DNA of 64,000 nt from Paramacrobiotus metropolitanus (Eukaryota; Tardigrada; Eutardigrada; Parachela; Macrobiotidae), in contig NW_026570245.1 of assembly GCF_019649055.1 (NCBI RefSeq), positions 434,001 to 498,000 of the forward strand, written 5' to 3'. The position numbers were made by a program, and so were the translations under genes. The notes under the pieces were generated by a model, which ran no database searches, had not been told where the DNA came from, and saw only the letters and a list, made by a program, of their open reading frames with translations. Shown here in pieces: positions 1 to 64,000 of the stretch (position 1 is the first letter of the stretch; every line of letters starts with the position of its first letter).

Positions 1-3000
1 GTTACTAGCCTTCTTAATTAAAGTTTTCCGATACAAAATGTCCCCGTCTTCGGCACAATGCCGATGCATCCGCCGATTGTGAGTCCCGCGAGATAATCTG
101 GCGTTCTGGCGTCGTATCCCTTGTGACATGTGGAAGGCTCCATAGATGACAGGGTTCAGCACGGAACTGGTCATACCTAGTAGCGCCAAACACCAAATTA
201 ATCATCCACCACAGAGAAGAGTTTAACACGAAACTGCATTGTGCGCAGTTCCACGAAAATGGTCTTCAGGCAACGTACCGAAGCAGAAGATGTACTGGAA
301 CATATCCAGCGCTTCGTTGCTGGATTCCTTTAACCAAAACTCCACAACAATGTAGTACAGTAAAGAAATGTAGTAAGGAACTGCAAGAAAATGGTACATT
401 AAAACAATGCTGCTGGTGACCTTTGACAACCCGCATAGCTTACGCCAACAAATTAAGAATGTGAGGATGACCAGTATCGACACCCATAAGGACTTCATCG
501 TAGCCTTCCGCATTAAGGCCTGACGTTTGGAGTTGGATAAGCTGGCATTGGTGTGCGTAGATTTCGTTGAAGACATGCGATTGGATTGCATGATTGGCTG
601 CGTCAGTCCTACCAATATGCACATTTAGTTAAAATGTAACAAACTCAAATGTAATACTTTGCAACGCCAGCTACCGTATATGCAAACTCGCAGTTACGAA
701 AACTGAACGAAGTGCCGCATTCATTAACTGCATGAAAAAGGTGTGGCAGTTTTACAACAGAGTTTATTGGAATACGCCCGTACATTCAACCCACTACGAC
801 GCGTAACTGATTACCATAATATTCTCTTATTACTTCGTTGAAATGAATCGCCGAAGCAGAAAGCTGTCGTCTTTGATTACGGAATTATCCTTCTCTCTTG
901 CAAGATCGAATCATCTGCGTACATATATTTTTGTCATTCGACACCTTTGTTATGGTATAGTGTGGAAATTAGTGGAGCCTTGATATGCGGAGCAGCGGAA
1001 GTAACGATCGGCTTGGTGATTGAGCCACTCGGTACTTTGAGGTCGTACAAGTGCGTATCCAATTAGAAAACGTGAGCGATCCTCATTCACGATCGTATCG
1101 CCTGATTGGTCGCCACGCGGTCGTTACTTGCTGAATGAATGAACGGCCACGACAAATTACGTTATGCCGCTTACGTCGGCTGGTAATGCTTGGAAGTTTT
1201 TGCCCTTTTCCGTTCAATAATTATTATTCTTTACCTGATCATGATGCAACGATAGAACTACTGCACCGGCTGTGCTAATAATTTCTATGATGCTGATTTC
1301 TTTACGGTTATAATCACGCTATTTGTTAGTACAGAGACACACAGAACCTTCTTCGGAATTTTCCGCCAGGATTGGTTGGGAATGGGAAAATATTTTTCAC
1401 ACGTTTTTCTAATGGACGATCAGCTTGTATTTCAAAGTAATCGTGCATGTGATGCAGTACCCACGGTTTATTCGCTGAAATCCAGCGCGAATGCATCGCA
1501 TAGAAGTATTGATGATTCCGTGGATTACGTAATTACCGTTCGCCGGTAGCAGTTACAACCAACAAGAATCCGATCACTTAATTACGAGTATAAAGCAAAC
1601 ATGTTTTGATGGTGTAATACGACAATGGCTGTACTGTTACTGTACAGACACAGTTTAAATAGTAACACGTTTGCTAACTATGCTTCAGTGTGATTTTATG
1701 ACCGTGAAACTACCCGCAGGAAGTAAAGCAATTCATGAGATGCATCAATGCACATACACATGATCAAATATACATGTATTATGTAGAATAGCCTCTTTTA
1801 TTGAAAAATAATTTTCTTGAAAAATCTGTGGCACTTGTTGCATTTTTAATGCGCTTACCAGCATTTGGTCCCGTGCTCGTCGATGCAAATTTTAGCTTGA
1901 GTACGATAAGGAAATAGCTAATAAAAATGACCATCAAGGGTACAGCAAACATGGCGGAAAAGGTGAACAAGATGTATGCCGGCTCCTGCCAGTATGTTGT
2001 GTACGCGCCAAATGTCACGCACTGCTCGAACCGATCTTCTTCCGATAATCCCGGGGCCCGGAGTACACGGAAAATCAGCAACTGTACCACGACAACAAAA
2101 TTACTGGTAGAGCGCTAATCTCACCGAAAATACATAGTGCTTAATCATAATGCTACACGGAGGTAATACAGCTCTAATTTGGAGGGGGATAATTGGCTTT
2201 TTACTACCAGGCACTGCAGCTAGTACGTCAAAACAGTTTGCTTTGCAACATACGCACGGTGCCAGCGGTTTATAACTTTATAGAACGTGCCCAACACGAT
2301 GCAATTACGGTTTACGCAGAAATAAACCTGACCACGTGATTCAGCTCTCGACGGTCAATTATTTAACATATAATTCTTTTGCTTTTTACGCGCAGTAAGG
2401 TTATATCCAGAGCGTTATTTAACTGTGCTGAACATACATACAAGGTCAACAGTGTTATGCAACATCCATTGTTTCACGTCAGCACGCAAGACCTATATCT
2501 GTATCTACCTATGTATACAAATTGTACAGCGCTTAGAAAAACACGCAGTTTAAATTTAACCAAATAGAACTTCTAATTATATGCATTACGAGTAGTGCGT
2601 CCTTCTCACAAACTCACCTGCGGTAAACTGCAGATCGTAGCCGCCAGCCAACAACTGGACATTACGCGCTTAATTAGTTTTTTATGATCCACCCTCTTGA
2701 GCGGGAACCTTATAGCCATACACCGATCCACCGCAATCGCCGCGGTCACAAACGTACTGGCATACAACGCAAGCATCTGCATAAATTTGACCACCTTGCA
2801 GAGGAAATCCCCACCCAGCCAGGAATAGGTCACCTTCCACATGCCATCGGTGAACAGGCAGAACACCGCCACCAGCACATCCGCGGCGGCTAAGTGCAAT
2901 AACAGATAATCAATAGGTGTTAATTGTTTTTGCCGGGAGCGATTGCGGGTGAGGATGGCCAGGACGACACAGTTGCCGACAATGGCCAACCCGGATAAGG

Positions 3001-3079
3001 TGAATAGTATAGCGATATGCACATGCCGGGAATACGCTTCCGCTTCGTTCTCCTTGATTTCCGTGTAATTCAAATCCAT
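1..3079 (-). CDS. GnRH/AKH/corazonin-type neuropeptide receptor (GPCR), 3' end beyond window
   Basis: Class A G-protein-coupled receptor, expected in the plasma membrane and to bind a small neuropeptide. Exons read on the minus strand are 3079-2618, 2081-1859, 608-444, 380-279 and 176 to the left edge; all GT..AG junctions keep phase and give 376 residues before the edge. The N-terminus has an NYT glycosylation site. TM2 carries LHLAAADVLVA, TM3 ends in AVDRCMAIRFP (DRC in place of DRY), the second extracellular loop has FEQCVTFG, TM6 has LICWLPYY and TM7 has TSSVLNPVIYGAF, a complete NPxxY. The AAAD and FxQCVTF signatures are typical of GnRH, AKH and corazonin receptors, but which of these it is cannot be decided by eye. 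The cytoplasmic tail is open at position 1, so the gene is cut by the window. Introns 1 and 2 are 536 and 1250 bp; the other three are about 60-100 bp. Confidence 0.9.
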
Positions 3080-4468
3080 TTCCCCGCATCCGAAAAAGTA
3101 TTAATGCATTTAAAAACTAGAAACGTTGAGCAAAAGGACAGCAGGTTAAAGATCCAAATTAAATGGCGGTATGCGGAATTGTGCTAAAAACAGTTATCAG
3201 AAAACGCATTAAAACAACATCACAAGGAAATCACCGGTGAACGGCCGGCTTAAACATGCTGACTCCAATCTTGAATACGCCGGTCGGGAATACGGGGATT
3301 AAGACGTACCATCGACCCATTTGACTGATTAAACGACCTTTCCACCAATCTCGGTCGTGCGTTACTAATGGTGTGCTCGCCGGCTGAGTTCAACAGTCTC
3401 GTCGCGCGTCGTATACGGGAATTGTATATAATTACTGCACATGCAACCGGAAAAAAACTTTTGTCATGAAGCTAATATCATACGCCAGCCAACAGGAATT
3501 GTGTACGACTTGACCGCGAGATCATTTCCCGCTAGACATAGTCTTGTGTGCAGCGGGGTATATATACGAGGAACAGTATATATATGTCAGTATCATTGTT
3601 AGGAGACGTGTGATGATCAGTGTCGCGGCGTATCCGGTATCTGATTATTCCGCCACTGCGGCTTCAACTTTCACGCCCGATTCCTCCGTTCGGGGATCAC
3701 GGTCAACAGCAGCATCAAGCCGTATTACTGAAGGTGCTAATTAAGGGGCAGATCGCCTGAGATTATTGCTCTTTTTGCCTGCACGCCAGATACCGTAAAC
3801 AATAATGTATATCGTGCCGCCATGTACAGAGTACAACGCGTGCGAATCCGCAACGGTCGGACGCCGTTCAGCGATGTGTGTGTATATTATGTATATATTA
3901 TCCACAACGAGGCAATTCAATCGAATTGCGTCAGAGCAATTTTCTTTATTACTGCCATACTCAAATATGTACATGCATGGCGGATGTTCATTATGAAATG
4001 TGGAGTAAAATGTAATTGGTGGAGAAGTTTAACCGGCCCGCTGCGGCTCATTAGCGCAACTCGGGATCGCTCGCCTATGGGACGCTGCGGCACCTTTCAA
4101 TCATTTTTAATTCAGTAAAATGGCTTTTAATCTACATAGTGGGATATACATATACGCGTAATTGCCTTTTGAGACTAATAGAATGGCCATAGTTATGTCG
4201 GGCGAGTTTCTCAGCATTTCGATTTTATTGGCACATACACGGTTTAATTTTGCGGCACATATTACATAGCAAAGCTCGTCGGAAGTCAGCCGGTAATTTT
4301 CACGGTAAATGTTTTAGCATTAGGAATCAAATAAAGGAACTAATTCTTACCATTAATTAATACGTCTACTATAAAAATTCAAACCACAATTAAATAAATG
4401 CATTGTATGTAATCACTGATTTGCTCGTTGGTACGTTCTAATTCGCCCATTCGTACGTTCCGCGAATT
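3080..4468. other. Intergenic, nothing recognised
   Basis: About 1.4 kb between two minus-strand genes. It must hold the promoter and 5' leader of the neuropeptide receptor and the 3' end of the downstream secreted-protein gene. Short open frames here have no family resemblance, no signal peptide and no good splice context. An AATAAA motif near 4393 lies on the plus strand and so does not serve either gene. Confidence 0.5.
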
Positions 4469-4933
4469 TTATTTTTTGCCGCATCCCTGCATAGAAAATC
4501 CGCAATTCGACTGGGCATTGGCGCTGGCGCTGGACGATCCGCTGAACTGGAAGCTGGGCGAAGGTGGTGAAGGTGCCGGCGCCTGTTGACAACCGTTGCC
4601 GGGTGAGCACACCAGGTTAATGGTCAGACTGGTGGCCTGGGGAGCGGGTGCCGGTTGTTGTTGCTGGTAAGACGGCTGGGATGGCTGCTGGTAGGACTGC
4701 TGTTGACCGCCGCCGCTTCCGCCTCCGCTGCCGCCGCCACATGGACTACCGCATGGTGAGCCGCAGGATGACTGGCACGGTGCCGGCGCCGGCGGGAACG
4801 AGTGGGAAAACTGATAGCTCAGCTGGGATGCGGCGCTGGCCTGGGCCTGATTATGGGCGTTGAAGGAGTAGGAATACTGTAAAAAGCCGTACACAAGTAA
4901 TACATATGTAATACTGACGTTGATAAACATCAT
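4469..4933 (-). CDS. Small secreted Gly/Ser/Gln/Pro-rich low-complexity protein
   Basis: A 154-residue product if translation starts at the first of two adjacent methionines (MMFINVSITY); the frame is open 17 codons further upstream. The first 23 or so residues are a likely signal peptide (VLLVYGFLQYSYS followed by FNAHNQ). The mature part is low complexity: an Ala/Gln/Ser stretch, repeated SPCG and GGGS units, QQ/SYQQP runs, PAPAP blocks and a C-terminal Ser/Ala/Asn stretch. It has eight cysteines after the signal, two in the final NCGFSMQGCGKK. This composition fits an extracellular structural, cuticular or adhesive protein, but no named family is recognised. A possible acceptor (tttttacag) lies inside the signal-peptide region near 4880, so the first 15 codons could instead come from a separate upstream exon. 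Function is inference from composition only. Confidence 0.6.
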   Translation of the reverse strand: MMFINVSITYVLLVYGFLQYSYSFNAHNQAQASAASQLSYQFSHSFPPAPAPCQSSCGSPCGSPCGGGSGGGSGGGQQQSYQQPSQPSYQQQQPAPAPQATSLTINLVCSPGNGCQQAPAPSPPSPSFQFSGSSSASANAQSNCGFSMQGCGKK

Positions 4934-7931
4934 TATAAACGAATTATTCGACCGGTTTACTCGGCGACGCACGCATGCACGCATACATTACCTTACAGAT
5001 ACAAGCGGTACTAGGCTTCAATTAATTTTATTTTTAGACTATAATTTACATTTTTCATCGGTTCGTTCTGTTGTGTACATGAAGTTAAAGTGCATAAAGG
5101 ATGCAGCTCGGTCATTCCTATGCACGTGAAATATAATATGAAATTTTTGGAATTTGTTGTTGTTGCTTTTTATCCAACGTCAGTAATTATTCAGAGCTAT
5201 TCGCCTTGTACGTTAAAATAACCCTTGTATTATCGATACAATCGATACAAATGACTTACTGTTTTTGACTTTTGTCGAAAGCTTGACAAAACCGAACGCT
5301 TAAACTTAAAACTTATATTAGTATTACGCAATTCAAAGTGGGTACCTATTTAATTTACAACTTATTCCTTACGTTCTTCACTAAAATCAACAACCGCTTA
5401 TTAATCCAGCGGTCACATAAAAGTGGTACCAAAACCTTTCCCTTTGTTCACATAAGTAAACTTTTGCACCTTTCATTTACAGAATCTGTACTTTGTAAAT
5501 AAAATGAGTATTGCTGCTCTAAGTGTAGTAAAAACTTCTTTATTCGAAAATTGTACGCAATATGCTGCATTTTGCGTGTAGAAAAATGTCTTCCAAATGC
5601 CTGCCGTATCAATGCCAAATTTTTTTAGTTTCTGGTGAGCCAAAATAGCAAAATTATTTAATTTGTCTAGGCACAAAACTAGGCCGCGAAGATTTAAAAA
5701 TTTTAAACTACTCAAAATTTTTATAGTGCTTAAAATTTTTATAGTGCTTTATACAGAACTGTGAAGCAGTTTTTCGTACAACAGTACTGATAATATTATA
5801 GCAAGCTTAAAAATTTCTTGTACTAAGTTACGTATACGACGTGTTGATTGGAATGACGTGAATATATACTCTACTCCTGAGTCCTGCATGACCCCATCTC
5901 TAAAACGAAATTCGTAATATTCGTAATATTTATTCTAATGAAATTCGTAATATTTATTCTGCACATCGCTGCGTAAGTAAATTTAACTACGCAAATCATA
6001 TACTCGTATGCGCCCAGTCGACAACCACGATATTCACTAAAACATAGTTTTAGACTGCAAATAAATTTCTGTTCTACAATAAAGAAATGTAAGCTGAAAC
6101 ATAGTCCATGCTTCATAATTCACCCAACGATTCATCATCTTCATTTAGAAAATGCAAAGGCTTTTGTCGTCAACTGGCGCCGTAAGATTTTTAACACTGC
6201 GGATGAATTTCGGCAGTAAAACTTTAAAATCTACTTTATTTCACAACGATAACAAAACGGTGTTTCTGTGACCTTTACTGTTTCATGCGTAAAAGTGAAA
6301 GCCCCAATGACGAGTTATTGTTATTATATCTTACCTGATAATTTATTTTATTACCAGTTATGAAAACAGTGTTTGTAAGTAATTACAAATTTTCGACGCT
6401 TACAAGATAACGCTACGGAAGGTGTCGTGTTACAACGAAAGTTTTCGCCTTACCGATTGTGGTCTTCCCTGTATAATGCATGGTAAAATTGTTAATATAA
6501 TAACAGCGGCAAACATTTTAAAAAGCGTTTATGCTAAAAAACAGAATGTAACCTCAGCGTGGCCGACCAAAATGGGAATGGAAGAGTATCCCGGTAGAGC
6601 TAACAAACTAGGTGGAACGTTGTTATTCTGGTAAACTGAGAACAAACAATCGATATTTCAGTAAATGGTTTTTATCTGGTTTTTGATCAGTTTTTTGGCT
6701 AACGTCTGGGCCACTGTGTCGTCGATGCTCTTGAGATAAAAACAGTTCACACGAAGCCGGCATACAAGCAGAAGCGCAAATGTTGTGTAAGCAACAAACA
6801 ACCGTGCCGTTCCTGGTGGCCGTGGCTCGGTAAGGAAGCGACCTTTGTTTTCTTAGTAATCGTATTTGGCCAATGGAAACTGGGAACTACCAGCGCCTGC
6901 GGAAAGCATGGCATATTTCGCAAAACTGGCACGTTGTCCTGCAGGAGGCGATCTCGCGTGATCGTTACATAGTTTTATAAAATTTGGCAAACATGAGATA
7001 ATACTCGTAGACAAATTTTCAACTTACTCGAATAAAAGATTGGAGATTTGTACATGTGAAACCGAACATTTGTGATTCGGCGTACTCAACTGACTTTGGC
7101 AACAACTGGATAATCTCGCAGAAAAGACATTGTACCAGAGCAGGCAGAGCTGTCTGCAAATCCATATCCTTGGCAACTCACTAATGCGTCTGTACTTAAA
7201 TCAAATGTAACATATTCTTTCGGTATAATAATATCTACTCAATACAGGTACTTAGGTAACGATAAATTTTATCCAAATTGGATAATACCAATTAAAATTC
7301 CGAAAAACACCTGACCGACTTCATGCACGAAGCGTCTGAAAATGAAGCAACTATGTGCAAATTTTTTGAGACGCTTTCCGTGATAAGTGTAACGGGATTA
7401 GAATGGAAACAACAAAAAACCTAGTTTTAAGCAAAAATGAACCACATGAGTAAACAAAATACACGATGCATGTGCTGCACCTACCTGAATTCATTAAGAA
7501 TGCTGCCATTTACCGTACACTGACGGAATGTCCCGTCTAAGGTAAAATAAAAAATTGAGGTGGGGAATAGCAAATGAGACGGGTATCTCCCAAGCTTTGG
7601 ATGTCTCGCTACAGAGGAATAATGTAAGATGGGGAAAAACTGTGGAATAAACACGCGAAGCTTAAGAAATGCTACCGTGTTCTTTAATTGCCTTATAGTC
7701 GGACATCAGGTTGTTGTGACCTATAACCAGCTGCCGTCATCTTACTCTACAACAACATACTGGATGCACTAAAAATTCTGTATTTCCGGTCCGAGCCACT
7801 ATACATGATTGTAAACAGTCTAAACTGTATTGTAATAACATAATTAAAAGTATAAGCGCGCTGAGCGAAATAGCTTAATCTGGTCGATGGCGTAGGCCGC
7901 AGATGCAGACGAGTGAGTCCCATTGAATCAG
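4934..7931. other. Gene-poor 3 kb region with short tandem duplications
   Basis: No open frame here shows family resemblance, and splice-linked exons were not found on either strand. The DNA is AT-rich with small local duplications: a perfect 18-bp tandem pair at 5714-5749, and a repeated aaattcgtaatatttattct segment around 5908-5960. It probably contains regulatory sequence for the flanking minus-strand genes, but no specific site can be supported. Confidence 0.4.
5714..5749. repeat. Perfect 18-bp tandem duplication
   Basis: The unit aaaatttttatagtgctt occurs twice head-to-tail (5714-5731 and 5732-5749) without a mismatch. The lack of divergence points to recent slippage or duplication in non-coding DNA. 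Confidence 0.85.
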
Positions 7932-9197
7932 CTAATCTCTGCCAGTCCATGCAGAATCAACTTGGCTCTTGGCTACGGTAGCGGTTCGGGTTGGATGGCT
8001 GGTGAAGTGGTCGCCAGTGATGTGGAGAAGCTTAAAAAGTCGTTTGCGGTATTCCGAATTCATGGCAATATAGATGACCTAAGTAAAGCAAAAATTTACT
8101 TATATATTGTAGAAAACAGTTTTTTGCATATATATCCGTAAAAGCTAAAATGTCCTCTTCAAGTACACTACACAGATGTGCTCGTATAAAATTGTATAAT
8201 ACTATTATTATACTTACTGTACTAGTGAATAAAGCACTGCATAACTTACTGGATTAAAAGCGTATCCCATTAATAAAACTCCGCGGAGCGCCAACTGCAA
8301 AGCAGGCATCGAAGCATAAGCTTGGGGATAGACGCTTGATGCAATGGGCGCCGGTAAATAACACAACGAATACCACAGATACGAAATAAATAACATTTTG
8401 GCGCTGTCGAAACGTCTTTTCTGCAGCACGCTACGATCGTGGCGGGCGCCCGCGCTACTATCGTCCTTCTGCTTTGTGACAACCGCATTGCGATTTCGAC
8501 ACCACACCACACCGATTTTGACGAACATGACAATATACGCTAGACCCACTCCCGAAACCGGAATGGATGTCAGTACACCGGTCAGCAGCGCGTTAAACCA
8601 GGCGAATTGCGCGGTGACCTTTGTCCCACACCCGCCCCACGGCGGAATGGGCACGTAATCCCCACTCACACCAAGAAATCCCGGTAGATTAAAACCAATG
8701 GCTACCATCCAACCGAAAGACATGCTGAATAAAAGCGCTGGTTTACTCGAAACTTTGCTGTACTGGTGGGGAAACATGATGGCGACAAATCGGTTAATGG
8801 CCAAGAGCAGCGTTGACCAATTAGCGCAGTGCAGAAAAATATAGTAGCCGAAGAGTGCATACTGGCAGAATGTGTGGGACAATGGTTTTATATGGGCTGT
8901 GTACATGGAGATGCAGATAATGGGATTCCATACAGAACACAGCATCGATTCAATAAACAACAGATGCGCAATTAACGCGCCCGATCCGGTATTCAGTTTA
9001 CTGCCGGTGGCGATGGTGACAAATAATGGCACATTGAGAGAAGTGCCAATGATCGCCAGAATTCCAATTATCGCGACCCAGACTTGCAGCGTGGTTGAGT
9101 AAATTATCCAGGCTGGTACTAACGAACTTTGGTTTTCGAAAATGGCAGCGGAATTGTTGGAAATGGAATTGTTAGCGAACAGCATTAAAACTACCAT
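7932..9197 (-). CDS. Rhodopsin-like GPCR, tandem paralogue A
   Basis: Two coding exons, 9197-8250 and 8078-7932, joined by a 171-bp phase-0 intron that splits NP|VIY of TM7; 364 residues. Seven hydrophobic segments are visible. The N-terminus has NNS and NQS glycosylation sites. TM3 ends in LAINRFVAIMFP, so the usual DRY is NRF. TM6 contains KMLFISYLWYSLCYLPAP, TM7 ends FNP|VIYIAMNSEYRKRL, and a 30-residue tail follows. The gene directly upstream (10316-11595) is a close paralogue with identical exon structure and an equal-length last exon (49 codons with stop), so the two arose by tandem duplication. A third relative lies at 57506-59276. The family sits loosely with moody/Tre1-like orphan receptors; the ligand is unknown. 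Reading through the donor would give a short NPVSY tail and a stop; the spliced form is preferred because the second exon matches the paralogue. Confidence 0.88.
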
Positions 9198-10315
9198 GAT
9201 GAAATGCTACGTGTCTGCATATCGGCATGTGACCTTGCAATTGCTTGAGAGGAACATTTTCCAGTGAGATATATGCCTTCTCGTTGCAGTACTTCAGCAG
9301 TTCAAGATGTGGATAATTTTATAATCTCATGGCTTGCTCAAAATTGGAAAGCGGCGCATTCCGGCTGTCATTAACAGTGCGTGCTAATGAGTAGGACGCA
9401 GGGTTACAAACAGCAGCGCTCGTGTATTTTCTCTTCCGGTTAATCAACGAAAGAACCGAATTAGCTACTTCCGTGACTGAAGTATCCCATACGTCAATAT
9501 TGAGTGGTCTCCTTCGTTCTTAATTAAGAACGAAAGAGACCACTCGATACTGCCGTATTGGATACTTTGGTCACGATTTCTTTGTAAAGAGATCGTTATA
9601 CCGGCAGCGTTCGGGATTTGTGGGAAAACATCGCAACAACACCGCAACGCCACACTGCCCAGATGTATTAATCCGCGATACACTGTGTACAAATGCTTAA
9701 CAGTTTTTACGAGAATTACTTTGATTCCGCAGCACGAATTATTAACCTCACTATTTCTACTCTCACACCTAACTGGTTTGCAAAAAGTGGCCGACAAATA
9801 TGAGAACGCTAATGCCGAGTGTTTTCCCGTTAATTCAAACCTGAGCAACCGTATGTATGAAAACAAAGTGAATAGTTAAGCACAACACAGTCACTGATCG
9901 CATACTATTGATCCTTTTCTGACGTCAATGGGAATGGGGTTTTCTCCTGGAGCACGAACTAGTAAAATATATATTAAAAAAATAAGTAATCACGTTATAG
10001 ATCCCGCACTAATAACATCTGTGTCTCACGTAAAGTACACAAGGCTTGTCAATTTAATCTGGAATATGCGTTTACAGCAAGAATCGTATAGACAAGTCTG
10101 CTGACTGGAAAACAAGCGGTGCCCGGAATTCCGAAACCGCGGATCATTGCGTATCGTATGTTCCTTAAAATTCCATGCAAAAGTGTCACAGCCAGCGTAA
10201 CGGTGCACTAACGCCCAGCGCAGTATTAAAAGGCATTATTATGGCCTATAGGAATTGTGCAAACTATGTGCTGCATTTGTTATAGACATCGCGTAACGAA
10301 TTATAACTGTATTAA
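9198..10315. other. Intergenic between tandem GPCRs, contains long palindrome
   Basis: About 1.1 kb separating the two paralogous receptors. Apart from the palindrome at 9472-9575 nothing is recognised. The open frames across this palindrome are artefacts of its symmetry. Confidence 0.5.
9472..9575. repeat. 104-bp near-perfect palindrome (hairpin)
   Basis: Two 52-nt arms meet at the centre ttcttaa|ttaagaa with no spacer and no gaps. About seven mismatches separate the arms; the inner block gagtggtct..ttcgttct is nearly exact. Transcription would give a long hairpin. Candidates are a small foldback/MITE element or a hairpin small-RNA precursor. No target-site duplication is obvious. Confidence 0.85.
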
Positions 10316-11595
10316 TCAGTCCTTGCTTGACGTTCCGGCGGGGTCCGCTTGACTCTGCGCTCTGGTGGTGGTTAGTGTATTAGTACCACTATATCGCTGA
10401 TTCCCAAAAAGCATCTTGAGAAGACGCTTTCGATAGTCTTGGTTCATGCTAATGTAAATCACCTGTTAAAAAATGCAGTCTACTTTACATGTATTAGCAA
10501 AGCGTCTGCTTCACACCAGTTCAACAACAGTAATACTGTAAACCAGAAATATATTTCTTAATATCAGGGGATGTGTTCTCGTATGTTTTAAGCGTTATCT
10601 TAGTACAACGCTGTACAAGTGTTATTTTAGTGCAGTTTGCAGATAAACTAAAAGTTCAAGTTCCTTACTGGGTTCAATGCGTAACCCATTAACGCGATCC
10701 CACGAAACGCAAGTTGCAATGCCGGCATCGAGGCATAAGCTTGAGTATATACGCTGGACGCAATTGGAGGCAGCAAATAGCAAAGTGAATACCACAGGTA
10801 CGAAATGAACAACATTTTCACACTGTCATATCTTTTGCGCAGTAAATTCCTGGATGGCTGATTGTCCGCACCGTCTGCTTTCGTTCCAGCGTTTTTATGA
10901 GGAGTCACGAGCGCATTTCGACTCAGACACCACGCAACGCCCATTTTGACAAACATACTAATGTAGGCTAATCCTATTCCTGAAACTGGAAGCGACGTTA
11001 AAGCAGCGGTCGTGAGAGAATTAAACCACAGCATGGTGACCTTCATCCCACATCCACCCCACGGTGGGATCGGACGATAATTGCCACTGATCCCCAGAAA
11101 ACCCGGCATGTTAAAAGCAATGGCTACAATCCAAGCAAAGGACATGCTGGATAAAAGTGCCGGTTTATTAGAAAACTTGCTGTACTGATGGGGAAACATG
11201 ATGGCGACAAATCGGTTGATAGCCAGTAGCAGAGTTGACCAATTAGCGCAGTGCAGAAAAATATAGTAGCCAAAGAGGGAATACTGGCAGAATGTATTGG
11301 ATAACGGCGTTATGTGGGCGGTGTACATGGAAATACAAATGATGGGGTTCCACACAGCGCACAACATGGACTCAAGGAACAACAGATGTGCAATCAGTGC
11401 TCCGGAGCCGGTATTCAGTTTGTCACTGGTTGCAATAGTGAGAAACAATGGCAGGTTGAGTACAGTCCCGATACCAATAAGAACTGCAACTACTCCCAGC
11501 CATACGTCCAGCGTGGTTTTGTAGACTATCCACGTCGGCAGTGCCGAGCTGGAGTTTGTAGCGTTCAGCAAAGATTCGTTGCTTAACACGGGCAT
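10316..11595 (-). CDS. Rhodopsin-like GPCR, tandem paralogue B
   Basis: Two coding exons, 11595-10669 and 10462-10316, with a 206-bp phase-0 intron at NP|VIY; 357 residues. It shares long stretches with its neighbour at 7932-9197, for example SGALIAHLLF, CQYxLFGYYIFLHCANWSTL, NRFVAIMFPHQYSK and MLFISYLWYSLCYL. The extracellular N-terminus begins MPVLSNESLLNATNSSSA and has three N-glycosylation sequons. DRY is replaced by NRF. TM7 reads YALNP|VIYISMNQDYRKRLL, so the NPxxY motif exists only after splicing; reading through gives NPVRNLNF and a stop. The cytoplasmic tail is Ser/Thr-rich (TNTLTTTRAQ). Ligand unknown; by family it should couple to a heterotrimeric G protein at the cell surface. Confidence 0.9.
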
Positions 11596-12914
11596 ATTTT
11601 TTAAGTATGATCATGGAAATTTGCGGATAGCGAAAAATAAAGCAACCATCAATGCAAATCATTGTAGTAGCATTCCGAATTTGGTGCGGGAAACCACCCA
11701 AACTGCTTTCTTGGTAAGGCGTGCGGTTTTTATTCATGTAAGGCTAGGCCGGAAATTGTCATTATACTGTAAGTAGATGGTGCGTGCTGTATTAGCTTAA
11801 AAGTACTGCTTCGAATTGTTTTGGTCATTTATTAAAAGCACAGCATTAGCCACTTCCGCAATATACCTCGATACAAAATTACGAAGGTTGCGTCAATCAA
11901 TGAGAATGAACCCAGGATCACAACGTGCCAATCCAGACAAGGTTCACTTACACTTGTTCACTTACAATTACTATTTTGGTGCTCTACTCTACTATAGTAG
12001 AGTAAGATCTATAGCTATAGATCTTGCTGCGGTACGATGCTATACGAAAAGGAGCAGTATTAGCCAAGCTTGTTGCAGTCACTTATGGCTTCCTCAAAGT
12101 TCGTGATGATAACAGCTTTTACTTTGTAATTCCAGATCTCCGATCGACAAGTGCTTGTCGGTTCCGAATAGCACGTGCACCACAAATATTCGTCTGTACT
12201 AAATAAATAAGTAAACCAGTATTGGATAAATAGCATTAGGAATAGACCAGCAGTAAATATTGAAAGATCAGTAAATATTGTCAGTCGATCCCGCGAAGAG
12301 ATGGCTTTGCTCACCCATTTAAACTGCACGAGTAGCTGATGTCTGATTCTGATTAACACTATAATGTTTACACTACATTACAATATTATTCATTGTTGGC
12401 TACCTGGAAATATCGTGATCCTACGAGGTACTATGGATCAGGTTTACGGAATCTGTCAAGGGATGTTGTTAGCCAATGTAGCTAGCCAATGTAGCAAAAA
12501 GTACTGTATTCGAATGACTGGCTGGCTCCTTTTCGCAACAAACTATGAATACACCGAAATCGAGCATTCTGACGACACGTTTAGACCACGCATATTCGAT
12601 GACCGTGACCTGCCACTTTATTTCATCTTTCAGAAATTTCGGGGTGAATAAATAGCCCATACTGAAAATTTTACTATTTGTTTTTTTAAATACTATAATA
12701 ATCATCGTTAATCATATCCACGTAACCGGAGAAGCTATTCGACTGATTAATTTGGCCGTAATGCTACATTCGGTGCGAGTAATTCAAGCCACGCTCATTA
12801 CCAATAATGACAGTTAACTGGCAAGGAATGCCGATCCCTGAACTGAACAAAATGAATTAAAAGATAACAAAACAACAATATTCTTTCCAACATAAAGCGA
12901 CGGACTAGTTTCTC
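11596..12914. other. Intergenic, contains paired palindromes
   Basis: About 1.3 kb between the start of GPCR B and the end of the Scratch gene, both on the minus strand. It contains two abutting perfect palindromes at 11985-12025 and small local duplications (agtaaatattg near 12255; a repeated tagccaatgtagc near 12470). No coding sequence recognised. Confidence 0.5.
11985..12025. repeat. Two abutting perfect palindromes
   Basis: tactctacta|tagtagagta (20 bp, 11985-12004) is followed, sharing one base, by aagatctatag|ctatagatctt (22 bp, 12004-12025). Both are mismatch-free and spacer-free. They could extrude as paired cruciforms or mark the remains of an inverted insertion; function unknown. 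Confidence 0.9.
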
Positions 12915-15713
12915 TTATGACTTGCTGGGATTACAGGAGGCTTCCTCATGCTTTGTCAGGTAGCTTTTTAGTGCGAAAGACTTTCCGCACACGGAGCATA
13001 CATGAGGTCGTTCCGCCGAATGGGTCTGCAAATCAAATTCCTTATGAGCAACCAGTTGCAACCATTTCAAAATAATCCGTACCACCTGACCAGTATGTGT
13101 CATTACCGGCCATGTGACACATAAGTTATGGTGATGATTAAGGTCAGTCGATATACGGTACACTCGAAGTACAGTACTTACTTTCGTAATCATATAAACA
13201 AACGTTTGCTTATTTACCTGTGTATGAGCTCGTAAGTTGGATTTATCGGCAAACTGTTTATTGCACAGTTTACACTGGAATGGTTTCTCTCCCGTATGTG
13301 TTCGCATGTGTCCCTGCACAAGCCGAATGAATACTTCAGTATCGCTTACGTTACTTGCCGACGTTGCCTTTAAAGAAGTGCTTGTTTCGATTACGGAAAC
13401 GATGCATGTCATGATAACATGTAATAATTACACGATATGCGTATATATATCAACATAAAATAAATAAGAAGAATTAGTTACTGACTTGTGAGCATTACCT
13501 GAAGCAACCACTGCCGGCTAAATCGCTTTTTGCAGTATGGGCACTCGCAACTTTGGACATGCGTCTGCACATGCTGAAAACACACAGTTCGAGTCACAAG
13601 ATGTTATGTCTTCCACAAAATTTGACAACTTTTACAAAATTTTAAAAGTATTCAACAGGTTTTGCAATTGGGATAAATCAGACCTGGGACCTTAAAAGCT
13701 GGTGCATGGACTGCAGTCGACCAGTGGCTGCACCGGTTGCTGCGCATGCCCTTATGCTTTATGGTCACAATAGGCTTATGCACCGGAACTCATCGTCAAC
13801 GAAATTGTTATTATTACTGTTATATAATTATTAATTTTATCGATTAACACAGCACAGTCGCCGACAAAATATTCAATAAACGTACTACTACTGTACAAGT
13901 GGCCTTTCTGTTTCGGTTAGTAATCTTAGGACCTATTATCTATGCGAGGCTCAACCAGCGCAAACAACCTCGTTAGAATTTTTTTATTTTCCCATTATAT
14001 TAATTTGATATTGGAACGCGTCATCGGGGGTTTGTGAATGCCAATAAATGGTAATCCCCTGCATGCGGTTCTGCTGCTTGTTTTTATTCTGGCCACAATT
14101 ACTCGTAGAGCAGGGCTTCTTCATTCTTGTTAGGAAAACTTTCACCTATGAAACTGTTAGGAAAACGTTTTCTTCGTGCGCAAATTTTTACTTGGATCAT
14201 AAGTATCGATTTAACCTTATTAATTCTTCATTATCAAGTCAATCAATAGGAAACTGTTTTGCGAAAGGACCGGAACAGCAAAAGACTTCATACAGCATCA
14301 TACGTAGATGACATCGATATCTACAGCATGTACCGTTCTTTCCAGGTAACATTTTTGCCATTTTATTTCAATTCAAACTACAGGGCAGTCGAAAATAATT
14401 TTTAGTTGTCCGATTACGTAAACATAAAGATTATAGTTATATTTTAAATAGACTCACTCGAACTTCGCATGTAACTTTCCAGTTCGGTTGAAATGCGCAG
14501 TACGCATCCGTATCTGTACAAGCCGGTCCGGAGTTAGAGCACGATAGAGAACAGCGAACAATGTAAATTAACGAGTTGCGCCAACTGTAGTGCAGTGGCT
14601 ATCGACTAAGCGCTAACATCGCGCTTATTATGCGTTAGCTGTTCTTTATCGTGCTCTAACTCCGGACGGGCTTGTATAGACTGTATATTCAGTGGTGTAA
14701 TTTCATTACGCTACTTCTATAGATAAACAAGTACAGTATACGTTCTGTTCTTGCGGTTTCAAGCTACTGGTAGGCATTTTTGAAATTGTTATAATTCTTA
14801 ATTTGCTTGAAATTAAAATGTTATGTGGCTTATAGCAATATGCCGCCACAATAATTCAAAAGGGTTTAGCACATGATAACTACATAAAATGAATTACTAT
14901 TTTAGTTCAACTACATTAACTGCAACTACCACTCTACATTTACCAAATTTTACGGCAAATTATATTTTTATTTTTTAAGGTTATTCATTAGGCCCAATAA
15001 ATTACCAGAAGAAAAATTAACTAACCATTGCACGCTTAAACAAAAGGTCACAGAAATTTTTTATTATACACAACAGAACTGAAATATGTAAAAAACTAAA
15101 AAGTTCTAATACAAGTTACGTAATTGATTATTATGAAAATAATATACCTACTGCTTTAAATTTGACCTACCATGTTATATGCGGGCGAAGACACGTAGAT
15201 GCGATCACAATACGGACATTTTCGAGCTTTTTTATCCGAAATACTCCGATGAGTTTGCCGATGCCGTGTCAAATTACTGGCTGTTGTATAGCATTTCCCG
15301 CAATCCGGACACACATGCGCCCCGGGAACACTGCCATTCTCGCTGCCTGTTGGGGGTCGTTTGACTTTATGTCGCCGTTGGACCGTATTATTCCCCCTCT
15401 CTTTATCACGTTGAATTGTATCCGTGTCGCTCACAACCGGTTGATCGCTATCAGTGGTCACAGTGTCAACGACACCCGTCTGTCCGGCGACATTCACAGG
15501 TAAGCTAGCCAATGGCTGACTGGGCTCAATCACCAGGTGCGCAGGAAAGATGACGTTAAAAACTCCACCGAAGAAATTCTCCGTGCTGGGTTTAATTATG
15601 ATTGGATTAATCGACGGTGTGTCATCCGGTTTATGGTTACTGCACGGCGTTTCACGGAACGTCCGTCGACCAGCAGAATACCGTTTGGCTGAGAATAAAA
15701 AAGCTCGCGGCAT
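12915..15713 (-). CDS. scrt: Scratch-type SNAG/C2H2 zinc-finger transcriptional repressor
   Basis: Four coding exons, 15713-15171, 13573-13499, 13313-13218 and 13025-12915, all phase 0; 274 residues. The protein starts [11 protein letters not shown], a SNAG repression motif of the Snail/Scratch superfamily. Five C2H2 fingers follow from residue 135: [68 protein letters not shown]; and [22 protein letters not shown]. The [10 protein letters not shown] and FALKSYLxKHxE signatures separate Scratch from Snail. Scratch proteins are nuclear E-box-binding repressors active in neural precursors (family knowledge). Residues 30-130 are linker without recognised domains. Each intron falls within or at the edge of a finger. 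Intron 1 (1.6 kb) carries a 160-bp inverted repeat. Confidence 0.93.
14517..14676. repeat. Inverted repeat with 39-bp arms in Scratch intron 1
   Basis: The left arm 14517-14555 begins tacaagccggtccggagtta and the right arm 14638-14676 is its reverse complement with two mismatches. Inside lies a weaker nested stem (gcgctaac .. gcgttagc). Size and layout suit a non-autonomous foldback/MITE-like element or a hairpin. Family unknown. Confidence 0.85.
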
Positions 15714-18700
15714 GATGGATTATAACTTTGAAAGGAGGGAATAATTTCCGCAGAAAGACCACTTGATCTTTGGCCACTGTGTTGGCAACCTGCTAGCGTT
15801 TAGAGGACGGGAGAAGGGAAACTGCTTGGAATGGAGTTTTCGTTAATATGGCTTAGCTTCCAAAGCACAGCATAGAATAATCAGCGCGCATTTTACCCAT
15901 CGCTCTTCATGAGCATCCTCAGCTGGCTGGTAACTGTTTTAATTTTAGCTACGGATCTGCAGAACCATCTGGAGATGGTCCAACATCGTTTGAATGACTG
16001 GCTTGCAGTGTCTCTGTGTGTCTGTTATGCTGTTGTGTGTGAAAATATGGATCATCGGAGAATATGTGTGCCAGAATAATTATAACCCGTTCGGAATTCT
16101 CTCTCTGCGGCTGTACTTTTAAACCTTCAGAGTTCAGACCCCGAACCACCCGTAACGCACGACATTTAAATTTGAACATTTTTCAAATTGTTGCTCATCG
16201 CTCGGGACGGGTCTGCAGTCAGAGTAATCCGATACAGCAGCGAATTTTCATTTTGGCAGACTGGAATAGTTACGCAGCTCTCTGTCTCTCTGAGCGATGA
16301 TTAGATTGGTTGCTTTAATTTGGTGCGGAATGATAGGAACAGTTGTCATCACCAGTGAGCAGCCGGTAGAATGCAGCGATTCAGCTAAACTGAAAGGGTG
16401 CATTACGTTGGTCTCGCTGCAGTGCAATGTTGTGACGACATGTTTTTGCTCCCAGGCAAAATGGCAACAGCATATGGTGCCATTTTCCCAGCTACTCTAG
16501 GCAACAAGTGGGAAAATGGTATTCGGCTATTACTTGCGATAGTTTAACGCAAGGAAAATCAAAATAGGATGGACATAAAATTAACCACAAGTACAGCCCA
16601 CAGTCCCAAATTATTTTTCAATACCGGAAATAAATGTATAGCTGATTTTCTTCTCAAACTAAAATATCAGGGCAGACTGCAGTATTTACGGTGTCATATT
16701 CTATACATGTACGTATACCGTACACCATGGGGATTTATTTCCATTAAAAGTTTTAAAATTTGAAAAGTACGGTACTAATTATTTTTACTGCGTAACTGTA
16801 AGTACTTGTTCTATCGAACCGGTGTGACGTCACTGACGTGTGATTGCAGATGCTGATCAGTGCGAGCGTAATTTATATGTACTTCGTACTCACAAAATCG
16901 AGAGATGATTTCAGGTTATTCAGTTTTTTTTGGATGTTGTCAAATCGATTTCAACAAATATCACGAGAAATATTGCAGATTCGAAATTCTGAACAAATAA
17001 TTATTATGTGAATTAGCAGATTGGCGGCGACTGCATTATATGAACTACTCTACGTATAATACACAACACTACCTAATTTTATAATTACATAAACTAACGA
17101 TAATAATAAAACTACCCATAATTCACAACTTACGACAGAAAGTTTTTGGCAGTTAGATGAACTAGTACCTCCTAGATTACTGCACTTTATAATCGTAGGT
17201 AGTGCAAACGGGGCGTCATATTAGGTGCATAAAACATTATGGGCAAGTCGTACAGAACTGTTTTACGGATGACGGCTATGCATGGTAGAACCGGGTGGTG
17301 GGTTTACGGTAATGCTTCTGCAATTGAACGCTTTGCGTATAAGTCCGTTATGCCCTTATGAAGGACTAGCGAATTCGCCGGTGGATTTTCATGCACTTCA
17401 AATAAAAAATCGCCCTGTTAAATTGGTCATGCTTTAGCTTTGCAGTGCAAGTTTGATCTGCCTGTGGGGATGGGACTGCGGCCTGTGCAGACAGGCCAAT
17501 GTTAGAAACATCATAGGAAAGAATCGAGAACACAGTCTACCGTAGCACGCACAACGAAAGCGAAAGGTCACGAACCAACACAACGTTCATGGATCAATGT
17601 CAACTGTCTCGTGTTGTCGCCAACATTGTGTTACATACCCTTCGTTGGTGGTTTTAGTTGCTACTATGTGTTACCCCCTTCGCTTTAAATATTCGAGCGT
17701 GCCAGAACGTAAAGGCGCTGTAGATTTTGTCCCCGCTAGAACTGGTTTTTTTTGCAGAGTTCCCTTGTTATTGCGGCTGTTGCTGTATTTAAGGTTTAAA
17801 AGATTATTTACCTCTGGTATGTGGTTAGCGCCGTTACGTCAGTTAAGTCGTACTTGGTGAAATGACTAGTCGTAATTGCCGTATCTCTACATTTGAAAGA
17901 AGTGAACAAGCCTACAGCGTCGTTAAACGAATATTAAATGCGCGTTTTTACGTGCCGCCCATACGAATACTGACTAGGGTGAGTCGGTGACTCTCCATTT
18001 ACAGTTTGGCACAATAAAATAATCGTGACCCGTATAATTCTGTCTTATTATGTAAAGCGTGATTTTTATTTTGCTCCCTTTATTTACGGGGAAGAAAAAT
18101 TGACAATCAATCGATGAACATGTATTACTAAGACGAATACGGTTTCTCCTTGATCGACATTACTGGTGCATAGAACGAACCCTTGTGTGCCCAGTTTACA
18201 GGTTTCCACCTAAGCCGGATAGGAAGATGACACGTTTTCTTGTATTAACTGTTACCTCTAGGCTCTTATGATATTTTCGCAAACAAACTAGGTAGTAGAT
18301 ACTAGGTAGTAGATTCTTTGCGTGCTACCGTCACTGGTCTACGTTCCATTAATCCACGTCTTCGCACCTGTCGTGCGGCACGGACAGGATACGACACTTA
18401 CCGATGAGGCACCGTTTGTCGGATGTGTATCTCGGTCAACTTGACAGCCCTTACATAAACGTTTTTGTTAACGACAGTTTCAAGTAGTCTTTCACGCATT
18501 CACGTTTAGTGGTGATTCTTTACCAGCAACTGGAACTTTTCCTGACACTGAATAATCGTTTACGCTTTCGAGTTGTAGATGTCGAAAGCGTTTACGCTTA
18601 GTTAAGCGCACACCCGCACGTCCACGTTTTTGGCTGCTGTCTGAACCGGTTCCGAATTCCGGCCATTAAAGTACATTATTATGTTAATATATTATTTGAG

Positions 18701-19059
18701 TATTTCGTAGCCAGTCGTCTTTGATGAGAGGTAACAAACAGAAAGGCAGCTGATAGTTTCTTTTTTTTCCAGCTGCATTTATGCAAATGCATTTCTCCAT
18801 TTCGCTTTTATAGTTGCGCTTTTCTCCGTTATGCTTTTGCTTTATTATAAAAAATTATGACGCTTGCTTTAACTGGCGATAGTGATCATGTCGTTTGTCG
18901 GTTAGCAGTTGTCTGGTTAGCAATTGTTTTTCTCGACCATACTTCCGTCTCACGCATCTGCATACGGCTTTTAATTGAATAAATTATTCGTGATTTTATT
19001 AATATTTTTGGATAGTCTATTCTGGGACTTTAGGATTGTTTTCTTATTCGCCAGAATAA
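15714..19059. other. 3.3 kb region without a firm gene
   Basis: This holds the divergent upstream regions of Scratch (minus) and the GPCR at 19060 (plus). A short plus-strand frame at 16297-16500 (67 codons) starts MIRLVALIWCGMIGTVVITS, which looks like a signal peptide, followed by a stretch with five cysteines. No second exon or homology supports it, so it is not called as a gene. A weak hairpin (ccattttccca / tgggaaaatgg) lies around 16478-16522. Nothing else is recognised. Confidence 0.4.
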
Positions 19060-20013
19060 ATGAATAACACCTCGGTGGCGCTGTTAATCATTCCATCGGT
19101 GCTCTCCACATGGAATTCATTACAAACGTGCACATCACTTATCTGCGTTGCCGTGTATATTTTAAACGGATTTCTTCTTTATTTGTTCCTCCGTCGCCGA
19201 TATCTCCGCACAGTCTTCAGCATCTACATCCTAACGATCACCATCAGCCAGATTCTCAATGCAGTCTTCCAGAATCCATTACTCTTTGTTGTACGGGATT
19301 ATGTTGTCCATGGCAAAGGTGATACCTTCTGTATGGTATACTTGTATTTAAAGCAAACCATCGGCACATCTTTACCATCGTTCCACATGCTGGTAGCATT
19401 AAACCGCATTTGGGCGCTGTGCTATCCTATGTCTTACCGGCATCGGCACACCAAGAAGCTCGCTGGGGTTCTCTGTGCCGGTACATGGTTATTCATCCAC
19501 GTGGTCGTCGTACCGGGTCTGTTCATGGAAGGTCTGTACTTCCGTACTCGGCAAAATAATTTTCTATGTACATTCAGCACCGGCGACCCGAAAATGGAGT
19601 ACTGGAGTATCACGGTGACGATTACGCTCAGTATCGTGCCGGAAGTGGTAATTTTACTCTTCTATCCCTTTGCATTATGGAAACGGCGGCAACGCCGTAA
19701 AAAAATAAAAGAAATCACGCTGAGGTCTAGCACTGATGAAGCGAGAGGATCCACAAAGTCGGTGCATTCGTTTATGGTGTTGACACTGTTGACCGTTAGT
19801 ACAACTGTGTGCTGGACGCCGACCAACGCGTATTTTGTGGCGATGAAGTATTTTCCGAATGTGACGTTTATGGAAGCAGCTGTGACCCTTAAGCTACTGC
19901 ATACGGCCGTGGATCCCGTGTTGTTTATTGTGGCGTGGAGTGATCTACGACAGGCCGCCAGAGATGCTGTACAATGGGGTGTGCGAAAAGTGCCGGAAGC
20001 TGTCAAAAGATAG
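19060..20013 (+). CDS. Intronless rhodopsin-like orphan GPCR
   Basis: A single-exon 317-residue protein with seven hydrophobic segments, starting MNNTSVALL with an NNT sequon. TM3 ends MLVALNRIWALCYPMSYRH, so the DRY position is NRI. The third intracellular loop is basic (KRRQRRKKIKE), typical of the G-protein contact region. TM6 has TVCWTPTNAYF and TM7 carries HTAVDPVLFIV, with DP in place of the usual NP and no tyrosine at the NPxxY position. The cysteine in GDTFCMVYL before TM3 and the one in NNFLCTF in extracellular loop 2 could form the conserved disulphide. It is distinct from the paired GPCRs at 7932-11595. Ligand unknown; possibly a lineage-expanded chemoreceptor or peptide-receptor relative. 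Confidence 0.82.
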   Translation: MNNTSVALLIIPSVLSTWNSLQTCTSLICVAVYILNGFLLYLFLRRRYLRTVFSIYILTITISQILNAVFQNPLLFVVRDYVVHGKGDTFCMVYLYLKQTIGTSLPSFHMLVALNRIWALCYPMSYRHRHTKKLAGVLCAGTWLFIHVVVVPGLFMEGLYFRTRQNNFLCTFSTGDPKMEYWSITVTITLSIVPEVVILLFYPFALWKRRQRRKKIKEITLRSSTDEARGSTKSVHSFMVLTLLTVSTTVCWTPTNAYFVAMKYFPNVTFMEAAVTLKLLHTAVDPVLFIVAWSDLRQAARDAVQWGVRKVPEAVKR

Positions 20014-20827
20014 CCGCTCGATTTTCCAATGTTAGGTACCTACAATGACCTTATTTGCTGTCAATATTTACTGTTTGTACATATGCCATGATATGCGTCT
20101 AGCGAGCTGTTGTTTGTAGGAAATTCTAGGTGGGTAGTAGATGCATCTACGTACGGATATGTCAGTAAGTACCATTATCGCTTAGTTACCAGAACGATAT
20201 TATTTTAAGCGGAGGTGCAAACCCGTAGATAAGATAGACAAGCCTTGAACAAATTCGAGCAAACTAAAGACCAACATTAGTGTACATACTGGAATCACTA
20301 AATATCCAAGTCTTTATTGTTGTTAGGTGTTAACTACAATTCACAACAAAATGTTAAGGGGCACTCTCAATAAGGTAAAATGCAAAATACGTAAAGTGAA
20401 GCGCTGTACCTCTTGGTTAAAGTAAGTATTATACTTTTGTATGTATGCAGCTGTGTGTACCTGTAATCTTCTTATTAATTCACATGTTAGTCAATTTAAT
20501 TTACGGTACGATAGGCAGTGAAATGGATAAAGTACTGATTTAACTGAAATCGGCCGGGGGTAAGCAATACTGTTTATTATCTGCCCATGGCGAACACTTC
20601 TCTCAGTATCATATCAGTGCATATTTTTCAATCTTGCAAGATATATATAATAGAAAGAATAATAACAACTGGAATTTTGAACCTTTTAGTCTTTAGTACG
20701 CATTCTGAATGGCTTTCCCGGGTACACGACGGAAGTTTTTCCGATAGGCTTTGGTTAACTGTGTTACTGTGTACGTCGCTTGATTACTGGCATCCAGTCT
20801 TTACGGAGCGTCTCGCTCGCTCGTAAA
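20014..20827. other. Intergenic, nothing recognised
   Basis: About 0.8 kb between two plus-strand genes; it would hold the 3' end of the GPCR and the promoter of the LRR gene. No coding frame or repeat worth calling. Confidence 0.4.
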
Positions 20828-22954
20828 ATGGAGTTTCTGGATGCGGAAACGACGTTCGTCGATCTCAGCAACCACCATCTGCTCTCCATCCCAGATCATT
20901 TAGTCAGCTACTCCTTTCCCGGATTACAAGTAATTCTAATAATTTCTAAAATTAAGATTTCTAAAACTCAGACTTTAACCTAATTTAAGTTAGAAGCTCA
21001 GGATAAAAGCGTGTGTACCCTGTAATACGAAATCAGTATTTATATTTAAGCCACAACAAACTGGGAACATTGCCAATGGAACTGTTTTCTCGCCTCCCGA
21101 ATCTCCAATGGCTGGATCTGCGTGACAATCAGCTGCATGAACTCCCGGAGGAAATTGGTCGCTTGCACGATCTGCGATGTCTGCTGCTGGACAATAATTG
21201 TCTCACACGTTTGCCAGTTACACTAGGTAAAGCATACGCTATTAAATTTTATACTGAATGTCCTGTTTTTTGTGACCTCTGCATTTCGGGATTCGTATTT
21301 AAGATTTCGAGATTATGGTAATAGTATACGAGTACAGCCGTTCAATTTTCAATTTTCAAAATTATAAGTAATTTTATTGCATGCGGTTGCTGTGCTCTAT
21401 AGTTTGCAAATGTAAATAAGTACGTACACAAACATTTACGCTTCTAATTAAGAAAATTTATGTTCGCACTTCGCAGCTTACTGTCGTGAATTAAGCGGCT
21501 TGCATCTGTCCGGCAATCCTCTAATCGAACCACCTCCCGAAGTGTGCAAACAAGGTTGCGGGCATATTCTAAAATGGCTGGCCAAATACGACATTCATCC
21601 GAAACCACGGCATGAATACACAACGAAACGTGGTAACTACAGTATAATTTTCCATTCCGTGCTTCGGATATTTAAAAAGACAAAACATTACACATTTCCT
21701 AACTGGCATATCTTTATGTACGCATAACTAGCAGTAAGCTTTGTCAAGAACTTTTGTACCGTCTTAACTCGAATACCGTACGACTAGACTCCCTGGAAGC
21801 AGCGGAGTACAATGGGCGCCAGTATGAGCTCTGGGATTCTCCATCACAAACGCACTCAACTTGGCACAAACACGAATCCCGGAAAAAACCGGCATTTAGT
21901 CGGCGTCTGGTTATGCAGCGAAGGTAAACTGTACAATTCGCAGTCTGCTCGAACACAATTTTTAAAGTTTTCGCCGAGGCTCAGTTTTAATCGTGTGTTT
22001 GATACAGTGCTGCTTTTCTCTCCCGTGATGACCGCATTAAACTGCGCAAAGCTCCGATTCCAAGTGAAACAACTTTACGAAATAAGGCTCGTAATTTACA
22101 AAAGCAGCGACAGGAGCAAATTCGCAGGGCCACTGCCCTCAGAGAAATTGAACGCATGCGGTAAGTATCAAATCTGAAAAAGCCTGCCTTTTCAATGTGT
22201 TGCAAGTCTGACAAAATGCTCAGTTTTCTTTTAATTGAATAATTATTACGACATAACCACCTTATCGCTGACTGACTTTTTGTGAAATTACTGTAAAGCT
22301 ATCAGTATATATGTACATAATTCTTATATATCAGTATATATATATATCAGTATATATATCAGTATATATATATATATATTATATATCAGTATATATATAT
22401 CAGTATATATATATGTGTATATATATATATATCAGTATATATATATAGTATATATATATATATATCAGTATATATATCAGTATATATATGTACATAATTC
22501 TTCTGCTAGCGTGCACACATCGTATCTAACCTTCGTAAAACTGTATTTGACCTTCGATCACAGTAAGCAGGATGTGGAAGATCAGTGGCGAAACGAAACA
22601 CGCCGGCAGCAGTACGAAAGGTCAGTGCGGATCCTGTCCGGTGACTTGACGCTCCCACCTGTCCGACCACCGTTTGCCATGGCAGGCGATTCCCCTGGCA
22701 CAGAACAGATTCATACCCGTCGATCGACGGTCAACCGCAACCGCACCCATTCTACGGCGTTGAGCGCGGGCGATAAAACATCGGACATTGACGACATCCG
22801 TCACCAGATTCAGAATCTAATAGCCCAAATGAGCAACAGCACAATCTCGGAGGGGGCCACGGAACCCCAAAGAGCCTTGGTTAAAGCCAACGAAGATCTG
22901 TTGAAGCTGCAGACCCTCCGAAGTCGTCTCGAACATCCAACAAAACCCCTTTAA
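20828..22954 (+). CDS. LRRC27-like leucine-rich-repeat protein
   Basis: Six coding exons, 20828-20929, 21037-21226, 21477-21632, 21749-21923, 22008-22160 and 22564-22954, join in phase to 388 residues. The first third holds leucine-rich repeats: FVDLSNHHLLSIPDHL, then LQ|YLYLSHNKLGTLP, LQWLDLRDNQLHELPEEIG, LRCLLLDNNCLTRLP and LSGLHLSGNPLIEPP. They are followed by VCKQGCGHILKWLAKYD, a pattern seen after the repeats in LRRC27. The C-terminal half is polar and likely coiled coil (LRNKARNLQKQRQEQIRR; then IRHQIQNLIAQM) with a basic SRKKPAFSRR patch. LRRC27 function is poorly known; LRR proteins of this type act as scaffolds. Intron 5 contains a TA-rich microsatellite. The exon 3/4 boundary is the least certain and was chosen by phase and frame. 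Confidence 0.78.
22300..22502. repeat. (TA)n/CAGTATATA microsatellite in LRR gene intron
   Basis: About 200 bp of TA dinucleotides interrupted at intervals by CAG, giving cagtatatatata units. The segment atcagtatatat..gtacataattctt occurs at both ends (about 22301-22324 and 22477-22502), as if the tract expanded inside or was duplicated with its flank. Its apparent Tyr/Ile open frame is not coding. Confidence 0.92.
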
Positions 22955-23433
22955 TGCAGCTTCTATGCACCGTTTTATATATAAAGGCAAAAGCACTTAA
23001 TGAAAGCCATTTTATTTGGGGTTTCGAATAGAATTACATGTATCGTAACGAAACTACACAATTTTCCCACAGAGCGTAAAAAATCCTAGTGTTTTATTCG
23101 CAGTAAATCAAAAGCACCATAAAATGCAATAATCGAAAATGGCACTGCTTAACAGAAATTCCTATCTATCATAAAGTGCAAAAATAGTAAGTAGCACAAA
23201 AGTTTTACGAGTACGTAAAGAATAGATTTGTAAGCTAAACAAAAACAAACATAAGTGATGACAAAATTTGATTATGAACTTGGGATTGGTCACTACTTAA
23301 TGCGTTTAGAATAAAATAAGCGTATATTATGAAATGCTAAAACATTTCATAAAACCAGTACGGTCCCAACGACATGCAAACACAAGCGCAAAATACGTAA
23401 TAAGTCCGAAAGCCAAACAAATCCCACGTAACA
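22955..23433. other. Convergent 3' intergenic spacer
   Basis: About 480 bp between the plus-strand LRR gene and the minus-strand Argonaute gene, which converge here. It presumably contains both 3' UTRs. A plus-strand AATAAA lies near 23311 and a minus-strand AATAAA (tttatt) near 23093; either could serve for cleavage and polyadenylation. Confidence 0.45.
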
Positions 23434-26400
23434 TTACAGCCAGTACATCCCGTCGGTATTAATCTTCAGCGTTTCGCGGATTCGCTGCAGAGCGACGCTA
23501 ACGGTTTCCGGATTATCCGAAGCCAAAGGCGGATATCTGTAAATCACACTTTTGAACATCAGAACTGCTTCTTAATGAAACAAAAAGTTCCCGCCTCAAA
23601 ATTTAACCTACTCTTCCTGTCCCAAAATTTGCTTAGCTCTTTCAGCGGCCAGATGCGCATAGTAGACCGGTGCCGGCAGTGAGACACTGCGCGTGGCTCG
23701 CTGATAACCATGGGCCAACGCAAACGCCAGTTCCTGCAGCTGATCAGCCGTGAAATTGCTCTCGTCAACCATAACAACGTAATGAGCCGGTCGCGACGTT
23801 CCCTGCAAAGATGGCATACAGATGCAACTCGATAAAAAGAAGACAAACAGTATTTTACGATATTCCCTCTTCACTTTGCAGTGCTCCAGAGCTTACCTGA
23901 ATTCCGTGATGAGTCGCCTGATACCAATCGAATGTCAAATCCGAACAGATGCCCTTATCAGCAACCGTGCCTATATTATTTCATAACACAATCGGTAAAA
24001 AAAGGTTATTCCACCTTGAAAGCGGCATATGATTACCGGCGGGAACATTCTGTCCGGCTCCCCGTTCGTCTTTTTTATCCGCACAGGATAAACGTGTCTG
24101 ATGCCGTTTTGTCACAATGATCATAGTGATGGGCGGAACTATTTTGTATATTCGTTGGCACGCATCCACTAATCCAATCATTTCCGTTGTTAAAGCCTAA
24201 TTTTGTGATGAAGAGTATGTAAGTTCCAAATGCATATTAACTGTATTTGTGCAGTATGTAGAAGACATAATAATTCTGGTGCTGTACCTGACTATACTGC
24301 CCTTCACTGATACCGTCACGGAAGTAGATAATTCGCTGAGGTGGAATATCTCCGTATTTTTCAAACAGTTTCTTCATAACAGCGCCAAAATTTGGAATTA
24401 TTTCCTGTAAAACATACAGCAAAGATATATCCAGCATCTTCACGAGATAATCTCCGGTAATAGGTATATATGAAAATTTTAAATTACCTGCAATCGTCCG
24501 CGTTCGCCGATTTGAGGTTCCAAAACCGCTTTGTAACGCACAAAATCCTCATCCGTATTGGCCACCACAGCAGCAACCGATGGACGTTTACGAAGACCAG
24601 CGCCTGATAAAACAAACAGTGCGGAATGATTTGTCAGGGAATTCACAAGAAATAAAGGATTTAATCAGTACCTTTTGGATGGGTAACGTCCGCACCAATG
24701 ATCATCGTCTGCAAAAGACGCATATGCTAAATTTTCATTAAAACTATACAAACACTAATGATAATATTATAACCAGATATCAAATTTGTTCTAATACAAC
24801 CGGCAACAAAAAGCACGGACTGCACACCAACCTTAACTCCTTTCAGAAATACAGGGCGACTGAACTTGAAATTCAGACCTCCGAGTTTTACGTTAATTTT
24901 CCGCAGAACATTTGCCAAATTTGGAGTCCTTTCGGCTACCATTCTGACGATGAACTGAGACTTAATCCCGGTCTGCGATCCACTTTCACAGCAGCGTTTA
25001 ATAATCGAATGCCACGGTGATGCCTTTTTCTTGCAGTTCTCAATGAAAATCACCAGCTGAACATTTTGAGGACGTAGCCAATTGATAAAGCCTTCTATTT
25101 CCTGTCCGGGAATATGGCTGACATCTTGTGGTGTATTGATTCGGATCCCCATTCGGCCACCGATCTGCTGTAAATCCGAAACAAAATTCTGGACCTCATA
25201 GCAGTCAATGTAACATAACGTCCACTTGTCAAGATGCACAGGGCTTTCAACTGGATCCCCATCCGCTCGCCAGCTTCCATCTTCAATAGGTCGTGAGCGA
25301 TTACGCTGACTCACGGTGGGCGGCCGGAGGACATGTCCTTCAACCTCCAGCATTTCTCCACCAATTCCCAAGGAGAAGCTGTTCAAAACTGGGTTGGTGT
25401 CATTAATTAGCTGCATTCGCAGTGTCTGGACATCTTGCATACGTAGGGGAGCTGTAATTGTGTAAAGATGTGACGCAATACTGTCACTAAGCGTACCGAG
25501 CTCACAGCTTACCGGCTTTGGAAAATCTCTTGACCATTTCCTCCGCCACCAACGAAGCGACTCGATCCAGGAGCTGCTGGTTTTTCTTTACCACGCAGTA
25601 TTCCATCGGGATGAAGGCACCGTTCGTCATCTATAAGATATACCAACATGTTTTTATCAATTGTGCAACTTGATACACATTTATCGTAGAACGATAATAG
25701 GATTAAGACATAATAAACACTACGTACTCCAGCACTCTCGTGATATCAAGGCTGAAAACTTCCAGCATCAAAATAATAAATCATACAAATACCATAACTA
25801 TCGTTTCATGCCCTACAACTCTGTAACGGCAGCGTTTCACGAAAAACAGTTTGTTGACTCTTACCGTAATGATATACCTAAATAAAATTTTAAAATAATT
25901 ATTATTAATAAAATTTATGCGCTGTACATACGTACGAGTGCACAATATAATAAGTACCTGCGTACATACCTCAACAACTTGTAGACTAGGAAACTGAATA
26001 CGTCTGTGAAGAACGCGAGTGTAATAGTCCGCAACTGTGAAATGTTCCCCATTGTGATTAAATGCTAATGCAGGGGCCGCAGCGCCTTCATCGCGGATCC
26101 GTCGGATAGTGTACGTTTTCTGGTACTCTTGTCGGGTACGGGAATCACGCGTTGGCACTTCCACCTTGAGTCCCTGCAGTTCTTTCTCGCTAATCTCCCG
26201 CGCGAACCTAACCGGGAGACGGAAATCCGATCCATAGGACAATTTTCCTCCCAAATCTTTACAGAACTGCAGAAGAGGCTGTTCTTTATAGAACGCTGAG
26301 CCGGATGTCAGTAAAACAGCGGCAAGGCCATGCATGGCAGCAGATGGGCGCACGCTCTGTGAACAAGACCAGATTATTGCGCTTCTTATTACGGTGTTAA

Positions 26401-28175
26401 CCCCGGTAAGTTTGTACAGCACTCGCATGAAAATTTTATTTATACTTTACTGTACATTTAAACAATTGCACTTTATGATTCATTTTTAATTCTCTTTTGC
26501 GCACCGCGAATAATTTGGAAATGGCCACCCTTCCATCGCGCAGCTGAAAGGTCTGTTCTGGAATGTACAAGCTGCGCCCAATCTCCACCGTTAGCAGAGT
26601 GTCCACCAGCATGGCCTGCCTTAGAATAGTATCCACAGGCCGTATATAATCCTCCGCGGGTGTCGTACCCAGATTTCCACTTTGAAACGCGCCGATAACA
26701 TTGCTCATTCGTTCGCTCCATCTCTTCTGCAACTCCACCGTACACGTGTACGTGCGTTGATCATCCGGCATGGTCGTATCGAACGTGAACGATTCTACGG
26801 CTCCCTCCGTCACATTGGCCAGCAGAAACCCGGCGAAGATTTCATCCGCTTTATTATACGCAATCTCTCCGCCGCGTCCTTGCCCGAGAACCATTCGTGG
26901 ATTGAGCCGGCGAAATTCTTTCATAATATGACGCTTCATGGCGGCTGGCAGTGGAGTGCGCACCGTCCGTTCACCACATCGTGCCGACATACCCAGCGCA
27001 TAGCAGTGGAGCATACCTTTCTTATCCGTAATGTAGAGCGGATAATGGTTGACCTTTAGCATGATCTTGCGTGAACCAGGCTTGCTCGTAGCAAAGCCGC
27101 CAGACAGTGGTCGACGCATTGGTTTTCGTAAATTGTCATCAGTTTTCAATGAATCTGTCGAAGCGCCAGTTCCTGCACTTGACGTCGCAACAGCGCTGGA
27201 CCTGTTTGTCGCTTGTCCGGATGTACTGGCCTCTCCCAGATTCAGTGCCTCCATGTTTACTGCCGGTGAAGGTGCGGCCGCACTCGGACTGGTCACGCTG
27301 GATGGAGCAACCGACCGAATCTAATTTTAAGACGAAATATCTTCAATGATTTTGACCGGAGAAAATATTTTACTGTTTACAGCGTTTTTGTCGTAGGATA
27401 CTCGTAACTCTCAGATGCTTGAACATGCAGAAAATTTAAAAGTCTCTGTTATCGCTGCTTCTGCACATGGTCCTGCACAAGCTCCACGATTAAACACAAG
27501 AAGAACAAAATTCTAACAGCCTCAGTACTAAATCATAATCTGTTCTAATCATAATGGTAACGTAAATTATTATTCCAAAAAACTCTTTCTACAGTACAAA
27601 CACACGCTGCACAGTTTAAAATTAAATCTACTCTGGAGTCTTAAACTGACCACTCGTGACTCGACCATTAAATTTTTTATTTAGACGTTTAATACACAGA
27701 ACCATATCATTTCACTGTTTTCACAATACATTTTTCTCCTACCAAATGTGCAGTACAGACTACAAGAAACGCATAGCACGTGTATTTAATAGAACATAGA
27801 TAACAAAATTATTGTCTAAATAGAGAAACCAGTATTTCCTCTGAAATCTTCATTACTTACCGAGGATTGAGAGGACCAAGCTGAGGGAGCAGTGGCGGCC
27901 GCTGGAGCAGGGCCTCGATTCCAAAAGCTGGCCCCACCGGATGCGTTGGGCAGTGGTCCTGTTCCTTGCTGGGAAGAAATAATGCGAGGAGCGGGATGGC
28001 TCGCCGGAATGTTCACATTGGGACCAGGTGGACGGGCAGAACGAGACGGGGCTGGCGCTGGGTTGCGGGCAGTGGACGGGATAGGTGGTCCATAATTACT
28101 TCCTCGACCACGTCCACCGCGGTTGTTATACCCACCACGCTGATTTCCTTCACGACCACGTCTCTGGTCAGCCAT
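23434..28175 (-). CDS. Argonaute (slicer-type AGO) protein
   Basis: Small-RNA-guided RNase of the RISC complex. Twelve exons: 28175-27861, 27320-26451, 26356-25970, 25630-25513, 25451-24832, 24708-24672, 24603-24488, 24404-24288, 24196-24037, 23970-23897, 23802-23612 and 23536-23434; about 1035 residues. The N-terminus is an RGG-rich tail ([20 protein letters not shown]) then a Pro/Ser/Ala-rich region. N and linker-1 domains follow; PAZ begins near [10 protein letters not shown]. The MID region includes [23 protein letters not shown] has all four slicer residues: IIGADVTHP (Asp about 777), the Glu of EIIPNF (about 822), [10 protein letters not shown] (Asp about 851) and APVYYAHL (His about 988). 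QGTSRPAHY is the AGO-type signature. The C-terminus is MYWL rather than the usual MYFA. The exon 2/3 junction before PAZ is the weakest boundary. Divergence leaves open whether it belongs to the miRNA or siRNA class. Confidence 0.93.
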
Positions 28176-30294
28176 AATTATCAAGTATTCGCGGATGTTG
28201 AAATATTACGTGTGTACGACGAACTATTCAAACGGAGGAAAGCCTCACTTTCAGGAGACAGCAGACTGATGGAGATGAAAATACTGAAACTGCTTTGCCA
28301 AGAAATACTAGTACTTATTCAATACTCGATCGTATGGTCGAGCAAGCCAGAATGCCAGTTATAACTCACTGATGTCATCGCACACGATTATCTGCGGGTC
28401 ATGCAGTTCATTCGGTATGTAGAAGGCTAAACAAGCATGCAAACACAGAATAACAGAAGTTTCTATAAATTTCTGGAATTTGCGGTGGCTTTTATAGTGG
28501 CACTGACACCGCCAGCCGACGTGTTGGCTGTTGGCATCATGTGAGGGAAAACTTTATGCTTATGCGCTATGTGGTTCAATTCGTGTGGCTCTTGTTTTAC
28601 GTAGGCGCTGCACGGTTGAAACGGGCAAGCCTAATATAACATATGGCAGACGTAGTCTGTCTATATATTATATTAGTATAGGATCCAGCGTGTAACTGAA
28701 AGGTCAGAACTCTCTAAGTGAAAGGTCAGAATGATTCTGTCTGTTCTGAGCTTTTGCGTCTGTCTATCCTCTAACGCGGAAAAGATGGAAAGTAAAGGAC
28801 ACTAAAGGTTAGCCTCAATCCTGTCTGTTCAGTTGCCGATTCTCTGTCGGATTCCCTTTGAGTAGTGAAGAGATGCTGTACATCAGTACATGTATCGCAA
28901 AGCTAGATGGTCGGTATTCCAACAACAATCATACACGTAGGGCAGCAGGCTTGCATTCTTATTGTCCTGCGACAGTATTAGCGGACGACTCACCTCACTC
29001 TCCATACTATCTGCGCTCAGAAAAAAATTATTGAACTGGAACACTTAATTGCTCGTTTCCCAGGACAAGAATGCTGTGTCCAGAATGAACAGTGCATGTC
29101 AAAATAACGTATTGCTATACATCAGAATAGTTCAGGCATTCCGAAATTCTACCCTAGAAAATCCACGTTGGAACTGGACAACTCGTACGCAGATGAACGC
29201 ATGGTTCCGATGTAAATGGCATCAGTGAAGTTTGTATTTTCCTCTCCAATATCCACACCGAATTTCTTTTGCACGACTGCAGTGTTTTACAAAGGAAGCC
29301 CAAATAGATCGAAAACTGCACCCATGTCACCGGTGTAGCCATAATGAAAGGGAACACTGGAAGCGATGTTCCGGTGGTATGGGTGCACTTTTTCGATCTA
29401 TTTAGGCTTCCTTTGTAAAATACTGCAGTCGCGGAAAAGAAATTCGGTGAGACGGTAAAATGTAGCTTTTTTTTCAAATTTTTCACTGCATATTTTTATT
29501 ATGTAATAATGATATAACCACCGCCTACGTATTCAATTCCTCTACGGAGGAATTGTCACGAATGTGTTTTTATGAGTAAGTACTTATTCAAATGAATCAT
29601 CAACAACACTTGCACAACATGCACTGTACAGGTTGCATTTATAACTCTGAATTGTAAACTTCGTATTTTATCTGTTGTTTTTATGTGCGCTTGATAAAAT
29701 TGCATTGGCTTAATTTTAGAATGTGCAATGTAAAGCAGTCGACGATTTAATATTTTGATAGTGCCGATGCCGGTTACAAACTTATATCCTACCAGATTCA
29801 AGACCAACAGCGTATTAATTACAGTATTAATAATTAAGATCTACAGTATTCTGCATTCTCCACGTAGTTTATACGCAGTGTGAAGTGTAAAACGAAAACC
29901 TTTGTATGTATTAAAAAAGTAATTAAACTACTCACATGGTGGTTTTGTAAATACTAAATTGGTATTCAAAAGTCCGAAATGCAAACCAGGATAAAGCAGT
30001 AGCTTAATTCGGTTCGCTGAACATAAAACCGAAAAACTGGTTATGCTACGTATTATTCAAGCTGGATTTTACAGGCTAAAGCTGCGAACTGAATCATGTA
30101 CGCAAACAACTTTCTTTACTCGTAAATGCTTAGTGATCCAATGCATATCAACAACGACCAAATAGCCGTAAGCAGCAAGCATCCAGCAATAACCATATTT
30201 GGTAACAATAAAAGAGTAAAATTTTCAAACAGACCGGAAGTCAATAAAACTCTTGATACAGTTTTCAACGAAACCAATAACCAGCGGTCCAGCA
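28176..30294. other. Intergenic, contains long inverted repeat
   Basis: About 2.1 kb between the 5' end of the Argonaute gene and the 3' end of MCCC1. Besides the inverted repeat at 29258-29447 there is a repeated tgaaaggtcagaa motif near 28700-28730. No coding sequence recognised. Confidence 0.5.
29258..29447. repeat. Inverted repeat with about 76-bp arms
   Basis: The left arm 29258-29333 (starting ccgaatttctttt) and the right arm 29371-29447 are near reverse complements. Shared blocks include gactgcagt.ttttacaaagg, aaatagatcgaaaa and tgcaccca. A 37-bp loop separates them. The arms differ by about eight to ten substitutions plus a one-base indel, so this is not a very recent insertion. It fits a MITE/foldback element or a long hairpin locus. 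The open frame that crosses it is a by-product. Confidence 0.88.
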
Positions 30295-33200
30295 CTAATT
30301 ATTTTGAGAATTTTTTCCCTTGTCCGTTCCGGTTTCCGATTCCTCGTAGTACACTAGCTGATCGCCTTTCTTGACATTATCTCCGGGCTTATAGGCCACC
30401 TTCTTGATCACTCCGGCCTTGGGAGCCTTGATTACATACTACAAAGCAAAATCATTCAGTGGACAGCTAAGAAATATGTACAGTCAAAGTATCACTATTA
30501 TCCAACAAAAACAACACACATTCAGCATTTAATCATAATATCAAGTGATAATTGGGAATTATATTTTCTATCCAAGCCTGAACGTAATTTGGTCCCAGAG
30601 CGCCTACCTCCATCTTCATAGCAATCATGACAATCAGCGGATCACCGGCACTGACATTCTGACCGGGCTGAACCAGGATCTTTTCCACGACGCCCGGCAT
30701 CGGCGCTATGGCTTCGCCGGCACCGCCTTGACCATGCGACAGGAGAGATTCGTATTTGTGTGCAGGCAGATCATATGTCGTGCTTCCGTTCTATGAAGTA
30801 CCAAAGACCAGTTAAAGGCCCTAGAAATACGCTTAAAAGCTGAAATGATGTTGATAAAGCACAATAATAATTATCCAGGTGAGACAAACAGCACTCATGG
30901 CGTGCAAATCAAAACACTTCCTGCATACGAAATATGGATTACAGCAAAACTTAAGTAAGTAACTATTCATAGCACGTATTATAAGGTATAGTTCATACGT
31001 AAGAAATACATAAGTAAGTAGTTGGCACGATTTTGAAATCATTATAAACACATGATTAATAGCCACGTAATACTCTGTGCATTACACCAAATCTGCTAAG
31101 TTATACGATTTTACAAACGTTAATGAAAAAATAATGCCAATTAAAATTTCGAAAGCAGTATAGGTATCGTACTCTACCTTTCGGAACAACTGTATTTGTC
31201 CATCACTGGAGACCAACTTAAATCGACTGCCCCGTCCGTCCACCAGCGCTTTAATCTCCCAGGCCCCATCCTTCTCCGCACCCTGCCCCTCCACCACCAT
31301 CTCCTTCCCAAGACACTTTAACACATACTTCCCACCGGCACCCGACACCACCTGTACGTCATAATCTTTGCCTCCCGCACGTAGTCGGACATTCCGTGTC
31401 GGTGCATGGTTCATCCTCCAGTTCTTCTCAACATCAAAGGGATCGGAGAACAAATCCACGGGGGCACGCGATGCGGCCGAGGAGGATAACAAAACACCCA
31501 GGGCTGCTTCTGCTAGAGAAGTGGGGTCCGCTGACGATGCATCGGGGAATAGTTCTTTAAAATGCTCTTTTATGAAGTCGGTGTGGACTTCCGCTGCTTG
31601 AAAGGACGGATTGTCGCATAAACGCGCAAGGAAGTTGATATTCGTCGGCAAACCGGAAATCTGCAAAAGAAGCGTTTATTAACAAGCACAAAACCAAGAG
31701 TTCGTAAAGAGAGTAAACATGTTTATTTTTAGTTTCAACAGAATTGTTTTGACAAAAAAACCTTACTGTATGGCTGAACCAGAAAAATCACCGAAACTCT
31801 GCGCAAATCTGAAAATGCAATTTAAAAACTCACATGGTATCCGTTGAGCAAATTTCTAAGTTTCTGCAAGGCGGTCGCTCGATCTTCTCCCCAGACAACT
31901 AGTTTGGCAATCATAGGATCATAATGTACCGAGACCTAAAACAGGCAACGTCAAGCACACATATGTATCTGTACAGTAAGTTACGATGTAACAGGAAACA
32001 AATAAAATATCAAAAGGATCATTTTCAAACCTCGTCGCCTTGTCGTACTCCACTCTCCACCCTGACGGTGCCGCCAAACTGCGCTGGATCAAAATCGACA
32101 CTCAAATGCGTCAGCGGGCCAGCGCCGGGCATAAAATTATCCTCGGGATTCTCCGCATACACGCGCGCTTCAAAGGAGTGCCCGTTAATGCGCAGATCCT
32201 TCTGCTGCATCGGTAACGGCTCTCCCGCTGCCACTTTCAGCTGCCAGGCCACGAGATCAGTGCCGGTGATCATTTCCGTAACGGGATGCTCCACCTGCAG
32301 GCGGGTGTTCATTTCCATGAAATAAAACGCATGTTGTTTGGAATCCAGGATAAATTCCACGGTTCCGGCGCCCACGTAATCCACGGCTTTAGCAGCACGT
32401 ACGGCGGCTTCGCCGATAGATTTACGCGTTTCCCAGCTGATGCCCGGAGCCGGTGCTTCTTCGATGATTTTCTGATGGCGTCGCTGGACGGAGCAGTCGC
32501 GCTCGAAGAGGTATACACAGTTCCCGTAGTGATCACCGAAGACCTGGACTTCCACATGCCTAGCAAATCAAGCAGATGGAATGGTAACCACTAACCAGGA
32601 AAGTATGAACTACTAATATCTGCTACGGAACACGATAAACTGCGAAGGATACAAAACACAAGGTGCAAGTTTCCAAGTTCACAAAACACAAGATAATCAG
32701 CAGACTAATCAAATTTAGTAATTACGCATCCAAACTGTCAATGATGACGGATTATGGATAAAAAAAGGCATCAAACAGCAGCCAAAACTTATGTACGTAT
32801 CTGAAGATACAAAAAATCACGAAACTGAAAGCATTAAATTCATAATCAAGTCAATGGTAATAATTTAAAACTTCTGATATGTGCTAGTCAATCATTTATT
32901 CAGATTTCAGCAGATGAAAAAATTTAATCGACGCTATATCGCAAAAATTTAAACACCCAGGAAAACCAGTATACTGGAAATAACTTTTCAGAAACGTTTT
33001 AGGATACCTTGGCCGCTGGACATATTTTTCCACCAGCATAGCATCATCTCCAAACGATTTGATGGATTCCCGTTTGGCTGATTCCAGCTGCTGATCAAAC
33101 TCCCCTTCATGCATGGCTACTCGCATTCCCTATGGAAAACAATTCCCCACAGTTTCCGACCTGGATATACTTCCATTTTAATACTCCGCTTCCATTGTAT

Positions 33201-34631
33201 TTACCTTGCCACCGCCGCCACGGAAGGCCTTGATCATAACCGGAAACCCGATCTTTTTCGCTTCCGCTCGCAGTCTCTCCACATTCTGATCATCACCATG
33301 GTATCCCTGTATCACCGGGACGCCGGCTGCCTCCATCAAAGTTTTGGAAGTGCTTTTAATGCCCATGTCGCGAATGGAGCGCGGCGAAGGTCCAATGAAG
33401 ACGATATCATTATCAGCACAGAGCTGAGCGAATTCCGGACTCTGACTGAGAAATCCGTAGCCCGGATGGATGGCTTGAGCGCCGCTGTTTAGAGCTGCGT
33501 CGATGATGCGCTTGGCGTTCAGGTAACTTTCGTTGGTTGATGCTGGACCGATGCGGTACGCTTCATCCGCCTGTACAACCAATCAATCACAATTTTCAAA
33601 ATAATCAGATTGTATTTTGTGGTGAAAAATGCTTCTATATGTACTATATTACGCACAAATATGGGTATGACTGGCTAACATTTCGGTGACTAAAATTTTA
33701 TTTCTAAAATTTAATAAGCCGATAAAGATAAAGAATAAGCCGATAAAGAGCTAATTCTACAAACTAAAAAATTCAAAAACGCATGCAAAAATTGCACTTT
33801 TATCAGACACATTCGAAAATGAAGTACTTATTCATGAGCAGAAAGATGATATGCATTCAAAAGTTACGTCTACCAAGATATTTCGATAATGATAAAATTA
33901 AGCTACAATTAAAAATTACAAAAAAAATTATTAAAACACAAAATAAATATTAAAACATTAAAATTTCTAAAAATAACCTGCAAGCGAAAAAAGCAGTGCC
34001 CATTTGTGGTAAAAGGCACCTGTGCAAATACAGGAAAAAATAACGCCAAAAATTTATATCACGAACGAACGCGCTTATTAAAAATCGGCTAGATCGCTAT
34101 TATTGCAACACTGACTGCAAAGTTCTGATTTCGAAAAACAAGTCTGACAAATACGGCACCAACAGATCGGTAGTCTTACCATGTCAACATGTAAGGACGC
34201 ACGATCCGGATCGCTGTAAACCGCCACCGTGTCGATGCCCATCTTTCGGGCTGTTCGTATGATACGACAGGCGATTTCGCCTCGATTGGCAATGAGGATT
34301 TTGGAGAGATTCCTTCTGGCAATCTCTGCAATATTCATTCGCTGTTTAAAGATTTTCCTCGCACATTCTCCCACCACTACCAGCAATGTATGCGAAATTT
34401 AGTCTAACCTGGCGTTGACTGCTCCGGAGACGGTTTCGCAGATGCGTGCGGGATCTGTGCGAGCGCACATGTTTGAGCGTGGAACCTGGAAGCGGATGAA
34501 AACCAAAATGAATTAATTTTAAAGGCGCACGCATTCCAAACTGCACATGCCAAACTCGTTCGTTCGTACCTTGCGCGGAATCCTTGCTGCAGCTGTGCAT
34601 GCCGACAGAACAATCGTATCATTTTATCCAT
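30295..34631 (-). CDS. MCCC1: Methylcrotonoyl-CoA carboxylase subunit alpha (biotin-containing)
   Basis: Mitochondrial enzyme of leucine breakdown; this subunit carries biotin and carboxylates it with ATP and bicarbonate. Ten exons: 34631-34570, 34485-34409, 34325-34180, 33570-33205, 33129-33008, 32559-32031, 31935-31834, 31660-31178, 30790-30608 and 30438-30295; 737 residues, close to the human length (725). The N-terminus ([20 protein letters not shown]) is a likely mitochondrial targeting sequence. Biotin carboxylase motifs include [29 protein letters not shown], the ATP-grasp glycine loop [20 protein letters not shown] and [16 protein letters not shown]. The C-terminal biotinyl domain has the lysine motif AMKME (Lys about 688), split from [10 protein letters not shown] by an intron. 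MGIKSTSK and YHGDDQN favour MCC over propionyl- or pyruvate carboxylase. The exon 3 acceptor was chosen to avoid a 32-bp intron. Confidence 0.95.
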
Positions 34632-35499
34632 TTTTAGGAGAATAAAAAACTATTCGAATAGGATAATGTGGCTGAAGCTATGGTGGTACTTGGGAACCAC
34701 ATTGAATTTCTCCAGCTGACTGACAGCTATGGTGAATTGTGCCAGAAAAAGTGGATTTTCATTTCACGTCAGAAATGCATTCGGCGCTGTGGCAGGATCA
34801 TACAGCCGACAGCTGACTTGAACGGTGATTCCACTACCATTTACCCCAGTCCATTTCCAGTTTTCCTTGCTAATAAAACTTTCCATTTTAAAAACGCTTG
34901 CCAGTGGGCCGACAGCCGGCGTATTACAAATTATTAACTACTAACAAGTAACAAGTAACAACTAACTGCTAACAACAACAGGAGCAACAAATTGTTTATT
35001 ATTTGCTATACCTAGAGTAACCAGTAACATGAATATATCGTATAAGTCAGTACCGTAACGTCCGTAAGTACTTTGTAGTAGTGAGTACTGGGCTTTTGAA
35101 TTTTTTGTAAGTACAGTACAGTAAATCTTTCATTTAGGATTTTCGATCAGCGTATTTCACGCTGACCGTTCTCGGGGGTACGGAAGTCCTCTTTTTTTCT
35201 GAACAATACAACCAAAATACGCAACGGTGAGCAGTCGCAATATACTTTCAATAAGCACAAATATGACTGGCAGGAATAAAATTTTTAAATGTTGACGCAG
35301 CTTAGTACTGCCTCTACCCTTCATGCAGGAGAACGGTACCGCACCCATAGGAAGAAATAAAACTATTTGCAGAAGGATTGACAAAATTAATATCTTTCCA
35401 TCACTGTGTTCAGTGTTCACTAAGCAGGTTACATTTTAATTTGGCACCTTGTGCCACAGGAGCAAGCCTGGATAACCTTAGCGTCATGATATCATTAAT
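34632..35499. other. Intergenic, with AAC-rich simple sequence
   Basis: About 0.87 kb between the MCCC1 start and the ERM gene stop (both minus strand). A simple-sequence patch of taacaa/caaca units spans roughly 34925-34990. An open minus-strand frame at 35157-35420 is hydrophobic but has no family resemblance. No ERM actin-binding tail exon was found here. Confidence 0.45.
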
Positions 35500-37146
35500 T
35501 TATGGCGGCGTTGCTCCACTCCATGGGACATGAGATGGAACTGGCATGGGATAGGGCAAGGCTCCTTCGGGTGGTTCTATAACAAACAAAAGGTCATGTA
35601 TTGATAGCGCTGCACTTGTTGTCACCCTTGTTGACAACTGGGCTGCGGTACTCAGACAATCAATGCTTTAACTAGTGACGAGTGACGTACGCGCATTACG
35701 TGAACGGAGTTCATCTTGCAGAATACGAATCTGATTCTGATAATTGCGTGCCTCACGTTCCGCTTCTTCTCGCGCTTGTACTTCACGCAGCAGACGCTCT
35801 CTGGAAAAAAGCCTTTCAACTGAAGAAATGAGGAACAAAACGTCACGTATTTTGTTTATTACGAAAGCAGATTTTGGTTGTAAGCCAGCAAAATTTACCG
35901 TTCCTGCTTTTGGGCTAACTTCTCCTCTTTAACCGTCATTTTCATCTGCTGTATCTCGACGGTGTCCGGTTGGCGACGGCGCATGTACAACTCATGATTG
36001 CCCATTATTAATGCCAGAATCCGTTTGGAAATCTGATGTCGCAGTGTAATGTACACGACGTCGGCAATAGACTTATCATTGTTCTTTATGATAAGCTGCT
36101 TGTCGTTAAACGAAACGTTCCGTATTTCGTCCCATCCTAATTTGACTTTGGGATGCAAAGTATCTTGCTTCTCATACACGTATACCCCTTGGGCATGAAC
36201 ACCTAACCACAATTCGGCGCCGTGTTTGTTTTTGACCGGGAAATAACTGACCCCGTACATGTCCAAATTCTGTGCAATCCTCAGATATTCCAGCATGGCT
36301 TCTTCACGCGATAAATCCTTCAGTTCCGTCCACCATTTTTTGATTAAGTGTTCGTTGTCTTGCCCCGTTTTCACTTGATTTCGAGCATTTTGCGGCAGCA
36401 AGTGGTCACTCGCAAGATATCCTGTAGTTTTGCAAACTGAGCCAATACGTAATTCGTATTAATACTGTCGAATATTTATTGTCTTTTTTATCTCGTACCA
36501 GTTAGAATGTTAATTTATACGTTTTGTATCGTCTACCTGCCGGATGGGTCTCCTTATTGTAGTTGCCATATTTTGCTTGACAGGCGAATGACGCTAGGAG
36601 AATGCTAGTTTCCGGTGGACAGTACAATTGGTCATTGACGATCGAATGCTTGACTTGCAGATAAAACAATTTCAAAGTGGTGTCGGTTATAATGTCATTA
36701 ACATTTTCCGGGAAGAATTTGACGCGAAACATAAAGGGCAGCGAAGGTGTGAATTTATGATCTGTGATTCTTTTATTTAGCTTAATCCATGTAACATCCC
36801 CTTCGGTGTCGGTGTACTGCAGGCCAAAATACCAAATCTCGCGGAGACCAATCACTTTTGACACCTAAAAGTACCCGAAACATGCCGCCATATTGTACGA
36901 TGCATCCACATTGCGCGATCAATTTCCTCATGGAAAACCGGAACGTGGATTGATACGTAACTAACTAAAACTCATTTACTAGAAAAGTATCTTCGTTCCA
37001 ATTTGTATACGTACTCGTATTACTCATAACTGCCAAAAGTGTTGGTTAACCTGATCGAAAAGCTCTTTGCCGGTAACACTCTCCTTAACATCAAACTCCA
37101 TTTCTGCGTCGACGGTGGTAATACGGGCATTAAACAGTTTCGGCAT
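35500..37146 (-). CDS. ERM-family FERM protein lacking the actin-binding tail
   Basis: Exons 37146-37051, 36864-36537, 36421-35899, 35800-35700 and 35576-35500 close in phase to 374 residues. It begins [18 protein letters not shown] and carries [72 protein letters not shown] and [14 protein letters not shown]. This is a full three-lobe FERM domain close to moesin/ezrin/radixin; [10 protein letters not shown] and EIRNVSFND favour ERM over merlin. Such domains bind PIP2 and membrane-protein tails at the cell cortex. After about 40 residues of charged helix ([19 protein letters not shown]) the protein ends in a short Pro-rich tail ([18 protein letters not shown]). The long coiled coil and C-terminal F-actin-binding domain (family total about 570-580 residues) are absent. 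Either this is a tail-less paralogue or tail exons are spliced in from a place not recognised. Confidence 0.88.
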
Positions 37147-38090
37147 TTTGTCTTTGTAAAAAAATAACTCAAACCAAAATCAACAAGAAGGTAGGATGCC
37201 GTTGGTCAGGGAAAATGAAAGCAGAATTAACGGGGAAAAATCTGAATCCTCTATCTAATAAGTGTTAGTCGAATTTCGTATTTCGTTGCCGTTAGTTTGT
37301 ATCGATTCGAGTGATGGTAACAGTACAATTTTGACTTTCTTCTTAATTGATCCTTAAAGTCGAAAACAAACACAGTGTCAGCAGTAACGATAACCACGCA
37401 GCATGATAACGATATCCACACAAAATGCAGATAGCATTATTGCTATTGTACTCGTATTAGTCGCATATATACTTATACTTACAGATAACGGCATCTCATA
37501 TTTGCTAGACTTAACAATGGCAATTTCCTTCCAGTGAGGGCTTAAAAACTGCATCGCGCAATCACTAGACTACTCGAAAATCAGGTTGACCTTTTTCCTT
37601 TCTGTTGTTTCGGCATAATAATAACGCTTTTGAGACTCGTCAGCTCTTAGCACGATGTCCGAGCGTTACAGGATAAAATGCCAATTAGTAATATTCAAAG
37701 CGTTTAAAAATTTTATTATTTACATGACAGATCTAATGTATAATAGTGCAGTTCGAAATTTAAATACCAAGAGTGTTAATATGTATACCAGCGAAGTAAC
37801 TGATCCTTATCGATTTTACAATTTAAACATGTTTTTGAACTTCTGAGAATTATACTGTACTCTAGTCAGCGTAGTGTCAGCATTAATTTTTGGAAAGTAA
37901 CGCAACGCGGCCAATTACTACATAACAAACTAACACTAGAGTAGCTGTAAGGCTTGCAGCTGTAGATAACTCTTATGAAAGAGCCTGGATATCACACTTC
38001 TGCGAGTTGCGACAACGACGTCCTCTTCTTTCGATGTGCATCGTTTAATGTTTTGGATAGCAAAACAGAAACAAATTACCATTAGTTAAA
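37147..38090. other. Divergent intergenic region
   Basis: About 0.94 kb between the ERM gene start (minus) and the gustatory-like receptor start (plus), so it should hold both promoters. No coding sequence recognised; a canonical TATA element cannot be assigned with confidence. Confidence 0.4.
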
Positions 38091-39667
38091 ATGCAGACGA
38101 AACTAAAGCGTGGCTTTATAGCTTACCGTGTCGCTCCTTTTTTGTTCGTGTTAAAATGTTTTGGTTACGGATGCTTGTCAAAACGGCCACACCCTGCAGC
38201 GGAAAACACAAAATGCAAAGTCCCAAATTTCATACTGTTTCTTATGCGCACCGTCCATTTGTGTTGGGTGGGACTTCTATTGTCCTCCATGATCCTTATG
38301 TACGGGTACCGCTTATACGGCGCAGTCGTCACTGGATTACCGGCAAACGACAATGGTTCGGGAATTGACATCAGCGCCGCCAGTGTCGTTTTAATGGGTA
38401 CGCGCGTCTTAAAGTACATCGTTGTTGCGGTGGGTACAATCTACTTTATGTTGATATACGACAAACTGGTGGAGATGATCACCCAACTGGATGAGCAGCT
38501 TAAGGGCAACCTCACTAGAAAGGAAACAATTGCGCTAACGCTCTGCTTCGTGACCTTATCAGTAATAAGCATTTCATGGCATGGTGCCCGTACATTTAGC
38601 GATCTGCAAGGATCGGAATCCTTCTTTATGGCAAATAAAGCTCTCTATGCTGATCTGGGATTAACTAAATACCCGGTCATTTGTCGAATTCTGAGTTGGT
38701 GCATGCAAATAACCAGCAATTTTAATGGTTTGAGCAATTTCTTGTCTGAAACTGTTGTATTCGAAATTTGCATAGCCAGTGGTGTACTTTTCGGGAAATA
38801 CGCTAAGAAAGTGCTGAAGGATAAACCCAGTGCTATGGTTGAAATGTGCATGGATAGTTTGGTTGATCATTTTCGGCTGAGTGAGCAGGTGCGGGATTTG
38901 GATGCCAGCCTGTCGTGGATAACGTTTCTGCTGTACTCATACCATGTCCTTTCCATTCTGCGAAGTATAGACGCTATCAAACAAGGAACGAAAGTCAGTG
39001 CGGCGCAAATTGTATTGCTGGAAGGAATCTTCTGGTTGTCATTGATGACCTTTCGGTTTTTGTTCGTCAACGAAAAGGTAAGGCAGTCGCCAATGTTTCG
39101 AAGCAGCATGCACGAGCATGTGATTGTTAGTTGCATTGCGAGAAAATTTGTAATTGTTTCAGTAGTCTGTTTTGTATATATATGTCTTGTTACCTTTGCT
39201 GGCAAACGGCAGCTGCATTCAGTTCGGTTAGTATTTCGCTGCAAGTGTGATAGGGTGAGAGTCTCATGGCAAACCCTTAGCACGTACCTCGTGAATGTTG
39301 CTTTAAAGGCTCAGAAAATCCTTCCACGCATTGAACAAGCTCTACATCGTAACTGGTTAAGCAGTAAAGACGACAAACTAGATGTATACTTTCATCTGAG
39401 CCGTTTGCGATCTGCACACCTTGGATTTACCGTTGGAAGCGTTTTTCCAATCAACCGGACATTTATTGTGACGGTGGGAGCGTGTTACGGTCTTAAAATC
39501 AACAGGTAGTAACCAGCTAATAATCTGTTTTGGCTACGCAGATAATTACTGGAGTTCTGACATATGCGACGGTCATCCTGGAGATGGGCGACAAGCAGCT
39601 TTCTGCATCCGACATGCAGGGGATACGATTGACAATCGAAGAAGTTATGAATAAGTCTGCTTACTGA
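38091..39667 (+). CDS. Gustatory-receptor-like seven-transmembrane chemoreceptor
   Basis: Three exons, 38091-39077, 39213-39473 and 39542-39667, give 457 residues, the usual size for arthropod-type gustatory receptors. Hydrophobic segments correspond to seven helices; the N-terminus is short and the C-terminus carries the family-like block LDVYFHLSRLRSAHLGFTVG, FPINRTFIVT|IITGVLTYATVI. Gustatory receptors are ligand-gated cation channels with an intracellular N-terminus (family knowledge), here presumably sensory. The 135-bp segment 39078-39212 has a good donor (AAG|GTAAGG) and acceptor (GGCAG) but is itself open and in frame, so a retained-intron form with 45 extra residues is possible. The second donor ACG|GTGGGA was chosen because it restores TM7. 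Assignment rests on topology and the C-terminal block, since these receptors diverge fast. Confidence 0.75.
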
Positions 39668-39978
39668 TCCCTTTTAAAAGTTAATTTAAAGCTTTCGTGA
39701 GGACACCGCTTTCCCGCTTAAATTTACTGGCATTTTGCAAAACCTTTGAAGGTATATGCATTCGTAATCAAACTTTTTCAAAGTTGCGCCGCATTTCGCT
39801 CAACATCCTGATATATTCGTATTATTGTGCTTATCAAGTTTCCATGTCCACCTTGACCTAACGGTTCTGACTAGAAAGTGCACCACTGTAGCTGATCGGT
39901 TTACAGCATATTCGAAAATCACAGCATATTCGAAAATCGGGAATGTACAGAAACAAATTGCTTTAAATTTGAAGACGC
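39668..39978. other. Short intergenic spacer with 18-bp tandem duplication
   Basis: A convergent spacer of 311 bp between the gustatory-like receptor and the DUF6623-like gene. The only notable item is a perfect tandem pair of acagcatattcgaaaatc at 39903-39938. Confidence 0.7.
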
Positions 39979-40401
39979 TTACACAAAGTAATATTGCGCC
40001 GATGCAGCATGAAAAGTAATTGTTTTACTGTCATGAAATCTAACGGAAACGGATACATTCAGTCCATAATTGATAACCTGGTGTACAGACCATGTGTACA
40101 CGGTGCCGGTTTTAATAGACATGGAATCATGAGCACCAATTTTGGTTGGGCCATCCCACAAATCCACACCTAAGATCGTGGCCCCGTCCAGCAGATAATG
40201 AAGCGTGACACTTTCCACATACGGGCAGCGCCCATCCCGACGTGTCGGTACAGGAATGGGAGCGTGGAAGGAATGGTCGGGTTGACCTGCGTTGGCCAAA
40301 CGAAATCGGGTGCCCCATCCGTAGGCACGGACTTCGAAATGACTCTGGTTCTCGGCTACGAATCCGGTGCCATGAATGTTATCCACGTTTATATGGGACA
40401 T
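39979..40401 (-). CDS. Intronless DUF6623-like protein
   Basis: A single-exon 140-residue protein without signal peptide or membrane segment. Starting MSHINVDNIHGTGFVAENQ, it has the pattern YGWGTRFR, HAPIPVPT, ESVTLHYLL, VDLWDGPTKIGAH and GLNVSVSVRF. This order (HG near the start, GxGT, FHxPIPxP, then a V..VDG-type strand and a late G-x-S-V-x-F strand) resembles DUF6623, a small beta-rich family of unknown function that I know mainly from bacteria and fungi. The match is by eye and not database-confirmed. The absence of introns among intron-rich neighbours would fit horizontal transfer or retrocopying, but a small ancestral intronless gene is equally possible. The frame stays open a few codons upstream of the chosen ATG. 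Confidence 0.6.
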   Translation of the reverse strand: MSHINVDNIHGTGFVAENQSHFEVRAYGWGTRFRLANAGQPDHSFHAPIPVPTRRDGRCPYVESVTLHYLLDGATILGVDLWDGPTKIGAHDSMSIKTGTVYTWSVHQVINYGLNVSVSVRFHDSKTITFHAASAQYYFV

Positions 40402-41167
40402 CGTGGTGCAAGGGTTCCGATAGTCGTGAACTTGCAGTAGCCGTCAATGAACCAATCAAGTTAGATCACTCAAATAAGGCTCTAGTGTAGATGCTCAACA
40501 AATAAAAATGTTTAATCAAAGGCGTCTGTGAATGCATGCCAGCCGCCGAGTGAACATCGTATTATCTGATACTGCAAATCGCACAAAATGTGGACCAAAT
40601 ATGTGCACCGATGTTTTGAATGCACCGTTTGCGCAAAGATTACCGCGTAGGTGATATCACATTAATTATCTTTAATCATGCACTTTATCTGGATTAATGC
40701 AATGCCGATTGCCGGACAGCGCTGGCATGAAGTCCGAACGTCAGAAGCGTCGCAACATTATTAGTCCCAGTGTTACTTCATTTGTTTTACTACGCGTACT
40801 TGCTAAAATGCGTGCTTTGATGCAAATTTAGTGCGACTGCTCGTATCACAATCTTTTTTCTCCGTAAACCATCTGAAGAAGTGAACATTTTATATACCGC
40901 ACGTAGAAAATACTGAGGATTGCAAATTTGCAGCGCTTCTCGGAAAGTAGGCGCCCCAACATGCTGACGGTAATTTCGAAGTTCAATAGCACATCAAAAC
41001 AAATAAAATTTAAAAGCAAGTAAACTGCCACCGGCTACGAAATATATCAGTAATTATTCCGGTTTCTGTGGAAGAAACAGACACAAAAAGAATACACGGA
41101 TTCATGGTGGAAGGGATTCCCAATATGTCATCTTCGGTCAGCTAGCTGATGCTGCGCTGTCTGCGGT
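40402..41167. other. Intergenic, nothing recognised
   Basis: About 0.77 kb upstream of the DUF6623-like gene and downstream of the SLC17 remnant, AT-rich with only short unsupported frames. Confidence 0.4.
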
Positions 41168-41640
41168 TTATTCTATATCCAGGGCTGCAGCTAGTTCTCC
41201 CGAGGCGCAATAAGCGTAGAAGACACCGTCGGGTGAAAATGCCGGCCGTGACGTGCCCATGGAAGATGGAAGACAATGGACTACTGAACCAGATTGTGGC
41301 AGGGTACGCACCAGGTAGGGACCGGTACCGAAGATTCCCGGCACAGCGCCGATAGTATTGGTAATTCCCATGAGAATGCCGGCGTATTGTGGGGTAATGT
41401 CAATATGGTTGATGGCGAAGGAGGCCATGGAAAGACCAGCAGAACCGCGGCGCAGATCAGCAGGGTCACCGTGGCTGCCAATTTGCAATCGAAAGGGTCA
41501 CCATAATCAAACAGCCGGCGGCAGACGATTGGCTGAGTAGATGGTAAGCGCGTCGGGCGGTGGTGGTGCTAACAATAAGGGTGAACGAAGTTATGAGCTT
41601 GTTAGCCACGACGCCCGAACAGATATAACATTTAAATCAT
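41168..41640 (-). pseudogene. Remnant of an SLC17-type (sialin/phosphate) transporter
   Basis: Read on the minus strand, three pieces in different frames match the C-terminal half of an MFS anion transporter of the SLC17 family. GVVANKLITS and STTTARRAYHLL are in one frame, VTLLICAAVLLV in a second, and MASFAINHIDITPQYAGILMGITNTIGAVPGIFG in a third. The last piece is the family's conserved NHxDIxPxYAxILMGI..T motif, continued by GVFYAYCASGEL. At least two frame changes occur without splice sites. Part of the middle (TM7-8) appears deleted, since the piece before it, near 41640-41730, reads DIPYMSIINKLP. The stop TAA follows ALDIE. It is therefore a broken copy, unless sequencing errors mimic the shifts. 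Confidence 0.6.
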
Positions 41641-42337
41641 ATTTTTCTCATAATTAATTCCGCCGCCTTTGGACCCGATCCGATCGCCTTCCCACCTGGT
41701 AGCTTGTTGATAATCGACATGTACGGAATATCCCGATTAACCGAACTCTTCAGTGGACGTGGGCTTTTGGTCGATTCTGTCGCACTGGAACTGCGCTTCG
41801 GACTCTGCAGATCGGCCGTGACGGAGTGGAGGGCAGTAAGATCTGTGGCTCCCGTGTGGTATTTAAGCATGCACAGTCCCAGAATTTTGTGGTGGCAAAA
41901 AGGTCAATACGTCGGCGCTTCCGTTGATAAAATGTTTCCATAATAACAATCGGCGGGTTCAGAGTTATCCAACGGCAGTTGTCCAGTAAGTTCTAAATTT
42001 AAGTACCAACTAAAATGTTAAAATAATAAAACCAAATCAATTGTTATTTGTAGGGGCGCTCAGAAAGATGTCGCAGTCTACCGTACGAGGGAAGAGTTTC
42101 GTACACGACAGTACTGTAAACTAGCGCATAAACTAGTTCAGGGCCCAGGAAGTGTGTAGTTTTTCTGGTGGAAAAGTTGGAAAACTTTCTTTTTCAGTTT
42201 TCACTTTTGAATTGTATTTTTAATTTTTTGTGTGTTTCGAACTTTGGCTTTTGACTCTTCGAATTTGCCACTATCCCGTTAGATTTATTATTTCAGCGGA
42301 TCTTGTGAAATTGTTTTGTTTCGGACGTTTGTAAACA
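41641..42337. other. Upstream of COMMD4; possible further transporter debris
   Basis: The minus strand at about 41640-41870 stays open and includes IPYMSIINKLP preceded by a polar, Ser/Lys-rich stretch. It may be the central loop of the SLC17 remnant. The part next to 42337 should contain the COMMD4 promoter and 5' leader; no element can be assigned firmly. Confidence 0.4.
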
Positions 42338-44452
42338 ATGGTACGTGCGTACTGCGTATGCAGTGAGAAGCGTTTGGCTTGGGCCTCTGGCGTCTGGCGT
42401 CTCATAATTTATTAACATTTATTACTTATTTCTTATAACATTATCTTTAATTAAAAATTACATTACAATAACTTTGGATTTGGCTGACACTCAAAATCCC
42501 AAGTTTCTAATGTGGAGTAAGTGATTAAGGCTGCAGTTCTGTAAGTCAGTAGGAGCTTACTGTTATGATGTTGTGATTGTTGACAATGTTGTCTCTTGTT
42601 ATGTTGACACTTGACAGTGTTACACTGTTAACTGTTATCATTATTTGTTTCGAGTTCGCTGTTTTTTTTGTGTATTTGTTAATTCAGGAACTAAAGATCT
42701 TCACAAAGTAAGTCAAAGGCTACCGGACATGCAGACTTATATTTCAAAAAATTCTACAAAACCGACTACAGTCACTATACCGTGTCTGTGTTCCTTGAGT
42801 TTGATCATTCTTCTGCTTGTTTCCTAATTTATTGCCATACCAGGCTTCCCCTCTTGTAGCGTTTTTGACATTTTAATTTGGTTGAATGTTTGATTTTGAT
42901 AATTATAATAATCCTCTCGTGCCCAGACAGAAGACTTTTCGATTTCTGTTCGTTTCCTAAGTTCGGTAATTAACCGTGCACCGAACAAAAACGGAATTTT
43001 TTAATTCGCTGTTGTTTTCTTCTTTTACAGAAATTCCGGTTTTGCGGAGATCTTGATTGCCCGGACTGGGCTCTGGCGGCGATTTCTCTGTTAACGAAAT
43101 TGGTAAGTATGTCGTGTGAAGAATGGTATTGTATTTTAAATTGTTGTATTTTAAAATGTATTTTAAATTTAAATTGTATTTTAAATGTATTATTTTATTA
43201 CGGTTGGTTGTATTTTAAATTTTTGATTAACGTTTTAGTGGAATTTCTGTCTACTACACTTTTCATTTATATGTAATACTTTCGTTGGGTTTTTTAAGAA
43301 TTTATAGAAGCCATTCAGTCTGCAAAATCCTTTGTATGCGATAATTTTAAGCTGCGTTATGCGTTTTTTTAAAAATTTGTTTTGCGTAGCTCATATTTAA
43401 TTGTAAGTTAAGTTCCACTAAGGAATAAATTTAAATCTGGCATTATTGCACTGCTTCATTGTGATGTGTGTAGACATCCATCAAAATGCGGCAGCTCGCG
43501 CAGGAGGTAGCGAAAACTCTGCTGGAGATGTCGGAAGCGGTAAATATTTTTATCACTGGAGTTGTGTAGTCTGGATTTGATGGCTTTCTTTATAGTCCGA
43601 AGCCGCTGGGAAAATTTGTCAAGATGCTAAATTATGTGAGAATTGTTGACAGTTTTTGGCTTAAATGAACATGTGCAAACTTTCTTCATTTCTGGCAGCA
43701 TTGGAAGACAGCAAAATCGTTATCGCTGCTGTGGAATTCTTCTTATCCAGTGCTGTCAAGTATAATGTCAGCGCAGAAGTCTTTTCGAACGAGCTGCAGC
43801 AACTGGGATTTCCAAAAGGTAAAACGGACAGGATGGTAAATAAATTTCCCGTTCTTGTGACAGCGATAAAGTTGATAATTTTTTTGTCTTTCAACAGAAC
43901 ATGCGGCAAGCTTGAGCAAAGTTTACCAGTCGACGCCGCAATTTGCCCAAGTTTTTCTGCAGGGCGGTTTTCGAAGTAAGTTGAGTACAAAATAATAATG
44001 CTGGAGATTTATCAGGGGCGGCCTGAAATGTTGTCTGCAGTTTCCAGATTGACCGAGTTAAAGTGGAGACCGGAAATGAATCTTCGCTCTCCGTCCGAAC
44101 AAGAGGCCACCGATTTCCGAATCGCGGTATCCATGAAGCTAGAGAAGGACGGGCATCTACGGTCTCATGTGTTTAGCATGAGTTTGGAAAAGATGCTCAT
44201 TTTAAAGCACGGTATGTGACTGAGGAAAAATATACTCCAGTATGCAAAAATTTATTCGTATGTAACTGCGCCTGACACGACCGTTTTATGGTTAGTTTCA
44301 TTATGTTATGCGTGAAAAGAAATTAAAAAATCAGGAATTAGTAAGAATAGTTCCTTCTTTTGGCCGGATAAGTTAACAGTACTTCTGGTTTTGCAGAAAT
44401 ATCGGAAATTTTGCATATTATGGATTCATTGCCAAAGGTCCCGTCAGTGTGA
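42338..44452 (+). CDS. COMMD4: COMM domain-containing protein 4
   Basis: Member of the COMMD family that forms the Commander complex with CCC and retriever, acting in endosomal recycling, and that has been linked to cullin and NF-kB control (family knowledge). Eight exons: 42338-42340, 43031-43102, 43474-43539, 43596-43635, 43699-43818, 43898-43975, 44041-44211 and 44397-44452; 201 residues against about 199 in human. The N-terminus reads [20 protein letters not shown], and [26 protein letters not shown] match COMMD4. The C-terminal COMM domain spans [12 protein letters not shown] to [13 protein letters not shown] and [15 protein letters not shown]. Exon 1 contributes only the ATG, directly followed by gtacgtg; all phases close. 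Intron 1 is 690 bp and T-rich. Confidence 0.93.
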
Positions 44453-45001
44453 AGTGTAAACAGTTCCTGCACAGAAAATTTTTTGTATTTTGATGCTGTG
44501 ATTTCTGCAATTAACATTTTATTGGTTAATTTTGCATTTGTTGCCCTTTCATGTCTATTTAACATAGTTATTAGTTTAATGATTTTTCGCTCATGCTGAA
44601 TGCCGAACTGAAAGAAAATCGTGTATAAAGTTGAAATTTGTAAACTTGCCGATTAAGTACGATTACACTGTACGCGTTAATATGTAATTTTCCCCGTAAT
44701 TAACGGAAATATCTGCGACAGCACTCCGTTTAAGGGATGACAGATGAACAAGAGTGTGCACGATTACAGCATGATAAATCTGATGTCTGAACAACAAAAA
44801 ACAGCTTTCATAATTCGTAGTTTATGCACACAACATCCGCACCAAATTCCAATAAGAACTTACAAAAGAGCACAACTTCCACACCCCACATTAAAACATT
44901 CAGATACACAACACCATCATTCCAAACACCCGTCGAAGGCTCGCAGCGAGCCAGTCATAATACAAATCAGTAAAAGAACAAACTTTTAAGAACGACATCA
45001 A
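44453..45001. other. Convergent spacer between COMMD4 and Tim8
   Basis: About 550 bp where a plus- and a minus-strand gene converge; it should contain both 3' UTRs. No coding signal recognised. Confidence 0.4.
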
Positions 45002-45268
45002 TCAGGTATGAGATGCCAAATTCTTCTGCAGTCTGTTGACCAAAAACATGGAGGCATCAATAAAACGCTCGACGCAGTTACTCAGGCAGACCTCCGTCTT
45101 GCCGTCCAGCTTAGAGGACGGCTTATCCCCGATACACCGATCCCAGCACATATCCGTCAGTTTATGCGCCGAACTCTGCAGCTGCGCTTTCTGCTGCTGC
45201 ACCTGGATGAAATCCTGCAGATCCGAGTCCATTACCGCTGCCAAATCCTCCGATCCGTCAAACGACAT
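45002..45268 (-). CDS. Tim8: Mitochondrial inner-membrane import chaperone Tim8
   Basis: An 88-residue small Tim of the mitochondrial intermembrane space, which with Tim13 escorts hydrophobic precursors toward TIM22/TIM23 (family knowledge). MSFDGSEDLAAVMDSDLQDF leads to the twin CX3C motifs CWDRC and CLSNC. Diagnostic features are the Tim8-type LTDMCWDRC, CVERFIDASMFLVNRLQ and the spacing between the motifs. There is no presequence, as expected. The frame is open 47 codons further upstream, but that extension is hydrophobic and unlike any Tim protein, so the start was placed at the methionine giving the family's usual length. Apparently a single coding exon. Confidence 0.93.
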   Translation of the reverse strand: MSFDGSEDLAAVMDSDLQDFIQVQQQKAQLQSSAHKLTDMCWDRCIGDKPSSKLDGKTEVCLSNCVERFIDASMFLVNRLQKNLASHT

Positions 45269-46885
45269 TCTCACGCGATTCAATCTAAACAATAAAAAAA
45301 GAAACATGTAGAATAGCATTTGCCACAGTCGGATAAATTTACTATATGAATAAGTGTAAAACGTAAAAATGACGAAAAACCGAAATTTACGGCCCCTGAG
45401 TTGCATCATCTAAGTTACTAACGATAAGTACTACGCAAACAGCAGAGCTTCGGCTTTCTGTAAAACCCTCCAATAGTAAATCATTTACAGTATCTGCAAT
45501 CAATCAAAGCAAGGGTTTTAAATTTCGACAGGGTAACGCCGTTTACGGATATTTCCAATGCGAAAAGCCCTCATCCCTGAATCTACTTCCCTTGAAGCTG
45601 CCCCAAAACGGGCCAAAGCACCACCACTGCAAGCCTATGCGTGCTGCCTAGTGCTCACCGATGAACAGACGCACGAGCCGAAAACTACGCAAGACTTCAG
45701 GGATCTCTCAATCTTGAAATTGTATTAGACGTATGAGTTTACGGAAATCAAAGCGAAAAACCGGAAACAAACTGCGAACGGAAGGTGATTGGAATATGTC
45801 AATATGGTACCAGTGCGTAATGCATCGCGAAACCGGAATCAATGTTCCCCAATTACTTACCGCGCGAGTATCTGTGGACTTACGGGTGCTTAACTCCGAT
45901 TTTTCCGATAAATAAGAAGTCGCAGAAATATTCCTGATTTTGTTAAAAACCCAGAAGCATAAATGTACTAGTAAACACAAAGGAAGATCCGTCTCACCCA
46001 GGAGAGATCAATCTGCCGGGAAGATACAGAAACTGTGGAAAATTAAACTGGAAGCGGCAGGAAGCCTGTCACTGGTGCAAATAACCGTGCAATTAGAATC
46101 AGGAAATGTTCTTATGAATAATAATGTTGGTAACGTAACCGTCCACATGGCGCACAGTCATGTCATTATTTTTATTATTTTACCGTATTAAATAAGTTAA
46201 ACCACTGTACAGAGTACATACATGATTTTTTTCCAAATGTGTTTGTTTTCGTTTTTTCGTTAATACAATATGCTTTATACACAACATAAATAATTCATAA
46301 TAATATGCATTATAACGTCTTATAAACATCATTCAACGAGCAAATGCGACATCTCCCTTGGCAAGTAGTGGGAACACTGCGCCATCGATGGCTGATTTAC
46401 TGCACATTAGGGTGATTAGGATCATTTGACCAATTAACGGGGGTAAAAAAATGGAATCAAGCAGTTAGTACACAAGTGCTGCGATGGAGCCATCGAAAAC
46501 AATGTATCATGCAAGAATGCTACCAAATAAAAATATCGGACATGTGCTTGTATTAGTTGTATACCATCAGTAAAGAGCAAAAAATTGCGAAAGAAAGTAA
46601 ACAGTAAATAAAGTAAACAGAGAAATAAGGTAAACAGAATACGGCAAAATTTAAGTTTCAGAATAATCGGTCATTTACATTTTACAAAGCCAAATTTTGG
46701 AAGCCATATTGCTGTAGTTTCGCGCAGCAAGCTATGCAGATACACGAGTACGTTAGTACAATATATCTATATGACAATTAAACGCTGCACTCCATCAAAA
46801 CAACCGACGCAGTGCTTTCAGCGGATTGTGAGCATCGCCAAGTTTGGTTTAATTGTGACCAAATACAATATTTACCAACATTTCG
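45269..46885. other. 1.6 kb region without recognised gene
   Basis: It lies upstream of Tim8 and downstream of the F-box gene (both minus strand). A plus-strand frame starting MRKALIPESTSLEAAPKRAK near 45558 (56 codons) has no homology or splice support. A patch of aaagtaaacag-like repeats occurs around 46590-46640. No gene called. Confidence 0.4.
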
Positions 46886-48983
46886 TCAGTTACTGCCGGC
46901 ATCCAAATAGCGTGTCTTCAGGAACCAAACAGTGGATTTGCGCAGGGATGACAGTGGTGGTAGATTATCAGGGATGCTGTCATAACCGCTGAACGAAGCA
47001 AACCCCTCGTCTCCTGACTGATACACCTTGATCATCTGCAGCAAACAAAACAACGGTAAAAGAATTAATTCATACCGCATCTTACAAGTCAGCTGATAAT
47101 ATTCATGCAAATCCGACATGCAAGCACAAATTATACTTGGGTGTTTGTATTACCGAAAACATATTTTTCCGATGTTTATGGTCAGGATTATCCCACTCGG
47201 TGCGCAACTTTCTCTCTGTATTGACCAAGTCTTCCTTACTAACTCCCGGGTACCAACTTTCCAAAACTGTACCCACACACTCGTCGCGTTTCAAGTTAAT
47301 CGACTGCCGTTTCACCCGATAGGTCACCGTGGATGACTTCGCCTGATGTATGGAAAACAGCATCACATCCACCTCGATTACCGTTAATTTCTCACACACA
47401 TCCGCCCACAGTGGCAGCAGGGGCAGGAAATTTCCACCGCTCCAATAATCGTACACATCGATTATGGTCACTAATAAATTGACCAGCACGATGCGTGACA
47501 CTTTGACACCGTTCAGCTGCAGCATCTTTCGCAGAATGCGCAGTGGCAGGTAGCCGCTCACGTGTGTCCGATTGCCGGTCAGAATCAGCACATTGGTGGC
47601 TGGTAGAAGCAGTTTATGCAGGCGAATGGTCAGAAGTCGCTCACCGCATGTGTCCACATTTAACTCCAACCGGTAGGACAGCAACGACGCCACAAGGACA
47701 TCCCAGGTATGACAGACACTGCGACATTTCAGTTGGTCGTAGACGCTCAAGTGGGTAAATACCGCGTTCAATAAATCCACCGGTAATTCCGTGATACTGC
47801 ACTGATTTTCGTCCAGATCGATGCCACCAGTGACCTCCTGAATTTCGTAAAAGTTCCAGTGTGGCACATTAACGTTGACAAAGGTCATGTAAAAGCACTT
47901 GTGTAGAGTAAAACACGAGAAGTACAAGAAGTTGTAAATTAATGCATAGTTTAGGTAAGTAATTGAAGCTCCGTTACATAACTATTTACAACAATTGTTA
48001 ATCATCTATTAAAAAAATGAAGCTTACCAGAATTGTATTCGCGGTCTTCTTTATGGACGGCGTTTCTTTTCTGTAGCGCATTATTATCGAGAAAAGAACT
48101 CTCTGAAAGATAATGGTTTTTGATTTTGTGTTGCAGTTGCGTTCCCCCATAAATTACGAATAAAATTTAAAAACTGAAAATTAACAGTCTTTTTTAATTT
48201 ATCGAAACTATAACACTGTAATAATGTCGTTGTGAGCGTGTTGACGCTCACCTGTGCACGTGAATTGCTAACCCTTATACTGTGGTGCTACAGCATGCTC
48301 GTAATTTGTACAATACAGTACCTGCAGTATCTAGTGAATACTCTAACTTGTAAACTGCCGCATAAGACCATAAGGTTAAGAAAAAAACAAGATGTGATCA
48401 TGCAACGACAACAACGTACAGCGTGACGGTGAGGGGATGGCTGATTCGATGTTGACGTGTATTTAATTTTATCTCCCTCATATCCCAGGCCGTTTGTACC
48501 CCATTTCTCCCAGAACTGCTTATCCGCCTCCGTCCGACGGGCGCTAGTTCGATCGCGCACTACATGCTTGTAAAGCGCATTTCCTGTCAGCGGTTGGTAC
48601 TCGGTGGGCGCTTTCCGAGCCTGGCAATTCTCCACCACTTCAAGCTTCAGTTTCCCGTTGAAGTTCACTTCCACAAAGACCGTCCTCTGCGTCAGATGGG
48701 CCAGGAAGACGGCCGGATACCAGCACCATGGTTTGTCCGAGGAACGTTGAAGCAGCACCGACACAGTGTCACCACGAATGAATTTGTAGGTATCGCGTCG
48801 CATGGGCGGCTTGAAGCACTGATCGAACGGCACCAGTTGGCGATTTTGGTCAGCGTAGTCGAAGTCCACCATGACGCCCTGCCCGGGAATCACATCCCAC
48901 ACCATTCCGCGCTGCGGAAGTCCGCCGCTTCGCACAACATCCACTACACAGTGGCACTCATCCAAAACCAGTGCCGACAACAT
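46886..48983 (-). CDS. FMRP-like tandem Tudor/Agenet module fused to an F-box
   Basis: Exons 48983-48420, 48102-48028, 47837-47154 and 47035-46886 are all phase 0 and give 490 residues. Residues about 8-120 follow the two Tudor/Agenet repeats of FMRP: VDVVRSGG, DVIPGQGVMVDFDY, RQLVPFDQC, then GDTVSVLLQ, DKPWCWYPA and TVFVEVNF. The next part (YKHVV, RRTEADKQFWEKWG) resembles the FMRP region called KH0. After a 25-residue basic exon, residues about 229-265 form an F-box: ITELPVDLLNAVFTHLS, YDQLKCRSVCHTWDVLV. The rest is Leu-rich (YLPLRILRKMLQLNGVKVSR; LPLLPLWADVCEKLTVIEVD) and may be a divergent substrate-binding part. F-boxes bind Skp1 in SCF ubiquitin ligases; the FMRP module binds methylated or protein ligands (family knowledge). 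That both sit on one mRNA rests on splice-phase agreement. An acceptor-like sequence just 5' of the ATG suggests a 5' UTR intron. Confidence 0.72.
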
Positions 48984-50060
48984 TTCTGTCTGTAATCAGT
49001 GTAATGAGTGTAATCAGCAATGTTTCCCCGTGCAGCGCAGATCACAGCCTTCTCAGTTGAAGTCTGCACAAGGCTGCTTACGGTCTCATTCGACAAATTC
49101 GACAGAGTGAAAATGTAGTGAAATGCTATAAAATGGTAGATTCCGTCGTCGACGCGTTGTAACGTTTGAAAAGCAAACGGAGAACCTTCGACGTTCGGAC
49201 TTTGCAGCAATTGGAAGTTACTGGTACCAGATCGCGTACTTGGGAAAATGGTGCGTATTGCTTCAGCAGCGTTCGACCTGGGGCGGTACGGATGCGACGA
49301 GGTCATGCGATACGAGATTACTGGTTATTTCAGCGCACACGAGGAAATCGACAGCAGAAAAGAGAAGCCCGAAGTAGTTTTCCGATAACATTATTAATTT
49401 TTATTCTTGGTAAAATTTGATTTACTATATCATTAATACAGCGGTGGGACGGTGAAGAAATTACCATACCTAACTTTCTGAGCTCCACTCGTCAGTCTTT
49501 ACACCCATATATGTAGCATATCAGAATGCAATTTAGACTGTTTATCAGTGTGTGAAGATAGAATTTAAAAACTGACATTTTTTCCTTGATCATCGGTATG
49601 CTGGTTTTTCTGCAACATATGTTTTGATCGCCTCATACCCGCCAACGGTCAACCGTAAATCGGTAGCCATAAAAAATTCGATAAACAATGGTTGTAGTGC
49701 CAAGTTTCCTGCAAAGAACTAACGTTCCAACGTTATTGTAAAGCGGGATCACGCAAGGGTGGTGGCACATGGGTAAAGGCGCAATGCAACTTTATTTTCA
49801 CGATGGTGTGAAATTAAACCGCCAAAACTCACAACCAACAAACCACCTAACATGCTGTTGAAATGAAAATAACAGAGAACCGAAACCTAAATTCAATGTA
49901 TATATGCGTGATTTCATAACTTAAAAAGTACAATGTGAATGCCTCTTCGAACGCAATCTTCGACAAAAACTTAATGCATTCAGAGTTCAAACTCCCAAAA
50001 CCTGTACACAATCAATTAATTCACATGGTGTAAATCATAGAGGTAGAAAGAAGCACCGCA
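48984..50060. other. Intergenic, nothing recognised
   Basis: About 1.1 kb between the F-box gene start and the stop of the 1004-residue gene. The minus strand at 48984-49306 is open and could be 5' leader of the F-box gene; its translation shows no domain. Confidence 0.4.
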
Positions 50061-53000
50061 TCAATAATAATATCGCCCGCCAACCGGTCGGAACTGGGAT
50101 GAATCCACGGTGGTCGGTTTCACTGGACCGCAGGCCTGAATGTGCTCCCGTGTCCTGATGTGCGCCACCAGCTCTTCACTACTACCAAAGTCCACATTAC
50201 AAACACGACAGGACCGCGACGCTATATTAGCTCGTTTCGTGGGCGGCGACACAGAGTCCGATACGGAGAAACCTTCCACCCATCGAGGAGTCTAAAAACA
50301 AATGGGTGCACATCGCAAATCGGCAATAATTCAAAGTCAACCAAATTAAAAACATAACACGAGGTTTACTGAAATCATGTAGTTGTTGTAGTACAATAGC
50401 ATATCAAATTTACTTAAGCTTTTTCGTCTACGAAGAAGCAGTACATATTATATATACTGTAGTTATTTATAGATTCCGCAGCCTCCAAAGCCGTTCGAGA
50501 CTTCAAGACTTCAAGCCGATATACCTTAAATCATAATTTTGGAAAGGATGTTTGTACAACTGAAAGAAGTACATAATACATACATTTTTTATTATCAACG
50601 TACATAAAACTTAAAAGTACGTTGATAAAAAAAAATCTACAAGCCTAAATCGTCTTCAAGATCATCAATTTACGCTTCAAGCAACACAGCATCTTGCTGT
50701 CAAATAACATAAAGTATGAACAATATCTGTACATTAACACAAGCCCGGAAATTAACCAGTTAATAATTGTCCGAGCTGCGCTAACCTGAGAATCTGCTCT
50801 ACTGTCCGCCCCAGAATTCGGCTGATTTGCACCGGAAGAGAAAGCGTCTTCCATCTCGACCGTCTGTATTTCGTCAGGGGACGTCATGGCATTGTGCCGT
50901 TGACCAGTTTGACGATCATTCTCCTACGAATGATTCATGCGACAATAATCAGAAAGAGAAAACACTATTTCCGCTTCTGAGATGATGAGAATCACCGAAC
51001 ACCCGCTAGCTGATTTGGGAAAACATATAACCTAGCATCTCAAACTAAATTTCGAACGAGAAACAAACAGCAAGCAACTAACCGCCAAAGCCACTATTAA
51101 ATTGAGGAGCAGCTTGTTAACGGAGGGAGAGCTGCCCGTAGGCTCACTGTGAGATCCTGTTTCCTGTTGCGCATGAACCTGATTGGGCCGGTCCTACAAA
51201 AGGCCTTGAAAACCTTCACTTTATCCAACTGAGTTGGCTTAAATTTCACGCTGATAGTGCTTTGTTGATCAATCAACTTCAATGATTAAGGTAGGGAAAA
51301 AAATCAGTCGAGCAGAGCGAAGACCAAAAACAACTATGCTAAAGCCTATGAGATGTAAATTCATCAGATAAAGAAATCAATTCTATTGTTTAACGCTATA
51401 TGCGGGCGTGAATCGTATGTCAAATGTTACAACATTAAAAAATACTAACAAAAGAAGAGTTCCGTACCGATTCCGCATTTCGGACACTTTCATTACGAGA
51501 TCCAGTAGGATCACCAATCGAACGCCGCGGCGGTAGCTGATCATTAACAGCAAAAATATCCCCAGCAAAAGATGACGACCGTGCTGCCAGTTGCTGATAA
51601 AATTCTTCCAAAGCCGGGTCTTCTGGTCTGGCTCTCGGCGCATCCGAGCCATCAAGCGGACGCGGTGGATCCGGTCTCCGTTGCTCGGCCGGATAACGGT
51701 AATCATCACGCGGTTCATGTCTGTAACCATCGCGATCATCCACTGGCCGAAAATCTCCTCCTCTCCTCTCGTCATATCCATATCTAGAATAAATTAGCCG
51801 TTCACTATTATAACTCAATGTCAGAAAATATTCGATATGTCACCATAATGTTTATCGTAACAGGTTTCAAAAAAACTGAGGCATTTCAGAAAATAAAAGA
51901 TAAATGTATTATTTTAAAAAAACCATGCCGTCGAAAATTTTATATGGAGAATTCGAGCTGTACCGCTCCTCTGCTGTTGTATGGTATCCACCGTGCATTT
52001 CCCCAACTCGCTGCTCATGTCCGTTCCTCCTGTCATAATATTCCCTGTCCCGGTCGTTGTATGGTTCGGGACGTCGGTAATCAGTGTCACCGTAATCCAT
52101 TGTTCGGTTAATTTGCTGACGTGGTAACTCAGCTATCAACGGCTGACCAAACATAGGCAATAGCGGCTTTCGCGGGAAATCCAGCAATGGATTCGACATC
52201 CCGGGACGACAAAGCGGCGGTGGCGACGCCTGTAGCAAAGGATTATCCAAACCAGTCGGACAGGCATCCATGCGCAATACCGGCTCATCAGATGGATAAT
52301 GCAATAGTGCTGCCTTCTCGGAGCGAAGAAGAGGAAACAACGGAGCTGGTTCCGGAAGAAGAGACACTAGCGGCTTTGACTACAAGGTGAAAATACCAAA
52401 ATGTCAGCAACAAATACGCTATTATCATAATATTAACAAACACCAACCTTTGGGGGGCTTGGTTTAGGTGCTGTATAAACTGGCGCGGTGGGCTCCTCTG
52501 GAACTGTTTCCTCCGTTTCTGGATAAGTATCGACCCATCCCTGCAAAATAGGATAGTACCGTCAGTCACTTATAACAGAGCAAAAAAAACATTTTCCACC
52601 TTAGATTCCGTGGTGCTCTTTGCTGCGGCGCTTTGAATGTTCCCTGCAGACGGAAACAGCGGAGCCGGGGGTGGACCTGGCTTGCTCGCTCCTGGTTGCT
52701 GCAAGCCTTTTGGAACAACAGGTTCAACTTTGCTCTCCGTTTGTGGTTTGCTTGGTGACTGCTGCATAACAGATGTCACCGTGCTGCTTAACTGCGTTTG
52801 TGGTGACTGCTTAACAGGTGTCACCGGAATCTTATCTTTCTTCGAAAGTCCGAATCCATTGCTTTTCTGCTCCTCAACACGCTTCTCAGCCTCTTCTTTA
52901 GAGACCCGCACCGCCCGTTGCAGTGCCATGAAGCTTCGTTCTTCCGGCACCACGGGTCTGGAAACTTTTTCTGCAACCAGTGGTGCAGAAGCGAGCTGTC

Positions 53001-54889
53001 CTCGCAGCGGCGCTGATTCCATCGCAACGGGTACCCCCTTCGGGATCTCCGTGCCCAATGCCGTTGAATTTACTGGATGCGCTGTTGGAAAGCCTTCCAG
53101 AGGCGCTTGAGAATAATCATCCCTTGGCCTTTGTACATCACTTTCTGTTGTTCTAAAATCTTCGGGGAATCGCTTTTCAGATTGCGAATAACCATCACTC
53201 GGCCTTGACAATCCGGCTTCCGCCGCAGTTGGACGGACGTCTTCGCGCAATAGCTGTTCTGGATGCGAATAACTTTGTGTTGGTCGCGGCAATTCAGTCC
53301 TTACAGGTTGAAGATTCCCCTGGAATCGGTTTTCCGGCGAAGAGAAATCGCCCCGTGGCCCAGGAAATTCATTTTCTGCTGGGCGCAAATCTCCATGCAT
53401 GTGCCGTTCGGGCTGTGGATATCCGTCCCGTGATCGGACTAATTCAGTCTTAGAGGGACGAACGTCTTGTTGATATCGTCTCTCAAGTGGCGGATAATTA
53501 TCCATCAGGCTGTTTGGTTCACTCCTTGCCACATGGATATCTGGGAATCGTCCATCAGACTGTGGATAATCATCTCGAGCACTCCGCGGCTCATTGAACG
53601 TCGGTTTTGGCGGCAAGCGATCATCGACATCCATCAACAATGCCGATCGGACGGCATCCTGAAAGAGTTTCCTCTGCCCAGGCAAATCATTATCCCGCAG
53701 ATCTCCCCGCCTCGGAACGCGATCAAACTCATCCTCTAATCCGCGCTTTCTCTGATCAGGTCGGTTTTCATAAGTGTGAATGGGAGCGAAGTTCTCGTTA
53801 TGATGACGACGATCGGGGCCACCACTCAGTGGAAAGGGTTGGTAATCCGAAGAGGCTGGCGGTTGGCGCAGCGGCGGGGATGGATCCCGTCGGCGGATGG
53901 GTTGATACTCGGAATGGATGGGTTCCGGGCCACGCGAGACGAGAGCGGGACGAAACGCATAGAAATCGTCTAATAACGGGCGCCTGTCCGATGCGCGAGA
54001 CAAATCACGCTGTTGCACAGGGGAGCGTTGATCGGATGGGTACGCAGGCTGGCCCTGGTGGTCCCGACGCTGATAATGCGAGTCCACTGGAACTAAAAAT
54101 TAACAATCATTTTAGCGCTAAGAATTTACGACCTGCAACAAAACAGTCACGTTGTAACCTCCAGTATGTCACGAATATACGATTAAATGATTAAATGCAC
54201 TTCAATAAATTCTGCTCAAAATCTACAGCGAAATGGCAGACAGTATCTTTCACTTGCAAGCGGCAGATAAAATAATATACTTGTACTGTAATATACTACA
54301 AGAAACTTCACAACCATAAATTATAAGAAATTTTTCATACGGAATTACTTAATTACGGTATTTGAACCGTATTTCGTACTGATCATATAATTTATTATCT
54401 TGTGTGCCAATACATAGCTTGTAGTTATAGTTATACATAACTGCAAAAGCAGAAAGCGCGCAAGCAGAAAACAGAATTCGTACAGACCTTGCGAATAAGC
54501 CGATCGTGGTTCGCGATATCGATCCTAAAACCATTATGTTAGAAAAGGTTTGTCAAACAATTTTGAGCATGTTGTAAGATTGTTGTTTCTTAACGAGAAA
54601 CAACGATAAGCGAAGTTCTTCAGCTTGTGGCTTTCTTACCTGTGGAAAATCACTGCGGCTATCGACTCCGTGCGAATTAAGCGAACTAAAAAACAGTAAA
54701 CCACTTGACCAACTAGACGCCACATATTACAAAACTTCGAAAACCTTCCACGCACCGTGGCGAAGGCGACCGACTACGTCGACGATACGGGTCTGATGGT
54801 TCGGGAATTCTCGAATAACTGGTCGGCGCCGTCTGCTGCTGTTTGCGGAGTGCCCGGGCCAAAGGATTCCATTCGTCACTGCCATCCAT
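50061..54889 (-). CDS. Arg/Pro-rich repeat protein with C-terminal zinc finger
   Basis: Ten exons: 54889-54756, 54685-54640, 54524-54488, 54092-52600, 52540-52448, 52379-51964, 51783-51468, 51193-51083, 50923-50786 and 50291-50061. They add to 3015 nt in a closed frame (1004 residues). The N-terminus MDGSDEWNPLARALRKQQQ is followed by SRSPSPR and a long disordered region. Residues about 245-407 hold seven degenerate repeats of about 25 residues (DGYPQPER...DLRPxExE.P). Later parts are Pro/Leu-rich (NPLLDFPRKPLLPMFGQPL) and Asp/Tyr/Arg-rich (DYRRPEPYNDRDREYYDRR). Near the end CRVCNVDFGSSEELVAHIRTREH is a C2H2 finger of the U1/matrin spacing. The composition suggests a nuclear RNA-associated protein; no named orthologue is recognised. 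The donor of the seventh exon is uncertain (an alternative lies about 15 bp further). Confidence 0.78.
53089..53577 (-). repeat. Protein-level tandem repeats, about 7 x 25 codons
   Basis: Within the 1.5-kb exon of the preceding gene the frame DxYxxxExRxxxDxRPxxxExxRP recurs about seven times (DDYPQSDGR, DNYPPLERR, DGYPQPERH, GDFSSPENR, QSYSHPEQL, DGYSQSEKR, DDYSQAPLE). Spacing is regular at 24-27 residues. The DNA is diverged enough that the duplication is old and the pattern has been kept at protein level. Confidence 0.8.
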
Positions 54890-55611
54890 TTCAAAAAACA
54901 AAGAGTAGCAAGCTGTGAAACATAAATAAGAAGATTAGCGACTAGATAACATGCTGGATCCGTTGGCTAGAGTAGAACTAGTTAACAGGTTTTTGCAGCC
55001 TAAGAAGTTGGAAGACTAAAATTCCCTAAATGCATTTTCGAGGCTGTTTTGCGCTTCAAACGTAGCGCGTCGAGGCTATCATATATTGGACTGTCCTTGG
55101 GTGCCCACGGAGTTGCGCGCTGAGTCTGCCTGCCTGATGGAATTCTGTTTTGGTCTTCCTACATTTCGGAAATCTTTTCTTTATTTTTAGAAAATTAAGA
55201 TACGGTACTTTTTAAAACTTTTTAAAAGTGCTATATGCATAACAGAATTTAGTTATCAGAAATAAACTGGCTGGAACAGGAAGTGTTAAACACGAAGCGG
55301 TACTAAATCGCTACCGCCCCTAAATTTGAAAATTATTCAGTAAGCTCGGCACGGTACGCCACTTCCGCTTAAAAATTGTGGACTTGACTGTCCAGTCGAA
55401 AATTTCGAAAATTTTTAGCATGAGCAGACGGATTCAGATACTGCAGTAGCGTAATAAATCTTATCACTGCTTGTGTTTCAGTATTTTATTTACAAGTAGT
55501 TTTGAATATTTCTGGTTATCAAGCAATAGTCACCCGTCGCCGCAAAGTTTTTAGACGCGATAATAAGTACGAAGTACTGTACATCAATCTGCACGATTAT
55601 CCAGTGAAAAC
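54890..55611. other. Divergent intergenic region
   Basis: About 720 bp between a minus-strand and a plus-strand gene, expected to contain both promoters. The plus-strand frame at 55502-55921 is out of frame with the called gene and has no membrane segment or homology. No clear core element. Confidence 0.4.
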
Positions 55612-56031
55612 ATGCCTGCATCCTCTACCCAAATCGCTTATGCCGTCATCCTGGCTGTTCTCGTCGGATCTGCAGCAACATTCGTCTACGTCTTCATTAT
55701 CCGGTACCGTCGTCGTCGCGGCACTCCGCTCCGATCGCCGACCAGCGCGACCATCTCCGTGTCATCCTGTTCGCGAATCTGTGGTCCAGCGCCGCTGGCC
55801 TGGGATCCTCCGCCCGAGTACGACGCAGTGGTCAACAACGGCAAGGAGAACCGTGTCTATCTTCCACCGCCTGCCTCGCACCAGATGGGCACGTACGCCA
55901 TCGAGTACATCACCGGAATAGAACCCTCTCATCGGGTCGTGCAGCCGACGACGGAGCTGGAGACGGTATCCACGGAGCGGGGAATAATTGTTCTCACTCG
56001 GCCCTTCCCGGAGCTGCAGGTGGAGAAATAG
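55612..56031 (+). CDS. Small single-pass membrane protein with PPxY motif
   Basis: A 139-residue single-exon protein. Residues about 9-30 (AYAVILAVLVGSAATFVYVFI) are one transmembrane helix, followed by RYRRRRG, a positive stop-transfer patch that puts the C-terminus in the cytoplasm. The cytoplasmic part has DPPPEYDAV (residues 65-73), a PPxY motif of the kind that binds WW domains of Nedd4-type ubiquitin ligases. The coding part is noticeably more GC-rich than its surroundings, which supports real coding. It could be an adaptor that brings a WW ligase to a membrane cargo, in the manner of Commissureless or Ndfip, but no sequence homology to these is visible beyond the layout. No signal peptide precedes the helix. 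Confidence 0.6.
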   Translation: MPASSTQIAYAVILAVLVGSAATFVYVFIIRYRRRRGTPLRSPTSATISVSSCSRICGPAPLAWDPPPEYDAVVNNGKENRVYLPPPASHQMGTYAIEYITGIEPSHRVVQPTTELETVSTERGIIVLTRPFPELQVEK

Positions 56032-57505
56032 GGCTGCTGCCACTGTAAATGCATTATGTTCTGTGATTCTGAAATTTCCGCCCTGTGCTTGTTTGGCTTG
56101 TACTGCTAGTGTTGAAATACTTTATTTTGCGAGTCTAGCATTCTGCCGTGAGTTTTTTACTTAAACTGTTCTACAACGATTTTTACCGTCTGCGCATTTT
56201 TTTATGATGAAACATATATTTCTGCGTAATTGAAATTGGCTAATTGTTTCTGACATTTGGCTGATGAGTTCTAAAAGAATAGTGATCAGTGATGATTACT
56301 TTTTAGCTACTAGTTTAGTTTTATTCTGGAATGCTGGTTGATTGTCCAATTAAATTTAATTAGTATTTATTGCCTCTCTGATCTTATACTGCTCATAAGT
56401 TTGCTGTGTAAACAATTTAATATGGCAGTTCTCGGTTATCGTATTTTGTACAAAGTCAGATATTTCGAGATGGTTTTACAAGCTGCAGGTAGAGCGATGC
56501 CAAGAAACACCACTTAAACCGAAGTTCTGTACCTGCCCCGATGTAAATAGAATAAACAACGTAGAATGTAGGCTACATCCCAGTTTCTCTTGCCAAATCC
56601 AGCGTACATACACTACAGTGCCAAACACTGCCAATGCGAAAAAGTTTGTAAATATTTGTATTTCAAATTAAATGCACAAATTTTCATTTTTACTTTTTTA
56701 GCGATCCAGAATCCAGACGTATGCAGTCGCACTGTACAGTTACGGGATTATTACAGCAAACGATTTGGTTGAAAAACTTAATGTAAAAATATAAAAATAA
56801 AATAAATGTGGAGATTGTATCTATTCTATATAACGATAAACAGTATGTTGTTTTGGCTAAGTATTTAGTATTACTTTCATGGCCAGGCCATGGACAAAGG
56901 CTGCTTACTTGCTTGTGCACCATTTTATACCTGAATTCTGCAGTCCTGGCAAACTCAATTATTGTACCGATAATAATTTATAGGATCAAAATAGATAATG
57001 CTGTATATTTCTCGAAGATCAGTAAATACTCGTACTTGTGTTATCTGACCGTGCAGCTGAGCATCTGAATCGTAAAGGTAGCAGAAGTGATCTGTGCAAA
57101 TTAAACGTGTCGTTCTAATGCATCATTGAAGTTGTCCTGTTAACGACATGCCTTTTGAATTAATGTAGAATTACCATACCCGGGATTCAATATGTTCTAT
57201 GCTCGTCGTGTACAGTGGGTGCGTAGGCGCATGTAAATATGAGGCGATCATCTTCGCTTACAGGCAAGCGTACCGAGATTCCAGGATTAATATTGCCGAC
57301 GCGGGCTGCGCACTGCCCGTTAAAGCATTGATAAGTATCGCATGTGCATACGATATGTCTATATGCTGAATGGGAATTTTGTGACATCCTTATTAAGATA
57401 TTCCCAGTTTCCACGCATGCCCAACAGATTACCTATGGAGGTATGTTATCTCAACCCTGGGTGTTCGTTATACTGAACTGAGGTCATTAGATTCAGGCTT
57501 GATCA
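56032..57505. other. Intergenic, nothing recognised
   Basis: About 1.5 kb of AT-rich DNA between two plus-strand genes. An AATAAA site at 56800-56805 on the plus strand is one of several possible polyadenylation signals. No coding sequence recognised. Confidence 0.4.
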
Positions 57506-59276
57506 GTGTACTCCAGGAAATTAAAATTGCAAATGGCATACACATATTTTACAAACACTTCGTATCCCGGTATTACGCCTGTGCATGTGTTCGGCAACCG
57601 GAGCCTCCATTTGGTCAGCCCACAGGAATTGAAGGCCTGGTTCGCACTAACCACGGCATTCGGTATTGTTGGCGCGGTGTTGACCTTACTCTTATTCATG
57701 ATCATGGTCATCTTAAACAAATTTCGCACCGGTTCCGGCATTATGATCTCCCATTCCCAGCTAATTGACTTTATCATCTGTAGTATTCTAAATCCGGTAC
57801 AGAACGTTACAATTCTCCAAATCCAAAGTGGCCGATACACGCTCATCGACTGTCGTTTCGTGCAGTTTACACAAATACTTTTTGTTTTTGTGGGCAATTG
57901 GTCCGCAGTGCTGTTAGCCGGTAACCGGTTTGTCGCCATCGTCTTACCGCTGCATTATGGAAAGGTCACGACCAGATGGGCCCTGGCGCTGGGTATCACT
58001 ACTGCATGGATAATCTCGTTAGCCTGCAGTGTCCCGATGTATTTCAATGTGGGCGTGGTGCTGGGAATGCAGCCGACCGGAGCTTGTGGGACCGTGCAAA
58101 TTAGTGGACACTTTTTTCAAAGTGTTGGGATTGTGTCTACGTATTTTCCCATTGCGCTTCTGGGTGCAATGTACATGACGGTGTTTTTACAACAGAAATT
58201 GTGCAAGCGAGAGGCGAAGCGTCAACGGGAAGCAATGCGAAAGCGCGTTGCCTTGGCCAAAGCGTTATGTTGCTCCTTTTTATGGTACTGCCTGTGCATG
58301 TTGCCGGCGCCGGTCCTTATTAACTTTTTCCCGGATGTCTGGCGGCATGAGTTCCGTTTACTGATGTGGACACGAACGCTTCTAATTATCGGATATGCTG
58401 CCAACCCGGTATATATAATTAGCAACAATATTTACGAGTGACACTTAGATAAGTTCGACTATAAGTTTCCTCAAACCTTATTGACATTATTATAACCGGC
58501 AACCATTAATTTTATAAGCTTGCAAACCTGCAATCTACGATGCACCAGCTACATAATTTAAACTTTTTAATTCAGAAAACGATCTTAGCTTGTGATTTTT
58601 GGCGAGTTAGATTAAGTGACTATGTTTAATGTGAAATTTTAGAGATTGCTGTACACGTGAACGTGAATCGCGGTTGCATGACACAATCGGTGTCAATAAA
58701 ATATGGGAATCGCGTGATAACACGACTACACTACTTGCCGTAATTATCGAATTATAAGCCCCCCCCCCGAAATAGAAGCTCCCCCCGTAATCAGAGCCCA
58801 CCCTTCAGGTCATTTGAAAATTATAAGCTCCCCCCGAAATATAAGCCCATGGGCTTAATTAAATGCTATATAGCCCATGTTAGCGAATGCCAAACAAGTT
58901 AGTTTGAAAAACTGAAGCCCCCTCCGAAATACAAGCCCATGCCCGTAATTGGAGCCCACCCCATGAGGCGTTTGAAATATTTGTAACCCTGGGGCTCCAG
59001 TTCGATAATTACGGTGTATTGTATATCAGATTTTTGACTTTACCCCAATCTTTCTGAACGTATTCAAGTAATTGACGCGATGGCTGTTGTTCGACACGTG
59101 TTGTTCATACCTTGCAGGTATTTTTCATTTTCATCAGCCAAGAGTACATGGATGGTGGTCGAATATTGTGGAGGCGGATAGTCAACTGTAGCATGAAAAG
59201 GTCAGAAATCGTACCGACAATTTGCACCACGGTGACCGTGCAGAGGAATTCCCATCCATCACTGCTGCCGTCGTGA
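57506..59276 (+). CDS. Rhodopsin-like GPCR, third member of the NP|V-intron family
   Basis: Two exons, 57506-58408 and 59118-59276, separated by a 709-bp phase-0 intron at NP|V in TM7; 353 residues (or nine fewer from the next ATG). It shares with the pair at 7932-11595 the features NKFRTGSGIMISH (compare NTGSGALIAH), FVGNWSAVLLAGNRFVAIVLP with NRF for DRY, SFLWYCLCMLPAP in TM6 and the identical intron site. The last exon starts VFFIFISQEYMDGGRILW, so NPxxY becomes NPVFF. The N-terminus has NTS and NRS sequons. Reading through the donor gives NPVYIISNNIYE and a stop, which would lose the cytoplasmic helix. The intron contains an inverted-repeat element. Ligand unknown. Confidence 0.87.
58738..59014. 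mobile_element. 277-bp MITE-like element with terminal inverted repeats
   Basis: The ends ccgtaattatcgaattataagcc (58738 onward) and its imperfect inverse ..ttcgataattacgg (ending 59014) form terminal inverted repeats with a perfect 14-bp outer block. The interior consists of diverged copies of a C-rich motif (gaagcccccnccgaaataNaagcccatg; ggagcccacccc), including a (C)10 run near 58760. It lies wholly in the intron of the GPCR at 57506-59276. It has no transposase, so it would be non-autonomous. No clear target-site duplication is visible. Confidence 0.75.
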
Positions 59277-59548
59277 ATCTAATATCACTAAATTGGAATA
59301 CGTATTAATCATTTAACATGTTACAATCATACGTATGGAATTTTATTAATGAAGATCCCACTGTAATTTGCACGCATCGAAAGATTAATTGTTCCTTGTA
59401 GGTCTGCTTTGGACAATTTTGTTTGTTATTTTCTTACTGCCAATAACAGGGTATTCCAAACAATTCATGTAAAAAGTCGTAATAAACCGATATCACAGTA
59501 ACCACAGAATCATGTTCGTAATGATAGACCATCATAACAGCAGGCGTA

Positions 59549-61833
59549 TCAATCTTTAACAATTTTGTTCAGCAAGAACTCGACCGACTGGGTCTTCTTC
59601 ATAACTCGCGGAATTTTTATCTGGTTGGCAGAGGCCTCGGAATTCGTTAGCAAAAATGCCCGCAAAGCAGAAAAGGCACCAGAACGTAGAACATATACTT
59701 CCGGGAGTCCCACAGCGTTTTTAGTCCGAAACGATTTGTAAACATAAGATGAATCTTGGAGGGCTTCGTCAATCTACACAAATATCACAATTAATATCTT
59801 GTGATCTGTTCAGTTCAAATTAACATTATGTATATTTATATCTGTAAATTCTATTTAAATTCTAATTAAATTTTCTATTTACACATTTTTCTATTTACAC
59901 AAGGCAGTAAAGAATAATTTCAATATTTTTGGTAAGCTGAACAACGATTTTATGAACATTATATATCACATTTACCATACTTGCACAAAAAATAAATAAC
60001 CAACAGCAATGCCAAATTATTAACACAATTGCAAGATCTGAAAAACTTGTAAACAAATACGCACCTTTGCTGCCAGATCTCGCATTTCGCTTGCTGCCCA
60101 CATTTTCCGCACATCGCTAAACTCAATAAATATCGCATAAAACGGCAACTTCCGGGATTGATCTGCAAATACTCAATTTAAAAGATCTGCGCAGGAGTTT
60201 CACGGGTTATTTTACCTTGGTATTTCAGTTCTCCAAGTAAAACGCTTTCGCAAGTGGTGTAATCAACCAGTTCCGCGCCCACATCCCGCGCAGCTGTCAT
60301 CAGTGCATCATATAATGCTTTCTCCGATGTTTTTTCGCCTCTAACGTTCAGCAGTTGTCCTTTTCTATAAAAAACACATTTTCAATACTCCTGCTATCAA
60401 TTTACCACAAGTATGCAGCTGCAGTAAATGGGAGGTTTTCGGTTGCCTAACAAAAGTTATGAAACCAAAATTCCCACGATTGCCAAACAGACAGCATTTC
60501 GATATTTAATATGTACGGTATACGTTCACACACCTGTATAAAAATTCCACAACGGGACACTGGTTAACGAAATCGATAACCCGCACCACATCGCCAAACC
60601 TGAACCGGCATAAGCCACTGGCATTGGTCAGTACGACTTCATACGGTTCTCCGCATTTTACCTGTCAACATGTTGACGGCATCTCATGTTTAACTCTATA
60701 TCGTAAAATAACTTTATTTCTGTATTTTTATACTTTTTTTGTATACCGTAGTCTCGTACCAACTACTCGTGTAATGGTCTTCATGACACTGTTTGGTTAA
60801 TGTTGACAAACAGAGAAAAAATGTTAAGAAATGAACTTCTACAGTTGCATCACATGCATCACGCTGTGCATTTCAACGCAGAACGGCATAAGCAATTCCG
60901 ATTGGTAATGAAACAACGCCGAAATACTACAAATCCTAACCTGATGGAGTAACAGCGTTTCTGGCTGCAGCTCATCCATTCGATCGAGCGGTATAAATTC
61001 AAAAAACATAGCAGTCGGCATAAGCAGATAGCGAGATGGACAATGTAAAGGCCAAACGTTCAACCCAATTAATCCTTCGGTTGCAGCGTACAACGGAGAA
61101 TACAATGGAACACCTGGGGAAATATTAAAGTTTCGTGTACGAAGTGTTTCCAGCAATATGTAGAAAATTTTGTCGCACCTTCACAATATTTCTCGCGTAA
61201 AACCTGCCCGTAATTTCCAAAGGCACCGGAATCCACGCACAGTACCAGAGCCATTTTTGGCCAAAGTCGTTTGGCAATTCCAACACTGCCTGAAATGCAA
61301 AATCAGACTTGCCACAAAACGAAAATCTTAACGTCGCCATGGTTGTAGTCGGCGTAAGTAAGAATAAGAAATACTGTCACTGGAATAACCAGGAAACGAG
61401 CAAAGACAGCATTAGCAGGGTAAAATACAGTACCGTTAGCAAACGCATCGGTGATATCATCAGCACGCTGTTCATCCGGAGTCAACAGCTTTTCCAGTTC
61501 AACGCGAATTTCAGGTGTAAAACTCAAACCGGACTTCACTCTTCCTTTCCGTATATTATCAATTAAATCGTCTTTATTTGCTTCCAAAAACTGGAAAGCA
61601 TAGTAGACGAGTGACGCAAAGTTGGCCTCGATCAGACCGATTTCGCGGTCCTTTAAAGCGAAAAGCAGATGCACGTACAGGGCATCCGGTTCCGATGCAA
61701 TATCATATCCCACTTTCGGCGTGCTGTACAAATGGAGAATGGATTTTGTGGATGTCGGGGAGGAAGAATTCGGGCCAATCGGGATGCCGGCTGGGGATGT
61801 CCGCCATCGTGGCGAATAAAAGAATTTAACACC
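59549..61833 (-). CDS. GH3-family (acyl-adenylating) protein, N-terminal part not found
   Basis: Seven exons, 61833-61434, 61289-61179, 61113-60941, 60661-60534, 60364-60216, 60162-60065 and 59773-59549, encode 427 residues in a closed frame. They match the GH3 fold: SPTSTKSILHLYSTPKVGYD, SEPDALYVHLLFALKDREI, LIEANFASLVYYAFQFLE, LWPKMALVLCVDSGAFGNY, then the ATP-binding motifs YAATEGLIG and LCRFRFGDVVRV, and C-terminal EVYVLRSGAFSAFL. Plant GH3 enzymes join amino acids to hormones; animal relatives (GHDC) have unknown roles. About 150-170 N-terminal residues with ATP motif I (SSGTTxG) are missing. A minus-strand frame at 62280-62160 (MGAILDAIFVFAKNVYMSLA, ending at a GT) could be a first membrane-anchoring exon. 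Nothing links it to the 61833 acceptor, and the SSGTTxG exon is not seen up to 64000. Confidence 0.82.
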
Positions 61834-64000
61834 CTACCAAAAAGGCAACCACCTGTCATAAAAAAGTAATAGACTTATAATGCATTTTTAAAACTTGCTT
61901 CATGTTAAATCTCCATATAATATCACGTAAATATTCACGAGTATTATACGGCAGACATCACCAAAAGTATACACTAACAGCGGCTAACAGATTTACAAAC
62001 GGATTTGTCAAAAAAAATGTAAAGGTAATATTGTTGCAAATCTTCACTACATGTTGCTTAACAAACAATCCAACTTTTTTAATATAACGTGAGATCACGG
62101 AGAGAATATTTAAAAAAAGGAGAGGAAGAAATGGATTTAACTGCATAACGTCAACGGGCTTATGCACCGCATAAGGACATTAAGTACACTAGTATAGGTC
62201 TCAGCAGCCCTAAGGGCAAGCAAGCGAGCGACATATAGACATTTTTTGCAAAAACAAAGATAGCATCAAGGATGGCTCCCATATTGCAGCTGTATGTAGG
62301 CGTAGGAGTGCAAGCCCTTAGCATTTTTTGCTTAATTCGGCAAATAAACAAAAGAAATGGCGCACGAAGCAACGTGCAAAATGATTAGTATGTTAATTTT
62401 TAAACCCAGTAACACTGTATGAATGTTTTTAGTGTTAATGCAAGTAATGACTTGTCTCAAAATTATTTTCTTAAAGAGTAATATTTCCCGTGGTACATAA
62501 TATTATGACAACATTAAATACGACTGTAAGCCTCAGTTACGTTGTGCAAAATTATAATATTGCACCGATATGTCGGAGATACGAGTATACCGACAGCCTT
62601 AAATTCTTTGTTTTATTCGAAAACTAACTGCTATCGATAAACATGATTATTTAATGTTTTCTCGATAAAAACAAATCAGCAGAACATATTACGGATGATT
62701 AAAGAATCAAGATGCCACCTCCAATGTGGGGAAGTGCTGAAAGTGGGGCAAAGATTTGTAAAATTATTGTACATAATGTAGAATGTGGAATAACGCAAAT
62801 ATCATCATTATCATTTCATCAAACAATCTTAATTACTACCAAGACGTCAAGGTTGCGATGCCGGCTAACGTAAGATATACCTTAACGATATATGCATCTG
62901 GGAAGCACTGTATCTGTACTGTCGAGTCAACTTGGCATTTTTTTCATTCGGCGAGTTGCATCCGATTTAAATAGGATATAACTCACTGTACAAAACGGTG
63001 CTGCCAAGTGAGTCGACAAGAAAATGCCTGAAGATCTTTCTCAAATTCCTCGAAAGAAGGGTTTGCATCCTTCTGGTGTTCGATATTTTCTAGAGATGGG
63101 AATACTATATCAGTGATAACGACTTCTAAATCAGAAGTTTCGATTGCCCCTTCCATTAAACATTATTCTTAACACTGACCTTTTGCACATGGTAAGCTTT
63201 TAAGTTCATAACAATTTAACAACAGTATAAAACAATGATGATTTAAAGTCGGAATATGCAAATAATATTACGTTCAAATAATATTGGACATAATAATTAT
63301 TAATTCAGAACGGGTGCCTAAAATAAACACTCTGCGAAATGGGGTGCCTATAATAAACAAGGATTTTAGGAGTTGCCCATAACGGTTTCCTTAAAAATAT
63401 TCGGAAATATTCAGAAATAAATTGAGAAATATTCAGAAATATTTAAAAATATCTAGAAATATAATCAGAAATACTTACAAATATTTAGAACTATATTCAG
63501 AAATATGTAGAAGAAATTAGCAATGTTTAAAAACATGTGGAAATTGTTGGAAGTATTTTTCAAAAAGTTTAAAATTATTTCTAGAAACATTTAGAAATAT
63601 AAATAGAAAAATTTGGCATCTTTAGAAATATATTTAGAAATAATTAGAAACATTCAAAAGAATTCAGCGTCTTCCAGAAATATTTAGAAATAGGTAAAAA
63701 GTTATTTTAAAATATTTAGAAGCATTTTAAAAATATTTAAGAATATTTAGGAGAATTTAGCAATATTCAAAAGTATGTAGAAAAGTTTTTAGAAATATTC
63801 ATAGAATATCTTTAGAAATATTTTTAGTAACACTTAGAAATACATATGAAAATATCAGAAATCTTTGAGAATATTTTTAGAAATATTTAAAGCAATTTAA
63901 ATGAATTTAGCAATATTTGGAATTATTTTTACTAACATTTGTTAATTATATTTGGAAATATTCTTAGAAATGTTTAAAAATACTAATTTAATTCAAACGC
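61834..64000. other. Right-hand region without firm genes
   Basis: About 2.2 kb. A minus-strand frame at 62983-63156 (57 codons, starting MEGAIETSDLEVVITDIVF) is acidic and ends DLQAFSCRLTWQHRF; it may be a relic of a mobile element or an isolated exon. The frame at 62280-62160 is a possible first exon of the GH3 gene. From about 63385 the DNA is a degenerate A/T-rich repeat. Confidence 0.4.
63385..64000. repeat. Degenerate aaatattta/cagaa tandem repeat running off the window
   Basis: Roughly 600 bp built from aaatatttagaaatattcaga-like units of about 10-12 bp, recurring dozens of times with heavy variation and occasional gaps (for example around 63640-63670). It continues to the right edge. 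It looks like an old minisatellite or AT-rich satellite; there is no coding potential. Confidence 0.85.

Follow-up and report, generated by a model that had tools for sequence, protein, structure and literature searches.

Does a single gene of the tardigrade Paramacrobiotus metropolitanus join an FMRP-type N-terminal module to an F-box, and if so, what might such a protein do? The question arises from a minus-strand locus in the window, by which we mean the whole 64,000-nucleotide stretch of DNA that was analysed. A preliminary description, made from the letters of the window, had proposed that the first exon of this locus follows the tandem Tudor repeats and KH0-like segment of FMRP, that three downstream exons supply an F-box, and that the protein might recognize an RNA-granule or methyl-mark ligand.

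The gene model and the family it belongs to

The window gene runs on the minus strand from an ATG at 48983 to a stop codon ending at 46886, and its four exons form one open frame of 490 codons with a single terminal stop. The three introns of 317, 190 and 118 bases are GT/AG and phase 0 throughout, in agreement with the earlier claim that exon 1 is followed by three exons in matching phase, exon 2 being predicted. Exon 1 (48420..48983, minus strand, as are all features that follow) comprises 188 codons, supported by the open frame, the family profile and the genome's own FMR1; it holds the start codon, Tudor 1, Tudor 2 and the beginning of a KH0-like segment. By alignment to FMRP, Tudor 1 lies at 48804..48947 (approximately residues 13-60) and Tudor 2 at 48630..48791 (approximately residues 65-118), and a weak KH0-like segment can be placed at 48420..48581 (approximately residues 135-188) from the profile alignments to PDB sequences and to the genome's own FMR1. 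Predicted intron 1 (48103..48419) leads to exon 2 (48028..48102), whose 25 codons remain a prediction, and predicted intron 2 (47838..48027) leads to exon 3 (47154..47837), whose 228 codons encode the F-box and most of the tail. Beyond predicted intron 3 (47036..47153), exon 4 (46886..47035) provides the end of the tail and the stop codon.

The F-box that had been claimed (47682..47795, residues 228-265 of the spliced model) scores 28.9 bits for PF00646 (cut-off 20.5), and 27.9 bits in the spliced model. Exon 1 by itself matched no Pfam family at E <= 1, and the spliced window model matched F-box families alone in Pfam, with no RING, no SRA and no KH; the window protein sequence contains no RGG. 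The residues of exon 2 do not make a convincing last helix for KH0 (P 0.023 against human FMRP, and 0.27 against the genome's own FMR1), and this candidate role was rejected. At the window copy, a crude splice scorer chose a donor for exon 1 that differs from the modelled one. Elsewhere in the window, also on the minus strand, 45002-45409 encodes a small Tim-type mitochondrial import protein (zf-Tim10_DDP, 84.9 bits), and 50061-50291 is a possible C2H2 zinc-finger exon that falls below Pfam cut-offs. In the wider genome, an Antennapedia homeodomain query matched five places at E <= 1e-10, with best values of 68% over 50 residues and 85% over 34, a result compatible both with the Hox losses known from tardigrades and with their absence.

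The 169.8 Mb genome was searched with the 188-residue N-terminal module as the query. The window module gave 151 matches when the best 150 of 517 candidates were scored, among them the query's own locus and the FMR1 gene of this genome, and two queries from distant subfamilies gave 156 matches (best 150 of 1074 candidates) and 168 matches (best 150 of 918). The FMR1 row and one row at E 0.0074 were removed, and same-strand rows that overlapped or lay <=300 bases apart were merged. The resulting union of the three queries contains at least 387 family loci on 95 contigs, a lower bound for matches in which alleles or very recent copies are perhaps counted twice. For example, L024 matches L025 at 99.9% over 2.9 kb, and L077 (contig C35) matches L081 (contig C195) at 96.6% over 2.2 kb. 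The loci also form dense clusters: C35 carries 46 of them within 1.1 Mb, and C77 carries 17. Some family frames contain stop codons. Family members on C35 and C195 are nearly equally spaced, as in an alternative haplotype or a recent duplication. Judged by these matches, the combination is multiplied to several hundred gene copies in this genome, and the preliminary description, sound as an observation, says too little, as the window gene is one of these copies.

Among pairs of loci whose modules are >55% alike, dN/dS ran from 0.12 to 0.60 for the modules, the top value coming from a single near-identical pair, and from 0.25 to 0.50 for the F-box plus tail; these ranges omit pairs without a finite value, and dS is near or above 1 in many pairs. 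The compared pairs thus appear to be under purifying selection, a sign of constraint on the proteins. The window copy, at <=37% identity to every other aligned member, lies outside the pairs compared for constraint.

Relationship of the module to FMRP

Single family modules are too diverged to be placed by Pfam, with weak matches to Agenet in 11 of 61 members (best E 2.2e-4) and to Tudor_FRX1 in one of 61 (E 0.16), so that a profile was needed. Of the 62 modules fetched for the family, all but L059, which has no stop-free frame, entered our alignment, 61 in total. Searched against the PDB, the profile of this alignment found FXR1 (E 1e-12), three FMRP entries (1.2e-12 to 1.6e-12), FXR2 (1e-11) and a further FMRP entry (2.2e-10), and the next match was uL24m at E 0.12. 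A profile search against FMRP structures, in which another fold would have counted against the assignment, had been proposed as a check, and the family profile led to FXR1, FMRP and FXR2. In the alignment to FMRP, both Tudor domains and the linker are colinear, and the match extends into KH0.

The relationship is also seen directly with the FMR1 gene of the same genome (L005, C5:3432312-3435452, minus strand), which lies in an uninterrupted frame of 610 codons or more and whose Tudor_FRX1 and KH_9 matches exceed their cut-offs. The window module matched this gene in the genome search (E 7.1e-6, residues 13-142, 24% identity), and hhalign aligned the FMR1 protein with the family profile over 170 columns (98.2%, E 4e-14). 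A Tudor-only model scored 40.4 bits on the genome's own FMR1 and 39.1 bits on human FMRP, against 7.8 bits for the highest-scoring of 5000 shuffled versions of the former. Taken together, these comparisons lead us to conclude that the Tudor pair is homologous to that of FMRP/FXR.

The KH0 part is less clear. A KH0-only model built from 55 sequences matched the genome's own FMR1 in the correct place, weakly (13.7 bits, E 0.012; best shuffle 9.0); its six best matches did not include the N-terminus of human FMRP. PF17904, the Pfam KH0 family, was found neither in single members nor in the spliced window model. In five of the six long intronless frames described below, the KH0 model gave faint matches of 3.6-9.6 bits between the Tudor and F-box matches. 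Taken alone, KH0 is therefore weakly supported by sequence, and the claim of an FMRP N-terminal module holds for the tandem Tudor domains and in part for KH0, which is correctly placed. A single-sequence fold of exon 1 (mean pLDDT 32) gave no usable structure model.

Related modules occur elsewhere in the genome. The Tudor_FRX1 model matched 27 places, two of which are in the family union list, and the Agenet model matched seven, three of them in the list. One short plus-strand frame (L006, C106:65813-65929) matches Tudor_FRX1 at 30.5 bits, above the cut-off, and is separate from FMR1 and outside the union list; further Tudor_FRX1 matches above the cut-off are on C209 and at C106:35488. Two open frames of approximately 300 codons, L007 (C57) and L008 (C481), carry an Agenet-like module below the Pfam cut-off and are also matched by the family Tudor model (29.8 bits for L008); the flanks examined contain no convincing F-box.

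Joining of the module to the F-box

Several family members carry both parts without any intron. In six such frames of 491-575 codons (L070 and L077-L081), which are the rows of at least 491 codons among one query's listed matches, the family's own models found a Tudor match followed by an F-box match in all six, the Tudor match of L080 being partial (only 46 residues). L070, the one long frame also run against Pfam, scored 24.7 bits for F-box-like (cut-off 24.3) and 18.7 bits for F-box, below the cut-off of 20.5; a Pfam scan of a 559-residue intronless frame found no KH domain. Because these six uninterrupted frames carry both parts, the fusion is not dependent on a splicing guess, as far as the reading frames can tell.

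The wider family points the same way. We fetched 62 family loci, namely four initial loci and 58 others (ranks 5-40, and every fifth from rank 41), and found a downstream same-strand F-box in 47. Fourteen of these 47 had supplied sequences for the F-box model and 33 were independent of it. An antisense F-box was found in none of 63 loci (the 62 plus FMR1), and FMR1 had no F-box at all. The other 15 of the 62 loci had no F-box within the fetched stretch; for two of them (L013 and L021) an F-box was placed just past it, and the others are unexplained. Across the genome, pairing the best 150 modules with the best 150 F-boxes within <=3 kb gave 30 pairs with the F-box downstream on the same strand, four upstream on the same strand, none downstream on the opposite strand and three upstream on the opposite strand. 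The same pairing with the union list of modules, again within 3 kb, put 50 of the 150 best F-boxes downstream on the same strand, and six, none (downstream opposite) and six in the remaining classes. At first look the genome held 1080 F-box candidates, of which the best 150 were scored, all above the cut-off.

The crude splice scorer placed phase 0 on both sides in 20 of the 43 loci with candidate sites, where approximately five would be expected for random phases; it found no site in four of the 47 loci and gave L062 an impossible intron. Splice models picked by hand for four loci were discarded, as they aligned poorly beyond KH0. The pairwise distances of the two halves, compared over 40 loci, correlate at 0.71, against <=0.19 in 2000 permutations, the pattern expected from a single ancient fusion with later duplications. 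Chance is excluded as the source of the combination because there are hundreds of paralogues, the F-box pairs with the module on the same strand, and intronless frames hold both parts. Thus, the claim that module and F-box belong to one protein is borne out by the six intronless frames, by the 47 of 62 loci with F-boxes in sense and by the absence of antisense F-boxes from all 63.

To characterize the second half, we aligned the 40 F-box-to-end pieces of at least 150 codons from the 47 loci. At E <= 0.1, Pfam F-box-like matched 38 of these and F-box matched 35; one Trp is invariant at the aligned F-box positions, and R, V and C positions are kept in at least 90%. Against the PDB, the profile of these pieces found F-boxes only, over profile positions 2-55, and left the tail without a relative. 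No LRR, FTH or FBA family was found by Pfam at E <= 0.1 in the 40 pieces, the window's included, and the other matches were single, scattered and weak. SKP1-family sequences were found in four places in the genome, which makes SKP1 available to these proteins, though without an expansion to match that of the F-boxes.

Possible function and comparison with known systems

We think that these genes probably encode a family of SCF substrate receptors, in which an FMRP-type tandem Tudor and KH0-like front, providing a second docking surface, is followed by an F-box and a divergent tail. In such a receptor, the F-box would bind SKP1 and hence CUL1, and the tail and Tudor-KH0 module would jointly choose the targets for ubiquitination. 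The module could recruit partners of the FMRP N-terminus, such as RNP-granule or RG-rich proteins, or it could pair with FMRP-like modules.

What might the module recognize? A weak trimethyl-lysine pocket of FXR has been placed in Tud2, with FXR1 Y95, W97, V66 and E104 named as its residues (PMC2970552, part of the text). Among the 61 aligned family members, F32 of Tudor 1 and W79 of Tudor 2, in FMRP numbering, are kept in every one. We take FXR1 Y95, V66 and E104 to be FMRP Y96, V67 and E105, leaving W97 unplaced, and we picked Y68 and Y103 as neighbouring FMRP tyrosines. In the alignment with human FMRP, the Y96 position is aromatic in none of the 61 members; 31 members have V at V67 and 34 have E at E105, and Y68 is aromatic in none and Y103 in three. 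The genome's own FMR1 has Ile at Y96 and Arg at Y103. Since no member has an aromatic residue at Y96, the family is unlikely to use the known Tud2 pocket for reading methyl-lysine, and the suggestion of a methyl-mark ligand loses its footing. A different type of partner has been described for the FMRP Tudor pair, which binds DDX5, FUS, EWSR1 and LSM14A in a manner sensitive to F32L and/or Y96L, potentially via RGG/RG motifs (PMC5430443, part of the text). By analogy, an RNP partner for the family module is possible.

A bolder extension can be drawn from this, in which one animal lineage made the FMRP N-terminal module the shared N-terminal part of an SCF receptor repertoire several hundred strong: Tudor-KH0 would dock on RNP-granule or RG-rich proteins and the tail would select targets, creating a degradation arm against RNP assemblies, perhaps including foreign RNPs. 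We consider this extension doubtful and offer it tentatively. A role outside SCF altogether strikes us as improbable: the F-box would then be a SKP1-independent part of a scaffold, and the family would compete with FMRP for its partners. The small number of SKP1-family places and the invariance of F32 and W79 in 61 members would suit such competitors, and the well-kept F-box positions, with their invariant Trp and highly conserved R, V and C (at least 90% of the 40 pieces), together with the F-box-like matches in 38 of 40, argue against them.

Two other alternatives concern the architecture and its origin. If the Tudor pair had come from another Royal-family or Agenet lineage and converged on FMRP, the weak Agenet matches of single members, their near lack of Tudor_FRX1 matches and the presence of other Agenet-like proteins in the genome would all be natural. 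We give little credence to such convergence, given that the six PDB sequences above noise are all FMRP, FXR1 or FXR2, that both Tudors and the linker are colinear, and that the genome's own FMR1 is matched directly. Nor do we see much room for a pair of tandem neighbours, a small FMRP-like protein gene and a separate F-box gene. The six intronless long frames that hold both parts, the fixed strand and order, and the joint divergence of the two halves make it highly improbable, even though the join in the window relies on predicted introns and 15 of 62 loci had no F-box in the fetched stretch. We therefore retain the reading of a single fused protein that probably acts as an SCF substrate receptor.

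The preliminary description knew of no protein with this order, and judged by titles and the starts of abstracts in the open-licence literature, we likewise found no described family with it. F-box expansions are known from nematodes and plants, and FMRP is usually kept at one to three copies. The novel element would be that the shared extra module of an expanded F-box family derives from FMRP. In hundreds of naturally occurring versions of this Tudor pair, where some positions never vary and the methyl-lysine pocket is altered, residues that maintain the fold can be told apart from those that determine the ligand. A connection of RNP granules to degradation by SCF also becomes directly testable in a small animal.

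How does this family compare with known systems? It shares with the N-terminal domain of FMRP, FXR1 and FXR2 the order of the Tudor pair, the linker and core residues (E 1e-12; F32 and W79 in 61 of 61), and differs in the attached F-box, in the loss of Y96 from all 61 members and in having no Pfam KH in the spliced model or the 559-residue frame. UHRF1 also has a Tudor pair inside a ubiquitin-ligase component. It carries its own RING and SRA domains, neither of which was found by Pfam in the spliced window model. The UHRF1 tandem Tudor has itself been compared with the FXR Tudors (PMC2970552, part of the text). FBXL proteins differ in the leucine-rich repeats after their F-box, which were not found here. 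The expanded F-box families of Caenorhabditis (F-box-FTH, F-box-FBA2 and HTH-F-box; PMC8665587 and PMC12062965, each in part) are similarly large and lineage-specific, with divergent C-terminal parts and, in the HTH class, an added domain. In the tardigrade family, by contrast, the added part is FMRP-type and the tail has no Pfam FTH or FBA match; the words Tudor and Agenet do not appear in the main text of either paper. Finally, an F-box protein and the FMRP family are already linked in SCF-Fbxo4, for which FXR1 is a substrate (PMC5688124, part of the text). There, the FMRP relative is the protein to be ubiquitinated, whereas here the FMRP-type module would belong to the F-box protein itself.
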